47,979 bases of DNA from Geobacter sp. (GTDB lineage: Bacteria; Desulfobacterota; Desulfuromonadia; Geobacterales; Pseudopelobacteraceae), in assembly GCA_025360785.1 (NCBI GenBank), contig JANYBN010000094.1:1-47979 (forward strand). Reading direction: 5' to 3'. Both the position numbers and the translations under genes were made by a program. Below, piece by piece: positions 1 to 47,979 of the stretch (the first letter of the stretch is position 1; every line of letters begins with the position of its first letter). The notes under the pieces were generated by a model that saw only the letters and a program-made list of their open reading frames with translations, ran no database searches and had not been told where the DNA came from.

Positions 1-2194
<2,194 letters not shown>

Positions 2195-2370
2195 TTACCA
2201 GATAGCCAGAGGCTCTATGAAAACAGTGCCGTGACCTGCAACCGGATCATCCAAACGGATGTTTTTACTGTGGGGGGTTAGTCATTTAATCGGAAAACGT
2301 AACAAAAAAATGCGGGGCATTTTTTGATAAAACTATATGTTATAACGATACTTTACAGCCACGGTAAAAA

Positions 2371-2391
2371 TTTCGTATACAGTATACAAAA
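2371..2391. promoter_or_regulatory. Perfect palindrome GTATACAGTATAC, probable operator of icd
   Basis: The 13-base core at 2375-2387 is a perfect inverted repeat about a central A. TTT and AAA at the edges (2371-2373 and 2389-2391) extend the symmetry with one mismatch. It overlaps the -10 hexamer of the only good promoter upstream of icd, which is where a repressor would act. The form resembles GntR-family operators, but the regulator cannot be named from the sequence. Confidence 0.55.
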
Positions 2392-2407
2392 GCAGTTTAG
2401 CTGTCAA
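2381..2407 (-). promoter_or_regulatory. Putative sigma70 promoter of icd
   Basis: On the minus strand TTGACA (2407-2402) is followed after 15 bases by TATACT (2386-2381). The spacer is shorter than the ideal 17, so activity may depend on a regulator. It would leave a 5' leader of about 200 bases before the icd start. Confidence 0.45.
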
Positions 2408-2409
2408 GA

Positions 2410-2429
2410 TAAAATCGGCTCAAGCCGAA
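2410..2429 (-). terminator. Intrinsic terminator after the aspS-LysM operon
   Basis: On the minus strand TCGGC-TTGA-GCCGA (2428-2415) is followed by TTTTA. It is a short 5-bp stem with a four-base loop, 45 bases past the lipoprotein stop and directly before the icd -35 box. A weaker ATTACA/TGTAAT stem lies just upstream of it. Confidence 0.5.
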
Positions 2430-2474
2430 TGATATAGCAATTACAAACGGCTCTGTAATATCAGGTTGTCGCAG

Positions 2475-3164
2475 TTATTTTTTATTGGAATAGCGACGCG
2501 CCTCATCGGCTTCGTCACGACTGAAATTACGCGGGATTATAAAAACCTGGCCGGGCCAGAGGCGCTTGGGGTCGCGTATCTGGTCACGGTTGGCGCGATA
2601 AATAATCGGCCAGAGTGTTGAATCGTTATAAATCTCTGTTCGTGCGGATATCTGCGGTAAGGTTTCGCCCCTACGGACGGTATAAGAAGTCGGCAGTACT
2701 GGTTGAGATTCTTTACTTTTTTTCTGCGCAGAGCGGGTGGCTTCAACTGAGTCGGCCAACTGCCGGGCCCTCAGTCGAATCTCTGCTTCTGCGGCGGCAC
2801 GCATCAGCTGTTCTTCTTCAGCTTTAGCAGCTAGCTCAGCAATACGCTGCTGTTTCTCGGCAGCAAGTTGCTTCCTTACCTGCTGTACCTCAGACTGCAG
2901 CAACTCTGCTTTTTGAAAAGCCAGTTGATAATAAACATCTGCACCTCTATCATCTTCACGAACATGATAGAGCGCTTCTCCATGCTCAAAAATTTCCAGC
3001 AGATTCCTGTATTCCTGAGGAAACAGTGTCGAAGCTTCCCGACGCCCAAGCTCCTCAACCAGTGCAGTTGACTTAATGCGCCAAGTAGGACCCGTAGCAG
3101 AACAAGCCGTCAGCAGTGCAGACAACAGCAGTATGCAAACTGCCTGACGACTTGTTCCGAACAT
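2475..3164 (-). CDS. LysM-domain lipoprotein with coiled-coil region
   Basis: A 229-residue exported lipoprotein. The N-terminus has a short basic stretch, a hydrophobic run and a lipobox LTAC, giving Cys at residue 21. Residues about 75-150 are a long charged helix rich in Ala, Glu, Lys and Gln, likely a coiled coil. The C-terminus from about residue 160 (YTVRRGETLPQISAR through WPGQVFIIPRN) is a LysM fold, known to bind peptidoglycan. It probably anchors in a membrane and contacts the cell wall; the precise role is unknown. Its ATG lies 2 bases past the aspS stop, so it is translated from the same message. A small terminator follows it. Confidence 0.85.
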   Translation of the reverse strand: MFGTSRQAVCILLLSALLTACSATGPTWRIKSTALVEELGRREASTLFPQEYRNLLEIFEHGEALYHVREDDRGADVYYQLAFQKAELLQSEVQQVRKQLAAEKQQRIAELAAKAEEEQLMRAAAEAEIRLRARQLADSVEATRSAQKKSKESQPVLPTSYTVRRGETLPQISARTEIYNDSTLWPIIYRANRDQIRDPKRLWPGQVFIIPRNFSRDEADEARRYSNKK

Positions 3165-3166
3165 AA

Positions 3167-4951
3167 TTAACCCTGCTTTTCGGCCAGACGGACACCAAGC
3201 TCACGGAGTTGTTTAGTGTCCACTGCCGATGGAGCCTCAGACATCATACATGTGCCCTTCTGAGTTTTTGGAAATGCAATAACATCACGAATCGAGTCAC
3301 TGCCTGTCAACAGCATTATCAATCGGTCCATCCCGAATGCGATTCCGCCATGCGGCGGTGTCCCGAACTCAAGAGCATCGAGCAGGAAGCCGAACTTGCT
3401 GCGGGCATCCTCTACGCTCATTCCGAGCAGTTTGAACATCAAGGACTGAACTTGCTCCTGATGGATTCTGATTGATCCGCCACCGATCTCGTTGCCGTTC
3501 AACACCAGATCATACGCCTTGGCACGGCATCGCCCCGGATCGGACTCGACAAAATCCAGATCCTCATCCATAGGTGCGGTAAATGGATGGTGGACAGCAG
3601 ACCAGCGTTTTTCATCCTCATCCCACTCAAGCAGAGGGAATTCGGTTATCCAGACAAAGCGGTAGTCATCCTTGCTGGTCAGCTTGAGAAGATTAGCCAG
3701 GTGGTTACGCAACTTGCCGAGCGAGTCGTTGACGACCTTATGCTTGTCAGCCACGAAAAACAGCAGATCCCCTTCTTCGGCACCGAAGGAGCTGTTCATG
3801 GTGGCAATTTCTTCCGGAGTAAAGAACTTGGCGATCGGAGAATGCCACTCGCCATTCTCGATCTTGACGTAGGCAAGTCCCTTAGCCCCGTATATCTTGA
3901 CGAATTCCGTCAGATCGTCGATATCCTTGCGGGAGAACTTTGCGCACCCCTTGGCGTTGATTCCCTTGATTGTTCCACTCTTGGAGGCGACATCAGCAAA
4001 CACTTTAAAGCCTGAACCCTTGACGATGTCGGTAAGATCGCAGAGTTCCATACCGAAACGGAGGTCCGGATTATCGAGACCAAAACGTCGAATTGCCTCG
4101 GCATATGTCAGACGCTCTACCGGAAGCTGTACTGCAACCCCTTTTGCTTCGGTGAAAATACGTGCAATCAGCCCCTCCATGACTGTTATGATATCCTCCT
4201 GATCGATGAAGGACATTTCGCAGTCGATCTGAGTGAACTCCGGCTGACGATCGGCACGCAGATCCTCATCACGGAAACAACGCACTACCTGAAAATATTT
4301 ATCAAAACCGGAAATCATCAGGATCTGTTTAAAAATCTGCGGTGACTGCGGCAGAGCATAAAAATGTCCCTGGTTAATGCGGGACGGCACAAGAAAGTCA
4401 CGTGCGCCTTCCGGGGTCGATTTGGTAAGAAACGGGGTTTCAAGCTCTATGAAACCGTTATCGGTCAGGTAAGAGCGGGTCAGCTGGGAGACTTTCGAAC
4501 GGAGTATCAGGTTATACTGCAGTTGGGGACGACGAAGATCAAGATAGCGATACTTCAAGCGGATGTTCTCATTGATGTCGCTATGTTCGTCCAGCATGAA
4601 CGGCAACGGCTTGGAACGGTTGAGCAGTTTGCACTCCAGCACCTGAATTTCGACTTCTCCAGTCTTCATGTTCGGATTGACGGTTCCTTCAGGGCGAGGA
4701 ATAACCGTGCCTCTGACAGCCAGCACAAACTCGCTGCGAACCGATTCGGCAACAGCATGGCCGGACGGGTTGACTTCAGGATCGAACACGATCTGGGCTA
4801 TACCCTCGCGGTCGCGCAGATCGATAAAAATGAGTCCGCCATGGTCTCGGCGGCGCAGTGCCCACCCCATAAGTATCACTTCGCTGCCGATATCAGCAGC
4901 CTTCAGATCGCCGCAGTAATGTGTCCGTTTCCAGCTTCCGAGAAAATCCAT
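3167..4951 (-). CDS. aspS: Aspartyl-tRNA synthetase, bacterial type
   Basis: A class II aminoacyl-tRNA synthetase of 594 residues that charges tRNA-Asp in the cytosol. The order is an N-terminal OB fold (residues about 15-110), the catalytic core with motif 2 containing [17 protein letters not shown], the bacterial GAD insertion (about 290-400), and motif 3 [15 protein letters not shown] near the end. I chose ATG 4951 ([14 protein letters not shown]) over the upstream in-frame ATG 4963. GGAGG sits 5 bases before 4951, and the upstream ATG overlaps that ribosome site. Whether it is discriminating or also charges tRNA-Asn cannot be told here. It lies 27 bases after lepB and 2 bases before the LysM lipoprotein. 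Confidence 0.97.
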
Positions 4952-4978
4952 ACAATCCTCCATTTATTGATATATTGA

Positions 4979-5644
4979 TTATTTTATAAGTCGCCCGATG
5001 TTTCCAAACCGAGGCCTGAGCTTGTCACGATCCCACGACCAGTACTTGATAAACGCCAAACCCTTGATCTGATCTCGCCGGACAAACTTCCAGAAGCGAC
5101 TGTCGTAGGAGCGGTCGCGGTTGTCGCCCATCACGAAGTACGATCCTGCGGGCACGGTAACCGGCCCGAACGTATCGCGCGGATTCATTTCTTTCGGGAT
5201 AATGTCCTTTTCCTTATGCACTTCATGCGGATTTTCATACGGCTTGCCATTTACAAATACTTTCTTTTCTTTCCCCTCAACAACATCACCTGGAACACCA
5301 ACAATGCGCTTGATAAAATCTTTGCTGGGGTCTTCCGGATATTCAAAAACGATCACATCACCCTGACGCGGATCACGGATTGTAAGGATCCGCTTATCGA
5401 CAAAAGGGATCTTGGTGCCGTAAATAAATTTACTGACCAGCAGATGATCTCCGATTGCCAGTGTATCCTCCATCGAACCGGATGGAATTTTAAAAGCCTG
5501 AACCAGATAAGTACGGATTACCAGTGCCAGTAGTATCGCTATTGCGATCGACTCGGCATACTCGCGGATCAGCCCCTTCTTTTTGACCGGCTCCTGTTGA
5601 GCCAAAGCAGAATTTACAGATGATGAGTCCTGATTTTCTTCCAT
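4979..5644 (-). CDS. lepB: Signal peptidase I
   Basis: A 221-residue membrane-bound serine protease that removes signal peptides from exported proteins on the outer face of the inner membrane. One transmembrane helix (SIAIAILLALVIRTYLV, about 29-45) precedes the catalytic serine box KIPSGSMEDTL. The general-base lysine is in DFIKRIVGVPGD, and the C-terminal box reads VMGDNRDRSYDSRFW. An AAGGA ribosome site precedes ATG 5644. It follows lepA by 27 bases, the classic lepA-lepB arrangement, and runs on to aspS. Confidence 0.97.
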   Translation of the reverse strand: MEENQDSSSVNSALAQQEPVKKKGLIREYAESIAIAILLALVIRTYLVQAFKIPSGSMEDTLAIGDHLLVSKFIYGTKIPFVDKRILTIRDPRQGDVIVFEYPEDPSKDFIKRIVGVPGDVVEGKEKKVFVNGKPYENPHEVHKEKDIIPKEMNPRDTFGPVTVPAGSYFVMGDNRDRSYDSRFWKFVRRDQIKGLAFIKYWSWDRDKLRPRFGNIGRLIK

Positions 5645-5671
5645 GAGGATTCCTTTTAAAGACTTGGTCTG

Positions 5672-7468
5672 TCAGTCAACTTTCAAAATTGCCAGAAACG
5701 CTTCCTGCGGCAACTCGACGTTACCGACATTCTTCATCCGTTTCTTGCCCTCTTTTTGTTTCTCCAGCAACTTCCGCTTACGGGTGATATCTCCTCCGTA
5801 ACATTTTGCAAGGACATCCTTGCGCATCGCCTTGACCGTCTCACGGGCAATAATCTTGTTGCCGATGGCTGCCTGAATGGCCACCTCGAACATCTGCCGG
5901 GAAATCAGCTCCTTCATCTTGGCGACCAGGTCACGACCGCGGAAATATGCTTTTTCGCGGTGCAGGATGAGTGACAACGCATCGACTACTTCCCCGTTAA
6001 TCATGACATTCATGCGCACCAGATCACTACGCCGGTACTCCAGATGCTCGTAATCCAGAGAAGCATACCCTTTGGTGATCGATTTGAGGCGATCGTAAAA
6101 ATCCAGAACGATCTCGTTCAATGGCAGTTCATAGATAATCATGACACGCGTCTGAGTCAGGTACTTGATCTCACGCTGGACACCGCGCTTGTCCTCGCAA
6201 AGTGCCAGTACGCCGCCAACAAATTCATTAGGCACATGGATATGTGCCAGGATAAAAGGTTCTTCCAGGTACTCAGTGTTTTGCAACTCCGGCATCTGAT
6301 TGGCGCTCTGAATGGAGTAAACTTCGCCATTCATTTTGTTTACCCGATAGACAACCGTCGGCGCGGTAGTAATCAGCTCCAGCGAAAACTCGCGTTCCAG
6401 ACGCTCCTGAATAATTTCCATATGCAGCAGGCCGAGGAAGCCGCAGCGAAAACCGAAACCTAACGCCAGTGACGTTTCCGGCTCGAACGAGAACGATGAA
6501 TCGTTTAATTTCAACTTGGCCAGCGCATCGCGCAGCTGTTCGTACTGTACAGTGTCAATCGGGTACAAACCGGAGAAGACCATCGGCTTGACCTCCTTGA
6601 AACCGTCCAGCGCCTGCTCGCATTGGCGATGCAGCAGAGTTACCGTATCACCGACCTTGGCGTCCGCAACATCCTTGATTCCGGCAATAACGAAACCGAC
6701 CTCTCCCGCCGACAGCTCCGACACCTCATTCATCGTCGGCGCAAATACTCCGACCTTGAGCGCTTCGAACGAACTGTTGGTAGACATCAACTGAATCCTG
6801 TCACCTTTTTTAAGCGTGCCGTCAAAGATGCGCACCAGGATGATAACGCCCTGATACTGATCATACCAGGAGTCAAACAGCAGCGCCTTGAGCGGAGCAT
6901 CCGGGTTCCCGACTGGTGGCGGGATCTTCTTGACGATCTCCTCAAGGATTTCGTGCGTACCGATCCCCTCTTTGGCACTGGCCAGAACAGCATCATGAGC
7001 ATCGATGCCGATAATATCCTCAATCTCCTGCTTAACCCGTTCAGGATCGGCAGCAGGCAGATCGATCTTGTTCAATACCGGAAAGACCTCCAGGTTAATA
7101 TCCAGAGCGAGATAAACGTTCGCCAGTGTCTGAGCCTCGACCCCCTGAGATGCGTCAACCACCAGAAGTCCCCCCTCGCAGGCGGCCAGTGAACGTGACA
7201 CCTCATAGGTAAAGTCAACATGACCGGGGGTGTCGATCAGGTTAAGAACATAGTCAACGCCGGCGTCAGAGCGGTAATTAAGCCGTACCGTCTGAGCCTT
7301 GATGGTAATACCCCGCTCACGCTCCAGATCCATTTTGTCCAGGAACTGGTTCTGTTTATCCCGGTCGGAAACCGTACCGGTATACTCAAGAAGGCGGTCT
7401 GCCAAGGTTGATTTGCCATGGTCGATGTGAGCGATAATGGAGAAGTTGCGGATTCTGCTGATTTCCAT
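5672..7468 (-). CDS. lepA: Elongation factor 4 (LepA), ribosomal back-translocase GTPase
   Basis: A 598-residue translational GTPase that acts on stalled or mistranslocated ribosomes. The G1 loop is [15 protein letters not shown] (about residue 12), the switch region contains [12 protein letters not shown]3 is [16 protein letters not shown] and G4 is [11 protein letters not shown]-like domains II, III and V follow. The LepA-specific C-terminal domain ends with [20 protein letters not shown], which sits on the A-site tRNA in known structures. The length matches the family. ATG 7468 has AAGGA upstream. It is the first gene of lepA-lepB-aspS-LysM; no convincing promoter was found in the 108-base gap before it. 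Confidence 0.98.
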
Positions 7469-7576
7469 GAATTCCTTCGTACTCTAAAAATTAGGACTGT
7501 GAAGAATAAATAAAGATGGCGTGAAAGTAAAGGAGAAAAGGGTGGTGCAGAATGTCAAACCATGCCACGGAGGTGC

Positions 7577-8215
7577 TTACAAGCGGCTTGTTTGTTCCTG
7601 TTTTTCTGCTGCGCGCTTCAAAAAGGACGGGGCGGCGCTTTTTGATACTTTCGACAGCTGCTGCATAAGATCGAATGGTACATTCTTCAGATTATAATCA
7701 GCTTTAATGTCATTGACCATGCTGATCCAGAGATGTCCTGTCATCTCCGCATCGGCAAGAGCCCGGTGATGCACCCCATCGGTCTTGAGATTCTTGCAGC
7801 GGACCAGTGATTCCAGGCTGTGACTGTGGAATTCCGGGTAAATCCGGCGGGAAAGGAGCAATGAACACACAAATTCCTGGCAACGCAGTAGATTTAGCCG
7901 CTGCAGTTCGGCATCCAGAAAACGACTGTCGAAGGATGCATTATGGGCGACCAGATGGTGCTGCGCCATGAAAGAAGTAAATTTATGCATGACTTCGGAA
8001 ACAGAGGGGGCACCACTCAGCATCTTATTGGTGATGCCGGTATATTCCTCAATGAAGCGGCTGATCTTCATCCCTGGATTCATCAGGCTCTGGAAACGGT
8101 CAACGATCACATTGTTCTCGACCAGAACGGCCCCGATTTCAATTACCCTGTCACCGTAATTCGGTGAGAGACCGGTGGTCTCAAAGTCGAGCACGACTAC
8201 ACTGTAATTACCCAC
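7577..8215 (-). CDS. DnaQ-like DEDDh 3'-5' exonuclease
   Basis: A 212-residue stand-alone exonuclease of the DnaQ/PolC epsilon superfamily. Exo I is VVLDFETTGLSP with the paired Asp and Glu, Exo II is HNASFDSRFLDAEL, and Exo III is HHRALADAEMT with the His-x4-Asp of the DEDDh class. These acidic residues hold two metal ions for phosphodiester hydrolysis. It could be a proofreading subunit or a repair nuclease; no polymerase domain is attached. The start is GTG 8215 with AAGGTG 6 bases upstream. It stands between ppk and lepA with gaps of 73 and 108 bases, so probably has its own transcript. A TATTAT -10-like hexamer is present upstream without a clear -35. Confidence 0.88.
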   Translation of the reverse strand: MGNYSVVVLDFETTGLSPNYGDRVIEIGAVLVENNVIVDRFQSLMNPGMKISRFIEEYTGITNKMLSGAPSVSEVMHKFTSFMAQHHLVAHNASFDSRFLDAELQRLNLLRCQEFVCSLLLSRRIYPEFHSHSLESLVRCKNLKTDGVHHRALADAEMTGHLWISMVNDIKADYNLKNVPFDLMQQLSKVSKSAAPSFLKRAAEKQEQTSRL

Positions 8216-8288
8216 GGTTTCACCTTTTCAGTCCAGTCTAGTCTATAATATGGATTACGTTTCACAGTTGCGACACAGGCTCTTCCCA

Positions 8289-10547
8289 CTATTTACCAGC
8301 CTTCTTGACCTTCTTCTTTTTCATATTTTCTTTAACCCTCTTTTCTGCTCTTGCAATTAAAAGCCTATGACTCCCGGCGCCATTTCCTTCAGCGGGGGTG
8401 CGCTGAACATAGGTGCCATCCGGCAGCATATCCCACGCAGAACGCTGATCAGCCAGATGGGTATCAAACAATATGCGAAGCTCCTTGGTCAATTCAGGCG
8501 GTTCAACCGGGCAAAGAACCTCGACACGCGCCTCCAGATTACGCTTCATCGCATCAGCTGAAGCGATAAAGTATTCTTCGGCGCCACCGTTGTGAAAATA
8601 GTAGATACGGGCGTGTTCAAGAAACCTTCCGACAACGCTTATGACCCGGATATTATCGGAAAGCCCCACGATTCCGGGCCGCAACCGGCAGGTATCGCGA
8701 ACAATCAGATCGATTTTCACCCCTGCCATCGAGGCCCGGTAGAGTGCTCGCACGACATCGCCATCCTCAAGTGCATTTATTTTGAATTGAATGGCTCCGC
8801 CACCACTGCTGATATGTAGATTGGACTCACGCTCAATTTTTTCAAGCAGGGCTTTTTTCAGCATCCGTGGCGCCAGAGCAAGCTTTGAATATTTGCGTTT
8901 GAGCATGAAACCAGTAGTGAGAAAATTGAACAGCTCGGTGACGTCTTCGGCAATGATCTGATCGCAGGTCAATAAACCGATATCACTGTACAAACGGGCG
9001 GTATCAGCATGATAATTACCGGTACCGATATGCAGGTAACGCCGCAGACCGTTATAATCCTGACGCACGACCATGATCACCTTGCAGTGGGTCTTCAATC
9101 CGACGACGCCATAAGTGACATGTACTCCTGCTTCCTCCATACGCTCCGCAAGACTGATGTTGGTTGCCTCGTCAAAGCGTGCTTTCAGCTCTACTACAAC
9201 AGCAACCTGCTTGCCGTTATGCGCGGCAAGAATCAGGGCATCAATGATGCGGCTCTGGCGGGAGGTGCGATAGAGCGTCATCTTGATTCCGCGAACTTTG
9301 GGATCGGTCGCCGCCTCACGCAGAAAACGCTCTACTGAAGTTGAAAATGATTCGTATGGGTGCTGAAGCAGAATCGCACCGGCATCACGGATGACATGAA
9401 AGATGTTGCGCTGCGTTTGCAGCTGCGGATGATCAATCGGGTGGTGCGGAACATCGTGCAGTCGGGGAAAGTCGAGCTTCGTTAATTCGAATAGATCGCG
9501 CATGGCGAGCAGACCGGGGACTTCAAAAACATCTGTCGCTTCATCCAGTTCCAGTTCTGCCGCCAGGCGCCCCCTATGTAACGGCTCCATGCCGCTGCCG
9601 ATCTCCAGTCGCACTATCGGGGCGAACTTGCGCTCCTTCAGCTCCGATTCAATCATCTCCATCAGATCGTCTGCTTCATCTTCATCCTTTTCGGTATTGG
9701 CATTCCTTGTTACCCTGAAAAGTTCGCATGATACAACCTCCATACCCGGAAACAGCATATCCAGGTTGTTCATCATAACCTCTTCGAGCCTGATAAAATG
9801 TTCTCCCTTACCAATCCTGATAAAGCGGGGGGTACCGGCATCAACCGGCACCTTGATCCGGACCAGTGAATTCTGTTTGGACTTAGGGTAGCGCAGTGAC
9901 ACCAGCAGATTGAGCGACAGATTCGAGATAAATGGAAACGGGTGGGCCGGATCTATAGATTGCGGCGTCAGCAGCGGAAAGATGTTCGCATAGTAAAACT
10001 CTCTCAGCAGCTTCATTTCCTTGGGAGTCAACTCGTCATAGCGTTCGATCAGGATGTTTTTATCTTCCAGAAGCGCACAGATTTCTTGAAAAGAGTGTTC
10101 CTTGCGTGCTTCGATATCGCGGACTTCAGCATAACATTCCGTCACCTGCTGGCGCGCAGAACGGCCATCGAGAGTCAACTCCCGCATCCCGGCGCCGATC
10201 TGCTGTTTCAGGCCGCCGATGCGTTTCATAAAGAACTCGTCCAGATTGCCGCTGACAATGGCAATAAATTTGAGTCGTTCCAAGAGCGGAGTACGATCGT
10301 CCTCAGCTTCATGCAGCACCCGACGATTGAACGCCAGCCAGGTCAACTCGCGGTTCAGGAACCACTGACTGTCGTGCAGATCGAATTCCGGTGATGTCAC
10401 TGGTTGCATGTTCAGCGACTCGTTGGGGTCAGTCGTCTTGGTGTTTTTAGTTTTTTTAGCCTTGACCTGCTTTATTGAAACTTCAGAGTTCGGATCACGT
10501 TTCGCTTTTTTGGGAGGCTGTTTCTTTTTGACTTGAGTGACTTTCAC
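8289..10547 (-). CDS. ppk: Polyphosphate kinase 1
   Basis: A reversible kinase that makes long polyphosphate chains from ATP. The N-domain starts with QWFLNRELTWLAFNRRVLHEA, the head domain follows, and the catalytic phospholipase-D-like halves come last. The autophosphorylated His lies in LHIGTGNYHADTARLYSD and the second His in YYFHNGGAEEYFIASAD. I chose GTG 10547 (VKVTQVKKK) because GGAG precedes it by 5 bases; the open frame continues upstream to 10664 without a ribosome site. This start gives 752 residues, with an N-terminal extension of about 45 residues that is almost all Lys, Pro, Thr and Ser. A later ATG (10409) would give about 706 residues, closer to the usual 690-720, but lacks a good ribosome site. 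Confidence 0.95.
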   Translation of the reverse strand: MKVTQVKKKQPPKKAKRDPNSEVSIKQVKAKKTKNTKTTDPNESLNMQPVTSPEFDLHDSQWFLNRELTWLAFNRRVLHEAEDDRTPLLERLKFIAIVSGNLDEFFMKRIGGLKQQIGAGMRELTLDGRSARQQVTECYAEVRDIEARKEHSFQEICALLEDKNILIERYDELTPKEMKLLREFYYANIFPLLTPQSIDPAHPFPFISNLSLNLLVSLRYPKSKQNSLVRIKVPVDAGTPRFIRIGKGEHFIRLEEVMMNNLDMLFPGMEVVSCELFRVTRNANTEKDEDEADDLMEMIESELKERKFAPIVRLEIGSGMEPLHRGRLAAELELDEATDVFEVPGLLAMRDLFELTKLDFPRLHDVPHHPIDHPQLQTQRNIFHVIRDAGAILLQHPYESFSTSVERFLREAATDPKVRGIKMTLYRTSRQSRIIDALILAAHNGKQVAVVVELKARFDEATNISLAERMEEAGVHVTYGVVGLKTHCKVIMVVRQDYNGLRRYLHIGTGNYHADTARLYSDIGLLTCDQIIAEDVTELFNFLTTGFMLKRKYSKLALAPRMLKKALLEKIERESNLHISSGGGAIQFKINALEDGDVVRALYRASMAGVKIDLIVRDTCRLRPGIVGLSDNIRVISVVGRFLEHARIYYFHNGGAEEYFIASADAMKRNLEARVEVLCPVEPPELTKELRILFDTHLADQRSAWDMLPDGTYVQRTPAEGNGAGSHRLLIARAEKRVKENMKKKKVKKAGK

Positions 10548-10664
10548 ACGCTCTCCATTTTTTTTCAGAAGATTATATATCTGACAATTGTGTTTATTGT
10601 AACGTATTCTCAGGCGACTACAATAACTAAGAGATCTGTGAAAAAGTATCATCGCTTTCGGCAC

Positions 10665-10697
10665 AAAAAAGGCAACTCGGTCTGAGTTGCCTTTTTT
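10665..10697 (-). terminator. Bidirectional-looking intrinsic terminator
   Basis: A perfect 8-bp stem GGCAACTC/GAGTTGCC (10671-10678 and 10684-10691) with a 5-base loop has six A on one side and six T on the other. On the minus strand it lies about 60 bases past the end of the outer-membrane barrel gene and would stop that transcript before ppk. Confidence 0.9.
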
Positions 10698-10757
10698 GAT
10701 CTTTATGACTATTAGGTTTCTAATTGACTAAATCACTATTCAGTTTCAACTCCGGTA

Positions 10758-11276
10758 TTAGAAATAAAAGTTAAACCCGATTGCTGATCTGGTTGTTCCA
10801 AAATCAGTTCTTTTAGTTGTAAAACTCAGGCCTGCATTATCGATGCTCTTTACTTCATTTGATTTAAACCCTACCTGAACCGCACCCTCAAAACTGAAGT
10901 GTTTTGAAAGAAAGTACTCTGCCCCGGCCTCTGCAGCAACCTGCAGATCCTTAACATTTGCATCCTGATTACTTGCATATGTTATAAAACCGCCAACAAA
11001 AGGAGCGAAGTCGGCAACTTTCAAGTATTTGCGCACACCGGCTCCAATGGCCACATCGGTACCCTTGTCATCGGAACCTTTGATACCCAATCCAAATCCG
11101 CCTAAAATTGCAAGGTCATTTAGCACCAGGTATTTTCCATGGATGAATAAATCTGTACTTGTGTCGACGCCAAAACCGAAAGTCCCCTGTTTGAGCCCGT
11201 TGTCAGCAGATGCATTCTGAATTCCGATCCCCATAAGCAGCGCTGCAGCCATTACTACCATAACAATTTTTTTCAT
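10758..11276 (-). CDS. Small outer-membrane beta-barrel protein
   Basis: A 172-residue protein with a clear signal peptide: MKK, a hydrophobic stretch, then NASA-D at about residue 24. The rest has alternating hydrophobic and polar residues, glycine-rich strands (GGFGLGIKGSDD, GAGVRKYLK, FVGGFITYAS, AEAGAEYFLSKHFSFEGAVQVG) and ends in aromatic FNFYF. That ending is typical of outer-membrane barrels recognised by BamA. It resembles the OmpW/OmpX-size porin-like families; the cargo or role is unknown. ATG 11276 has GGAG 8 bases upstream; the TTG two codons before it is too close to the ribosome site. A perfect palindrome and then an insertion sequence lie immediately upstream. Confidence 0.8.
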   Translation of the reverse strand: MKKIVMVVMAAALLMGIGIQNASADNGLKQGTFGFGVDTSTDLFIHGKYLVLNDLAILGGFGLGIKGSDDKGTDVAIGAGVRKYLKVADFAPFVGGFITYASNQDANVKDLQVAAEAGAEYFLSKHFSFEGAVQVGFKSNEVKSIDNAGLSFTTKRTDFGTTRSAIGFNFYF

Positions 11277-11325
11277 TTTCAATCTCCTTTAGTTTTTTGC
11301 GGCTTCCACGCAGCTACTTACTATG

Positions 11326-11338
11326 ATTAGATTCTAAT
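11326..11338. promoter_or_regulatory. Perfect 13-bp palindrome ATTAGATTCTAAT upstream of the barrel gene
   Basis: ATTAGA-T-TCTAAT is a perfect inverted repeat 50 bases before the barrel gene start and 22 bases from the edge of the insertion sequence. It could be an operator of the barrel gene. No convincing -35/-10 pair was found in the 83 bases left between gene and element. Confidence 0.4.
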
Positions 11339-11343
11339 TGCAA

Positions 11344-11359
11344 CTAAAAACAAAATCAA
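11344..11359. repeat. Target-site duplication, left copy
   Basis: CTAAAAACAAAATCAA, 16 bases, directly next to the left end of the insertion sequence. It is identical to 12733-12748. Confidence 0.9.
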
Positions 11360-11416
11360 TGTCGCGAGTTAATGATATGTCCGGTCTTGTAGCACATAAC
11401 CTGTCCGGTTTAAGTT

Positions 11417-11432
11417 GTCGTCGGGAGACGAC
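11417..11432 (+). promoter_or_regulatory. Hairpin just before the transposase start
   Basis: GTCGTC-GGGA-GACGAC is a perfect 6-bp stem with a four-base loop ending 2 bases before ATG 11435. In a transcript entering from outside the element it would hide the GGGAG ribosome site of that start. This would be a known type of safeguard in insertion sequences; here it is inferred from position only. Confidence 0.45.
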
Positions 11433-11434
11433 CA

Positions 11435-12610
11435 ATGAAACGGACAATATGGCTACAGGAGACCAAACTGATGCGATTCAAAGAAGTCTATGGCAACTGG
11501 CAGAAAGACCGCCTGACACAAGCAGAGGCCGCCCTGATTCTTGGTGTTACTGACCGCACCTTTCGCCGCTACATTGACCGTTACGAAGAAAGTGGTCTTG
11601 AGGGCCTTGCCGACAAGCGACTTACCCAAACATCGCACCGACGCGCACCGGTAGATGAAGTCATAGCACTTGTTGATCTTTACAGCACTCGTCATCAAGG
11701 CTGGAATGCCCAACACTTCCATGACTGGTACAGTAAAAATGGTGGAAGCCGGAGTTACACCTGGGTAAAAAGTCAGTTACAGCAAGCAAAACTGATTCCG
11801 AAATCAAAACTCAAAGGTGTCCACCGTAAGCACCGTGATGCGTCTGCTTTTCCCGGTATGATGATCCATCAAGACGCCAGTACCCACGAATGGATATCGG
11901 GGCAGAAATGGGATCTCGTAAGCACGATGGATGACGCAACCAACGAACACTACTCCATGTTTTTCTGTGATCAGGAAGGCACTGTCAGCAGCTTTCAGGG
12001 GGTAAAGGAGACCATTGAAAAGCGCGGGCTCTTCAGCAGTTTCTACTCTGATCGCGGCAGTCACTACTGGCATACCCCTGAAGCTGGCGGCAAGGTTGAC
12101 AAAAACAATCCGACTCAGTTTGGCAGGGGTATGACCCAACTTGGCATCAACATGATAGCTGCCTACTCTCCAGAAGCCAGGGGGCGCTCAGAACGTGCTT
12201 TTGCAACTCACCAAGGGCGCTTACCCAACGAGTTGGCGTTAATGGGAGTCGCCACCATGGAAACCGCCAACAAGTATCTGAGAGAAATCTATATGCCGGA
12301 ATTCAATCGCAAGTTTGCGCATCCAGCGAGAGAAGAAGGCACGGCATTTGTGTCCTTCATTGGTGCATCGCTTGAAGACATTCTTTGTGAACATTATGAA
12401 AGAACGGTACAGCACGACAACTGTGTGAAGTTTGAAAATCTGGTGCTACAAATCGACAAGAACGAATACCGGTGCAACTACATCAAGGCCAAGGTCAGTG
12501 TGCATCGCTATCTTGATGGAACGCTCTCAGTCTTTCACGGTCCGAGAAAACTGGCAGAGTACGACAGCAGTGGGCAACAGATTCAAGATGTGATCAAAAA
12601 GGCAGCGTAA
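11435..12610 (+). CDS. ISNCY/IS1202-type DDE transposase
   Basis: A 391-residue transposase. An N-terminal helix-turn-helix (LTQAEAALILGVTDRTFRRY, about residues 29-48) is followed by an RNase H-like catalytic core. The acidic triad is visible as Asp in MMIHQDASTHEW, Asp in FYSDRGSHYW and Glu in PEARGRSERAFATHQGRLP. The frame is uninterrupted, so the element may still be active. Two starts are possible: ATG 11435 with GGGAG in a hairpin loop, or ATG 11471 (MRFKEVYGNWQ) with AGGAG 9 bases upstream. Many relatives begin near the second. Confidence 0.93.
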   Translation: MKRTIWLQETKLMRFKEVYGNWQKDRLTQAEAALILGVTDRTFRRYIDRYEESGLEGLADKRLTQTSHRRAPVDEVIALVDLYSTRHQGWNAQHFHDWYSKNGGSRSYTWVKSQLQQAKLIPKSKLKGVHRKHRDASAFPGMMIHQDASTHEWISGQKWDLVSTMDDATNEHYSMFFCDQEGTVSSFQGVKETIEKRGLFSSFYSDRGSHYWHTPEAGGKVDKNNPTQFGRGMTQLGINMIAAYSPEARGRSERAFATHQGRLPNELALMGVATMETANKYLREIYMPEFNRKFAHPAREEGTAFVSFIGASLEDILCEHYERTVQHDNCVKFENLVLQIDKNEYRCNYIKAKVSVHRYLDGTLSVFHGPRKLAEYDSSGQQIQDVIKKAA

Positions 12611-12626
12611 CTGTCCGCCGCTTGCC

Positions 12627-12671
12627 GATGAGAAAGCTGCTCCGGGCTACGCCCTCCGCAGCTTTCTCATC
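12627..12671. repeat. 14-bp perfect inverted repeat at the 3' end of the insertion sequence
   Basis: GATGAGAAAGCTGC (12627-12640) and its exact complement (12658-12671) are separated by 17 bases. Outside it TGTCCGC (12612-12618) faces GCGGACA (12683-12689), so a longer cruciform or RNA hairpin is possible. There is no T-run, so it is not a standard terminator. It may stop transcription by another route or bind transposase. Confidence 0.7.
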
Positions 12672-12732
12672 AACTTCCAAAAGCGGACAATTCATTTGCT
12701 ACAGAACCGGACAAGTCTATTCGCTCTTGACA

Positions 12733-12748
12733 CTAAAAACAAAATCAA
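12733..12748. repeat. Target-site duplication, right copy
   Basis: CTAAAAACAAAATCAA, identical to 11344-11359 and directly next to the right end of the insertion sequence. On the minus strand it is the T-rich tail after a small hairpin downstream of trpE. Confidence 0.9.
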
Positions 12749-12750
12749 AT

Positions 12751-12767
12751 GGATCACGATTTGATCC
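12751..12767 (-). terminator. Possible trpE terminator at the insertion point
   Basis: On the minus strand GGATCA-AATCG-TGATCC is followed by ATTTGATTTTGTTTTTAG. It is a 6-bp stem with an imperfect T-rich tail, 54 bases past the trpE stop. The tail is the target duplication of the insertion sequence. The 73 bases between element and trpE also contain TTGAGC-N18-TATTAT (12811-12782, minus), a weaker promoter-like match. Confidence 0.35.
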
Positions 12768-12821
12768 CATCTTCACCCATAATAATAACGACATACCCCA
12801 GAAAAGCTCAATTTCCTATCT

Positions 12822-14297
12822 CTATACCAAACCCTTCTCAGCAATTTCTACCGCTCGCATGACAGCCATTCCTTTGTTGACAGTTTCCTGCCACTCTGTT
12901 GCCGGATCGGAATCGGCCACAATGCCGGCGCCTGCCTGCAGGTGAACTTTTCCATCCTTAATAACCAAAGTGCGGATGGCAATGGCAAGGTCCATATTTC
13001 CCGAAAAGGAAAAATAGCCGACCGCACCGCCGTAGATCTCGCGGCGTACCGGTTCAAGCTCATCTATTATCTGCATGGCACGGACTTTGGGGGCTCCTGA
13101 CAAGGTGCCCGCAGGAAACGTGGCTCGGACCAGATCAAAGGCATCCCGTTCAGCCGATAATTGCCCCTGGACATTTGAAACGATGTGCATGACATGGGAA
13201 TAGCGCTCGACAAGCATCAGTTCGGATACTTTGACCGAACCGGTCGTGCAGACCCGACCCAGGTCGTTTCTGCCGAGATCGACCAGCATTACATGCTCGG
13301 CCAGTTCTTTGGGATCGGCAAGCAATTCGTCAGCCAGACGTGAATCATCCTCAGGTGTTGCCCCACGGGGGCGGGTTCCGGCAATGGGGCGTAATTCAAC
13401 CCGATCACCTTCCTTGCGAACCATTACTTCGGGAGATGCGCCGGCAATCACCGTGTCGTCAAGGCGCAGAAAAAACATATATGGTGATGGATTGAGAGTC
13501 CTCAGTACCCGATATATATCAAGCGGGTCGGCGGTAAGCTCCCCGCTGAATCGCTGTGAAAGTACGACCTGAATGATGTCGCCGGATCGAACATATTCCT
13601 TGGCTTTCTCGACAGAATCCTCAAAGGAAGATTGGGACATGTTCGAGAGGAATTGAACCGGTTTTGCCGAGGTTACAGATTTTTTCGGAGGTAGAGGAGC
13701 GCGCAATTGGTTAATAATGGAATCAATTTTTTCTGTTGCACGAGAGTATGCTTCCGAAGATGAAATCTCCTTGGTAATGTGGGCATTTGAAACCACTTTA
13801 ATTTTCTGACGCATGGTATCAAAAATCACTATGGTATCTGTAATCAGAAAATAAGAATCGTACGCATCGAGAAGAGCCGGTTTATGCGTCGGCAATGATT
13901 CAAAATGGCGAACCATGTCATAACCAAGATAGCCGACGGCTCCGCCAAAAAAACGGGGAAGACCCTCAACCTCAACCGGAGCAAACTGCGCTAAAAGCTC
14001 CTTAACGCAGGCAAGCGGATCTGCTGCTTCCTGCTGGACCGTTACGCCATCTGTAATTGTTTCAACCAGAGTGCCCTTTGAACGAATAATCACCGAAGGA
14101 GTTGAGCCAAGAAAGCTGTAGCGCCCCCATTTTTCACCTCCCTCAATACTTTCCAGAAGATAGGAAAAACGGCCGTCGTCAAGTTTTCTGAAGGCTGAGA
14201 CCGGCGTGTCCATATCGGCCATAATTTCGCGATAAACCGGTATCAGGTTTCCTTTTTCAGCAAGCGAATAGAATGTGTCACGTGGTGGAAAAAACAT
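12822..14297 (-). CDS. trpE: Anthranilate synthase component I
   Basis: The 491-residue chorismate-using subunit that makes anthranilate, the first step of tryptophan synthesis. The N-terminal part (about 1-170) holds the tryptophan feedback site; LLESIEGGEKWGRYSFLG matches the known Trp-binding LLES motif. The C-terminal chorismate domain has IIQVVLSQRFSGEL, ELRPIAGTRPRGATPEDD, LVDLGRNDLGRV, GTLSGAPKVRAMQIIDELE and GGAVGYFSFSGNMD. These residues separate it from the aminodeoxychorismate subunit PabB only imperfectly; the Trp motif favours TrpE. ATG 14297 has GAGGTG 6 bases upstream. No trpG or other trp gene follows: the next item downstream is the insertion sequence, so the glutaminase partner must lie elsewhere. 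Confidence 0.93.
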   Translation of the reverse strand: MFFPPRDTFYSLAEKGNLIPVYREIMADMDTPVSAFRKLDDGRFSYLLESIEGGEKWGRYSFLGSTPSVIIRSKGTLVETITDGVTVQQEAADPLACVKELLAQFAPVEVEGLPRFFGGAVGYLGYDMVRHFESLPTHKPALLDAYDSYFLITDTIVIFDTMRQKIKVVSNAHITKEISSSEAYSRATEKIDSIINQLRAPLPPKKSVTSAKPVQFLSNMSQSSFEDSVEKAKEYVRSGDIIQVVLSQRFSGELTADPLDIYRVLRTLNPSPYMFFLRLDDTVIAGASPEVMVRKEGDRVELRPIAGTRPRGATPEDDSRLADELLADPKELAEHVMLVDLGRNDLGRVCTTGSVKVSELMLVERYSHVMHIVSNVQGQLSAERDAFDLVRATFPAGTLSGAPKVRAMQIIDELEPVRREIYGGAVGYFSFSGNMDLAIAIRTLVIKDGKVHLQAGAGIVADSDPATEWQETVNKGMAVMRAVEIAEKGLV

Positions 14298-14473
14298 TTA
14301 ACACCTCATATAAAAAGTTGGCGAAAAAGCTAACACAGGCTCTTTGGAGAGTCAAGTTCAGCAGGACATCCGGCGAAACCGGTATTAATGCAAATTTTTT
14401 TAACACGAGTGCTATGTTTTAAAAAAAACGTGTTATAGTGGCCGCACATTGCGATATGAAAGGTGAAAAACTT

Positions 14474-15415
14474 ATGAAGCAGAGCAAAATACTTCTTGAG
14501 AGCGATACCAATGAGCTTGAAATAGTTGAATTCAGAATCGACGAAGTCGATTCAAACGGCAACGTGCTCCCCTGCTACTATGGTGTTAATGTCGCTAAAG
14601 TCCGTGAAATAATCCGTTTGCCGCAAATGTCACGAGTGGTTAATGCCAAGCCTGGTGTCGAAGGGATGATCAAGCTTCGTGACAAGGTTATCACTATCAT
14701 TAATCTTGCAACCGTACTCAACAAGGCGACCGGGGATCTGGTGGCAGACCGGGTCGTAGTCCTTGAATTCAACAACCTGATGGTTGGTGTGCTGGTTCAT
14801 TCAGTCTCCCGGATCTATAGAATCTCCTGGAAGAATGTGGAACCCCCGGCTGCGGCCGTCCACAGCGATGAGGTGACCGGTCTGGTCAAGATGGACGACC
14901 GGATTATTCTGGTACTGGATTTTGAAAAGATCGTTGCTGAACTCTGTTCTGAAAGCGCCCTTAAACCTCTTGATACACTTTTGCTGCATCGCTCGGAGTC
15001 TAATCCAGAACGCGCCCTAAAAACGGTTCTGGTCGCCGATGATTCCGTATTTATCCGCAAGACGCTCTGCAGCAGCCTCCGTTCGGCCGGATATACGGTT
15101 GTTGAAGCAGAGAATGGTGCGGAGGCATGGAAAACAATTCAGGATACCATGCAAAAGGCTGCCTCAGATGGAAATCTGTTTAAAGATCATATCCAGATGT
15201 TGATAACTGACGTTGAAATGCCGCAAATGGACGGCCTGCATCTCACCTCGCTTGTTCGCAAGGAAGAAACACTGAAGGATCTGCCGGTCGCGATATTTTC
15301 CTCGCTTGCTTCTGAAGATAACAAACGCAAATGGATCGGGCTGGGTGCCAACTGCATTTTGACCAAGCCGGACTTACCAAAACTGGTTGATGTTGTTGAC
15401 GAGTTAACGGCGTGA
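14474..15415 (+). CDS. cheV: CheV-type chemotaxis adaptor (CheW plus receiver)
   Basis: A 313-residue cytosolic signalling protein. Residues about 15-165 form a CheW-like domain (YYGVNVAKVREIIRLP, PGVEGMIKLRDKVITIINLA). Residues about 190-310 form a receiver domain (VLVADDSVFIRKTL, phosphorylatable Asp in MLITDVEMPQMDG, Ser in AIFSSLAS, Lys in LTKPDLPK). CheV couples receptors to CheA and adapts the signal through its phosphorylation. ATG 14474 was chosen because AAAGGTG lies 9 bases upstream; the frame opens earlier at 14438 without a ribosome site. No other chemotaxis gene is adjacent. The 176-base gap to trpE holds an AACACG/CGTGTT inverted pair (about 14401-14435) but no clear promoter. 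Confidence 0.92.
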   Translation: MKQSKILLESDTNELEIVEFRIDEVDSNGNVLPCYYGVNVAKVREIIRLPQMSRVVNAKPGVEGMIKLRDKVITIINLATVLNKATGDLVADRVVVLEFNNLMVGVLVHSVSRIYRISWKNVEPPAAAVHSDEVTGLVKMDDRIILVLDFEKIVAELCSESALKPLDTLLLHRSESNPERALKTVLVADDSVFIRKTLCSSLRSAGYTVVEAENGAEAWKTIQDTMQKAASDGNLFKDHIQMLITDVEMPQMDGLHLTSLVRKEETLKDLPVAIFSSLASEDNKRKWIGLGANCILTKPDLPKLVDVVDELTA

Positions 15416-15459
15416 TTGCCTCTTGACAACCGAGATAAAACTGTGATTAAGTGCCAGAT

Positions 15460-15546
15460 ATGAACTCACACCGCTTCTATATCGCATTCAGCTTTTACTT
15501 TTGGTTCGGCTTTTATTTCAGGCCGTCTGCCCGGGTACAGGTGTAA
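15460..15546 (+). CDS. Aromatic-rich leader peptide of an attenuator
   Basis: A 28-codon frame from ATG 15460 to TAA 15544-15546. Residues 6-20 contain seven Phe, three Tyr and one Trp among 15 positions, then the chain continues RPSARVQV. Such density is known from leader peptides (pheL-like) where ribosome stalling at aromatic codons controls a downstream terminator. The codons for residues 22-26 overlap the first arm of an antiterminator. The ribosome site is weak (AAGTG about 8 bases upstream), and an in-frame GTG at 15451 is the only other start. TTGACA (15423-15428) with a poor -10 (GATTAA) lies just ahead. If that promoter is used, the leader would be almost leaderless; transcription from within cheV is an alternative. 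Confidence 0.85.
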   Translation: MNSHRFYIAFSFYFWFGFYFRPSARVQV

Positions 15547-15606
15547 GCGAAGAAGCTATCACACAAAACCACAAACCGGGGCAGACGAAAGTCTCCCCGG
15601 TTTTTT
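15525..15606 (+). promoter_or_regulatory. Attenuator: antiterminator and intrinsic terminator before DAHP synthase
   Basis: The terminator pairs ACCGGGG and AGAC (15575-15586) with GTCT and CCCCGGT (15591-15601) around a GAAA loop with one bulged C, followed by a six-T run (15601-15606). The competing arm GTCTGCCCGGGT (15525-15536) lies inside the leader peptide gene and can pair with ACCGGGGCAGAC (15575-15586) at 11 of 12 positions. A ribosome stalled on the Phe/Tyr codons leaves the first arm free, so the antiterminator forms. A ribosome reaching the stop codon covers it, so the terminator forms. The mechanism is inferred from this geometry. Confidence 0.85.
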
Positions 15607-15620
15607 GCTGTCTGATTTAT

Positions 15621-15661
15621 CAGTTCAGCCAGAGCCGGGGGGAAACTTCCGGCTCTAACTG
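15621..15661 (+). promoter_or_regulatory. Second strong hairpin just upstream of the DAHP synthase ribosome site
   Basis: AGAGCCGG/CCGGCTCT (15631-15638 and 15649-15656) is a perfect 8-bp stem extended by CAGTT/AACTG across a 5-base bulge. It lies beyond the attenuator terminator and ends 9 bases before the AAGGA ribosome site. It has no T-run. It may protect the message end or modulate translation. Confidence 0.55.
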
Positions 15662-15682
15662 TTTGTGGGAAAGGATCAAGGG

Positions 15683-16702
15683 ATGATAATCGTTATGAAA
15701 GCAGGAGCAGCACAGAAAGACAAGGATGAAGTATTGAGGCGCATCAAGGAGTTGGGGTATACCTCGCATGTGATTCATGGTACGACGCGCGATGTGATCG
15801 GGGCCATCGGTGACGAGCGCGGCAAGACGGCTCTTCAGGCGCTGGAGACTCTGCACGGAGTGGAAAATGTTGTTCCGATCCTGCAGCCGTACAAACTGGC
15901 TTCCCTGGAGGTCAAGAAGGAATCCAGCGTGGTGCGGATCAGTGACACTGTCGTTATCGGGGGCCCGCAAATTGTTATCATGGCAGGGCCTTGCTCGGTG
16001 GAGAGCGAAGAGCAGATTATTGAATCCGCTATTGCCGTCAAAAAAGCAGGGGCGCATATTCTGCGCGGCGGTGCATTCAAACCACGCACCTCTCCATATT
16101 CTTTTCAGGGGCTGGAAGAGGAAGGGCTGAAACTGCTGGCCAAGGCGCGTGACATTACCGGCCTTCCCTTTGTGACTGAGGTGATCAATCCTGAAACTGC
16201 CGACATGGTGGCGGATTATTCCGATATCCTGCAGATCGGCGCCCGCAATTCACAGAACTTTGCCCTGCTTAAAAAAGTCGGTCAGCTTGGCAAGCCGGTA
16301 CTGCTGAAAAGGGGCATGGCGATGACAATCCAGGAGCTCCTGATGAGCGCCGAATATATCATGAGCGAGGGGAACCAGTCCGTAATCCTCTGCGAGCGTG
16401 GTATCCGCACCTTTGAGACCGCCACCCGCAACACCCTCGATTTATCAGCCATTCCCGTTCTGAAACGCAAAACACATCTACCGGTTGTCATTGATCCATC
16501 TCACGGCACCGGCGATCATCATTATGTGGCACCGATGAGCTATGCTGCTGTGGCGGCGGGAGCTGATGGCTTGATTGTGGAAGTTCATCCTGATCCTGAA
16601 CACGCATCGTCTGATGGCGCCCAATCACTGAAACCGGCAAAGTTTGATGTAATGATGCAGAAACTTAAGCTGTTTGCCGAGGCGGATGGAAGGACCCTTT
16701 AA
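15683..16702 (+). CDS. aroF: 3-deoxy-7-phosphoheptulonate synthase, AroA-beta type with ACT-like domain
   Basis: A 339-residue enzyme that joins phosphoenolpyruvate and erythrose 4-phosphate, the first step of the shikimate pathway. Residues 1-70 ([17 protein letters not shown]) are the ferredoxin/ACT-like regulatory domain known from the Thermotoga enzyme, which has nearly the same length. The TIM barrel shows [70 protein letters not shown] and [16 protein letters not shown]. These cover the metal Cys, His, Glu and Asp and the phosphate sites. ATG 15683 was chosen for the AAGGA 7 bases upstream; the open frame starts earlier at GTG 15665. An attenuator precedes it, so transcription and activity are probably both under aromatic feedback. 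Confidence 0.96.
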
Positions 16703-16718
16703 CCTATAAAAAACATTC

Positions 16719-16865
16719 ACCGCAGAGGACGCGGAGGAGCGCGGAGGAAATCAAAAACAAGAATCTTTATGGTAATTCAAAAGCTTTCCTGTTTTTACCC
16801 TGTTTCAGGTTTTCCTCTGCGTTACTCGCTTAGAAGCGCCTACTTTTGGTCGTGTCCTCTGCGGT
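16719..16865. repeat. Palindromic intergenic repeat element
   Basis: ACCGCAGAGGAC (16719-16730) faces its exact complement GTCCTCTGCGGT (16854-16865), and inner GAGGAAA (16744-16750) faces TTTCCTC (16811-16817). The left arm also has the near-tandem units GCGGAGGA GC GCGGAGGA. It fills the gap between the convergent aroF and HD-GYP genes. It has no coding capacity and looks like a miniature interspersed element or structured repeat. Copies elsewhere cannot be checked here. Confidence 0.6.
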
Positions 16866-16910
16866 AAATCAGGTAGTTAAGGTGTAGTTGGAATTGTCGC
16901 GTGTTGCAGG

Positions 16911-18149
16911 TTACTCGGCCTGGTCGGGATAGAGCTTCTCTATCTGCCGGAACGTGTCGATACACCCCAGAAAAATCTCCACCAGTTCAGGGTCGAACTG
17001 CTTGCCGGCCTCAGTCCTGATGGTTTCGAATACCTCATTTTCATCCCAGGCTTCCTTGTAACAACGTCTGCAGGAAAGAGCGTCATAAACATCTGCAATC
17101 GCAACAACTCTGCCAAAAAACGGTATTTCATCCCCGCTCTTTCCCATGGCCAGACCGTCATCTTTTTCAAAGCCCGGCAACGCTTTCTGTGTCAGCGGAT
17201 CGATATGACCGGGATAGCCGTTGCCGTCCCATCGCTCATGATGACTGAACGCCACAATGGCGGCTGATTCGTCAAAATCCGAATATATATCAGAAAACAG
17301 ATTGGCTCCGTAAAGAGTGTGCATCTTCATGACCTGAAATTCTTCCGGGGTGAATCGCCCCGGCTTCTTGAGGATATTGTCGGAAATTGCAACTTTACCG
17401 ACATCGTGAAGCATGGCTGACATGCGGAGCACATCACGATTACGATCAATTTCGGGTTGCGGCACCTCGTTTTTAAAAGCCCAGGCTTCGTACAAAGCAA
17501 CAGAGTAGGCGGCAACACGGTTGACGTGCGGGCCTGTTTCTTTGGGATCGCGCATTTCGGCCATCTTGTTCATACGCAATATGATTTCACGGGTCATCTT
17601 TGCGCGTTCAATGGCATTTGCGGCATTGTTGGCAAAGTACAAAATGATTTCTTCGTCATCATGAGCAAAGGGAATGGCGTCCCCCAGGTTATCAGTCGCG
17701 TTGATGAGTTGGAGAATGCCGATTACCTCCCCTCGAAAATTTTGCAGCGGGATAGTCAGCATGGAGCAGGTACGGTATCCGGTAAGATCATCATATGACC
17801 GGTTAAAGGAAAACGGATAACAGGCGTTCACTTCATAGACATCGGGAATATTCAAGATAGAACCGTTCTGGGCAACATATCCGGCAATAGAGGTGGTGCT
17901 GATCGGCACGGAAAAGGTGGAGTAGGGAAGTTTTTTGCCAGGCGGAAGCTGCCGCTGCATGGTGTCGTTCTGGGCATAGCGAAAGATCAGCTTGTCTCCC
18001 TCGCGGACATAAATCGAACCGGCATCACAGTTTGTAAATCCACGGGCTTCGAGCAGTATCTTCTCCAGCAGCAGATCGATGTCCTTGATTTGCGAAATTT
18101 CAAAGCCTAGATCGATGATCCTACGAAGTTTCAGTTCCTGATTTGCCAT
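16911..18149 (-). CDS. GAF plus HD-GYP protein, probable cyclic-di-GMP phosphodiesterase
   Basis: A 412-residue cytosolic protein. The N-terminal GAF sensor domain (about 15-185) includes DAGSIYVREGDKLIF and MLTIPLQNFRGEVIGILQLI. It is followed by an HD-GYP domain (about 200-400) with MLHDVGKVAIS, MKMHTLYGANLF, SHHERWDGNGYPG and VVAIADVYDAL. The HD pair, the HHE and the GYP signature are all present, so hydrolysis of cyclic-di-GMP is likely. The GAF ligand is unknown. ATG 18149 (MANQELKLRR) has a run of seven G 5 bases upstream. It lies 97 bases after nudC on the same strand and faces aroF across the repeat element. Confidence 0.92.
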   Translation of the reverse strand: MANQELKLRRIIDLGFEISQIKDIDLLLEKILLEARGFTNCDAGSIYVREGDKLIFRYAQNDTMQRQLPPGKKLPYSTFSVPISTTSIAGYVAQNGSILNIPDVYEVNACYPFSFNRSYDDLTGYRTCSMLTIPLQNFRGEVIGILQLINATDNLGDAIPFAHDDEEIILYFANNAANAIERAKMTREIILRMNKMAEMRDPKETGPHVNRVAAYSVALYEAWAFKNEVPQPEIDRNRDVLRMSAMLHDVGKVAISDNILKKPGRFTPEEFQVMKMHTLYGANLFSDIYSDFDESAAIVAFSHHERWDGNGYPGHIDPLTQKALPGFEKDDGLAMGKSGDEIPFFGRVVAIADVYDALSCRRCYKEAWDENEVFETIRTEAGKQFDPELVEIFLGCIDTFRQIEKLYPDQAE

Positions 18150-18246
18150 AATATCCCCCCCTAACAAACACTGCGTGGCATACTACCCTATTTTCAGCCG
18201 ATTTTCAAACAGCAGAATAGATGCTGCTCATTTAATGTTTTTGAAG

Positions 18247-19122
18247 TTACCGCACCGGATTCACAGGCTCACCGCTTATTCCAAAGGTATCAATAATCCA
18301 GCGGGAAATACTCCTTTTTCCACCTGGAGAAAGCGGCAGGGCATCACTATGAAACCAGCCGGCCTCGACAACTTCTATGCCGTCAGGCTTGATTTCTCCA
18401 TGAGCATAGTCAGCCAGAAATCCGATCATCTGCTGGCTGGGAAAGGGCCAGCACTGACTTCCCACATAACGGATATTGGCGACCTCTATCCCCGCCTCTT
18501 CGCGCACTTCCCGCTGGACACACTCCTCCAGAGATTCGCCGAAGTCAAGAAAACCTGCAACAAGGCTGAAGCGCCCGACATTCCAAGCGGCATTGCGGAT
18601 CAGCAGCAGATCGTCACCGCGTCTTACCAATACGATAATGCAGGGGTGAATGTGGGGGAAATGTTCATCACCGCACGACTGACATTTTTTGCCCCAACTG
18701 GCCGGAATTCTGGTCAGCTCACAACCGCAGTGTGAACAGAAACGGCTGCGCCGCTCCCAATGCATTATTTGAGCGGCACGGCCGGCAATGGTGGCCAGAG
18801 TGTTGTCCAATCTTGCATCCGGCCCCTGAAACGGCAGTGCTTCATACTGCATAGACAAAATGGTATCCGAAGCAATCCGCACCGCACGTAGAGGATGCCC
18901 CTGCCAAAGGCCGATCTTGAGAGGCTCTGTTTCCGGGACCAGGCCTTCCGGCAACGATCCGACCGGAAGCAGCGCCTGTTCCAATCCAACGGGCACCAAC
19001 AAGGAAGTACCCTGCAGAACAGCCCAATATCCTAGTGTATCATCCGGCACCTTTTCAGGGGGAAGAGGCGTGAATAGTCCGCTGATAATGGCTGTATTGA
19101 ATGGTAAAAAATCGTACATCAT
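18247..19122 (-). CDS. nudC: NADH pyrophosphatase (NudC-like Nudix hydrolase)
   Basis: A 291-residue Nudix enzyme that splits NAD(H) to NMN(H) and AMP; in E. coli it also removes NAD caps from RNA. A zinc ribbon (CSHCGCEL and CQSCGDEHFP, about 125-145) precedes the Nudix box, which is complete: GFLDFGESLEECVQREVREE AGI. The family motif SQPWPFPxS just after it reads SQCWPFPSQ here, with Cys for Pro and shifted Ser. The start was set at ATG 19122, since GAGG lies 6 bases upstream; three other in-frame ATGs lie within 15 bases. It is divergent from the cytochrome gene across 188 bases that contain ACGAT-TAT-ATCGT (19202-19214), a small palindrome. Confidence 0.92.
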   Translation of the reverse strand: MMYDFLPFNTAIISGLFTPLPPEKVPDDTLGYWAVLQGTSLLVPVGLEQALLPVGSLPEGLVPETEPLKIGLWQGHPLRAVRIASDTILSMQYEALPFQGPDARLDNTLATIAGRAAQIMHWERRSRFCSHCGCELTRIPASWGKKCQSCGDEHFPHIHPCIIVLVRRGDDLLLIRNAAWNVGRFSLVAGFLDFGESLEECVQREVREEAGIEVANIRYVGSQCWPFPSQQMIGFLADYAHGEIKPDGIEVVEAGWFHSDALPLSPGGKRSISRWIIDTFGISGEPVNPVR

Positions 19123-19310
19123 GCTCATCCTCATATAGTTTTTTGGATTATTTCGGCACCTATCTTTTGTCAGATTGAATGACAGGCATCTGTATTTGAA
19201 TACGATTATATCGTCATAACATCTTTACCAATGCAGGTTTTCATGTTATTGAACTTAATTTTTAGCCACAAATAGACTTGATTTTCAGTAATAAGGCAAA
19301 GGATATAAAT

Positions 19311-19652
19311 ATGCAGCACAAGTACTGTTTCATGCTTTTTCTTGCGATTCTCTGTTCCACAGCTCCTTCATGGTCTCAGGACGAATATACCATTCATATC
19401 GATCCCGCCACAAAAAACCGTTATTTCATATTCAACTCTTCCAAGGGGAATATTCGATTCAATCATGATCTGCATCAGGCTGAAATGAAGGCGGAATTCT
19501 GCATCCCCTGTCACAGGACCAAAACGCCGACCAAAGCACATACCATGACACGATTTGATGAGCGGGTCGCCCACCATTTCTGCAGAGGGTGCCACCGGGA
19601 AAAAGATCGCGGTCCCGTAGAATGCCATGAATGTCATAAAGAGCAAAAGTAA
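19311..19652 (+). CDS. Small periplasmic triheme c-type cytochrome
   Basis: A 113-residue exported cytochrome. A signal peptide covers residues 1 to about 22 (ends SWS-QDE). Three haem motifs CIPCH, CRGCH and CHECH lie in the last 55 residues, with extra His in RFNHDLH, KAHT and VAHHF available as distal ligands. The number of haems and size fit cytochrome c7/class III carriers that shuttle electrons in the periplasm of Geobacter relatives. The third motif is only four residues from the C-terminus. ATG 19311 has AAAGGA 7 bases upstream. The stop is 4 bases before the rlpA start, so the two are probably co-transcribed. Confidence 0.88.
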   Translation: MQHKYCFMLFLAILCSTAPSWSQDEYTIHIDPATKNRYFIFNSSKGNIRFNHDLHQAEMKAEFCIPCHRTKTPTKAHTMTRFDERVAHHFCRGCHREKDRGPVECHECHKEQK

Positions 19653-19656
19653 CCTG

Positions 19657-20451
19657 ATGAATAAATACCGTATGACCACTCATATTCGCAAGATTTTGTT
19701 CCTATCCGCGGCACTGTTCACACTTCTGCTTTCTGCCTGTGCCAGCCATCAGCGCGCCTATTCCTCACAGGATCAAAGCCAGTCAACAAGGCAAAAACCG
19801 GGACAGAAACCGTACACCGTTAATGGCAAACGTTATGAACCTCTTTCAAGCCATGAAGGTTTTGTGCAGGAGGGTGTTGCCAGCAGCTATGGCAAGGATT
19901 TTCATGGCCGCAAAACCAGCAACGGCGAAGTGTTCGACATGAATGCGATGACCGCTGCACACAAAACATTGCCGCTCAGTGTCTACGTCAAAGTGCGGCA
20001 CAAGCGTACCGGCAAGGAGATTATAGTACGCATAAATGATCGCGGCCCGTTTGTTCGGGAACGCATTATTGATCTCTCAGAAGGTGCCGCACGTAAGCTG
20101 GATATGATTCAGGAAGGATTGGCGGCGGTCAAGGTAACGGCACTCGGATACAAGATCGACAAAGTCAATAAAGACAGCGAAGAAGTTGAATATCGCGCTC
20201 CGGCCAGTTACGACAAGGGTAGTTTCGCGCTTCAGGTTGCCGCGCTTAAGAACAGGACTAATGCATATCGCTATGCTGACGAACTGAAAAGAAAATACGG
20301 CTCGGCGGACGTACAGGAAGCACTTGTGGGGGGGAGCATGTTCTATCGAATTCGTTTAGGGCACTACTCCTCGTTGAAGTCTGCCCAAACCGCACAGGAA
20401 TCATTCGAACGCAAAGGATTCCCCGGTAACTTTGTTGTTGCCGTCGACTAG
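19657..20451 (+). CDS. rlpA: RlpA-family lipoprotein with SPOR domain, probable septal lytic transglycosylase
   Basis: A 264-residue outer-membrane lipoprotein. The lipobox is LLSACAS (Cys about residue 28). A double-psi beta-barrel (about 75-165) has GVASSYGKDFHGRKTSNGEVFD, MTAAHKTLPLS and RINDRGPF; the Glu, His and Asp correspond to residues needed for lytic activity in Pseudomonas RlpA. The C-terminal SPOR domain (about 190-264) binds denuded glycan strands at the division site. ATG 19657 follows the cytochrome stop by 4 bases with no strong ribosome site, so coupling is likely. ATG 19672 is an alternative start. Confidence 0.92.
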   Translation: MNKYRMTTHIRKILFLSAALFTLLLSACASHQRAYSSQDQSQSTRQKPGQKPYTVNGKRYEPLSSHEGFVQEGVASSYGKDFHGRKTSNGEVFDMNAMTAAHKTLPLSVYVKVRHKRTGKEIIVRINDRGPFVRERIIDLSEGAARKLDMIQEGLAAVKVTALGYKIDKVNKDSEEVEYRAPASYDKGSFALQVAALKNRTNAYRYADELKRKYGSADVQEALVGGSMFYRIRLGHYSSLKSAQTAQESFERKGFPGNFVVAVD

Positions 20452-20487
20452 TAAAGTTGAAGTCACGCTCTTATCCTGTTATCAGGG

Positions 20488-21153
20488 TTAACAATCCAAC
20501 GCTGCAATTGCCGGTACAACCTTCTCGCAATCCAGAACAACCGCTGCAGGTATAAACAGATCGACCTCATTTCGGATGCTGCCGGTCAGGCGGTGGATAA
20601 GCTTCTGAAACAGCAGCAGCTCCTGAGCAAACAACTCTCTGAAACCGAAGCGCAGCCCTTCAAGTTGCCGGGGGGCTTCTTCGGTAAAATTCAGGGTGCA
20701 CCACTCATCGAACAACTCTTCCCCGGAAACATCAATCATAGGAATACCGTTCAAACGACAGGTCATCGGCCGATGCTCATAGACCAGGCACCCACCGGCT
20801 TCCGAGAGCAGCAGACAGGGAGTGTCATCCTCTTCCGGCATAAGCGCATCCCAGTCATCTTCAGGTATTCCGTTCAACAGCCAAGGCTCTACAAAAACCG
20901 GATTCACTTGCGACAGCAGTTCCAAACGCCTGGATGCTGTTCGCACCAGTTCGGTTCTAACAGTTTCGGGAAGCCTGTCAAAACCACGCTTGAGATAGAA
21001 CGCATCCAGCAGGGTAATATCAAAGAGTCCACGGCAACAGGCAAAACAGCCATCGCGACACGCCATTAAATCCTGATGCTGATCAAGGCAGCTCCTAAAC
21101 CAGGCGTCCACCTCACCCAATAATGCTCCATATAGATCCAGCAGATCATTCAT
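20488..21153 (-). CDS. YkgJ-like cysteine-cluster protein
   Basis: A 221-residue cytosolic protein with the CxxxCxxCC pattern (CRDGCFACCRG, about residue 37), a Cys in CLLL and GGCLVYEHRPMTCRLNG. This set of cysteines is shared with the YkgJ/zinc- or iron-chelating family of unknown role. The remainder is mostly helical and acidic. The start was set at ATG 21153 (MNDLLDLYG), 5 bases beyond the stop of the CheX-like gene upstream; the open frame extends further without a ribosome site. The two genes are thus probably translated together. A short CCTG-TTAT-CAGG hairpin lies in the convergent gap to rlpA. Confidence 0.75.
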   Translation of the reverse strand: MNDLLDLYGALLGEVDAWFRSCLDQHQDLMACRDGCFACCRGLFDITLLDAFYLKRGFDRLPETVRTELVRTASRRLELLSQVNPVFVEPWLLNGIPEDDWDALMPEEDDTPCLLLSEAGGCLVYEHRPMTCRLNGIPMIDVSGEELFDEWCTLNFTEEAPRQLEGLRFGFRELFAQELLLFQKLIHRLTGSIRNEVDLFIPAAVVLDCEKVVPAIAALDC

Positions 21154-21158
21154 TGTAA

Positions 21159-21656
21159 TTACATGTAAACCATGACGGTAATAGATATTGTGCCATCCAC
21201 CGTCTTGAAAGGTATGGTCACCCCTTTGCACTGAACATTGATACTCGCCGTCTCATTTGCATCCGGAGGCTCCGATATTGCCCGCAGACTGCCTGATACT
21301 ACCAGCGGCAGACCAAGTGCGACACTGCCGTACTGTTCATGATATTTGGTTTTAAAGACACCGGCAATATTGTTTGCCAGCTCCCCCATGGCATCACGAA
21401 TGCACTCTTCATCAGCCTCATCAACCATCAGCAGCTCTTTGGCAACACGCTGGGCACTCGCTTTGTCAGTGGCGATGATAATGTATCCGACCCGGTCACC
21501 GGCAATTCCGACAATTCCAGTCACGTCGGAGTCAACCGGCTCAACCTTTTTTTCCACCTTACCGGCAAGCAGGTCAATATTCATATAGCTTTTAAAGGTG
21601 TCCTGAGTAGCGGACATGATAGTAAACATGATCTCTTCAAATGAAATATGTGCCAA
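21159..21656 (-). CDS. CheX/CheC-like chemotaxis phosphatase family protein
   Basis: A 165-residue protein. The CheC/CheX active-site pattern is visible in DAMGELANNIAGVFK (about residues 88-102), where the Glu and Asn are the pair that dephosphorylates CheY in Thermotoga and Borrelia. The domain begins with MNIDLLAGKVEK and ends with ITVMVYM. The start is TTG 21656 with a consensus AGGAGG 8 bases upstream; the next ATG (MFTIMS) lacks a ribosome site. It is coupled to the YkgJ-like gene downstream. A perfect 21-bp palindrome lies 22 bases before the start. No other chemotaxis gene is next to it; cheV is 6 kb away. Confidence 0.82.
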   Translation of the reverse strand: MAHISFEEIMFTIMSATQDTFKSYMNIDLLAGKVEKKVEPVDSDVTGIVGIAGDRVGYIIIATDKASAQRVAKELLMVDEADEECIRDAMGELANNIAGVFKTKYHEQYGSVALGLPLVVSGSLRAISEPPDANETASINVQCKGVTIPFKTVDGTISITVMVYM

Positions 21657-21677
21657 AAGTATACCCTCCTGAAAAGT

Positions 21678-21698
21678 TATAGTTACGGTGTAACTATA
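21678..21698. promoter_or_regulatory. Perfect palindrome TATAGTTAC-GGT-GTAACTATA, operator candidate
   Basis: Nine-base arms with a 3-base centre lie 22 bases upstream of the CheX-like start and overlap a TATAGT -10-like hexamer on the minus strand. The half-site TATAGTTA recurs at 21893-21900 and 21928-21935 in the same intergenic region. Confidence 0.6.
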
Positions 21699-22019
21699 TT
21701 TAAAAATCCATTAAGCGCCACAACAGATTGACATTAAATGACTGTTATTGTGCAGTATAATCAAAAAAAATTGCACCGCAATACGTACCTTTATATAACA
21801 CGATTACCCGACAGGCACAAATATTTAACTTCTGAATTTATCACTGACTAAAAATAGATAAAGAGGTGGTAGCGCATATGCCGATTAGGAGGTATAGTTA
21901 AATAATTTTCTGGCCAAAATACAATATTATAGTTAAAGTTAAAAACATTAAGTCAGACTACAAGCATGCTTTTTTAATCATTTTTTAAATGATTGACATC
22001 AAATCATAAGGAGATGGCG
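21699..22019. other. AT-rich intergenic region between divergent genes
   Basis: It contains TTGACA (21730-21735), a TATAAT hexamer 22 bases later (too far for a standard promoter), two TATAGTTA half-sites and GATTGACATC near the downstream gene. AGAGGTGG followed by ATG 21878 opens a frame of only seven codons. No further gene is seen. Confidence 0.4.
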
Positions 22020-22652
22020 ATGGCAAAGGGAAAATTTGTTGTTATTGAAGGGATTTACGGCTCAGGCAAACTCATCGTAGGCCTTGTTGAGAAACTGCGG
22101 GCAGCATTAATAGAACAGGGAAATGATGTATATGAAATTGACAGCCCGGATAGTGGGAGAGCCCAACTCATGGGTGTTCAAGAGCTTACCAACGGCTGGC
22201 TTTACGGAATGTTCAAACCGGACTTCTTCTTTGAACTCGCCTCAAGGGCTCGTGTCTGTTCAGTCACCCGGGAAGAATTGAAACAGGGAAAGATAGTACT
22301 GTGTAAAAACTTCACCGTTGCATCCATTGTCCACGCAAGGCTTAAAGGACATGACTGGTACCGTGAGGACTTGAACTGCCTTGAGGCTCGCGCACGTGGA
22401 GTTCAATTTGGTGGAGAGGTTTCCCCTGATCTCACCATTTTCCTGGATGTGCCACCTGAAACTGCGGCGCAGGATCTTGGCGAAAATATCGAAGGGGTAT
22501 TCAAACCATCAGATCTGGTCCTTCAGCGCAGCTATTATCTTGAAGAACTGTCAAAGATGCCGGAAAACCATTACAAGATAATTAATGCTACTCGTCATGA
22601 AGATGAGGTTTTCTCAGAAGCACTCTCAATAATTAAAACCATTCTCAAATAA
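22020..22652 (+). CDS. Thymidylate-kinase-like protein with degenerate P-loop
   Basis: A 210-residue protein with the overall thymidylate kinase layout. It has FVVIEGIYGSGKL at the start, a lid-like RARGVQFGGEVSPDLTIFLDVPPETA region, and a C-terminal helix. Two key motifs are altered. The Walker A Lys is followed by Leu rather than Ser/Thr, and the DR(Y/F) motif after the third strand reads CKN (IVLCKNFTVAS). It is therefore unlikely to be the housekeeping dTMP kinase and may bind nucleotides without catalysis or act on another substrate. ATG 22020 has GGAG 6 bases upstream. It converges on cydB across a strong terminator. Confidence 0.75.
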   Translation: MAKGKFVVIEGIYGSGKLIVGLVEKLRAALIEQGNDVYEIDSPDSGRAQLMGVQELTNGWLYGMFKPDFFFELASRARVCSVTREELKQGKIVLCKNFTVASIVHARLKGHDWYREDLNCLEARARGVQFGGEVSPDLTIFLDVPPETAAQDLGENIEGVFKPSDLVLQRSYYLEELSKMPENHYKIINATRHEDEVFSEALSIIKTILK

Positions 22653-22681
22653 ACAAGCAAGCAACGCAGCTTTTGCCGCAT

Positions 22682-22720
22682 AAAAACGCCCCGCCGGAAC
22701 CATTCCGACGAGGCGTTTTT
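22682..22720 (+). terminator. Bidirectional intrinsic terminator between convergent genes
   Basis: AAAAACGCC pairs with GGCGTTTTT, with inner CGGAA/TTCCG, giving a long stem with A- and T-runs on either side. It can stop both the kinase-like gene (plus) and cydAB (minus). Confidence 0.92.
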
Positions 22721-22742
22721 GCATAAAGGCCGAACGGCAATA

Positions 22743-23798
22743 TCAATACGCCCCGGGGTCTCCCAATACATCCTCTTCAGTCACTCTTGCCCTGAAAATT
22801 CGATATACCCAGATTTTGTAGCATATAACTATCGGTACCATAATCAATGCCACAGCGGTCATAATCTTCAAGGTAAGCAGACTGGACGACGAGTTGAAGA
22901 TAGTGAGGTTTGAAGCTGCATCCAGATTTGACGGGAGCAGATTTGGAAATAGGCCGGTAACGCCGGTAAAGACAACAAACAAGATGGTCAGGCACGAAAA
23001 TATGAATGCCTTTCCGGTTTCATTCCTGCCGGCGAAGACCTTAACCAGAAGCAGTGAAACAACCGCTATTACCGGGACGATGAGCAGAGCCGGCGTCTTG
23101 AAGAAGTTATCGTAGAGCTTGGTCGCCGGCCATGTATAACCAAGGAACACTACAGCAACGATCAGAAGCGCAGGCCATAATCTGTTAGCCATGGCAGTCG
23201 CTCGATCTTTCAGATCCCCGACTGTTTTGAGTGAGATATAGAGTGAGCCATGCACGGCGAAGAGCAGCACGAACAGAACTCCGGTTACCAGACCATACGG
23301 ATTCAGCAGGCCGATAAGCGATCCTTCATAGGTGAATTGCAGCGTGGTGAAATCGTTGCGCATTGGAATACCGCTAAAGATGTTGCCGAATGCCACTCCG
23401 AGCAGCAGTGCGGGGAGGAAACTGGAGACGAGTATCGCCTTGTCCCATGTCCCCTTCCAGGTAGCGCCATCAAGCTTGCCACGGAACTCGAACGACACGC
23501 CCCTCACTATCAGTGAGAAGAGAAGCAGAATCAGAGCCGAATAGAGGTTGCTGAACATGAGCGCATAGGTGGTAGGAAATGCGGCAAAGGTAGCGCCACC
23601 GGCGGTGAGCAACCAGACCTCATTGCCATCCCACACCGGGCCGATGGCATTAATTAGAACACGTTTTTCAGTATCGTTTTTTGCGATAAACGTCGACAAG
23701 AAGCCGGTTCCCAGCACAAAACCGTCGAGCATGAAATAGACAGCCCAGAGCACACTCCACAATACAAACCAGGTAATTTGGAATATTGAAATATCCAT
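22743..23798 (-). CDS. cydB: Cytochrome bd quinol oxidase subunit II
   Basis: A 351-residue integral membrane protein, second subunit of the cytochrome bd oxidase that reduces O2 with quinol electrons. It begins MDISIFQITWFVLWSVLWAVYFMLDGF; the family signatures FMLDGFVLGTG and AIGPVWDGNEVWLLTAGGATFAAFP are clear. Eight or nine transmembrane helices are predicted by eye. The start lies 3 bases after the cydA stop, with GGAGGG inside the end of cydA, so translation is coupled. In an otherwise anaerobic lineage this oxidase is known to help survive or use low oxygen. Confidence 0.97.
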   Translation of the reverse strand: MDISIFQITWFVLWSVLWAVYFMLDGFVLGTGFLSTFIAKNDTEKRVLINAIGPVWDGNEVWLLTAGGATFAAFPTTYALMFSNLYSALILLLFSLIVRGVSFEFRGKLDGATWKGTWDKAILVSSFLPALLLGVAFGNIFSGIPMRNDFTTLQFTYEGSLIGLLNPYGLVTGVLFVLLFAVHGSLYISLKTVGDLKDRATAMANRLWPALLIVAVVFLGYTWPATKLYDNFFKTPALLIVPVIAVVSLLLVKVFAGRNETGKAFIFSCLTILFVVFTGVTGLFPNLLPSNLDAASNLTIFNSSSSLLTLKIMTAVALIMVPIVICYKIWVYRIFRARVTEEDVLGDPGAY

Positions 23799-23801
23799 GG
23801 G

Positions 23802-25148
23802 TTATGCCCTCCCTTTCATGTCGATTATGTTTGATAAATCCTTGTCCGGCCCCTTCTTGGCGTATTTAAACAGCAGGTAGATATCGATAGCGCCTAAAAT
23901 ACCGTACAACACAGTGAATCCGAGCAGCGACAGGGCAACCTGGGTGGCGGTGACAGATTTAGAAACCGCGTCGGATGTTTTCATTACCCCATACACAATC
24001 CATGGCTGACGCCCCAACTCCGCCACGATCCAGCCCAACTGCTGGGCCAGATAGGGCGCTGGAATCGCCAGCACCATCAGCAGGAGAAAGGCCCGCTTCT
24101 CAACAAAATTATCCCTACGGGAAAGTATGATTCCGATCAGACTGGCAAATATCATGAACGTACCAAGTCCGACCATCATGCGGAAACTCAGGAATATGGG
24201 GGTAACGGGGGGGCGCAGCTCCTTCGGAAACTCTTTGAGGCCCTTGATTTCACCGTTGGTATCGTGGAAGGCCATAAAGCTCAACATGCCCGGGATGGTA
24301 AGTTTTTCAACCGCGTTACACTCGTTATTTGAATCCGGAATGACAAGCAGGCACATCCCGGCGTTCCTCTTTGTCTCCCATATCGACTCCATGGCGGCGA
24401 ACTTGGAGGGTTGAACCTTGGCAATTTCGACCGCATGAAAATCGCCGGTCATCGCGACAATCATGGATGCCACAAAGGCCCACACTGCGGCCATTCTGAA
24501 GGAACGCTTGAAGAATTCTATCTCGTTGGCCCGCAGCAAATGCCAGGCTGAGACCCCCATGATCACGAAGGCCGCCAAGGCATAACCGGACATCAGGGTA
24601 TGTGAAAACTTTATCCAGCCGTAGGGATTGGTAAGAACGGCCATAAAATCAGTCATCTCGGCTCTGCCGTTGCGGATAACGTAACCGACCGGTTTCTGCA
24701 TCCAGGCATTGGCAAGAAGAATAAAAAGGGCGGAAAGATTTGTGGCAATAGCGGCAAGCCAGATGGAAAGTGCATGAACTTTTTTGGAGATTTTTTTCCA
24801 GCCGAAGATCCAGACACCGATGAAAACGGATTCAAGGAAGAAGGTAATAGTTGCTTCCATCGCCAGCGGCGCACCAAATATGTCACCCACATAGCGGGAA
24901 TATTCTGCCCAGTTAAGACCGAACTGGAACTCCATGGTAATACCGGTAACAACACCGAGAGCGAAGTTTATCAGAAACAGCTTGCCCCAGAATTTGGTCA
25001 TGCGCAACCATGTCTCATCACCGGTTGTTACATACTTCGTCTCCATCCAGGCTGTCATTATTGACAACCCGAGCGTGAGCGGCACGAAAATCCAATGAAA
25101 CATACAGGTTGCCGCAAACTGCAACTGACTGAGCGTAACTACATCCAT
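23802..25148 (-). CDS. cydA: Cytochrome bd quinol oxidase subunit I
   Basis: A 448-residue membrane subunit carrying hemes b558, b595 and d. Ligand candidates are His in MFHWIFVPLTLG (about 18), His in IKFSHTLMSGY (about 185) and Met in FLSFRMMVGLG. The GRQPW signature (ELGRQPWIVYGVMKT) is present. It is shorter than the E. coli protein (522), mainly because the Q-loop between helices 6 and 7 lacks the C-terminal insertion, so it belongs to the short-loop class. ATG 25148 has a six-G run 4 bases upstream. cydDC, the genes needed to mature this oxidase, are 1.2 kb upstream on the same strand, separated by an IS scrap and an HTH gene. Confidence 0.97.
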   Translation of the reverse strand: MDVVTLSQLQFAATCMFHWIFVPLTLGLSIMTAWMETKYVTTGDETWLRMTKFWGKLFLINFALGVVTGITMEFQFGLNWAEYSRYVGDIFGAPLAMEATITFFLESVFIGVWIFGWKKISKKVHALSIWLAAIATNLSALFILLANAWMQKPVGYVIRNGRAEMTDFMAVLTNPYGWIKFSHTLMSGYALAAFVIMGVSAWHLLRANEIEFFKRSFRMAAVWAFVASMIVAMTGDFHAVEIAKVQPSKFAAMESIWETKRNAGMCLLVIPDSNNECNAVEKLTIPGMLSFMAFHDTNGEIKGLKEFPKELRPPVTPIFLSFRMMVGLGTFMIFASLIGIILSRRDNFVEKRAFLLLMVLAIPAPYLAQQLGWIVAELGRQPWIVYGVMKTSDAVSKSVTATQVALSLLGFTVLYGILGAIDIYLLFKYAKKGPDKDLSNIIDMKGRA

Positions 25149-25222
25149 ACTTCCCCCCTTTGTGAATTTATTACCGCTGGCATGTGACCGGGTAAGTTAT
25201 CGAATCAAGCTTACCACTGGTT

Positions 25223-25235
25223 TTGAACAATTCAA
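25223..25235. promoter_or_regulatory. Small palindrome TTGAACAATTCAA upstream of cydA
   Basis: TTGAA-CAA-TTCAA is a perfect inverted repeat 75 bases before the cydA start, in an AT-rich leader that also holds GCAAT/ATTGC (25260-25274). It does not match the full Rex or FNR consensus. No clean promoter was found in 25149-25415. Confidence 0.35.
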
Positions 25236-25415
25236 TAATGGCTATATTAATATTTTGGCGCAATCAGTAATTGCACCAACAAGAGCTTTTTTATCTTTAA
25301 TGGAGTATTAGATGAATGTCAACAATATATTTAGTGATACAAAATCAGTTTTGTCCGGTTTGGATTTTGCATTTAGTCCCCCTCCTTCCTTTTAAGGAGA
25401 TACCGTTATCGGGGG

Positions 25416-25690
25416 TCAAGTAGTTTTTAGTGTGTATGCTGAGTCAAATGGCTTGTTTGTTTTGATTACGCCGTAAATCAGATGTACTAGTTTTTTCATG
25501 CAAGCGCAGGCAATCACCATACCGTTCTTTGATTTTGCTTTCATTCTGAGATACAGAGCTCTCACAATTGGATTGTGTATCATTGCTGACAATGCGGGCA
25601 TATACAGTGCCTTTCTCAGTCGTGAATTGCCAATTTTGCAGATAGCCGATTTGCCTTTAACTGAAGTGCCTGAAGTATGCTCTTTGGGAG
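25416..25690 (-). pseudogene. C-terminal remnant of an IS110-family transposase
   Basis: The minus frame gives PPKEHTSGTSVKGKSAI then CKIGNSRLRKALYMPALSA and CACMKKLVHLIYGVIKT, ending NKPFDSAYTLKTT and a stop. This is the conserved Transposase_20 end of IS110 transposases. The N-terminal catalytic DEDD part is absent. Upstream codons on that strand belong to the antisense of the HTH gene, so the junction lies near 25686-25695. The right part of 25300-25415 (CCCCCT / GGGGG inverted pair at about 25380 and 25412) may be the old element end. Confidence 0.85.
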
Positions 25691-25697
25691 GAATATC

Positions 25698-26054
25698 ATG
25701 AATGATGAACTTTTTCAGGAACTGTTGGAAAGTGTGAAGCAAGGCGCAGAGATAATGAAAGGCACAATGCAGCCCTCTAGGTCTTTTGAATTTCCAGAAA
25801 CCGAAGTACGCGCTTTACGTGAGCAGTTCGGTCTTTCACAGGATAAGTTTGCAGACCTTGTGGGAATCAGCGTAGGAACATTAAGAAACTGGGAACAAGG
25901 CCGACGTAAACCGGAAGGCCCGGCACGTGTGCTTTTACGCATTGCCTCCCGCCACCCAGAGGCACTTCTGGACATAGGAAGGGAACAACCAAAAATAGCA
26001 GACCGCACACCATCGCATTCAACCGGACGTACTAAAAAGCTTCGCGCCGCCTAG
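25698..26054 (+). CDS. XRE-family HTH protein, HigA/NadS-type antitoxin without partner
   Basis: A 118-residue protein. The N-terminus MNDELFQELLESVKQGAEIMKG and the HTH domain (VRALREQFGLSQDKFADLV then GISVGTLRNWEQGRRKPEGP) match NadS/HigA-like antitoxins of RelE/HigB pairs. Such antitoxins normally follow a toxin gene of about 110 codons. Here that space holds an IS110 scrap on the other strand, so the toxin seems to have been lost. ATG 25698 has GGGAGG 6 bases upstream, close to the scrap junction. A strong terminator lies 200 bases downstream. Confidence 0.82.
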   Translation: MNDELFQELLESVKQGAEIMKGTMQPSRSFEFPETEVRALREQFGLSQDKFADLVGISVGTLRNWEQGRRKPEGPARVLLRIASRHPEALLDIGREQPKIADRTPSHSTGRTKKLRAA

Positions 26055-26143
26055 ATTCTTGCCTCAAACATTTAAAACCAAAAAACAACACCGAGAAAAA
26101 TACCGAATTTCCAATCGGGTAGTCGGGGTAATGGCCGCATGGG

Positions 26144-26218
26144 GCGTTTGTGGCAAACGCTGATCCTCTGCCAATGGCAGCCGATGCTGGCGTATCTGCC
26201 GGTTGAATCGGTGATCAG
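26144..26218 (+). other. Structured intergenic segment, possible small RNA
   Basis: GCGTTTG-TGG-CAAACGC (26144-26160), CTGCC-AAT-GGCAG (26168-26180) and CCG/CGG (26199-26211) form consecutive stems. The last two are enclosed by CTGATC/GATCAG (26160-26165 and 26213-26218). A very strong terminator follows at 26258-26293. Together they would make a compact RNA of about 150 bases or a structured 3' end of the HTH transcript. No known family was recognised. Confidence 0.4.
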
Positions 26219-26257
26219 AGTAATAAACAATTCTGTATGGCAGATTGTTAGTCTTTC

Positions 26258-26293
26258 AGCCCAACCAAACCTCCGAGGTTTGGTTGGGCTTTT
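26258..26293 (+). terminator. Very strong intrinsic terminator
   Basis: AGCCCAACCAAACCT (26258-26272) and its exact complement (26276-26290) form a 15-bp stem with a 3-base loop, then TTT. It ends 6 bases before the cydC stop on the opposite strand. Orientation by the T-run is plus. Confidence 0.88.
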
Positions 26294-26299
26294 CGCAGG

Positions 26300-27952
26300 C
26301 TACAAATCACGTTCCAGGTGAACCACCGAATCACCAAGCTCAAGACATGCGGGACGATGACTGATGACCAGCAGGGTCGTAGCTGTTCCTCCAACCCGCC
26401 TTTTCAAGTGCGAAATCACGTCTCTCTCCGTCGCACCGTCAAGACCTTCTGTCGGCTCATCCAACAGCAGAATGGGCGCATTTTTCAGGAGAGCCCGGGC
26501 TAGTGCGATACGGCGCGCCTCACCACCTGAAACCGCAGAACCATTGAGCCCCACCTGTGTATCCAGCCCCAGCGGCAGTCCCGCCACCCATGAGACCAGA
26601 CAACTGTCCCTGAGCGCAAACTGAAGCTGTTCCTCATCTACCGAAGCGTTGCCGAGCAGGATATTGTCCCTGATAGTGCCGTTAAACAGGTGGGGACGTT
26701 GCGGCACTGCAGCGATCATGCTGATGAGCGCGTCCTTCGACAAATCCCTGATTTCGATACCGCCGACGGTGATACTCCCTTCATAGTTACGGAAACGGAG
26801 CATGATTTCGACAATAAGACTTTTGCCGCTGCCACTGGGTCCGGTCAGCACGACACTGCCGCCAGCCGGCACAGTCAGGGAAATGTTTCGTAACACCGGC
26901 TTGCACTGAAGATACGATGCTGAAACGTTGCTGAAATTGATCCCGTTATGGGCCGGCATGTCACTCAATACAGGTGTGTCCGGCACCGGTGCTGGGGCAT
27001 CGGCCAGCTCGAAGATACGGGCAGCTGATTCGCGTGCAGCAGGCAGGAGATGCAGAGCCGTGGGCATCTGACCCGCAGCTTCAAAGAGCGCGGCAGAAAA
27101 GAGCAGCAGCATAACCAGATTGGGAGGGTGGATCTGGTGAGAAGCAACTCCCATACTGGCGCTCAACAGCACCGCTGCAACACCGCACCCGGCAAACAGC
27201 GCCATGCCGCCAAGAGAAAAGCCATTAATGCGGCCAAGTCGTTCCTGTTCCGCGACCAGCTTTGCCGATAAAGCATCTACTGCGGTCGCCTGGCGATCAA
27301 CCGCTCCCAGCAGAATCAGCTCCTCAATACCTTGAAGTCCTTCGGTCACTCTGCTGCGCAGTTCGGCGGACAGCTGGGCCGATCTTCTGCCCGGCTGCTC
27401 CGAAAAACGCTGAACCAGCAATGGCAGCCCAATCCCAGCTAGCAATAGAAACAGCAGCATCACGGCAGCTGACGGAGGGCTGAAGCAGAGCAGGAAAACA
27501 AGTCCGGTCACAATAGAAACGGTTCCCACTGCGAGCGGCGCAATTATTCTCAGGTAAAGCGTTTCCAGGGCATCGACATCGGCCCGCAACCTGCCGGCCA
27601 CATCGCCATCCGCATAACGCTCCAGACAGGCGGGAGCCAACGGCTCGAACCGCTTGAACAGCCAGACCCGCAGTTCCGCAAGAATCCTGAAGGTCGCTTC
27701 GTGAGTCACCAACCTCTCCGCATAGCGCCCGACTGTTCTTGAAATGGCCAGAAGACGGATGGCCGCCGACGGGAAGAAATAATTAAACGCTGCCCCGCTG
27801 CTGCCGGAAACGGCCATGGAGGCGATGAACCACCCTGAAACCGCCATCAGCAGGGTATTGGCAATTATAACCAAGACACCCAACAGGATTCCGGCTGCCA
27901 TCCAGGGCCACTGGTTTCTGGATATTTTCAGAAAGCGAACGATCCAACTCAC
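26300..27952 (-). CDS. cydC: ABC exporter subunit CydC
   Basis: A 550-residue half transporter: six transmembrane helices (about 1-310), then an ABC ATPase. Walker A is GPSGSGKSLIVE, the signature is AVSGGEARRIALARALL and Walker B is ILLLDEPTEGLD, followed by VISHRP. With CydD it forms the heterodimer that exports glutathione/cysteine and is required for assembly of cytochrome bd. The start is GTG 27952, overlapping the cydD stop as GTGA, with GGAGG 7 bases upstream. Genes downstream on this strand after the HTH segment are cydA and cydB. Confidence 0.95.
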   Translation of the reverse strand: MSWIVRFLKISRNQWPWMAAGILLGVLVIIANTLLMAVSGWFIASMAVSGSSGAAFNYFFPSAAIRLLAISRTVGRYAERLVTHEATFRILAELRVWLFKRFEPLAPACLERYADGDVAGRLRADVDALETLYLRIIAPLAVGTVSIVTGLVFLLCFSPPSAAVMLLFLLLAGIGLPLLVQRFSEQPGRRSAQLSAELRSRVTEGLQGIEELILLGAVDRQATAVDALSAKLVAEQERLGRINGFSLGGMALFAGCGVAAVLLSASMGVASHQIHPPNLVMLLLFSAALFEAAGQMPTALHLLPAARESAARIFELADAPAPVPDTPVLSDMPAHNGINFSNVSASYLQCKPVLRNISLTVPAGGSVVLTGPSGSGKSLIVEIMLRFRNYEGSITVGGIEIRDLSKDALISMIAAVPQRPHLFNGTIRDNILLGNASVDEEQLQFALRDSCLVSWVAGLPLGLDTQVGLNGSAVSGGEARRIALARALLKNAPILLLDEPTEGLDGATERDVISHLKRRVGGTATTLLVISHRPACLELGDSVVHLERDL

Positions 27953-29679
27953 GCTTGATCCTCCCACGGAGTCAGAAAAGCTGTCGCAGAAACCACCCGT
28001 TCAATACGGCCATCAATCATTTCCGCCACTCTTTCTACATGGGACAGGGTCTGTTCGCGATGGCTGATCACCAGAACCGTCCGCCCTTTGGCCAGCCTTA
28101 CCAGGGCCTCGCCAACCAGACGCTCGTTTTCCGCATCGAGTCCGGCAGTCGGTTCATCCAGCACTACAATGGTCGCCTTGCACAAATATGCCCTGGCAAG
28201 AGCCAGACGCTTCAATTCGCCTCCGGACAGACCGGCGCCGCGATCTCCCAGAACAGTGTCCAGACCAAGAGGAAGACGACCGATGAATTGGCTTGCAGAG
28301 GCAGCTTCAAGCGCGGTATTGATCTCATTCTCATCGGCGCACGGCCGACCAAGAGTGAGGTTTTCACGCACCGTTCCGGAAGTAAAATAAGGAGACTGCG
28401 GCACCCAGGCCAGCCTGAATCTCCAGGAATCAGGCGCAAGCGTGGTCAGATCCTGACCGTTGACAAGGACACGCCCCGATTCAGGCCTGGCTAACCCGGC
28501 AAGTAAGCGGGCCAAAGTTGTCTTCCCCGCCCCGCTCTCCCCTGCAAGTGCCGTGATGCTGCCGGACGGCAATTCCAGGTTAACGCCGGTTACCCCACCC
28601 CTGTTGCCGCCGTAACGAAAAGAGACCTCCTCAAAGATAATAGCAGGTGCTCCATTCGGAGCCGGCACTGTTCCTGCGAATCCCTCAGGCAATTGCTTGG
28701 CCAGCAGCGGCGCGATCCGTTCGGCGTCGGCCACCCCCTGCATCCTGGCATGATACGAGAGTCCAAGATTGCGTAACGGGAGGTAGAATTCCGGTGCCAT
28801 CAGCAAAACGAAAAGTCCTTCCTGAAGCGTAAGGGCTCCCGAAAGAAGCCTGAAGCCGACGATAACCGCAACCACGGCGGTTCCGACCGTGGCAAAAAAT
28901 TCCAGGGCAAAGGCGGACAAGAAGGCCACGCGCAATACGGCCATGGTAGCGGTGCGATACTCTTCGGAAACGCGCGCCACCGTCGCCGCCTCTTTTTTTG
29001 CCGCGCCGAATATTATGAGATCGGGCAACCCCTGCACCAGATCTATCAGATGACCGACCATGCGGGAGAGACGCCCCCACTGACGACGATGGAGCTTTTC
29101 TGAACCCTGGCCGATCAGAATCATGAAGAGAGGAATAAAGGGGGCGGAAAAGAGCAACACCAGACTTGAGCGCCATTCGGAAGGAACAATGATGATCAGG
29201 AACATGAGCGGCAGGATCGCCGCGAGGGATAGTTGTGGGAGAAAGCGGGTGAAATAGGGTTCCAGCTCGTCCACACCCTTGGTAATGGTTTCAATCAACG
29301 GGCCGGATTCTTCTCCTGCCAGGCCGGCCGGCCCCAGGGCTTGAATCTTGCGGTACAGCTTGCTCCGTACCGCTTGTTTCACTCCGGCCGCAACTGATGC
29401 AGACTTTTTTTCCAGTATATATATGCAGATGCAGCGAGTTGCAGCAAGCAGAGCGAGTGCTCCGGCAATCGACATAATCGACGCCACACCTTCGCCCTGC
29501 ATGACGACTCGCTGACAGGCCATTGAGAGCAGGCGGGCCTGAAAAACCACCAGCAGCCCGATTCCGGCGGACAGTAAAACAACAAAGACCAGGAGTCCAC
29601 GGACTTTTTTGGCCTCTGCAAGCAGCCAGAGTTCCGCACTGTTATCCCGCCGGGGACTCTCTTCAGAATGTTCAGTCAT
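27949..29679 (-). CDS. cydD: ABC exporter subunit CydD
   Basis: A 576-residue partner of CydC with the same layout. The membrane domain covers about 30-330, then GESGAGKTTLARLLAGL, signature GLSGGELKRLALARAYL and Walker B IVVLDEPTAGLD, followed by ISHREQT. It exports thiols to the periplasm for cytochrome bd maturation. ATG 29679 has no strong ribosome site. The guaA stop is only 27 bases upstream, so it may be read from the gua message. It overlaps cydC by 4 bases. Confidence 0.95.
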   Translation of the reverse strand: MTEHSEESPRRDNSAELWLLAEAKKVRGLLVFVVLLSAGIGLLVVFQARLLSMACQRVVMQGEGVASIMSIAGALALLAATRCICIYILEKKSASVAAGVKQAVRSKLYRKIQALGPAGLAGEESGPLIETITKGVDELEPYFTRFLPQLSLAAILPLMFLIIIVPSEWRSSLVLLFSAPFIPLFMILIGQGSEKLHRRQWGRLSRMVGHLIDLVQGLPDLIIFGAAKKEAATVARVSEEYRTATMAVLRVAFLSAFALEFFATVGTAVVAVIVGFRLLSGALTLQEGLFVLLMAPEFYLPLRNLGLSYHARMQGVADAERIAPLLAKQLPEGFAGTVPAPNGAPAIIFEEVSFRYGGNRGGVTGVNLELPSGSITALAGESGAGKTTLARLLAGLARPESGRVLVNGQDLTTLAPDSWRFRLAWVPQSPYFTSGTVRENLTLGRPCADENEINTALEAASASQFIGRLPLGLDTVLGDRGAGLSGGELKRLALARAYLCKATIVVLDEPTAGLDAENERLVGEALVRLAKGRTVLVISHREQTLSHVERVAEMIDGRIERVVSATAFLTPWEDQA

Positions 29680-29706
29680 AGATTGAAATGGATTGTAAAA
29701 ATGCCG

Positions 29707-31266
29707 TTATTCCCACTCGATTGTTGCCGGAGGCTTGCTGGAAATATCGTAGACGACCCGGTTAATACCCTTCACCTCGTTGATGATCCGGCCACTGATG
29801 CGGGCCAGATCCTCGTACGGCATCGGATACCAGCCGGCGGTCATAAAATCCTTGGTCTCAACCGCCCGCAGTGCAACGACATACTCATAGGTGCGCCCAT
29901 CGCCCATGACGCCGACGCTCTTGACCGGCAGAAACACCGCAAAGGCCTGGCTGATCTTGTCATAATGCCCCGAGGAATAGAGTTCCTCGATATAAATGGC
30001 ATCAGCCCGGCGCAAAATATCGCAGTACTCTTTTTTAACTTCGCCAAGAATCCGCACCCCGAGACCCGGACCGGGAAACGGGTGTCGCCAGACCATCTGG
30101 CGAGGCAGACCCATCTCTTCCCCGATGGCCCGTACTTCATCCTTGAACAGCTCTCTGAGCGGTTCGAGAAGCTTGAGTTTCATATAATCGGGGAGACCGC
30201 CAACATTGTGATGGCTTTTGATGTTATGCGCCTTGCCGGTTTTTGCCCCGGCTGATTCGATGACATCCGGATAAATGGTCCCCTGAGCCAGCCAGTTAGC
30301 ATCTTTGATCAGCTTTGACTGCTCTTCGAAAATATCGACAAACAGGCCGCCGATGATCTTGCGCTTCTTTTCGGGATCGCTCTCGCCGGCCAGAGCGGTC
30401 AGGAAGCGCTCCTCGGCATCTACCCGGATCACCTTGACTCCTAGATTCTGGGCAAAGGTCGCCATAACCTGGTCACCCTCCCCCAGACGGAGCAGACCGT
30501 TATCAACAAACACACAGGTCAGCTGGTCGCCGATGGCGCGGTGGATCAGCGCTGCGGCCACCGACGAGTCAACGCCGCCGGAGAGGCCAAGAATGACGGT
30601 ATCGCTGCCGACCTGAAGACGGATGCGTTCGACCGAATCCTCGATAATCTGACCGGGAGTCCATTGCCCGCTGCAACCGCATACCCTCCGTACAAAGGTG
30701 TCGATTAACATCTCGCCGCGCGGAGTGTGGTTTACCTCGGGATGAAACTGCACTCCGTAGAGATTCCTGCCGACATTCTGAATGGCGCAGACCGGGGCGT
30801 TGGCTGTACCGGCAACTATTTCGAATCCGTCCGGAACGCGGGCAACATGGTCACCATGACTCATCCAGACCGGGCTGATTCCATCAATAAAGAAACCGTC
30901 GAAAAGCGGGCCGGGATGCCCACTTGATAGCAGCTCGGCATGACCGAATTCACGTTTGCCGGCCGGCACGACTTCACCGCCAAAATGACGGCTCATCAAC
31001 TGCATACCATAGCAGATACCCAGCACCGGCACGTCCAGCTCGAACAGCTCCTCGGCGACAGAGGGAGCGCCCTGATCATAAACCGAGCATGGACCGCCCG
31101 AAAGAATGATCCCGGTTGGGGCAAAGGTGCGGATAGCTGCGAGATCCATGTCGAACGGATGCAGTTCACAGTAAACATGGGCTTCGCGAATCCGGCGGGC
31201 GATCAACTGGGTGTACTGTGAACCAAAATCGAGTATCAGAATTCTTTGACTGTGAATATCAGACAT
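29707..31266 (-). CDS. guaA: GMP synthase (glutamine-hydrolysing)
   Basis: A 519-residue enzyme that aminates XMP to GMP. An N-terminal class I glutaminase (about 1-195) has Cys in [10 protein letters not shown] and the His/Glu in [15 protein letters not shown]. The ATP-pyrophosphatase domain has [15 protein letters not shown], and the C-terminal dimer domain ends [11 protein letters not shown] 31266 ([20 protein letters not shown]) has AAAGG 7 bases upstream; the open frame begins 17 codons earlier without one. It follows guaB by 151 bases containing a hairpin, and runs into cydD. Confidence 0.97.
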
Positions 31267-31371
31267 AATTAAAACCTTTCCGTGTACATGGTAACTATTC
31301 ACACACTTCATAATCATTAGATTTACAGAGATGAAGGGGATAAAGGGGACAGCGGCAACATGCTGAATAGG

Positions 31372-31404
31372 AAAATGCCCCGGTTAGCTGACCCGGGGCA
31401 TAAA
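31372..31404 (-). terminator. Hairpin with T-run between guaB and guaA
   Basis: On the minus strand ATGCCCCGG (31401-31393) pairs with CCGGGGCAT (31383-31375), followed by TTTTC. It lies 14 bases past the guaB stop. As guaA is on the same strand, it may reduce rather than abolish read-through. Confidence 0.75.
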
Positions 31405-31417
31405 ATTTCAAGTATTT

Positions 31418-32887
31418 TTAGTTGCTCACACGGTAGTTAGGCGCTTCTTTTGTTATAGTAACGTCGTGCACATGAGATTCTTTGAGTCCGGCTCCGGTGA
31501 TACGAATAAAGCGACCTTTATCCTGCAACTCCTTGATGGTTCCACAGCCGGTATAACCCATTCCTGAACGGAGTCCGCCGAGCAGTTGATGAATATTGGC
31601 AGAGAGCGGCCCGCGTAGCGGCACCATCCCTTCGATTCCTTCCGGAACCAGCTTGACATCATCACCGACATCGGACTGGAAGTAGCGATCCTTGCTACCG
31701 TCCTTCATGGCGCCGATGGACCCCATGCCGCGATAACTCTTGTAGGTACGCCCCTGATAAAGAACCGTATCGCCGGGCGATTCCTCTGTGCCGGCAAACA
31801 GCGAGCCGATCATGATGCAGTCGGCTCCAGCCGTTACGGCCTTGGGAAGATCACCGGAATACTTGATGCCACCGTCGGCAATAACAGGAACATCATATTT
31901 GTGAGCCATACGGGAGCATTCATGGATTGCTGTAATCTGCGGAACGCCGACACCGGCCACGATGCGGGTCGTACAAATCGAGCCAGGTCCGATTCCGACT
32001 TTAATACCGTCGGCGCCCGCTTTGATCAGAGCCTCAGCCGCCTCGGCAGTAGCAATATTTCCGGCGATTATCTCCAAACCAGGAAAGGTTGATTTAGCAC
32101 GTTGAACCGCTTCGATTACCCCTTGGGAATGTCCGTGGGCAGTATCGATGACGATGACATCCACTCCGGCCCTGATCAAAGCATCAATGCGGGCTTCCAT
32201 ATCCGGAGTGGGACCTACAGCAGCGCCGGTCCGCAGACGTCCCAGGCTGTCCTTGCAGGCAAAGGGATATTTTTTGACCTTTTCAATATCCTTTATAGTA
32301 ATCAACCCCTTTAGGAAGCGGTCGTCATCTACCACCAACAGCTTCTCTACCCTGGTATGCTTGAGGATCTCTTTAGCCTGTTCCAGAGTTGTCCCGACTT
32401 CCACAGTCACCAGATTGCGTTTGGTCATACGGGCCGAGATCGGCAGGTCAAAATCAGTCTCAAAACGGAGATCGCGGTTTGTCAGAATCCCTACCAGCTT
32501 TCCGTTGGCTTTCGTGACAGGTACACCGGATATTCTATAGCGCTGCATGATATCCAGAGCTTCGCTGATTTTCTGCGTCGGGCGCATCGTGATCGGATCA
32601 ACGATCATGCCTGACTCGCTTTTCTTGACCTTGTCCACTTCATAGGCCTGAGCCTCAATAGAGAGGTTCTTGTGAATAATACCAAGGCCACCCTCGCGAG
32701 CCATGCAGATAGCGCTTCGGGCTTCAGTTACGGTATCCATAGCCGCACTTACCAGAGGAATATTAAGCGGTATGTTTCGGGAAATTCTAGTAGTAAGGTT
32801 GGCATCGCGGGGGAGAATTATAGAATGGGCGGGAACAAGCAGGACATCGTCGAAGGTCAGCCCTTCGGTCAGTTTGTCATATTGCAT
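31418..32887 (-). CDS. guaB: Inosine-5'-monophosphate dehydrogenase
   Basis: A 489-residue enzyme that oxidises IMP to XMP with NAD+, the committed step to GMP. The TIM barrel is interrupted by two CBS domains (about 95-205). The catalytic Cys is in [15 protein letters not shown], with [15 protein letters not shown] and the flap [13 protein letters not shown] 32887 ([20 protein letters not shown]) has GGAG 6 bases upstream; the TTG two codons earlier overlaps that ribosome site. A good promoter lies 32 bases ahead. Confidence 0.97.
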
Positions 32888-32918
32888 GGACAACTCCTAG
32901 CAGATGAAAATTTTATAG

Positions 32919-32947
32919 AAGTTAGTACAGCGCACCGGTCAAGTCAA
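32919..32947 (-). promoter_or_regulatory. Sigma70-like promoter of guaB
   Basis: On the minus strand TTGACT (32947-32942), a 17-base spacer, and TAACTT (32924-32919). The start of transcription would be about 25 bases before the guaB ATG. Confidence 0.65.
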
Positions 32948-33066
32948 GGGAAATGGTTTGGATATTATGTATACTTTAGCGGCAAGATAAACGGATCTGC
33001 ATTGATAGTATATCGCCATCGACAAGTAAACGGCTCAATCTTCGGAAGTGGTTTTTGCGACTACTG

Positions 33067-33086
33067 CCTGTAATTTATCTTACAGG
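33067..33086. promoter_or_regulatory. Inverted repeat CCTGTAA/TTACAGG in a divergent promoter region
   Basis: Seven-base arms (33067-33073 and 33080-33086) with a 6-base centre, between the guaB promoter and the promoter of the HTH gene. It could be an operator; it has no T-run. The rest of the 397-base gap (32888-33284) holds only the two promoters. Confidence 0.4.
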
Positions 33087-33153
33087 ATTTACTCGTGATT
33101 CACGCCATACGAACAAACACGGCACGACACTACCAGATACAACTTGACTCAAA

Positions 33154-33182
33154 TTGACACATGATATAGTCATAAATATACT
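33154..33182 (+). promoter_or_regulatory. Near-consensus sigma70 promoter of the HTH gene
   Basis: TTGACA (33154-33159), exactly 17 bases, then TATACT (33177-33182). A second TTGACT lies 10 bases before the first. It is one of the best promoters in the window and gives a leader of about 95 bases. Confidence 0.75.
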
Positions 33183-33284
33183 CGTAATGAATTGAATCCC
33201 CTTAGAGTTCTCGTAATAGGTAGATATCAACAACCGCACAACATGAAGTACCATGACACAACACACATCCATTGGAGCGACCGA

Positions 33285-33761
33285 ATGCCGATAAAAACCG
33301 ACATACAGTTATCAAACTCAAAATCAAACAATAAGAAGGTCAATAAGGTCACGACCAGCAACATTATGGAAGACGCTCCGTTATTTGCCGGGCTTGACGA
33401 CTACAACTTGAAACAAGCAGAGAGAATGGATGCTGTGTCTACAACGGCAGGTCGGGTAAAGAAAGAGAAAGAGAAAAAGAAAGAAACTGTAACCGGACAA
33501 ACAAAGCAGACAGCTGTAAAAATATCCCTGCCAAAAAGTGCTCCGAAGGTACAAAAGTCACAATCAATTGAGACTGGATCAATGCTGCTTTCCGTGACAG
33601 AAATCTGCGCCCTACTTAAAATTTCAAGGGCTACTCTGGTCAGAATGGATAAATCAGGACAACTACCCGGCCGTATCAAACTGGGTGGTTCGGTGCGATT
33701 TCACCGAGAGACAGTCGAGACGTGGCTTCAGAGCCTCATCAACATCCCCCCTGCCCTGTAA
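33285..33761 (+). CDS. HTH_17/excisionase-like DNA-binding protein with charged N-terminal half
   Basis: A 158-residue protein. The last 60 residues hold an AlpA/Xis-type winged helix: LLSVTEICALLKISRATLVR, GQLPGRIKLGGSVRFHRETVETWL. The first 95 residues have no recognised fold and are rich in Ser, Asn and Lys, including a KKEKEKKKE run. Stand-alone excisionase-like domains direct recombination or act as small regulators. No integrase or attachment site is nearby, so a regulatory role is more likely. ATG 33285 has GGAG 8 bases upstream; an earlier in-frame ATG at 33192 lacks one. It sits where pilR would be expected after pilS, but on the opposite strand. Confidence 0.75.
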   Translation: MPIKTDIQLSNSKSNNKKVNKVTTSNIMEDAPLFAGLDDYNLKQAERMDAVSTTAGRVKKEKEKKKETVTGQTKQTAVKISLPKSAPKVQKSQSIETGSMLLSVTEICALLKISRATLVRMDKSGQLPGRIKLGGSVRFHRETVETWLQSLINIPPAL

Positions 33762-33782
33762 CAATATTCCTAACCTCTTGTC

Positions 33783-34529
33783 TTAGTATACTGCTGGATC
33801 AGGTGATTCAACCATCGGGTTCATGCGGACAGCCAGAGAAAAAAGATAAGGGTAGTCATTCTTTAAATGCTGCATGTACATGACCCATTCTCTGGAAAGA
33901 TGCCCAAACACGCGCTTGATATCGCCGTTTATATGATCAATATCACTCTGCGGCATATTTTCAAAATCATCCCGCGCTTCAAGTTCCTCCACCAGATGGA
34001 AAACGGCCCATAGCAGGTCGGTAAATTCTTCATGCTCAAGAAGGTTCTGATTTTCCAGTAAACTGACCAGAAAACCACGTTTTTCAATTAGATATTTCTT
34101 CAAGATAATCTTATTACATCGGCTTGACTCAATTTTGATGTCACATTTAAGCAGATATTCAAGTGTTGTTGAAAACTCCTGTTCCTTCCATGTCCCATTA
34201 ATCAGCAAATGATGTTTCAGATCACCACAAGCTACTACATAAGCCGACAACTCTTTGAGCAGACGATTACCAACCTCACTGAAGAAGACACCAATAACCA
34301 TATTCAATTTACGTAGAACAGCCTGACGCTCCCTCTCTTTCAACACCCTCTCGATCATCAAAGTAACAATGATGATGTAAACAGGGAGAAATGCAAAATT
34401 ACCCAGAAAACCGACAGTCAGATCCTTCGCGCTGCCCAGCAGCATATAGTCTATACCGTAGAGGATCATAGAGACTGCAAACAGAGTAAATACCATCAAC
34501 GATTTATTCAGTATCAATTTACGGAACAC
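33783..34529 (-). CDS. Unknown protein with two N-terminal membrane helices
   Basis: A 248-residue protein of no recognised family. Two hydrophobic helices (about 10-32 and 40-62) anchor it. The remaining 185 residues look cytosolic, helical and rich in charged and Leu residues (KLNMVIGVFFSEVGNRLLKE, YLIEKRGFLVSLLENQ, FTDLLWAVFHLVEELEARDD). The start is GTG 34529 with GGGAGGG 11 bases upstream. It lies 29 bases after pilS and is probably the last gene of that operon, which suggests a link to pilus control or envelope sensing. Confidence 0.7.
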   Translation of the reverse strand: MFRKLILNKSLMVFTLFAVSMILYGIDYMLLGSAKDLTVGFLGNFAFLPVYIIIVTLMIERVLKERERQAVLRKLNMVIGVFFSEVGNRLLKELSAYVVACGDLKHHLLINGTWKEQEFSTTLEYLLKCDIKIESSRCNKIILKKYLIEKRGFLVSLLENQNLLEHEEFTDLLWAVFHLVEELEARDDFENMPQSDIDHINGDIKRVFGHLSREWVMYMQHLKNDYPYLFSLAVRMNPMVESPDPAVY

Positions 34530-34558
34530 TCAGTAATGCCCTCCCTAAAAAGTGAGTA

Positions 34559-36163
34559 TTAATTCGGCAGTGTAATAACAAACCTGCAGCCACCGGCATG
34601 GGGTAATTCTACTGACAGAGTCCCACCGTGTGCTTCAATTATTCGGTAGCTGATCGCCAAACCCAGTCCGGTTCCGGCGGGCTTTGTAGTCCAGAACGGC
34701 TCAAAAAGGTGCTGAATGTTATTTTCCGGTATTCCTGAACCGTTATCTGTAATGCTGATCCTGACTATGGCTGGGGCAAAACTGCACTCAACCTTGATTG
34801 CCCCGCCATCCGGCATAGCTTCGGCGGCATTCCGCAGTAAATTGATGATGACCTGATGAAGCTGATTCGGATCAACGCTAACTTCAAGCGATTCCGGCAC
34901 TAGATTTTGCAGACTGATATTTACAAACCGAGGGTCATTAACATGAAAAAGGAATTCATCTTCAACATACATATTCAACACGATTTGTTTCAGTTGCGGC
35001 GGTGCAGGACGGGCATACATAAGAAATTCTGATATCAACGTATCAAGTCGTCCAGCTTCCCGTGTAACAATAGTCAGAAGACGCGCATCAGGTTCCTTAA
35101 TATCTGCGGCACAAGAGAGGAGTTGAACCGACCCGCACAAGGCCGCGAGCGGATTGCGAATTTCATGCGCCATGCGAGCAGATAGTTCACCAAGCGCCGC
35201 CAATCGATCAGCTTTTTTCAACGCTGCTTCCATACTACGAATATTGGTAATATCCTTAAAGTTTACAATATAACCGGTCAGAATACCGTCACTATCATTA
35301 AACGGAGCTATTCTATACCCCAGGGTGATTACTGTATTGTGAGATGACGGATATTCAAACTCTCCTTTTATTGAATCACTGTCAGGATTGAAAAACCCAT
35401 ACAACTGCGGGAATATCATTTCAATCGGCTTATCGTAGGCATCAGACTGATTTAGGCCAACTATTGCTTCAGCATAAGGATTAAATACCCTGATTCGACA
35501 TGTTATTGTTGTTGTCAGAAGACCACTCTCGCTATGTGCAACAATAGCGGAGTTCAACTGAGCCAGCTCAAAATTATCTACAGATGAGCGATGAAGGGCC
35601 TCTTCACTCAAACGGGCACGTTCTGCCAATAATCCGGTAACAAAAGCTGTCAATCCGAAGGCAATTAGGTTGAATGATATTGTATAGAACAGTTGTAAGG
35701 CGCCAACCAGACGCGCATCTTCCTGGCTTAAGCCAATAAATGAGAGAAAACCGAAGTACTGAAAATCGAGAATAGTACCGTACAGAATACCGCACAGTGA
35801 TGCGGTATAGAGGGCTTGGCGACGTCCAAGCAACATACCGGCAATCATTATGGACAGCAGGTACAAAAATGAATACGGACTGAGTATCCCACCGGTAAAA
35901 AGTACAAGGACGGTGACAAACGACAAATCCCAGATAACCTGGAGATTGGTAAGAAACTGGGTGAACTTCAGTTTTTTAAGAATGATCAGCGAAATGATCG
36001 AAAATACAAAAGAAAACGCCATCAACCTGATTACACCAGGTTGAAAGCGTTCGGTAATGACAGCAGAATTTTGAAATTCAAAAAGTAATGTTGCAGCCAG
36101 AAAAAGAAAAGAAACAATAATCCTGGCGTAGATGAAGAGCCTGAGCCTGCGTTCAGAGCCCAT
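34559..36163 (-). CDS. pilS: PilS-like sensor histidine kinase
   Basis: A 534-residue kinase. Six hydrophobic helices (about 10-190) form a membrane sensor; a PAS domain (about 200-315) follows. A HisKA domain has LGELSARMAHEIRNPLAAL with the phosphorylated His, and a HATPase has NLLRNAAEAMPDGG, ITDNGSGIPENN and TKPAGTGLGLAISYRI. In pilus systems PilS activates the sigma54 regulator PilR to express pilA. ATG 36163 lies 2 bases past the pilC stop. No pilR follows: the next gene is an unknown membrane protein and then an HTH gene on the other strand. The name is from position and architecture. Confidence 0.87.
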   Translation of the reverse strand: MGSERRLRLFIYARIIVSFLFLAATLLFEFQNSAVITERFQPGVIRLMAFSFVFSIISLIILKKLKFTQFLTNLQVIWDLSFVTVLVLFTGGILSPYSFLYLLSIMIAGMLLGRRQALYTASLCGILYGTILDFQYFGFLSFIGLSQEDARLVGALQLFYTISFNLIAFGLTAFVTGLLAERARLSEEALHRSSVDNFELAQLNSAIVAHSESGLLTTTITCRIRVFNPYAEAIVGLNQSDAYDKPIEMIFPQLYGFFNPDSDSIKGEFEYPSSHNTVITLGYRIAPFNDSDGILTGYIVNFKDITNIRSMEAALKKADRLAALGELSARMAHEIRNPLAALCGSVQLLSCAADIKEPDARLLTIVTREAGRLDTLISEFLMYARPAPPQLKQIVLNMYVEDEFLFHVNDPRFVNISLQNLVPESLEVSVDPNQLHQVIINLLRNAAEAMPDGGAIKVECSFAPAIVRISITDNGSGIPENNIQHLFEPFWTTKPAGTGLGLAISYRIIEAHGGTLSVELPHAGGCRFVITLPN

Positions 36164-36165
36164 AA

Positions 36166-37386
36166 TCAACCGCCGACTGCTCCAGCCAGCTTGAAGATAG
36201 GAAGATACATGGCAACAACCAGGCCGCCGACTGTTGTACCCAGGAACACCATCAACAAGGGCTCCATCATGGATGTCATGGCGCCAACAGCATCATCAAC
36301 CTCGTCATCATAAAAATCGGCTATTTTATTCAACATAGCGTCCATGGCACCGGTCGCTTCACCTACTGATATCATCTGTACCACCATCGGTGGGAAAACT
36401 CCGCTGGCAGCAAGCGGCTCCGCCATGGTCTTACCTTCAGAAATTGCCTGACGAACGGCGTATATCGCCTCTTCAACAATTTTGTTGCCGGCAGTTTTGG
36501 CTACAATCTCAAGACCATCCATGATCGGCACTCCGGAACTGACCATGGTCCCCAAAGTCCTGGTAAATTTTGCGACGGCAACCTTTCTGATCAGCGGGCC
36601 AACAATCGGTGCCTTGAGAGCCATCCGGTCAATATTTTTTTGCCCTTGCGATGTGGCATAGTATTTTTTGATACCCCATAGGATTGCATAAAAACCGGCT
36701 ATGAGAACTACAAAGTATCTGACCAGAAAATTACTGAGGGCTATTACGAATTTTGTTGGCGCAGGTAATTCACCACCAAACTCGGTGAACATTTTGGCAA
36801 AGGTCGGTATAACAAAAATCAGAATAACACCAACAACCACTACCGCGATGGACATGATAGTGATCGGGTAGACCATGGCGCCTTTGATCTGCTTCTTAAG
36901 CTTCATGGATTTTTCTATGTATGCGGCCAGACGAGTCAGGATGGTATCCAGGATACCGCCTATTTCACCGGCAGCAACAAGGTTTACGAACAGTTGGTCA
37001 AAGGCTTTGGGGTGCTTGCCCAGAGCATCTGCAAACGTAGAACCACTCTCGACACTTTCCTTGACCTTGAATAATATATCTTTAAATGTCTTATTTTCCT
37101 GCTGGCTTGACAGGATATCAAGACATTGAACAAGCGGCAATCCGGAGTCAATCATGGTAGAAAACTGCCGTGTGAAAACGACAAGATCTTTTTCGTCTAT
37201 TTTTTTCCCGCCGCCACCAAATGACGGCATCTTGAAACCCAATCCCTTGGATTCAGCCTTTATTGTGATATTACTGAAGCCGTATTTCTTCAGCTGAGCC
37301 TCAACGACATCAACAGTTGCCGCCTCGATAACACCTTTTTGTGTGCCACCGGTTTTAGTGCGAGCTTCCCAGTTAAATTTCGGCAT
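36166..37386 (-). CDS. pilC: Type IV pilus inner-membrane platform protein PilC
   Basis: A 406-residue member of the GspF/PilC family. Two T2SSF repeats are visible (about 75-195 and 275-400), each beginning near FTRQFSTMIDSGLPLVQCLD and FTRTLGTMVSSGVPIMDGLE. Hydrophobic helices lie at about 170-200, 220-245 and 375-400. It forms the membrane base that PilB and PilT turn to extend or retract the pilus. It lies 20 bases after pilT and is followed 2 bases on by pilS. Confidence 0.97.
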   Translation of the reverse strand: MPKFNWEARTKTGGTQKGVIEAATVDVVEAQLKKYGFSNITIKAESKGLGFKMPSFGGGGKKIDEKDLVVFTRQFSTMIDSGLPLVQCLDILSSQQENKTFKDILFKVKESVESGSTFADALGKHPKAFDQLFVNLVAAGEIGGILDTILTRLAAYIEKSMKLKKQIKGAMVYPITIMSIAVVVVGVILIFVIPTFAKMFTEFGGELPAPTKFVIALSNFLVRYFVVLIAGFYAILWGIKKYYATSQGQKNIDRMALKAPIVGPLIRKVAVAKFTRTLGTMVSSGVPIMDGLEIVAKTAGNKIVEEAIYAVRQAISEGKTMAEPLAASGVFPPMVVQMISVGEATGAMDAMLNKIADFYDDEVDDAVGAMTSMMEPLLMVFLGTTVGGLVVAMYLPIFKLAGAVGG

Positions 37387-37406
37387 TACGGTTCTCCTTG
37401 TTCAAA

Positions 37407-38504
37407 TCAGTGCATCTGGTGACTGCGCTGCATACCTGCAGCAGGGTTGCTCATCATTTTTTTAAGTTCTTCGGGATCTTGCGAACGCCCGAGTGCCTCT
37501 TCAAGGGAAATCATTCGTCTCTGAAAGAGTATATAAAGTGCTTGATTCATCGTCTGCATACCAAACTTATCCTGTCCTATCTGCATCTGGGAATAAATCT
37601 GATGGACCTTGTCCTCCCTGATCAGATTCCGGATAGCGGCATTCGGTACCATAATTTCAAGGGCCAGGGCGCGACCTTTTGATCCCATTCTGGGAATTAA
37701 AGTTTGTGACAATACTCCTTCCAGCACAAAAGAAAGCTGCGCCCTGATCTGTGTCTGCTGATATGGAGGAAAAACGTCAACGATTCGGTTTATTGTCTGG
37801 GCGCAAGAGTTTGTATGCAGCGTGGCAAGACAGAGATGACCGGTTTCAGCCAAGGTGAGAGCCGCCTCAATTGTTTCAAGATCACGTAATTCGCCAACCA
37901 GAACGACATCCGGATCTTGTCTGAGAACATATTTCAGTGCATTTTTAAAGCCTTTGGTGTCAGCTCCTACTTCACGTTGATTTACCAGACAACCTTTGTG
38001 AGGGTGGAGGTATTCAATCGGATCCTCGATAGTGACAATATGCTCGCGCCGATTGATATTAATGTAATCAACGATTGAAGCCAGAGTTGTTGATTTACCG
38101 CTTCCAGTAGGGCCGGTCACCAGAATAAGGCCACGCGGCCGGGCAGCAAGTTCGGGTACAATCGGCGGCAAGTTTAATTCTTCAAACGTCAGGATTTTAT
38201 ACGGAATAACCCTGAAAACACCAGCCACTGCACCACGTTGAATAAACATATTTCCCCTGAAGCGTGAAAGCCCCTTTACTCCGAAGGAAAGATCCAGCTC
38301 GTTTTCCTCTTCAAACTTATGCTTCTGTGCATCAGTCAACACACTATAACAAAGCTGCTTGGTCTCTACCTGATTCATAGGAGGAAAGTCCATGGGCAAC
38401 AGGTGGCCGTCAACACGCATTTGCGGAGGCGAATTGGTTGTAATATGGAGATCAGAACCGTTTGATTCTACAAGAATTTTTAAAAGCTGGTGAAGATTGA
38501 GCAT
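37407..38504 (-). CDS. pilT: Type IV pilus retraction ATPase PilT
   Basis: A 365-residue hexameric ATPase that powers pilus disassembly. The N-terminal PAS-like domain begins MLNLHQLLKILVESNGSDLH. Walker A is VTGPTGSGKSTTLASI, the Asp box is EHIVTIEDPIEYLH, Walker B is VVLVGELRDLETIEAAL and the His box is CLATLHTNS. The AIRNLIRE motif needed for retraction is present (PNAAIRNLIREDKVHQI). ATG 38504 has GGGGG 7 bases upstream. The position directly after pilB matches the pilT-4 gene of Geobacter clusters. Confidence 0.97.
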   Translation of the reverse strand: MLNLHQLLKILVESNGSDLHITTNSPPQMRVDGHLLPMDFPPMNQVETKQLCYSVLTDAQKHKFEEENELDLSFGVKGLSRFRGNMFIQRGAVAGVFRVIPYKILTFEELNLPPIVPELAARPRGLILVTGPTGSGKSTTLASIVDYININRREHIVTIEDPIEYLHPHKGCLVNQREVGADTKGFKNALKYVLRQDPDVVLVGELRDLETIEAALTLAETGHLCLATLHTNSCAQTINRIVDVFPPYQQTQIRAQLSFVLEGVLSQTLIPRMGSKGRALALEIMVPNAAIRNLIREDKVHQIYSQMQIGQDKFGMQTMNQALYILFQRRMISLEEALGRSQDPEELKKMMSNPAAGMQRSHQMH

Positions 38505-38519
38505 CGATAAGCCCCCAGA

Positions 38520-40226
38520 TTAGTCGTCAGATACGGTTATTCTTAACACTTCTTCAAAGGAAGTTACCCCTTCCTTAAGCTTTGTCAAGCCGGACTGACG
38601 CATCGTTTTGATGCCGATTCGCATGGATTCCCGTTTAATTTCGGCAGTATTGGCACCATTCAAAATCAGTTCCTTGATTTCTTCACGCATCGGCATGACC
38701 TGATAGAAACCAACACGACCCTTGTACCCGGTATTGTTGCAGACCGGGCAACCTTTGCCGCGCATGCAGACAAATGACGGCGCATCATCCGGCGATACCC
38801 CGGCATCTATTAAAGCTTGCACCGGGATCTCCTCCGGTTGCTTGCATTCTCCGCAGACACGACGGGCCAAACGCTGGGCAGTTATCAGATTTACTGCGGA
38901 AGCGACCAAAAAGGGCTCGATACCCATGTTCAGCAGTCGGTTGATGGTGGCTGGCGCATCATTGGTATGCAGAGTTGACAGTACCATATGGCCGGTTAAG
39001 GCCGCCTTGATGGCAATTTCAGCTGTTTCGAAATCGCGGATTTCCCCGATCATGATAATATCAGGATCCTGACGCAGGAACGAGCGCAACGCAGCCGAAA
39101 AGTTGAGGCCGATATCTTCGTGCATCTGAACCTGATTAATGCCGGCAAAGTTGAATTCGACCGGATCTTCGGCCGTGGATATGTTCTCCGATACCTTGTT
39201 CAGCTCGGATATGGCCGAATAGAGTGATACTGTCTTGCCGCTGCCTGTTGGCCCGGTAACCAGCACCATACCGAATGGTTTATGGATTTCATGCATGAAA
39301 TGAGCTAACGCTTCAGGCTCATACCCAAGTTTGGTCAAGTCGGTTTGCAGGTTGCCCTTATCAAGCAGACGCATGACGATTTTCTCGCCAAACAGCGTCG
39401 GCAGACATGAAACACGGAAGTCCATGTCCTTGCCGCCACCCAGTTTAATTTTTATACGGCCGTCCTGCGGGAGTCTACGCTCGGCGATATCAAGTTCCGC
39501 CATAATCTTGATACGAGAGGTGATTGCATTCTTTAACTTAAGAGGTGGTTTCATGACTTCGTAGAGGACACCATCAATCCGGTAGCGGACCCTGAAAAGC
39601 TTTTCGTACGGTTCTACGTGAATATCGCTAGCTTTTTTCCTGATTGCATCCTGCAATATGGCGTTGACCATCTTGACAACCGGTGCATCCTCTGTCGCCC
39701 GTTCAAGAGAACCGACATCGATCTGCTCATTATCATCAACAATTTCAAAATCCTCAACATCAAGATTGTCCATGACGTCTGCCAGCGACGCTGACTGATC
39801 ATAATACTTGTCTATCGAAGCTTTTATATCGCGCTCTGAGGCAACAACCATTTCAATGTTGTAGCCGGTCATAAACTTGATATCTTCAATTGCAAACAGG
39901 TTGGATGGATCGCTTACCGCGATTATCAGGGTCGCACCAGCCCTGTTAACAGGCAGCAGCTGATACTTTTGGACGACTTCAGGTGGAATGATTTTTATTA
40001 CTGCGGAATCAATTTCGTAATCGGCAAGATTAACACTCGGCACACCGTACTGCTTGGATAAAAAAGAGGTGAGCTCATCCTCTGTAAGAAGGGCTTGATT
40101 AATAAGAATTGAACCGAGCCGAAGCTGATTTCCGGAAAGCTTTTGCTCTTCCAGCGCTTTACCTAACTGATCTTTGCTGATCAGATTGTTTTTAACAAGG
40201 ATTTCTCCCAGTCTGTTTGACTGCAT
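38520..40226 (-). CDS. pilB: Type IV pilus extension ATPase PilB
   Basis: A 568-residue hexameric ATPase that drives pilus assembly. An N-terminal MshEN-type domain (about 1-150, known in some PilBs to bind cyclic-di-GMP) starts MQSNRLGEILVKNNLISKDQ. The GspE core has VTGPTGSGKTVSLYSAI, ISTAEDPVEFNFAGINQ, IIMIGEIRDFETAEIAI and VLSTLHTNDAPATI. A zinc site uses four Cys (CGEC, then CPVC about 40 residues on). ATG 40226 has GGAG 6 bases upstream. It is the first gene of the pil operon and has its own strong promoter. Confidence 0.97.
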   Translation of the reverse strand: MQSNRLGEILVKNNLISKDQLGKALEEQKLSGNQLRLGSILINQALLTEDELTSFLSKQYGVPSVNLADYEIDSAVIKIIPPEVVQKYQLLPVNRAGATLIIAVSDPSNLFAIEDIKFMTGYNIEMVVASERDIKASIDKYYDQSASLADVMDNLDVEDFEIVDDNEQIDVGSLERATEDAPVVKMVNAILQDAIRKKASDIHVEPYEKLFRVRYRIDGVLYEVMKPPLKLKNAITSRIKIMAELDIAERRLPQDGRIKIKLGGGKDMDFRVSCLPTLFGEKIVMRLLDKGNLQTDLTKLGYEPEALAHFMHEIHKPFGMVLVTGPTGSGKTVSLYSAISELNKVSENISTAEDPVEFNFAGINQVQMHEDIGLNFSAALRSFLRQDPDIIMIGEIRDFETAEIAIKAALTGHMVLSTLHTNDAPATINRLLNMGIEPFLVASAVNLITAQRLARRVCGECKQPEEIPVQALIDAGVSPDDAPSFVCMRGKGCPVCNNTGYKGRVGFYQVMPMREEIKELILNGANTAEIKRESMRIGIKTMRQSGLTKLKEGVTSFEEVLRITVSDD

Positions 40227-40255
40227 GATTTCTCCATTTACGTGTCTAAATCGCC

Positions 40256-40284
40256 ATACTAGGGAGAATGCCGGTTATTGTCAA
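40256..40284 (-). promoter_or_regulatory. Sigma70-like promoter of the pilBTCS operon
   Basis: On the minus strand TTGACA (40284-40279), exactly 17 bases, then TAGTAT (40261-40256). The 5' leader would be only about 25 bases. It lies in the 74-base gap after aroE. Confidence 0.75.
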
Positions 40285-40300
40285 GCTGTAGTTAGGGGCA

Positions 40301-41152
40301 TCAAATACTGATTAAAGCCTTCCGCATAACACCTTCAGGCGGCTTCTGACCGGTCCATATTTCGAAGGCGCGTTCACCCTGCGCTATAAGCATGCCAATA
40401 CCATTGACAGCTCTTAAACCTAAAGCGGATGCTTCAATAACAAGCGGAGTACCTGAGTGCGAATAGACCATGTCGTACACTTTAGTATTTTCCGGCAGTG
40501 AGGCTAGATTAATGTCCTCAATCCGTTCACCGTTCATACCAAGTGAAGTGGTATTAAGCAGTAAGCATGTCGATCCGAGACATTCTTTACTCACTTGATT
40601 TTGGCTGACCACTTCAATACTTGTTTCGGGATAACGAATATTCATATCCAGCTTTACGGCACGAGCATTCTCAAGAGTACGGTTGCAGATAAGTATTTTT
40701 TTTGCACCTGAGCGGCACAAGGCAGCAATCGCACCACGGGCAGCGCCACCAGCTCCTATGACCAGAATCGGCTCCGTACCTGGAGAAAATTCCAGATCTT
40801 TCGAGAGCGAGTCCACCATGCCGTCACCATCGGTATTATAGCCGGTCAACGCGGTTCCGGTCAGCTTTACAGTATTAACAGCTCCGGCAGATTCGGCGCT
40901 TTCATCAAGACGATTCAAAAAAGGAATTATAGCTGTTTTGTGCGGAATGGTAACATTAAAACCACACACACCAAGTGCCTTCAACCCAATCACCGCCTGC
41001 TCCAGATTCTCTGGTTTTACGTCAAAGGGAACATAAACGTAATCAAGAAGGCTGGCAGCAAACGCAGCATTCTGCATAATCGGCGAAAGAGAGTGACGGA
41101 TCGGATTGCCGATAATTCCAATAACGCTGGTTTTTCCATTAACGGTCTGCAT
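40301..41152 (-). CDS. aroE: Shikimate dehydrogenase
   Basis: A 283-residue enzyme that reduces 3-dehydroshikimate to shikimate with NADPH. The substrate site SLSPIMQNAAF, catalytic Lys in TIPHKTAI, Asp in GYNTDGDGM and the dinucleotide loop VIGAGGAARGAIAAL followed by ICNRTLENA are all intact. ATG 41152 (MQTVNGKTSVIGIIGNP) lies 4 bases beyond the stop of the DUF2723 gene. The open frame begins 7 codons earlier, inside that gene. It is the last gene of the recG-ribF-flippase-DUF2723-aroE run. Confidence 0.96.
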   Translation of the reverse strand: MQTVNGKTSVIGIIGNPIRHSLSPIMQNAAFAASLLDYVYVPFDVKPENLEQAVIGLKALGVCGFNVTIPHKTAIIPFLNRLDESAESAGAVNTVKLTGTALTGYNTDGDGMVDSLSKDLEFSPGTEPILVIGAGGAARGAIAALCRSGAKKILICNRTLENARAVKLDMNIRYPETSIEVVSQNQVSKECLGSTCLLLNTTSLGMNGERIEDINLASLPENTKVYDMVYSHSGTPLVIEASALGLRAVNGIGMLIAQGERAFEIWTGQKPPEGVMRKALISI

Positions 41153-41156
41153 CTGC

Positions 41157-43025
41157 TTAGCGTCCCAAGCCATAGCGCATACGGATTTGATCGGTAGTAA
41201 CCTTCATCTCAGGTGAAATTTGTTCAGCCTTGACCAACATCATAGCTGCCTCCTGGTGCCTGTTAATTCCAGCAAAAAATTCACCGACCTCCACGTAACT
41301 GTTGGCATAAATCAAGATCGCTTTGCCAGTATCAAGATCAAGAAAAGACTGCTTTTCCATAATTCCACGACTACTATAATTATCCCACACCGAAATATCA
41401 GGAATCCCGGAAGGCTCGTTAATTTTACGCACACGATATACAATTCCACGCTGTGTCGGCTGATAATCCTTGAATTCAACGGAATATCGAGTAGAAAAAT
41501 CGATATATACCGGTCTTATCCCCATATTTTCTGCTATCGCAATACGCAACGCCGATTCCGGGCCAAATGAGGCCATATCGAACTTCCTCAGGTTGCTGTT
41601 TTTAAACATACGCGGCAAGGAATCAAGATACCAGTTAAAGACGAGATGAGGAGTGTGGGGCAGGTCCACATCTTCGCGCAACCGCTCGATGCCTTGCAGA
41701 TACCAGAGCGGGAATGCCCCGCTGTCACCCCAGGTAAACATAATTGCATCCTGCGGCAATGATCGAAGGGAATTCGAAGCATAATCAAAGGCGATATAAT
41801 TGTTGTGCTGATCGTTTTCGTAATAATTGACCGCACACAAGGCTGATGGAAGTGTAAAGAAAAATATTGTTACAATGCCGTATACCGAAGCTCCGATACG
41901 ATCTGGCAATTTTGCTGAGCGTATCGCGTAACCAAGCAGACTGAAAAGTCCGATGCCGATCATTACGGCAGCCTGTAGATAAAGAGGTGTAAAGAATTCT
42001 TCTGTAAGAAATATCAAATCCATCGGGGTGTTAAGGTAACCGGCAATCACAAGCAGAAAGACAACTACTGAAACGACATAGGCAATAAAAACTGTTTGGT
42101 TTTTTTTCCAAAGATAAAAAAGCCCTGACAACATCAATGCTGCACCGAGCCAGGTAAACTCTCGTGGAATGTTAAATGCGCTGATTTGTGCCCACAAGAG
42201 CTTTAAATCACGTACAGGCGGGTCTGACGGGTATCCTCTTCGGAGAAAATGCCACAAAAACTGATCTAGCGTTTTGGGATCGCCCCAGTTAAGCAATGGA
42301 TTTTTCAGTGCCCTTAGAGGCAGATACAGATGAACTGAGAACCCGAGGAGAGCAAAAGCTGTTGCAAGTATCAGTTCCTTGAGACGTGTCATTATGCGCC
42401 AATCTGTCAGTACTATCATCAAAAACCATGCCGGCAGCAGTAACACAATGGTCTGATGTACACCCATCGACAAACCAGCCAGAAAGGTGCAGACATATAT
42501 ATATGAAGGACGTTCCGTCCCTTCCCGGTACTGTTCCTGCCACCGCAAAAGAAGATAAATAATTATTGCTGAAATGAATGCCAGTAGTGGATAGGGCTTA
42601 TCATGATTTGATTGCAGCCATAATCGAGGCGTGACGGCAAAAGAAAGGGCAGCGGCCAAACCGGCGAATTTAACCGCTATCCGGTTAAAGCGCTTATCTT
42701 CGAGTAAAGTTTCATTTTTCAGTAACGTGATTGTGAGGATATAGACTATCAGGCAGGCCAACGAAGAAGACACCGCCGTGGCAACATTGATTCGGAAAGC
42801 AATATTGCCTAGCGGCAGCCAGGCGAAAGGTTTGGCATACATTAAAAAGAGTGGATAGCCGGGAGAATGCGCCGATCCGAGTGAAGCTGTAGCGGTCAGA
42901 AATTCTCCGCTGTCAAAAAAAGTTACCGATGGCGCCAGCGTGACCATATACACGGCAAACGGGAGTATAAATGAGAGAATAAGAAAAATGTCCAAGTTGA
43001 TTTTTTTGAATCCTGGAAAATTCAT
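41157..43025 (-). CDS. DUF2723-family membrane protein, probable glycosyltransferase of the PMT fold
   Basis: A 622-residue protein with about eleven membrane helices in the first 400 residues and a soluble C-terminal part of about 200. The DUF2723 signature is the first loop: YMVTLAPSVTFFDSGEFLTA, with the Asp and Glu expected for a lipid-phosphate-sugar transferase, then GSAHSPGYPLF. It probably moves sugars from a polyprenyl carrier to protein or glycan outside the membrane; the acceptor is unknown. The start overlaps the flippase-like gene by 4 bases (ATGA). Confidence 0.85.
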   Translation of the reverse strand: MNFPGFKKINLDIFLILSFILPFAVYMVTLAPSVTFFDSGEFLTATASLGSAHSPGYPLFLMYAKPFAWLPLGNIAFRINVATAVSSSLACLIVYILTITLLKNETLLEDKRFNRIAVKFAGLAAALSFAVTPRLWLQSNHDKPYPLLAFISAIIIYLLLRWQEQYREGTERPSYIYVCTFLAGLSMGVHQTIVLLLPAWFLMIVLTDWRIMTRLKELILATAFALLGFSVHLYLPLRALKNPLLNWGDPKTLDQFLWHFLRRGYPSDPPVRDLKLLWAQISAFNIPREFTWLGAALMLSGLFYLWKKNQTVFIAYVVSVVVFLLVIAGYLNTPMDLIFLTEEFFTPLYLQAAVMIGIGLFSLLGYAIRSAKLPDRIGASVYGIVTIFFFTLPSALCAVNYYENDQHNNYIAFDYASNSLRSLPQDAIMFTWGDSGAFPLWYLQGIERLREDVDLPHTPHLVFNWYLDSLPRMFKNSNLRKFDMASFGPESALRIAIAENMGIRPVYIDFSTRYSVEFKDYQPTQRGIVYRVRKINEPSGIPDISVWDNYSSRGIMEKQSFLDLDTGKAILIYANSYVEVGEFFAGINRHQEAAMMLVKAEQISPEMKVTTDQIRMRYGLGR

Positions 43026-44032
43026 CTGGCTTTCTCCGCCCCTTGAAGTTCGTTGAGTGACAACTTATTCTTCCACAAATAATATAATCCGGAAATGATG
43101 ACCGGGAAAAAACCTGCGGCATGAATAACCAGTGCAATACTGACTGCGGTTGATTCCGGAATACCGAACGCTGACAGCCCCTTGAAACATGCATAGTGAT
43201 ATGTGCCGATATATCCCGGTGACGCCGGCACCATAACGGCAAAAACCAGCAAAACCAGTATGAACATGGAGGCTGTAATGGGAAGATGGATGCCAAAGCC
43301 CTGCAGCACCATATCAACAGGCAGAACACAGAACACCCAGACCGACAGGGATGACGTCAGCAGCGCGGCGACATGCCCCCCCTTGAAAGATATCCTGATA
43401 CCGCCGATAAATGAGCCGAGTAAAGGAATAAGCCGGTCTGAGAGTTTTTGTGGGAACGGTCTCAACAATACCCCGGTCCATGCCAGAGTCCGGACTGTTT
43501 GACGTTTCAGCAGAAACAGAAAAACGACAACTCCTGCATACAGAACAAACGTAACCGCTCCTCCGGTTCGCAGCACAGTCTCGGCATCCGACATGCCTTG
43601 TGGCAATCTCAGCGTAAAAATAGTCAACAAAAGCATCAGCATGACCGTAAAACCATCGAAGAGCCGGTCTATCACCAGCGAAGCAAAAACGGTAGGCGTT
43701 TTCAGCCCTTCCTGCTGTGCCAGAATGTAGGCACGCACAAATTCACCAAGTCGTGCCGGAAGCAGATTATTGGCCATGTAACCGATAATAGTGACCGGGT
43801 ATAACGATGAAATCGGGATGCGCTTTTCGGGAATAAGAATGTAATGCCAGCGGACGGCCCTCAAATAATAACTAATAAAGGTAAATACAACGGCAAGAAG
43901 TATATAGCGATAATCGACCCTGACAAGAGCCGACCACAGCTGGTTAAAATCAATTTTTCTAAACAGCAGCGCCATAAAAAAAACACTGACAGCTATTCCA
44001 AGCCACATTTTGATATCATTTTTTTTGTTCAC
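43022..44032 (-). CDS. Flippase-like membrane protein (UPF0104/LPG synthase membrane domain)
   Basis: A 336-residue protein with eight or nine membrane helices. The opening KIDFNQLWSALVRVDYRYIL and the stretch RAVRWHYILIP...NNLLPARLGEFVRAYILAQ mark the family that includes the membrane half of MprF. No lysyltransferase domain is attached. It may flip or modify lipid-linked substrates. Its overlap with the DUF2723 gene suggests the two act on one glycolipid pathway. It starts 15 bases after ribF. Confidence 0.83.
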   Translation of the reverse strand: MNKKNDIKMWLGIAVSVFFMALLFRKIDFNQLWSALVRVDYRYILLAVVFTFISYYLRAVRWHYILIPEKRIPISSLYPVTIIGYMANNLLPARLGEFVRAYILAQQEGLKTPTVFASLVIDRLFDGFTVMLMLLLTIFTLRLPQGMSDAETVLRTGGAVTFVLYAGVVVFLFLLKRQTVRTLAWTGVLLRPFPQKLSDRLIPLLGSFIGGIRISFKGGHVAALLTSSLSVWVFCVLPVDMVLQGFGIHLPITASMFILVLLVFAVMVPASPGYIGTYHYACFKGLSAFGIPESTAVSIALVIHAAGFFPVIISGLYYLWKNKLSLNELQGAEKAR

Positions 44033-44047
44033 AAGGTTCCTTTCAAA

Positions 44048-44995
44048 CTATTTATTCATATAATCCATATTCAGATTATTCAAAATTATACGAGTACTTG
44101 CCACATCCTGACTAATGGCTGTTTTCAGTTCAGCAACATCAGTAAATTTCTGTTCCGGCCGCAGCTTTTGCACAAACTGAATCTTAATATCGTGATCATA
44201 TATTCTGCCAGCAAAATCAAGCAGGAATACTTCTATAGTTCGTTTTTCTCCGCCATAAGTCGGATTACAACCGATATTGCAGGCACCTTTGACAAGTTTT
44301 CCATCAACCTGAGCCATCACCGCATACACACCATCAGAGGGAATCAGTTCGTTGAATGTGGATATATTAGCTGTCGGGAATCCGAGTGATTGGCCGATTT
44401 CACGGCCATGCACTATAGTCCCTGAAATCTGGTAATAACGGCCAAGAATACGCGCCGCTGCATCCATATCGCCATCAACAACAGCAGACCTTACCAGACT
44501 GCTGCTGAAGATAACACCCTCCTCTCCAATTGGAGGAAGATCTTCAAGGGTAAATCCATTCAGAACGCCAAGGCTTGCCAAGGTGCTGAAATTTCCTTCC
44601 CGCCCCCTGCCAAATGCGTAATCATGCCCGATAATGATATGCCGCATGCCTAGTGAGCTGCAGAGCATTTTGAGTACAAAATCATGTGCAGACATCCGGG
44701 AAAATTCTTTGGAAAAAGGTACCACGACCAGATAGTCGATCCCCGATTCCCCAATAAGCGCAGCTTTCTGTTCAAAAGTCGTTATCAAACAGGGCGCTGA
44801 TTCAGGTGCAAGAATTTTCAACGGGTGCGGCTCGAAAGTGACGACTACAGATGGCAAGCCACGAGCCTGACTTTTCTGTTTCAGATGAGCAAATATTTCG
44901 GCATGACCGCGATGAACACCATCAAAATTGCCAATGGTGACACAGGATGCATCGAGAATTTTATCGTTGATATTCATGACTGTTACAATCTGCAT
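44048..44995 (-). CDS. ribF: Bifunctional riboflavin kinase/FAD synthetase
   Basis: A 315-residue enzyme that turns riboflavin into FMN and then FAD. The N-terminal adenylyltransferase has VTIGNFDGVHRGHAEIF, VVTFEPHPLKILAP and HIIIGHDYAFGRGREG. The C-terminal kinase has GREIGQSLGFPTANIS, GVYAVMAQV and GEKRTIEVFLLDFAGRIYD. ATG 44995 lies 8 bases after the recG stop, within GGGTAAGTG. Confidence 0.96.
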   Translation of the reverse strand: MQIVTVMNINDKILDASCVTIGNFDGVHRGHAEIFAHLKQKSQARGLPSVVVTFEPHPLKILAPESAPCLITTFEQKAALIGESGIDYLVVVPFSKEFSRMSAHDFVLKMLCSSLGMRHIIIGHDYAFGRGREGNFSTLASLGVLNGFTLEDLPPIGEEGVIFSSSLVRSAVVDGDMDAAARILGRYYQISGTIVHGREIGQSLGFPTANISTFNELIPSDGVYAVMAQVDGKLVKGACNIGCNPTYGGEKRTIEVFLLDFAGRIYDHDIKIQFVQKLRPEQKFTDVAELKTAISQDVASTRIILNNLNMDYMNK

Positions 44996-45003
44996 CACTT
45001 ACC

Positions 45004-47322
45004 CTATCCTATTGTTGCAAGTTCCAGCCGTTTACCCCAGCGCCGCAGCAGCTCATCATGCAATGGAACATGAGCCGGATGATCAAGCGCCGGATCACTT
45101 TCCAGCAGATCAAAGGCAGCCCGGCGGGCTTTTTCGAGCAATGAGCCGTCCCGCAGTATGTTGGCAACACGAAAGTCGGGCATCCCTGCCTGACGGGTAC
45201 CAAGAAAATCACCAGGCCCCCTGATTTCCAGATCTGCCTCGGCAATCCGGAAACCGTCGCCGGTTGACTCCATCACCCGCAGACGTTTTTCACCATCTTC
45301 AGACATTTTGCCGGTTGTCATAAGGATACAACAGGACTTCTCTTTTCCCCGCCCTACCCTGCCCCGCAACTGATGCAGCTGAGAAAGGCCGAAGCGCTCG
45401 GCATGTTCTATGACCATCAAGGTCGCATTCGGCACGTCAATACCGACCTCGATAACGGTAGTCGAAACCAGAATATCAAACCCGCGCGACGTGAAGGAGG
45501 CCATGACCTCTTCCTTTTCCAAAGGGCTCAATCTGCCATGCAGCAGGCCGACCCGCAAACCGGGAAACACCTCAGCCTGAAGATGTTCAGCCATCTGACT
45601 GGCGGCCTTAAGATCCATTTTTTCAGTCTCTTCGACAAGCGGATAAACGATATAGACCTGCCGCCCAGATCGAACTTGATCGCGGATCATATCATAGAGT
45701 TGCATGCGACGTGACTCAAAAAAGACTTTGGTTTCAATAGGAATTCTTCCCGGCGGCATTTCATCGATTACCGACAGGTCGAGGTCTCCGAACAGCGTCA
45801 TGGCGAGTGTACGGGGAATCGGCGTGGCAGTCATAACCAGTATGTCAGGATTAGTGCCCTTCTTTTTCAGGATGCCGCGCTGCAGCACGCCGAAACGGTG
45901 CTGTTCATCTATGATCCCCAGACCAAGTTTGGCAAATGCCACTTTTTCCTGAATAACCGCATGGGTGCCGATCACAATCCGGGCGGTACCGTCGGCAACT
46001 CGCTCAAGAGCCTCCTTTTTAGCCTTCCCCTTGAGGCCGGCCGTTATCAGAGTCACCTCTATTCCCATCTGCGTACACCAGCGGTGAATAGTATGCCAGT
46101 GCTGTTCCGCCAGGATTTCGGTAGGAGCCATGATGGCCACCTGATAATCATTCTCCACGGCGATCAGTGCCGCCATCAGCGCCACAAGGGTCTTGCCACT
46201 CCCGACATCCCCCTGCACCAGACGGTGCATAGGATGCGGCGCCATCATATCGGACTTTATTTCCGCCAGCACCCGTCGCTGTGCGGCGGTCAGTTCAAAC
46301 GGAAGCAGCCTGACCAGCTCTTTGGTGTAACGATGGGTCACCTGAAAGGCGATCCCCTCTTCCAGCAGAACCCCGCGTTTTTTAAGGGCGAGCCCCAGCT
46401 CCCAGAAAAAGAATTCGTCAAACGCCAGCGCCTGATGCGCCGGTGTTGCACCTATATTCAGATCGGCAAGATCAGCTTCGGGCGGTGGCGCATGCACCTG
46501 GCCAAGCGCTTCGCGGAGAGAGGGAAATCCAGCCGGGCAGAGTTCGGGCGGCACCACGCTGTCAATATTAGCCAGAAATCCTGCCAAAACCTCGCGCATA
46601 ACACGGCGCATCGTTTTCTGGTGGATCCCCTCTGTCAGCGGATAGACCGGCACGATCCGCCCGAAATTAGCCGGATCAGCCGCCAGCAGCGACGTAAGAT
46701 CCTTCCCTTCGGGCAGCCACTCAACATCGGGGTGATGAACTTCACGCTGGTAACCGAACTGGCTCACCTCGCCGGTGAAAACGCCGACCCGCCCGACCTT
46801 CCAGGTGCGCTTCATCCAGACGGCGTTAGCACTGAACCACTTGCAGACAATGGTGCCGCTGTCATCTTGAACCAGCACCTCGAAAACGCTCCGACCGCTT
46901 TTGGTCCGGCCTGCTTCGGCAGACAGGACAGTGCCGGAGAATACGGCACTCTGGCCGGGACGGAGTGAAGAGACCGGGAACAGCTGGCGACGGTCTTCAT
47001 AGCGTAGCGGCAGCAGATAGAGAGCATCCTCGACGGTACGGATCTCCTTTTTTTCGAGGAGCGCAGCCAGTTTTGGTCCGATGCCCTTTATAAACTGGAT
47101 GCCGATGCCCAGGTTCTTGCGGGCAATCGCATCGTTCAGGCCTTTGCCGGCAATTACAGCCGGTGTAGCAGTAGCTTTGACGACAACCCGAATCGGGCGC
47201 AGAACCAGTTCGCCATTAGCCTCTTCAACAGAGAGAGAATCGCCAGGCATGAGCTCCAGTTTTTTCAAAATTTCGGATGGAATTGCAATGGAGTTGTTAT
47301 CGGCAAGTTTGACTATGGACAT
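45004..47322 (-). CDS. recG: ATP-dependent DNA helicase RecG with N-terminal AbrB-like domain
   Basis: A 772-residue helicase that reverses stalled forks and moves branched DNA. Residues 1-45 (MSIVKLADNNSIAIPSEILK, LELMPGDSLSVEEANGELVLRPI) look like a SpoVT/AbrB swapped-hairpin DNA-binding domain, which ordinary RecG lacks. A helix-hairpin-helix (GIGPKLAALLEKKEIRTVED) and the wedge OB fold follow. The helicase core has MHRLVQGDVGSGKTLVALMA, IIDEQHRFGVLQR, MTATPIPRTLA, STTVIEVGIDVPNATLMVIE and QLHQLRGRVGRG. Box II is DEQH. The total is about 80 residues longer than E. coli RecG (693). ATG 47322 is the only start ahead of the AbrB part. Confidence 0.95.
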   Translation of the reverse strand: MSIVKLADNNSIAIPSEILKKLELMPGDSLSVEEANGELVLRPIRVVVKATATPAVIAGKGLNDAIARKNLGIGIQFIKGIGPKLAALLEKKEIRTVEDALYLLPLRYEDRRQLFPVSSLRPGQSAVFSGTVLSAEAGRTKSGRSVFEVLVQDDSGTIVCKWFSANAVWMKRTWKVGRVGVFTGEVSQFGYQREVHHPDVEWLPEGKDLTSLLAADPANFGRIVPVYPLTEGIHQKTMRRVMREVLAGFLANIDSVVPPELCPAGFPSLREALGQVHAPPPEADLADLNIGATPAHQALAFDEFFFWELGLALKKRGVLLEEGIAFQVTHRYTKELVRLLPFELTAAQRRVLAEIKSDMMAPHPMHRLVQGDVGSGKTLVALMAALIAVENDYQVAIMAPTEILAEQHWHTIHRWCTQMGIEVTLITAGLKGKAKKEALERVADGTARIVIGTHAVIQEKVAFAKLGLGIIDEQHRFGVLQRGILKKKGTNPDILVMTATPIPRTLAMTLFGDLDLSVIDEMPPGRIPIETKVFFESRRMQLYDMIRDQVRSGRQVYIVYPLVEETEKMDLKAASQMAEHLQAEVFPGLRVGLLHGRLSPLEKEEVMASFTSRGFDILVSTTVIEVGIDVPNATLMVIEHAERFGLSQLHQLRGRVGRGKEKSCCILMTTGKMSEDGEKRLRVMESTGDGFRIAEADLEIRGPGDFLGTRQAGMPDFRVANILRDGSLLEKARRAAFDLLESDPALDHPAHVPLHDELLRRWGKRLELATIG

Positions 47323-47411
47323 GCATATTCCTGCACCTGGACAAAGTGGGATTCAGGCGGCAAAGATAATATTCTTTGCCATGTGTTGTCTACTCATTTC
47401 ACCCTGATTCA

Positions 47412-47440
47412 TTGACAAGAACACACTCAACAGGCATATC
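47412..47440 (+). promoter_or_regulatory. Possible mazG promoter
   Basis: TTGACA (47412-47417), 17 bases, then CATATC (47435-47440). The -35 is perfect but the -10 is poor. It lies in the 151-base divergent gap between recG and mazG. Confidence 0.35.
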
Positions 47441-47473
47441 TGGTTTAAATACATCCGGCGAGAGGACCATCCG

Positions 47474-47979
47474 ATGACCCCATCATACACATTCGAACAA
47501 CTCATCTCTATCATGCGCAAACTGCGCGCCCCCGGCGGTTGTCCCTGGGACGCGGAACAGACCCACGAAAGCCTGACTCGCTACCTGCTTGAAGAGACCT
47601 ACGAAGTCATCGAAGCTATCGATGAGAAATCTCCGCAGCACCTTAAGGAAGAGCTGGGCGATCTGTTGCTGCAGCCGATTTTTCACTCCGCCATTGCCGA
47701 GGAGTCAGGTGACTTCACCATTGACGATGTCATCAGCACCCTGTGCGACAAACTGATCCGCCGCCATCCCCATGTTTTCGGTGATGTTGAGATCAAGGAC
47801 AGCGAAGCGCAGATTGAAAGCTGGGAGAAGATCAAAAAACTGGAGAAGGGGGATGAGCGGCCATCAGCCCTTTCGGGTGTCCCCGACCATCTTCCGGCAC
47901 TGATGAAAGCGCATAAGATAAGTGAAAAAGCTTCGCGGGTCGGCTTTGACTGGGAACATGCCGACCAGGTATTCGCCAA
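47474..47979 (+). CDS. mazG: Nucleoside triphosphate pyrophosphohydrolase MazG, 3' end cut by window edge
   Basis: The first 168 residues of MazG, which hydrolyses NTPs to NMP and pyrophosphate and affects ppGpp and mutagenic nucleotides. The start reads MTPSYTFEQLISIMRKLRAP, then GGCPWDAEQTHESL. The metal-binding EExxE and ExxD pairs are LLEETYEVIEAID and LKEELGDLLLQPIFHS. RRHPHVFGD and KISEKASRVGFDW are also family-typical. ATG 47474 has GAGAGGA 7 bases upstream. A second MazG repeat would be expected beyond the window, since full-length proteins are about 260 residues. It is divergent from recG. Confidence 0.95.
   Translation, partial: MTPSYTFEQLISIMRKLRAPGGCPWDAEQTHESLTRYLLEETYEVIEAIDEKSPQHLKEELGDLLLQPIFHSAIAEESGDFTIDDVISTLCDKLIRRHPHVFGDVEIKDSEAQIESWEKIKKLEKGDERPSALSGVPDHLPALMKAHKISEKASRVGFDWEHADQVFA

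Follow-up and report, generated by a model that had tools for sequence, protein, structure and literature searches.

How is the expression of a DAHP synthase, the first enzyme of aromatic synthesis, adjusted in Geobacter? In the stretch of Geobacter sp. DNA analysed here (the window; 47,979 nucleotides of contig JANYBN010000094.1), the interval between an upstream gene and aroF holds, in this order, a 28-codon open reading frame (ORF), a strong terminator, a second GC-rich hairpin and the ribosome site of aroF (Table 1). Comparison with related sequences makes it very probable that this interval acts as a ribosome-mediated transcription attenuator, by which the DAHP synthase would be set by the supply of charged tRNA-Phe, tRNA-Tyr and tRNA-Trp. 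The mechanism is a known one; the RNA family is new and has a variant layout.

Table 1. Features of the probable aroF control region (window coordinates).
Feature	Position	Strand	Remarks
-35 hexamer TTGACA	15423-15428	+	TTGACA-like (at least 5 of 6) in 84/84 loci
-10-like hexamer TTAAGT, with upstream TG and 18-nt spacer	15447-15452	+	promoter spacing
Leader peptide gene	15460-15546	+	28 codons; probably leaderless; stop codon 15544
Control codons	15475-15519	+	7 Phe, 3 Tyr, 1 Trp among 15 codons
Trp codon of leader	15502-15504	+	
P1 hairpin	15507-15525	+	inside control region; 15507-15512 with 15520-15525
Region 2, GUCUGCCC-GGU	15525-15536	+	antiterminator 5' arm, within leader ORF
OUT helix, 5' strand CCACAAAC	15569-15576	+	
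Terminator hairpin 3:4	15573-15606	+	U tract 15601-15606
Region 3	15575-15586	+	partner of region 2 (antiterminator) or region 4 (terminator); both covary
Region 4, part	15595-15604	+	can pair with region 5 (15631-15640)
Second hairpin H2 (regions 5 and 6)	15631-15656	+	
OUT helix, 3' strand GUUUGUGG	15661-15668	+	ends 1 nt before the aroF Shine-Dalgarno stretch
aroF Shine-Dalgarno stretch AAAGGA	15670-15675	+	from sequence; SD-like 4-mer in 84/84 loci
aroF	15683-16702	+	beta-type DAHP synthase, 339 aa; N-terminal ferredoxin-like domain

The locus and its leader peptide gene

The upstream neighbour, whose 3' end lies at 15415, encodes a protein with CheW and receiver parts that by eye is CheV-like. 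The product of aroF is assigned to NF006421, 3-deoxy-7-phosphoheptulonate synthase (509.6 bits, cut-off 335), contains the domains PF00793 and PF18152 and matches the sequences of PDB entries 1rzm/3pg9 (E 3e-104). The ACT-like domain that the preliminary description had ascribed to the enzyme turned out to be Pfam DAHP_snth_FXD (PF18152, E 1.2e-20, residues 1-68), which is ferredoxin-like.

Translation of 15460-15546 gives MNSHRFYIAFSFYFWFGFYFRPSARVQV followed by a stop codon, and the frame proposed there earlier, with 11 aromatic residues in 15, was confirmed by this translation and by shuffling: when the 267-nt interval was shuffled 2000 times with its dinucleotides kept, the aromatic maximum per 15 codons of any ORF was 8, and 0/2000 reached 9. 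The window's other plus-strand ORFs of 10-60 codons all have at most 6 aromatics in 15. On the minus strand an ORF at 36031-36117 has 8 aromatics in 15 (LFLFFFWLQHYFLNF...), and the search model R2 described below gave no match at it.

Conservation of the leader and of its promoter

Enzyme-based searches provided 76 family genomes, the window's own included, and 80 named loci, some of them from these same genomes. The upstream region was read in 69 of the 76; the seven left out comprise three without a match, three with a match missing the gene start and one with a distant paralogue only. A cluster of aromatic codons ahead of a biosynthetic gene, a mark by which attenuators are recognised, was found in the window (11 of 15 codons) and, as a leader with at least 8 aromatics in 15, in 68 of the 69 family genomes read. 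In genome G004 the whole attenuator is absent and aroF (locus L117) stands directly behind the upstream gene; two loci of the same genus, L115 and L120, have kept the element. Cultured relatives such as Oryzomonas japonica (L045) and Geomonas oryzae (L056) have it too. Among the 80 named loci 44 have a leader of at least 8 aromatics in 15 and 8 more have one of 6-7, seven of these being of the VCP/VRP type and one (L078) probably spurious.

After loci with identical upstream DNA had been dropped, the aligned set consisted of 84 Geobacterales-type loci. It includes L063 and L064, which bear Nitrospirota-type labels of metagenome-assembled genomes (MAGs); their aroF genes are Geobacterales-like (77 and 75% identical) and have the attenuator, and their presence on Nitrospirota-labelled MAG contigs would be due to transfer or to mis-binning. 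Trp-x-Gly occurs in 84/84 aligned leaders, and in 73/84 the Trp codon starts exactly 23 nt upstream of region 2.

The promoter keeps an equally regular distance. In 82/84 loci a TTGACA-like hexamer begins 35-38 nt upstream of the leader ATG, and in 82/84 the best -10-like hexamer ends 5-9 nt from the ATG, which places the predicted transcript start at the leader ATG or within about 2 nt of it. So near a -10 hexamer leaves no space for a ribosome site before the leader; an SD-like 4-mer was found before the leader in 2/84 loci versus 84/84 before aroF. This promoter spacing indicates that the leader is probably translated from a leaderless message in Geobacterales-type loci. A sigma-70 scan of the window, which demands A at the second -10 position, listed no promoter. 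Judging from the 69 sites read outside the Geobacterales set, where an SD-like 4-mer precedes 33/69 leaders and a TTGACA-like hexamer lies 34-39 nt upstream in 4/69, the leaderless layout is not general. A leaderless attenuator leader is known from Sinorhizobium meliloti trpL (passage in PMC7298713), which differs from the present one in having Trp codons, trpE as its gene and another RNA, and the ilvB leader of Corynebacterium glutamicum is also treated as leaderless (passage in PMC11857589). The element described here is a natural set for studying attenuators of this kind.

Antiterminator and terminator

An intrinsic terminator with a U tract ahead of the gene, and mutually exclusive antiterminator and terminator helices on one common strand, are two further marks of an attenuator, and both are present in the window. 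The strong terminator claimed behind the leader was confirmed at 15573-15606, with the sequence AAACCGGGG-C-AGAC/gaaa/GTCT-CCCCGGUUU followed by U. The claim that an arm inside the peptide gene pairs with the first arm of the terminator at 11 of 12 positions holds in essence: 8 bp link 15525-15532 to 15579-15586 and 3 bp link 15534-15536 to 15575-15577, with one unpaired G on each side. The 2:3 duplex has an energy of -26 kcal/mol, and the folding z of 15459-15606 is -5.4.

In the 84 sequences the main helix of 2:3 is paired in 95.1% of cells and its inner helices in 81.2% and 61.8%, the terminator 3:4 in 88.8%, and P1 in 95.0%, double changes in P1 being confined to one pair (4 cells). The whole 2:3 structure has 46 double-change cells, a value as high being found in 0/500 shuffles. 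When the partners were shifted by 1-3 columns the pairing of both structures fell to 31-62%. For 2:3 as for 3:4, the percentage paired, the double-change cells and the covariation score exceeded all 500 shuffles; the numbers of pairs showing double changes and of pair types, the remaining two of five measures, were not above them. Similar results were obtained with a diverse set of 58 sequences (alignment A3, 43% mean column identity), in which pairing reaches 96.1% in the 8-bp helix of 2:3 (19 double-change cells) and 90.8% in 3:4 (82 such cells), values not reached in 500 shuffles; these shuffle counts are not probabilities, as the relatedness of the sequences is ignored, and the loci from outside Geobacterales were fetched with models containing 2:3, which biases the counts upward for 2:3 and not for 3:4. 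In loci L072 and L067 the 2:3 helix is built from a quite different sequence (-19.8 and -18.5 kcal/mol). At least 5 U within 8 nt after the terminator stem as called were found in 57/84 loci and in 34/48 other elements, and L049-L052 and L056 have no clear U tract behind the first hairpin. This lack counts against the attenuator reading, as do the at least 5 U in 8 nt that stand behind H2 in 32/84 loci.

Lack of conservation of the peptide or the stems in relatives had been named as a refutation of the attenuator reading; both proved to be conserved, and the helices covary. The leader in nearly all family genomes read, the fixed spacing of its Trp codon and the covarying antiterminator and terminator support that reading. 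As comparison of the sequences brings out, it is the conservation of the ORF, the promoter spacing and the covariation of 2:3, 3:4 and, as described below, 5:6 that form its basis; from these we infer stalling, termination, read-through and the roles of the pairings 4:5 and OUT.

A predicted folding switch

The chain would work as follows. Transcription would start at or beside the leader AUG, and ribosomes would load on the leaderless message, as the promoter spacing suggests. With all three charged tRNAs plentiful, the ribosome would reach the stop codon (15544) and cover region 2, so that 3:4 would pair and RNA polymerase would terminate at 15601-15606. With one charged tRNA short, the ribosome would stall within 15475-15519 and leave region 2 (15525-15536) free to pair with region 3 while region 4 is still to be transcribed. 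Region 4 (15595-15604), thus freed, may pair with 15631-15640 and hold the read-through fold while the polymerase passes. The off state would hence be 3:4 + 5:6 and the on state 2:3 + 4:5.

Predicted folds of the window RNA depend strongly on its length. An RNA that stops at 15606 and has region 2 free folds at equilibrium into the terminator (P(2:3)=0.00); in the RNA 15517-15640, again with region 2 free, P(2:3) and P(4:5) are 0.99 each; with the end at 15660, 2:3 and 4:5 stand at 0.70 and yet the minimum-energy fold is 3:4 + 5:6; with the end at 15690, P(2:3) is again 0.00. The equilibrium folds at 15606, 15660 and 15690 imply that read-through must be kinetic, and the dependence on RNA length implies that the read-through fold is favoured only during the passage of the polymerase. 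A ribosome modelled on the stop codon gives 3:4 + 5:6. Masking of region 2 by the ribosome would fit the spacing, and the predicted fold changes over when region 2 is hidden, the ribosome positions being assumed.

The switch recurs in most of the elements to which the test was applied, which omitted those without an H2 of -12 kcal/mol or lower within 35 nt (1/84 and 18/48). With region 2 free and the RNA extending to the end of region 5, 2:3 is predicted (P>0.5) in 76/83 Geobacterales-type and 24/30 other elements, leaving 7/83 and 6/30 (L163, L194, L197, L200, L209 and L213) that do not switch. With region 2 hidden, 3:4 forms (at least 5 expected pairs) in 73/83 and 29/30, the non-switching elements being 10/83 and 1/30.

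The second hairpin: six segments or four

The main helix of H2 is paired in 95.6% of cells in the Geobacterales-type loci, and with its short outer helix it shows double changes in 9/14 pairs, a result as high being found in 0/500 shuffles. Pairing 5:6 is thereby supported in these loci on comparative grounds. Of the chain that opposes 3:4 + 5:6 to 2:3 + 4:5, the pairing 4:5 is supported outside Geobacterales and within them is, by modelling, only energetically possible. Outside Geobacterales, 22 representatives gave -15.8 kcal/mol for their own segments against -12.7 for swapped ones (p=5e-5, flank control p=0.89), and stepped cut-offs gave p=5e-5, 0.0003 and 0.12 with 22, 12 and 4 representatives. 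Within Geobacterales no covariation of 4:5 was detected (swap p=0.21; with other segments 0.10, 0.41 and 0.62), as regions 4 and 5 are too constant there to tell.

These figures bear on a plainer alternative, an attenuator of four segments in which only 2:3 and 3:4 compete, H2 is a hairpin for stability or processing and 4:5 is a by-product of GC-rich stems. We regard it as possible, though rather unlikely. The missing 4:5 signal in Geobacterales would agree with it, as would the poor U tract of the window's H2, which is followed by AACUGUUUGU, and the lack of a called H2 in L186, L189, L211 and five more of the 48 other elements. Pairing 3:6, too, was above swaps outside Geobacterales (p=0.0007, 0.019 and 0.08), as a duplication of the hairpin would give: a 3:6 signal must follow if both hairpins are alike, so that their common origin by duplication is possible. 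However, outside Geobacterales 4:5 exceeded swaps more strongly than 3:6 did. Moreover, L095, L108 and L109 have a U tract behind the second hairpin only, so that control in these loci needs 4:5 or something similar.

The OUT helix and the ribosome site of aroF

A further helix, OUT, encloses the terminator and H2. By eye its strands in other genera are CCAAAAGC/GCUUUUGG, CGAAAGC/GCUUUCG and CAUACGC/GCGUAUG. Since OUT crosses the antiterminator pairing, it would belong to the non-stalled fold only. A column count on the MAFFT alignment did not support it (68.9% paired, 409/500 shuffles at least as high); the columns there were judged out of register, and a swap test was used for this reason. 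With flanking segments from 28 representatives, own pairs gave -7.8 kcal/mol against -5.2 for permuted ones (p=0.0002), in a test that was post hoc, the helix having first been spotted by eye, and had no valid negative control. Other segment bounds, equally post hoc, gave p=5e-5 (19 representatives), 0.0095 (12) and 0.009 (5). Outside Geobacterales OUT is unsupported (p=0.60, 0.96 and 0.67 at three cut-offs).

If the leader ribosome also set the translation of aroF on finished messages by means of OUT, transcriptional and translational attenuation would arise from one sensor, a two-level arrangement that we consider improbable. The non-stalled state does not close the ribosome site further: over the 84 loci its mean paired fraction in predicted folds was 0.46 with region 2 hidden versus 0.62 with region 2 free, and it was more paired with region 2 free in 42/84 and less in 17/84. 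The closing of the aroF ribosome site by OUT is thus not borne out by the predicted folds.

Constraints on the codons and on the RNA

The aromatic sites of the aligned leaders other than Trp vary by synonymous TTT/TTC and TAT/TAC changes and by interchange of Phe and Tyr. The codons of region 2, in turn, are nearly invariant as nucleotides (CCG in 70/84, TCT in 68/84 and GCC in 66/84), and outside Geobacterales the region 2 word often stands in another reading frame, in leaders ending in VCP. The constraint on the codons and that on the RNA are, on this comparative evidence, separate.

This separation weighs against a role of the peptide itself, either as a small protein or by a nascent-chain arrest sensing something besides charged tRNA, which we find very unlikely. 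The peptide sequence is conserved in Geobacterales up to its C-terminus, as an acting peptide would require; however, the RNA explains that conservation, region 2 being kept although the frame differs (PSAR/RSAR versus VCP type leaders). The aromatic codons, with their synonymous changes and Phe/Tyr swaps, also speak against it, and outside Geobacterales little is kept beyond aromatic richness and region 2.

Direct sensing of an amino acid or tRNA by a riboswitch or T-box, without translation, would equally suit a conserved structured 5' region ahead of a biosynthetic gene, but hardly merits credence, as none of the 4227 Rfam 15 families reached its gathering score in the window and only three tRNA genes did so in 19 related loci, and as without a ribosome the leader would, by prediction, form the terminator directly. 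The T-box, which we take to be among these families, gave no match in the window or in the 19 loci, and the below-threshold matches in 15400-15700 were animal RNAs and a Burkholderia sRNA.

Relation to known attenuators

The ribosome-mediated attenuator proposed here is closest, by gene and codons, to aroR of C. glutamicum, a likeness drawn from the published description and not from sequence. The primary paper on the aroR leader is reportedly that of Neshat et al. 2014. In the aroF operon of C. glutamicum this Phe-Tyr-Phe leader stands before a DAHP synthase, and stalling raises transcription (passages in PMC11802643 and PMC4046766). The aroR leader is actinobacterial and has three such residues, with no Trp mentioned in the passages cited, whereas the present leader has its 11 aromatics including Trp. 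The pheA and pheST leaders of E. coli have a ribosome-binding site and are not known to contain Trp, and they belong to different genes. Attenuation of E. coli pheA (by pheL) and pheST responds to charged tRNA-Phe (passage in PMC11802643).

The number of segments recalls the his leader of enterobacteria, in which stem-loops AB, CD and EF are opposed by an alternative DE, and EF before uridines is the attenuator (passage in PMC10989985); both elements would have six RNA segments with alternative pairing. Unlike in his, the middle hairpin (3:4) has a U tract in most loci, too, aromatic residues are encoded by the control codons and the leader ORF contains region 2. Among the matches listed in the open-licence literature, taken by titles and the starts of abstracts, we found no report of an aromatic-gene attenuator from Geobacter, Desulfovibrio or relatives, and a term search of the accessible text of PMC545781, on metal-reducing delta-proteobacteria, gave no mention of leader, aroF, aromatic or tryptophan.

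Spread and target genes

The element can be recognised by its hairpins and by a common region 2, which reads GUCUGCCC or nearly so, and stands before six kinds of genes. Model R1 matched 59/395 genomes of the window's phylum (E 0.01) and the broader model R2 matched 197/395, the training sequences of R2 coming partly from the same 395 genomes; sites of this phylum with E 1e-4 to 0.01 were checked only among 30 R1 sites read. One of these 30, L210, was dropped as apparently coding DNA. R2 also matched 37/95 genomes in the phylum of the Rokuibacteriota-labelled L087 genome, where a beta-DAHP synthase lies behind six of 8 sites fetched (phmmer) and behind L260 (by eye), L254 being the one site given no class, and 3/148 genomes in the phylum of L064. 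In a control phylum, that of a Bacteroidota-labelled genome, R2 matched 0/148.

As a check, 20 sites from outside model building (E 2e-9 to 5e-5) were picked by hand, and 20/20 have a leader ORF of at least 6 aromatics in 15. The genes behind them form a coherent set: beta-DAHP synthase and ADH synthase (5 each), a periplasmic binding protein (4), and alpha-DAHP synthase, phenylacetate-CoA ligase and, behind another gene, chorismate synthase (2 each). The 69 sites outside the Geobacterales set (20 + 29 + 20 loci, a few of them of the window's class) precede beta-DAHP synthase in 37 cases, plus L186 and probably L199, ADH synthase in 10, phenylacetate-CoA ligase in 7, a periplasmic binding protein (Peripla_BP_6) in 5, alpha-DAHP synthase in 4 and chorismate synthase behind another gene in 3, with L180, which has a TPR protein downstream, as a misfit; gene classes were given by phmmer against one example each, and the ligase example, which is incomplete, is below the PaaK cut-off. 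The targets include both unrelated first enzymes of aromatic synthesis, DAHP synthases (of two subfamilies) and ADH synthase, and an element with six targets would make a phylum-wide aromatic regulon readable from DNA.

Leader codons may then predict the response of the gene, as with the Phe-rich leaders before phenylacetate-CoA ligase. In these, Phe makes up 55/65 aromatics, versus 242/458 in leaders of first-step enzymes (Fisher p=8e-7, with related sequences counted singly). Leaders before the periplasmic binding protein are without Trp in 5/5; L266, L279 and L280 are Phe-rich, with Phe as the only aromatic in L266 and L280, and L207 and L273 are Tyr-rich. The binding proteins behind these leaders are candidate aromatic amino acid or arylacetate transporters.

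Other features of the window's genome

Within the window's genome R2, at E 10, matched this site only, and R1 gave three more matches with E>1, one of them on the opposite strand of the attenuator site. The same genome has a second beta-type DAHP synthase (L002), 52% identical, upstream of which no aromatic leader was found, the best ORF having 4 aromatics in 15. Beyond the upstream gene of the attenuator lies an anthranilate synthase component I-like gene (12822-14297, minus strand; trpE by eye), and a short-ORF scan ahead of it gave no ORF with at least 7 aromatics in 15. Behind aroF, at 16717-16870, there are inverted repeats of a CCGCAGAGGACGCGGAGG-like word, which by eye resemble a dispersed intergenic repeat.
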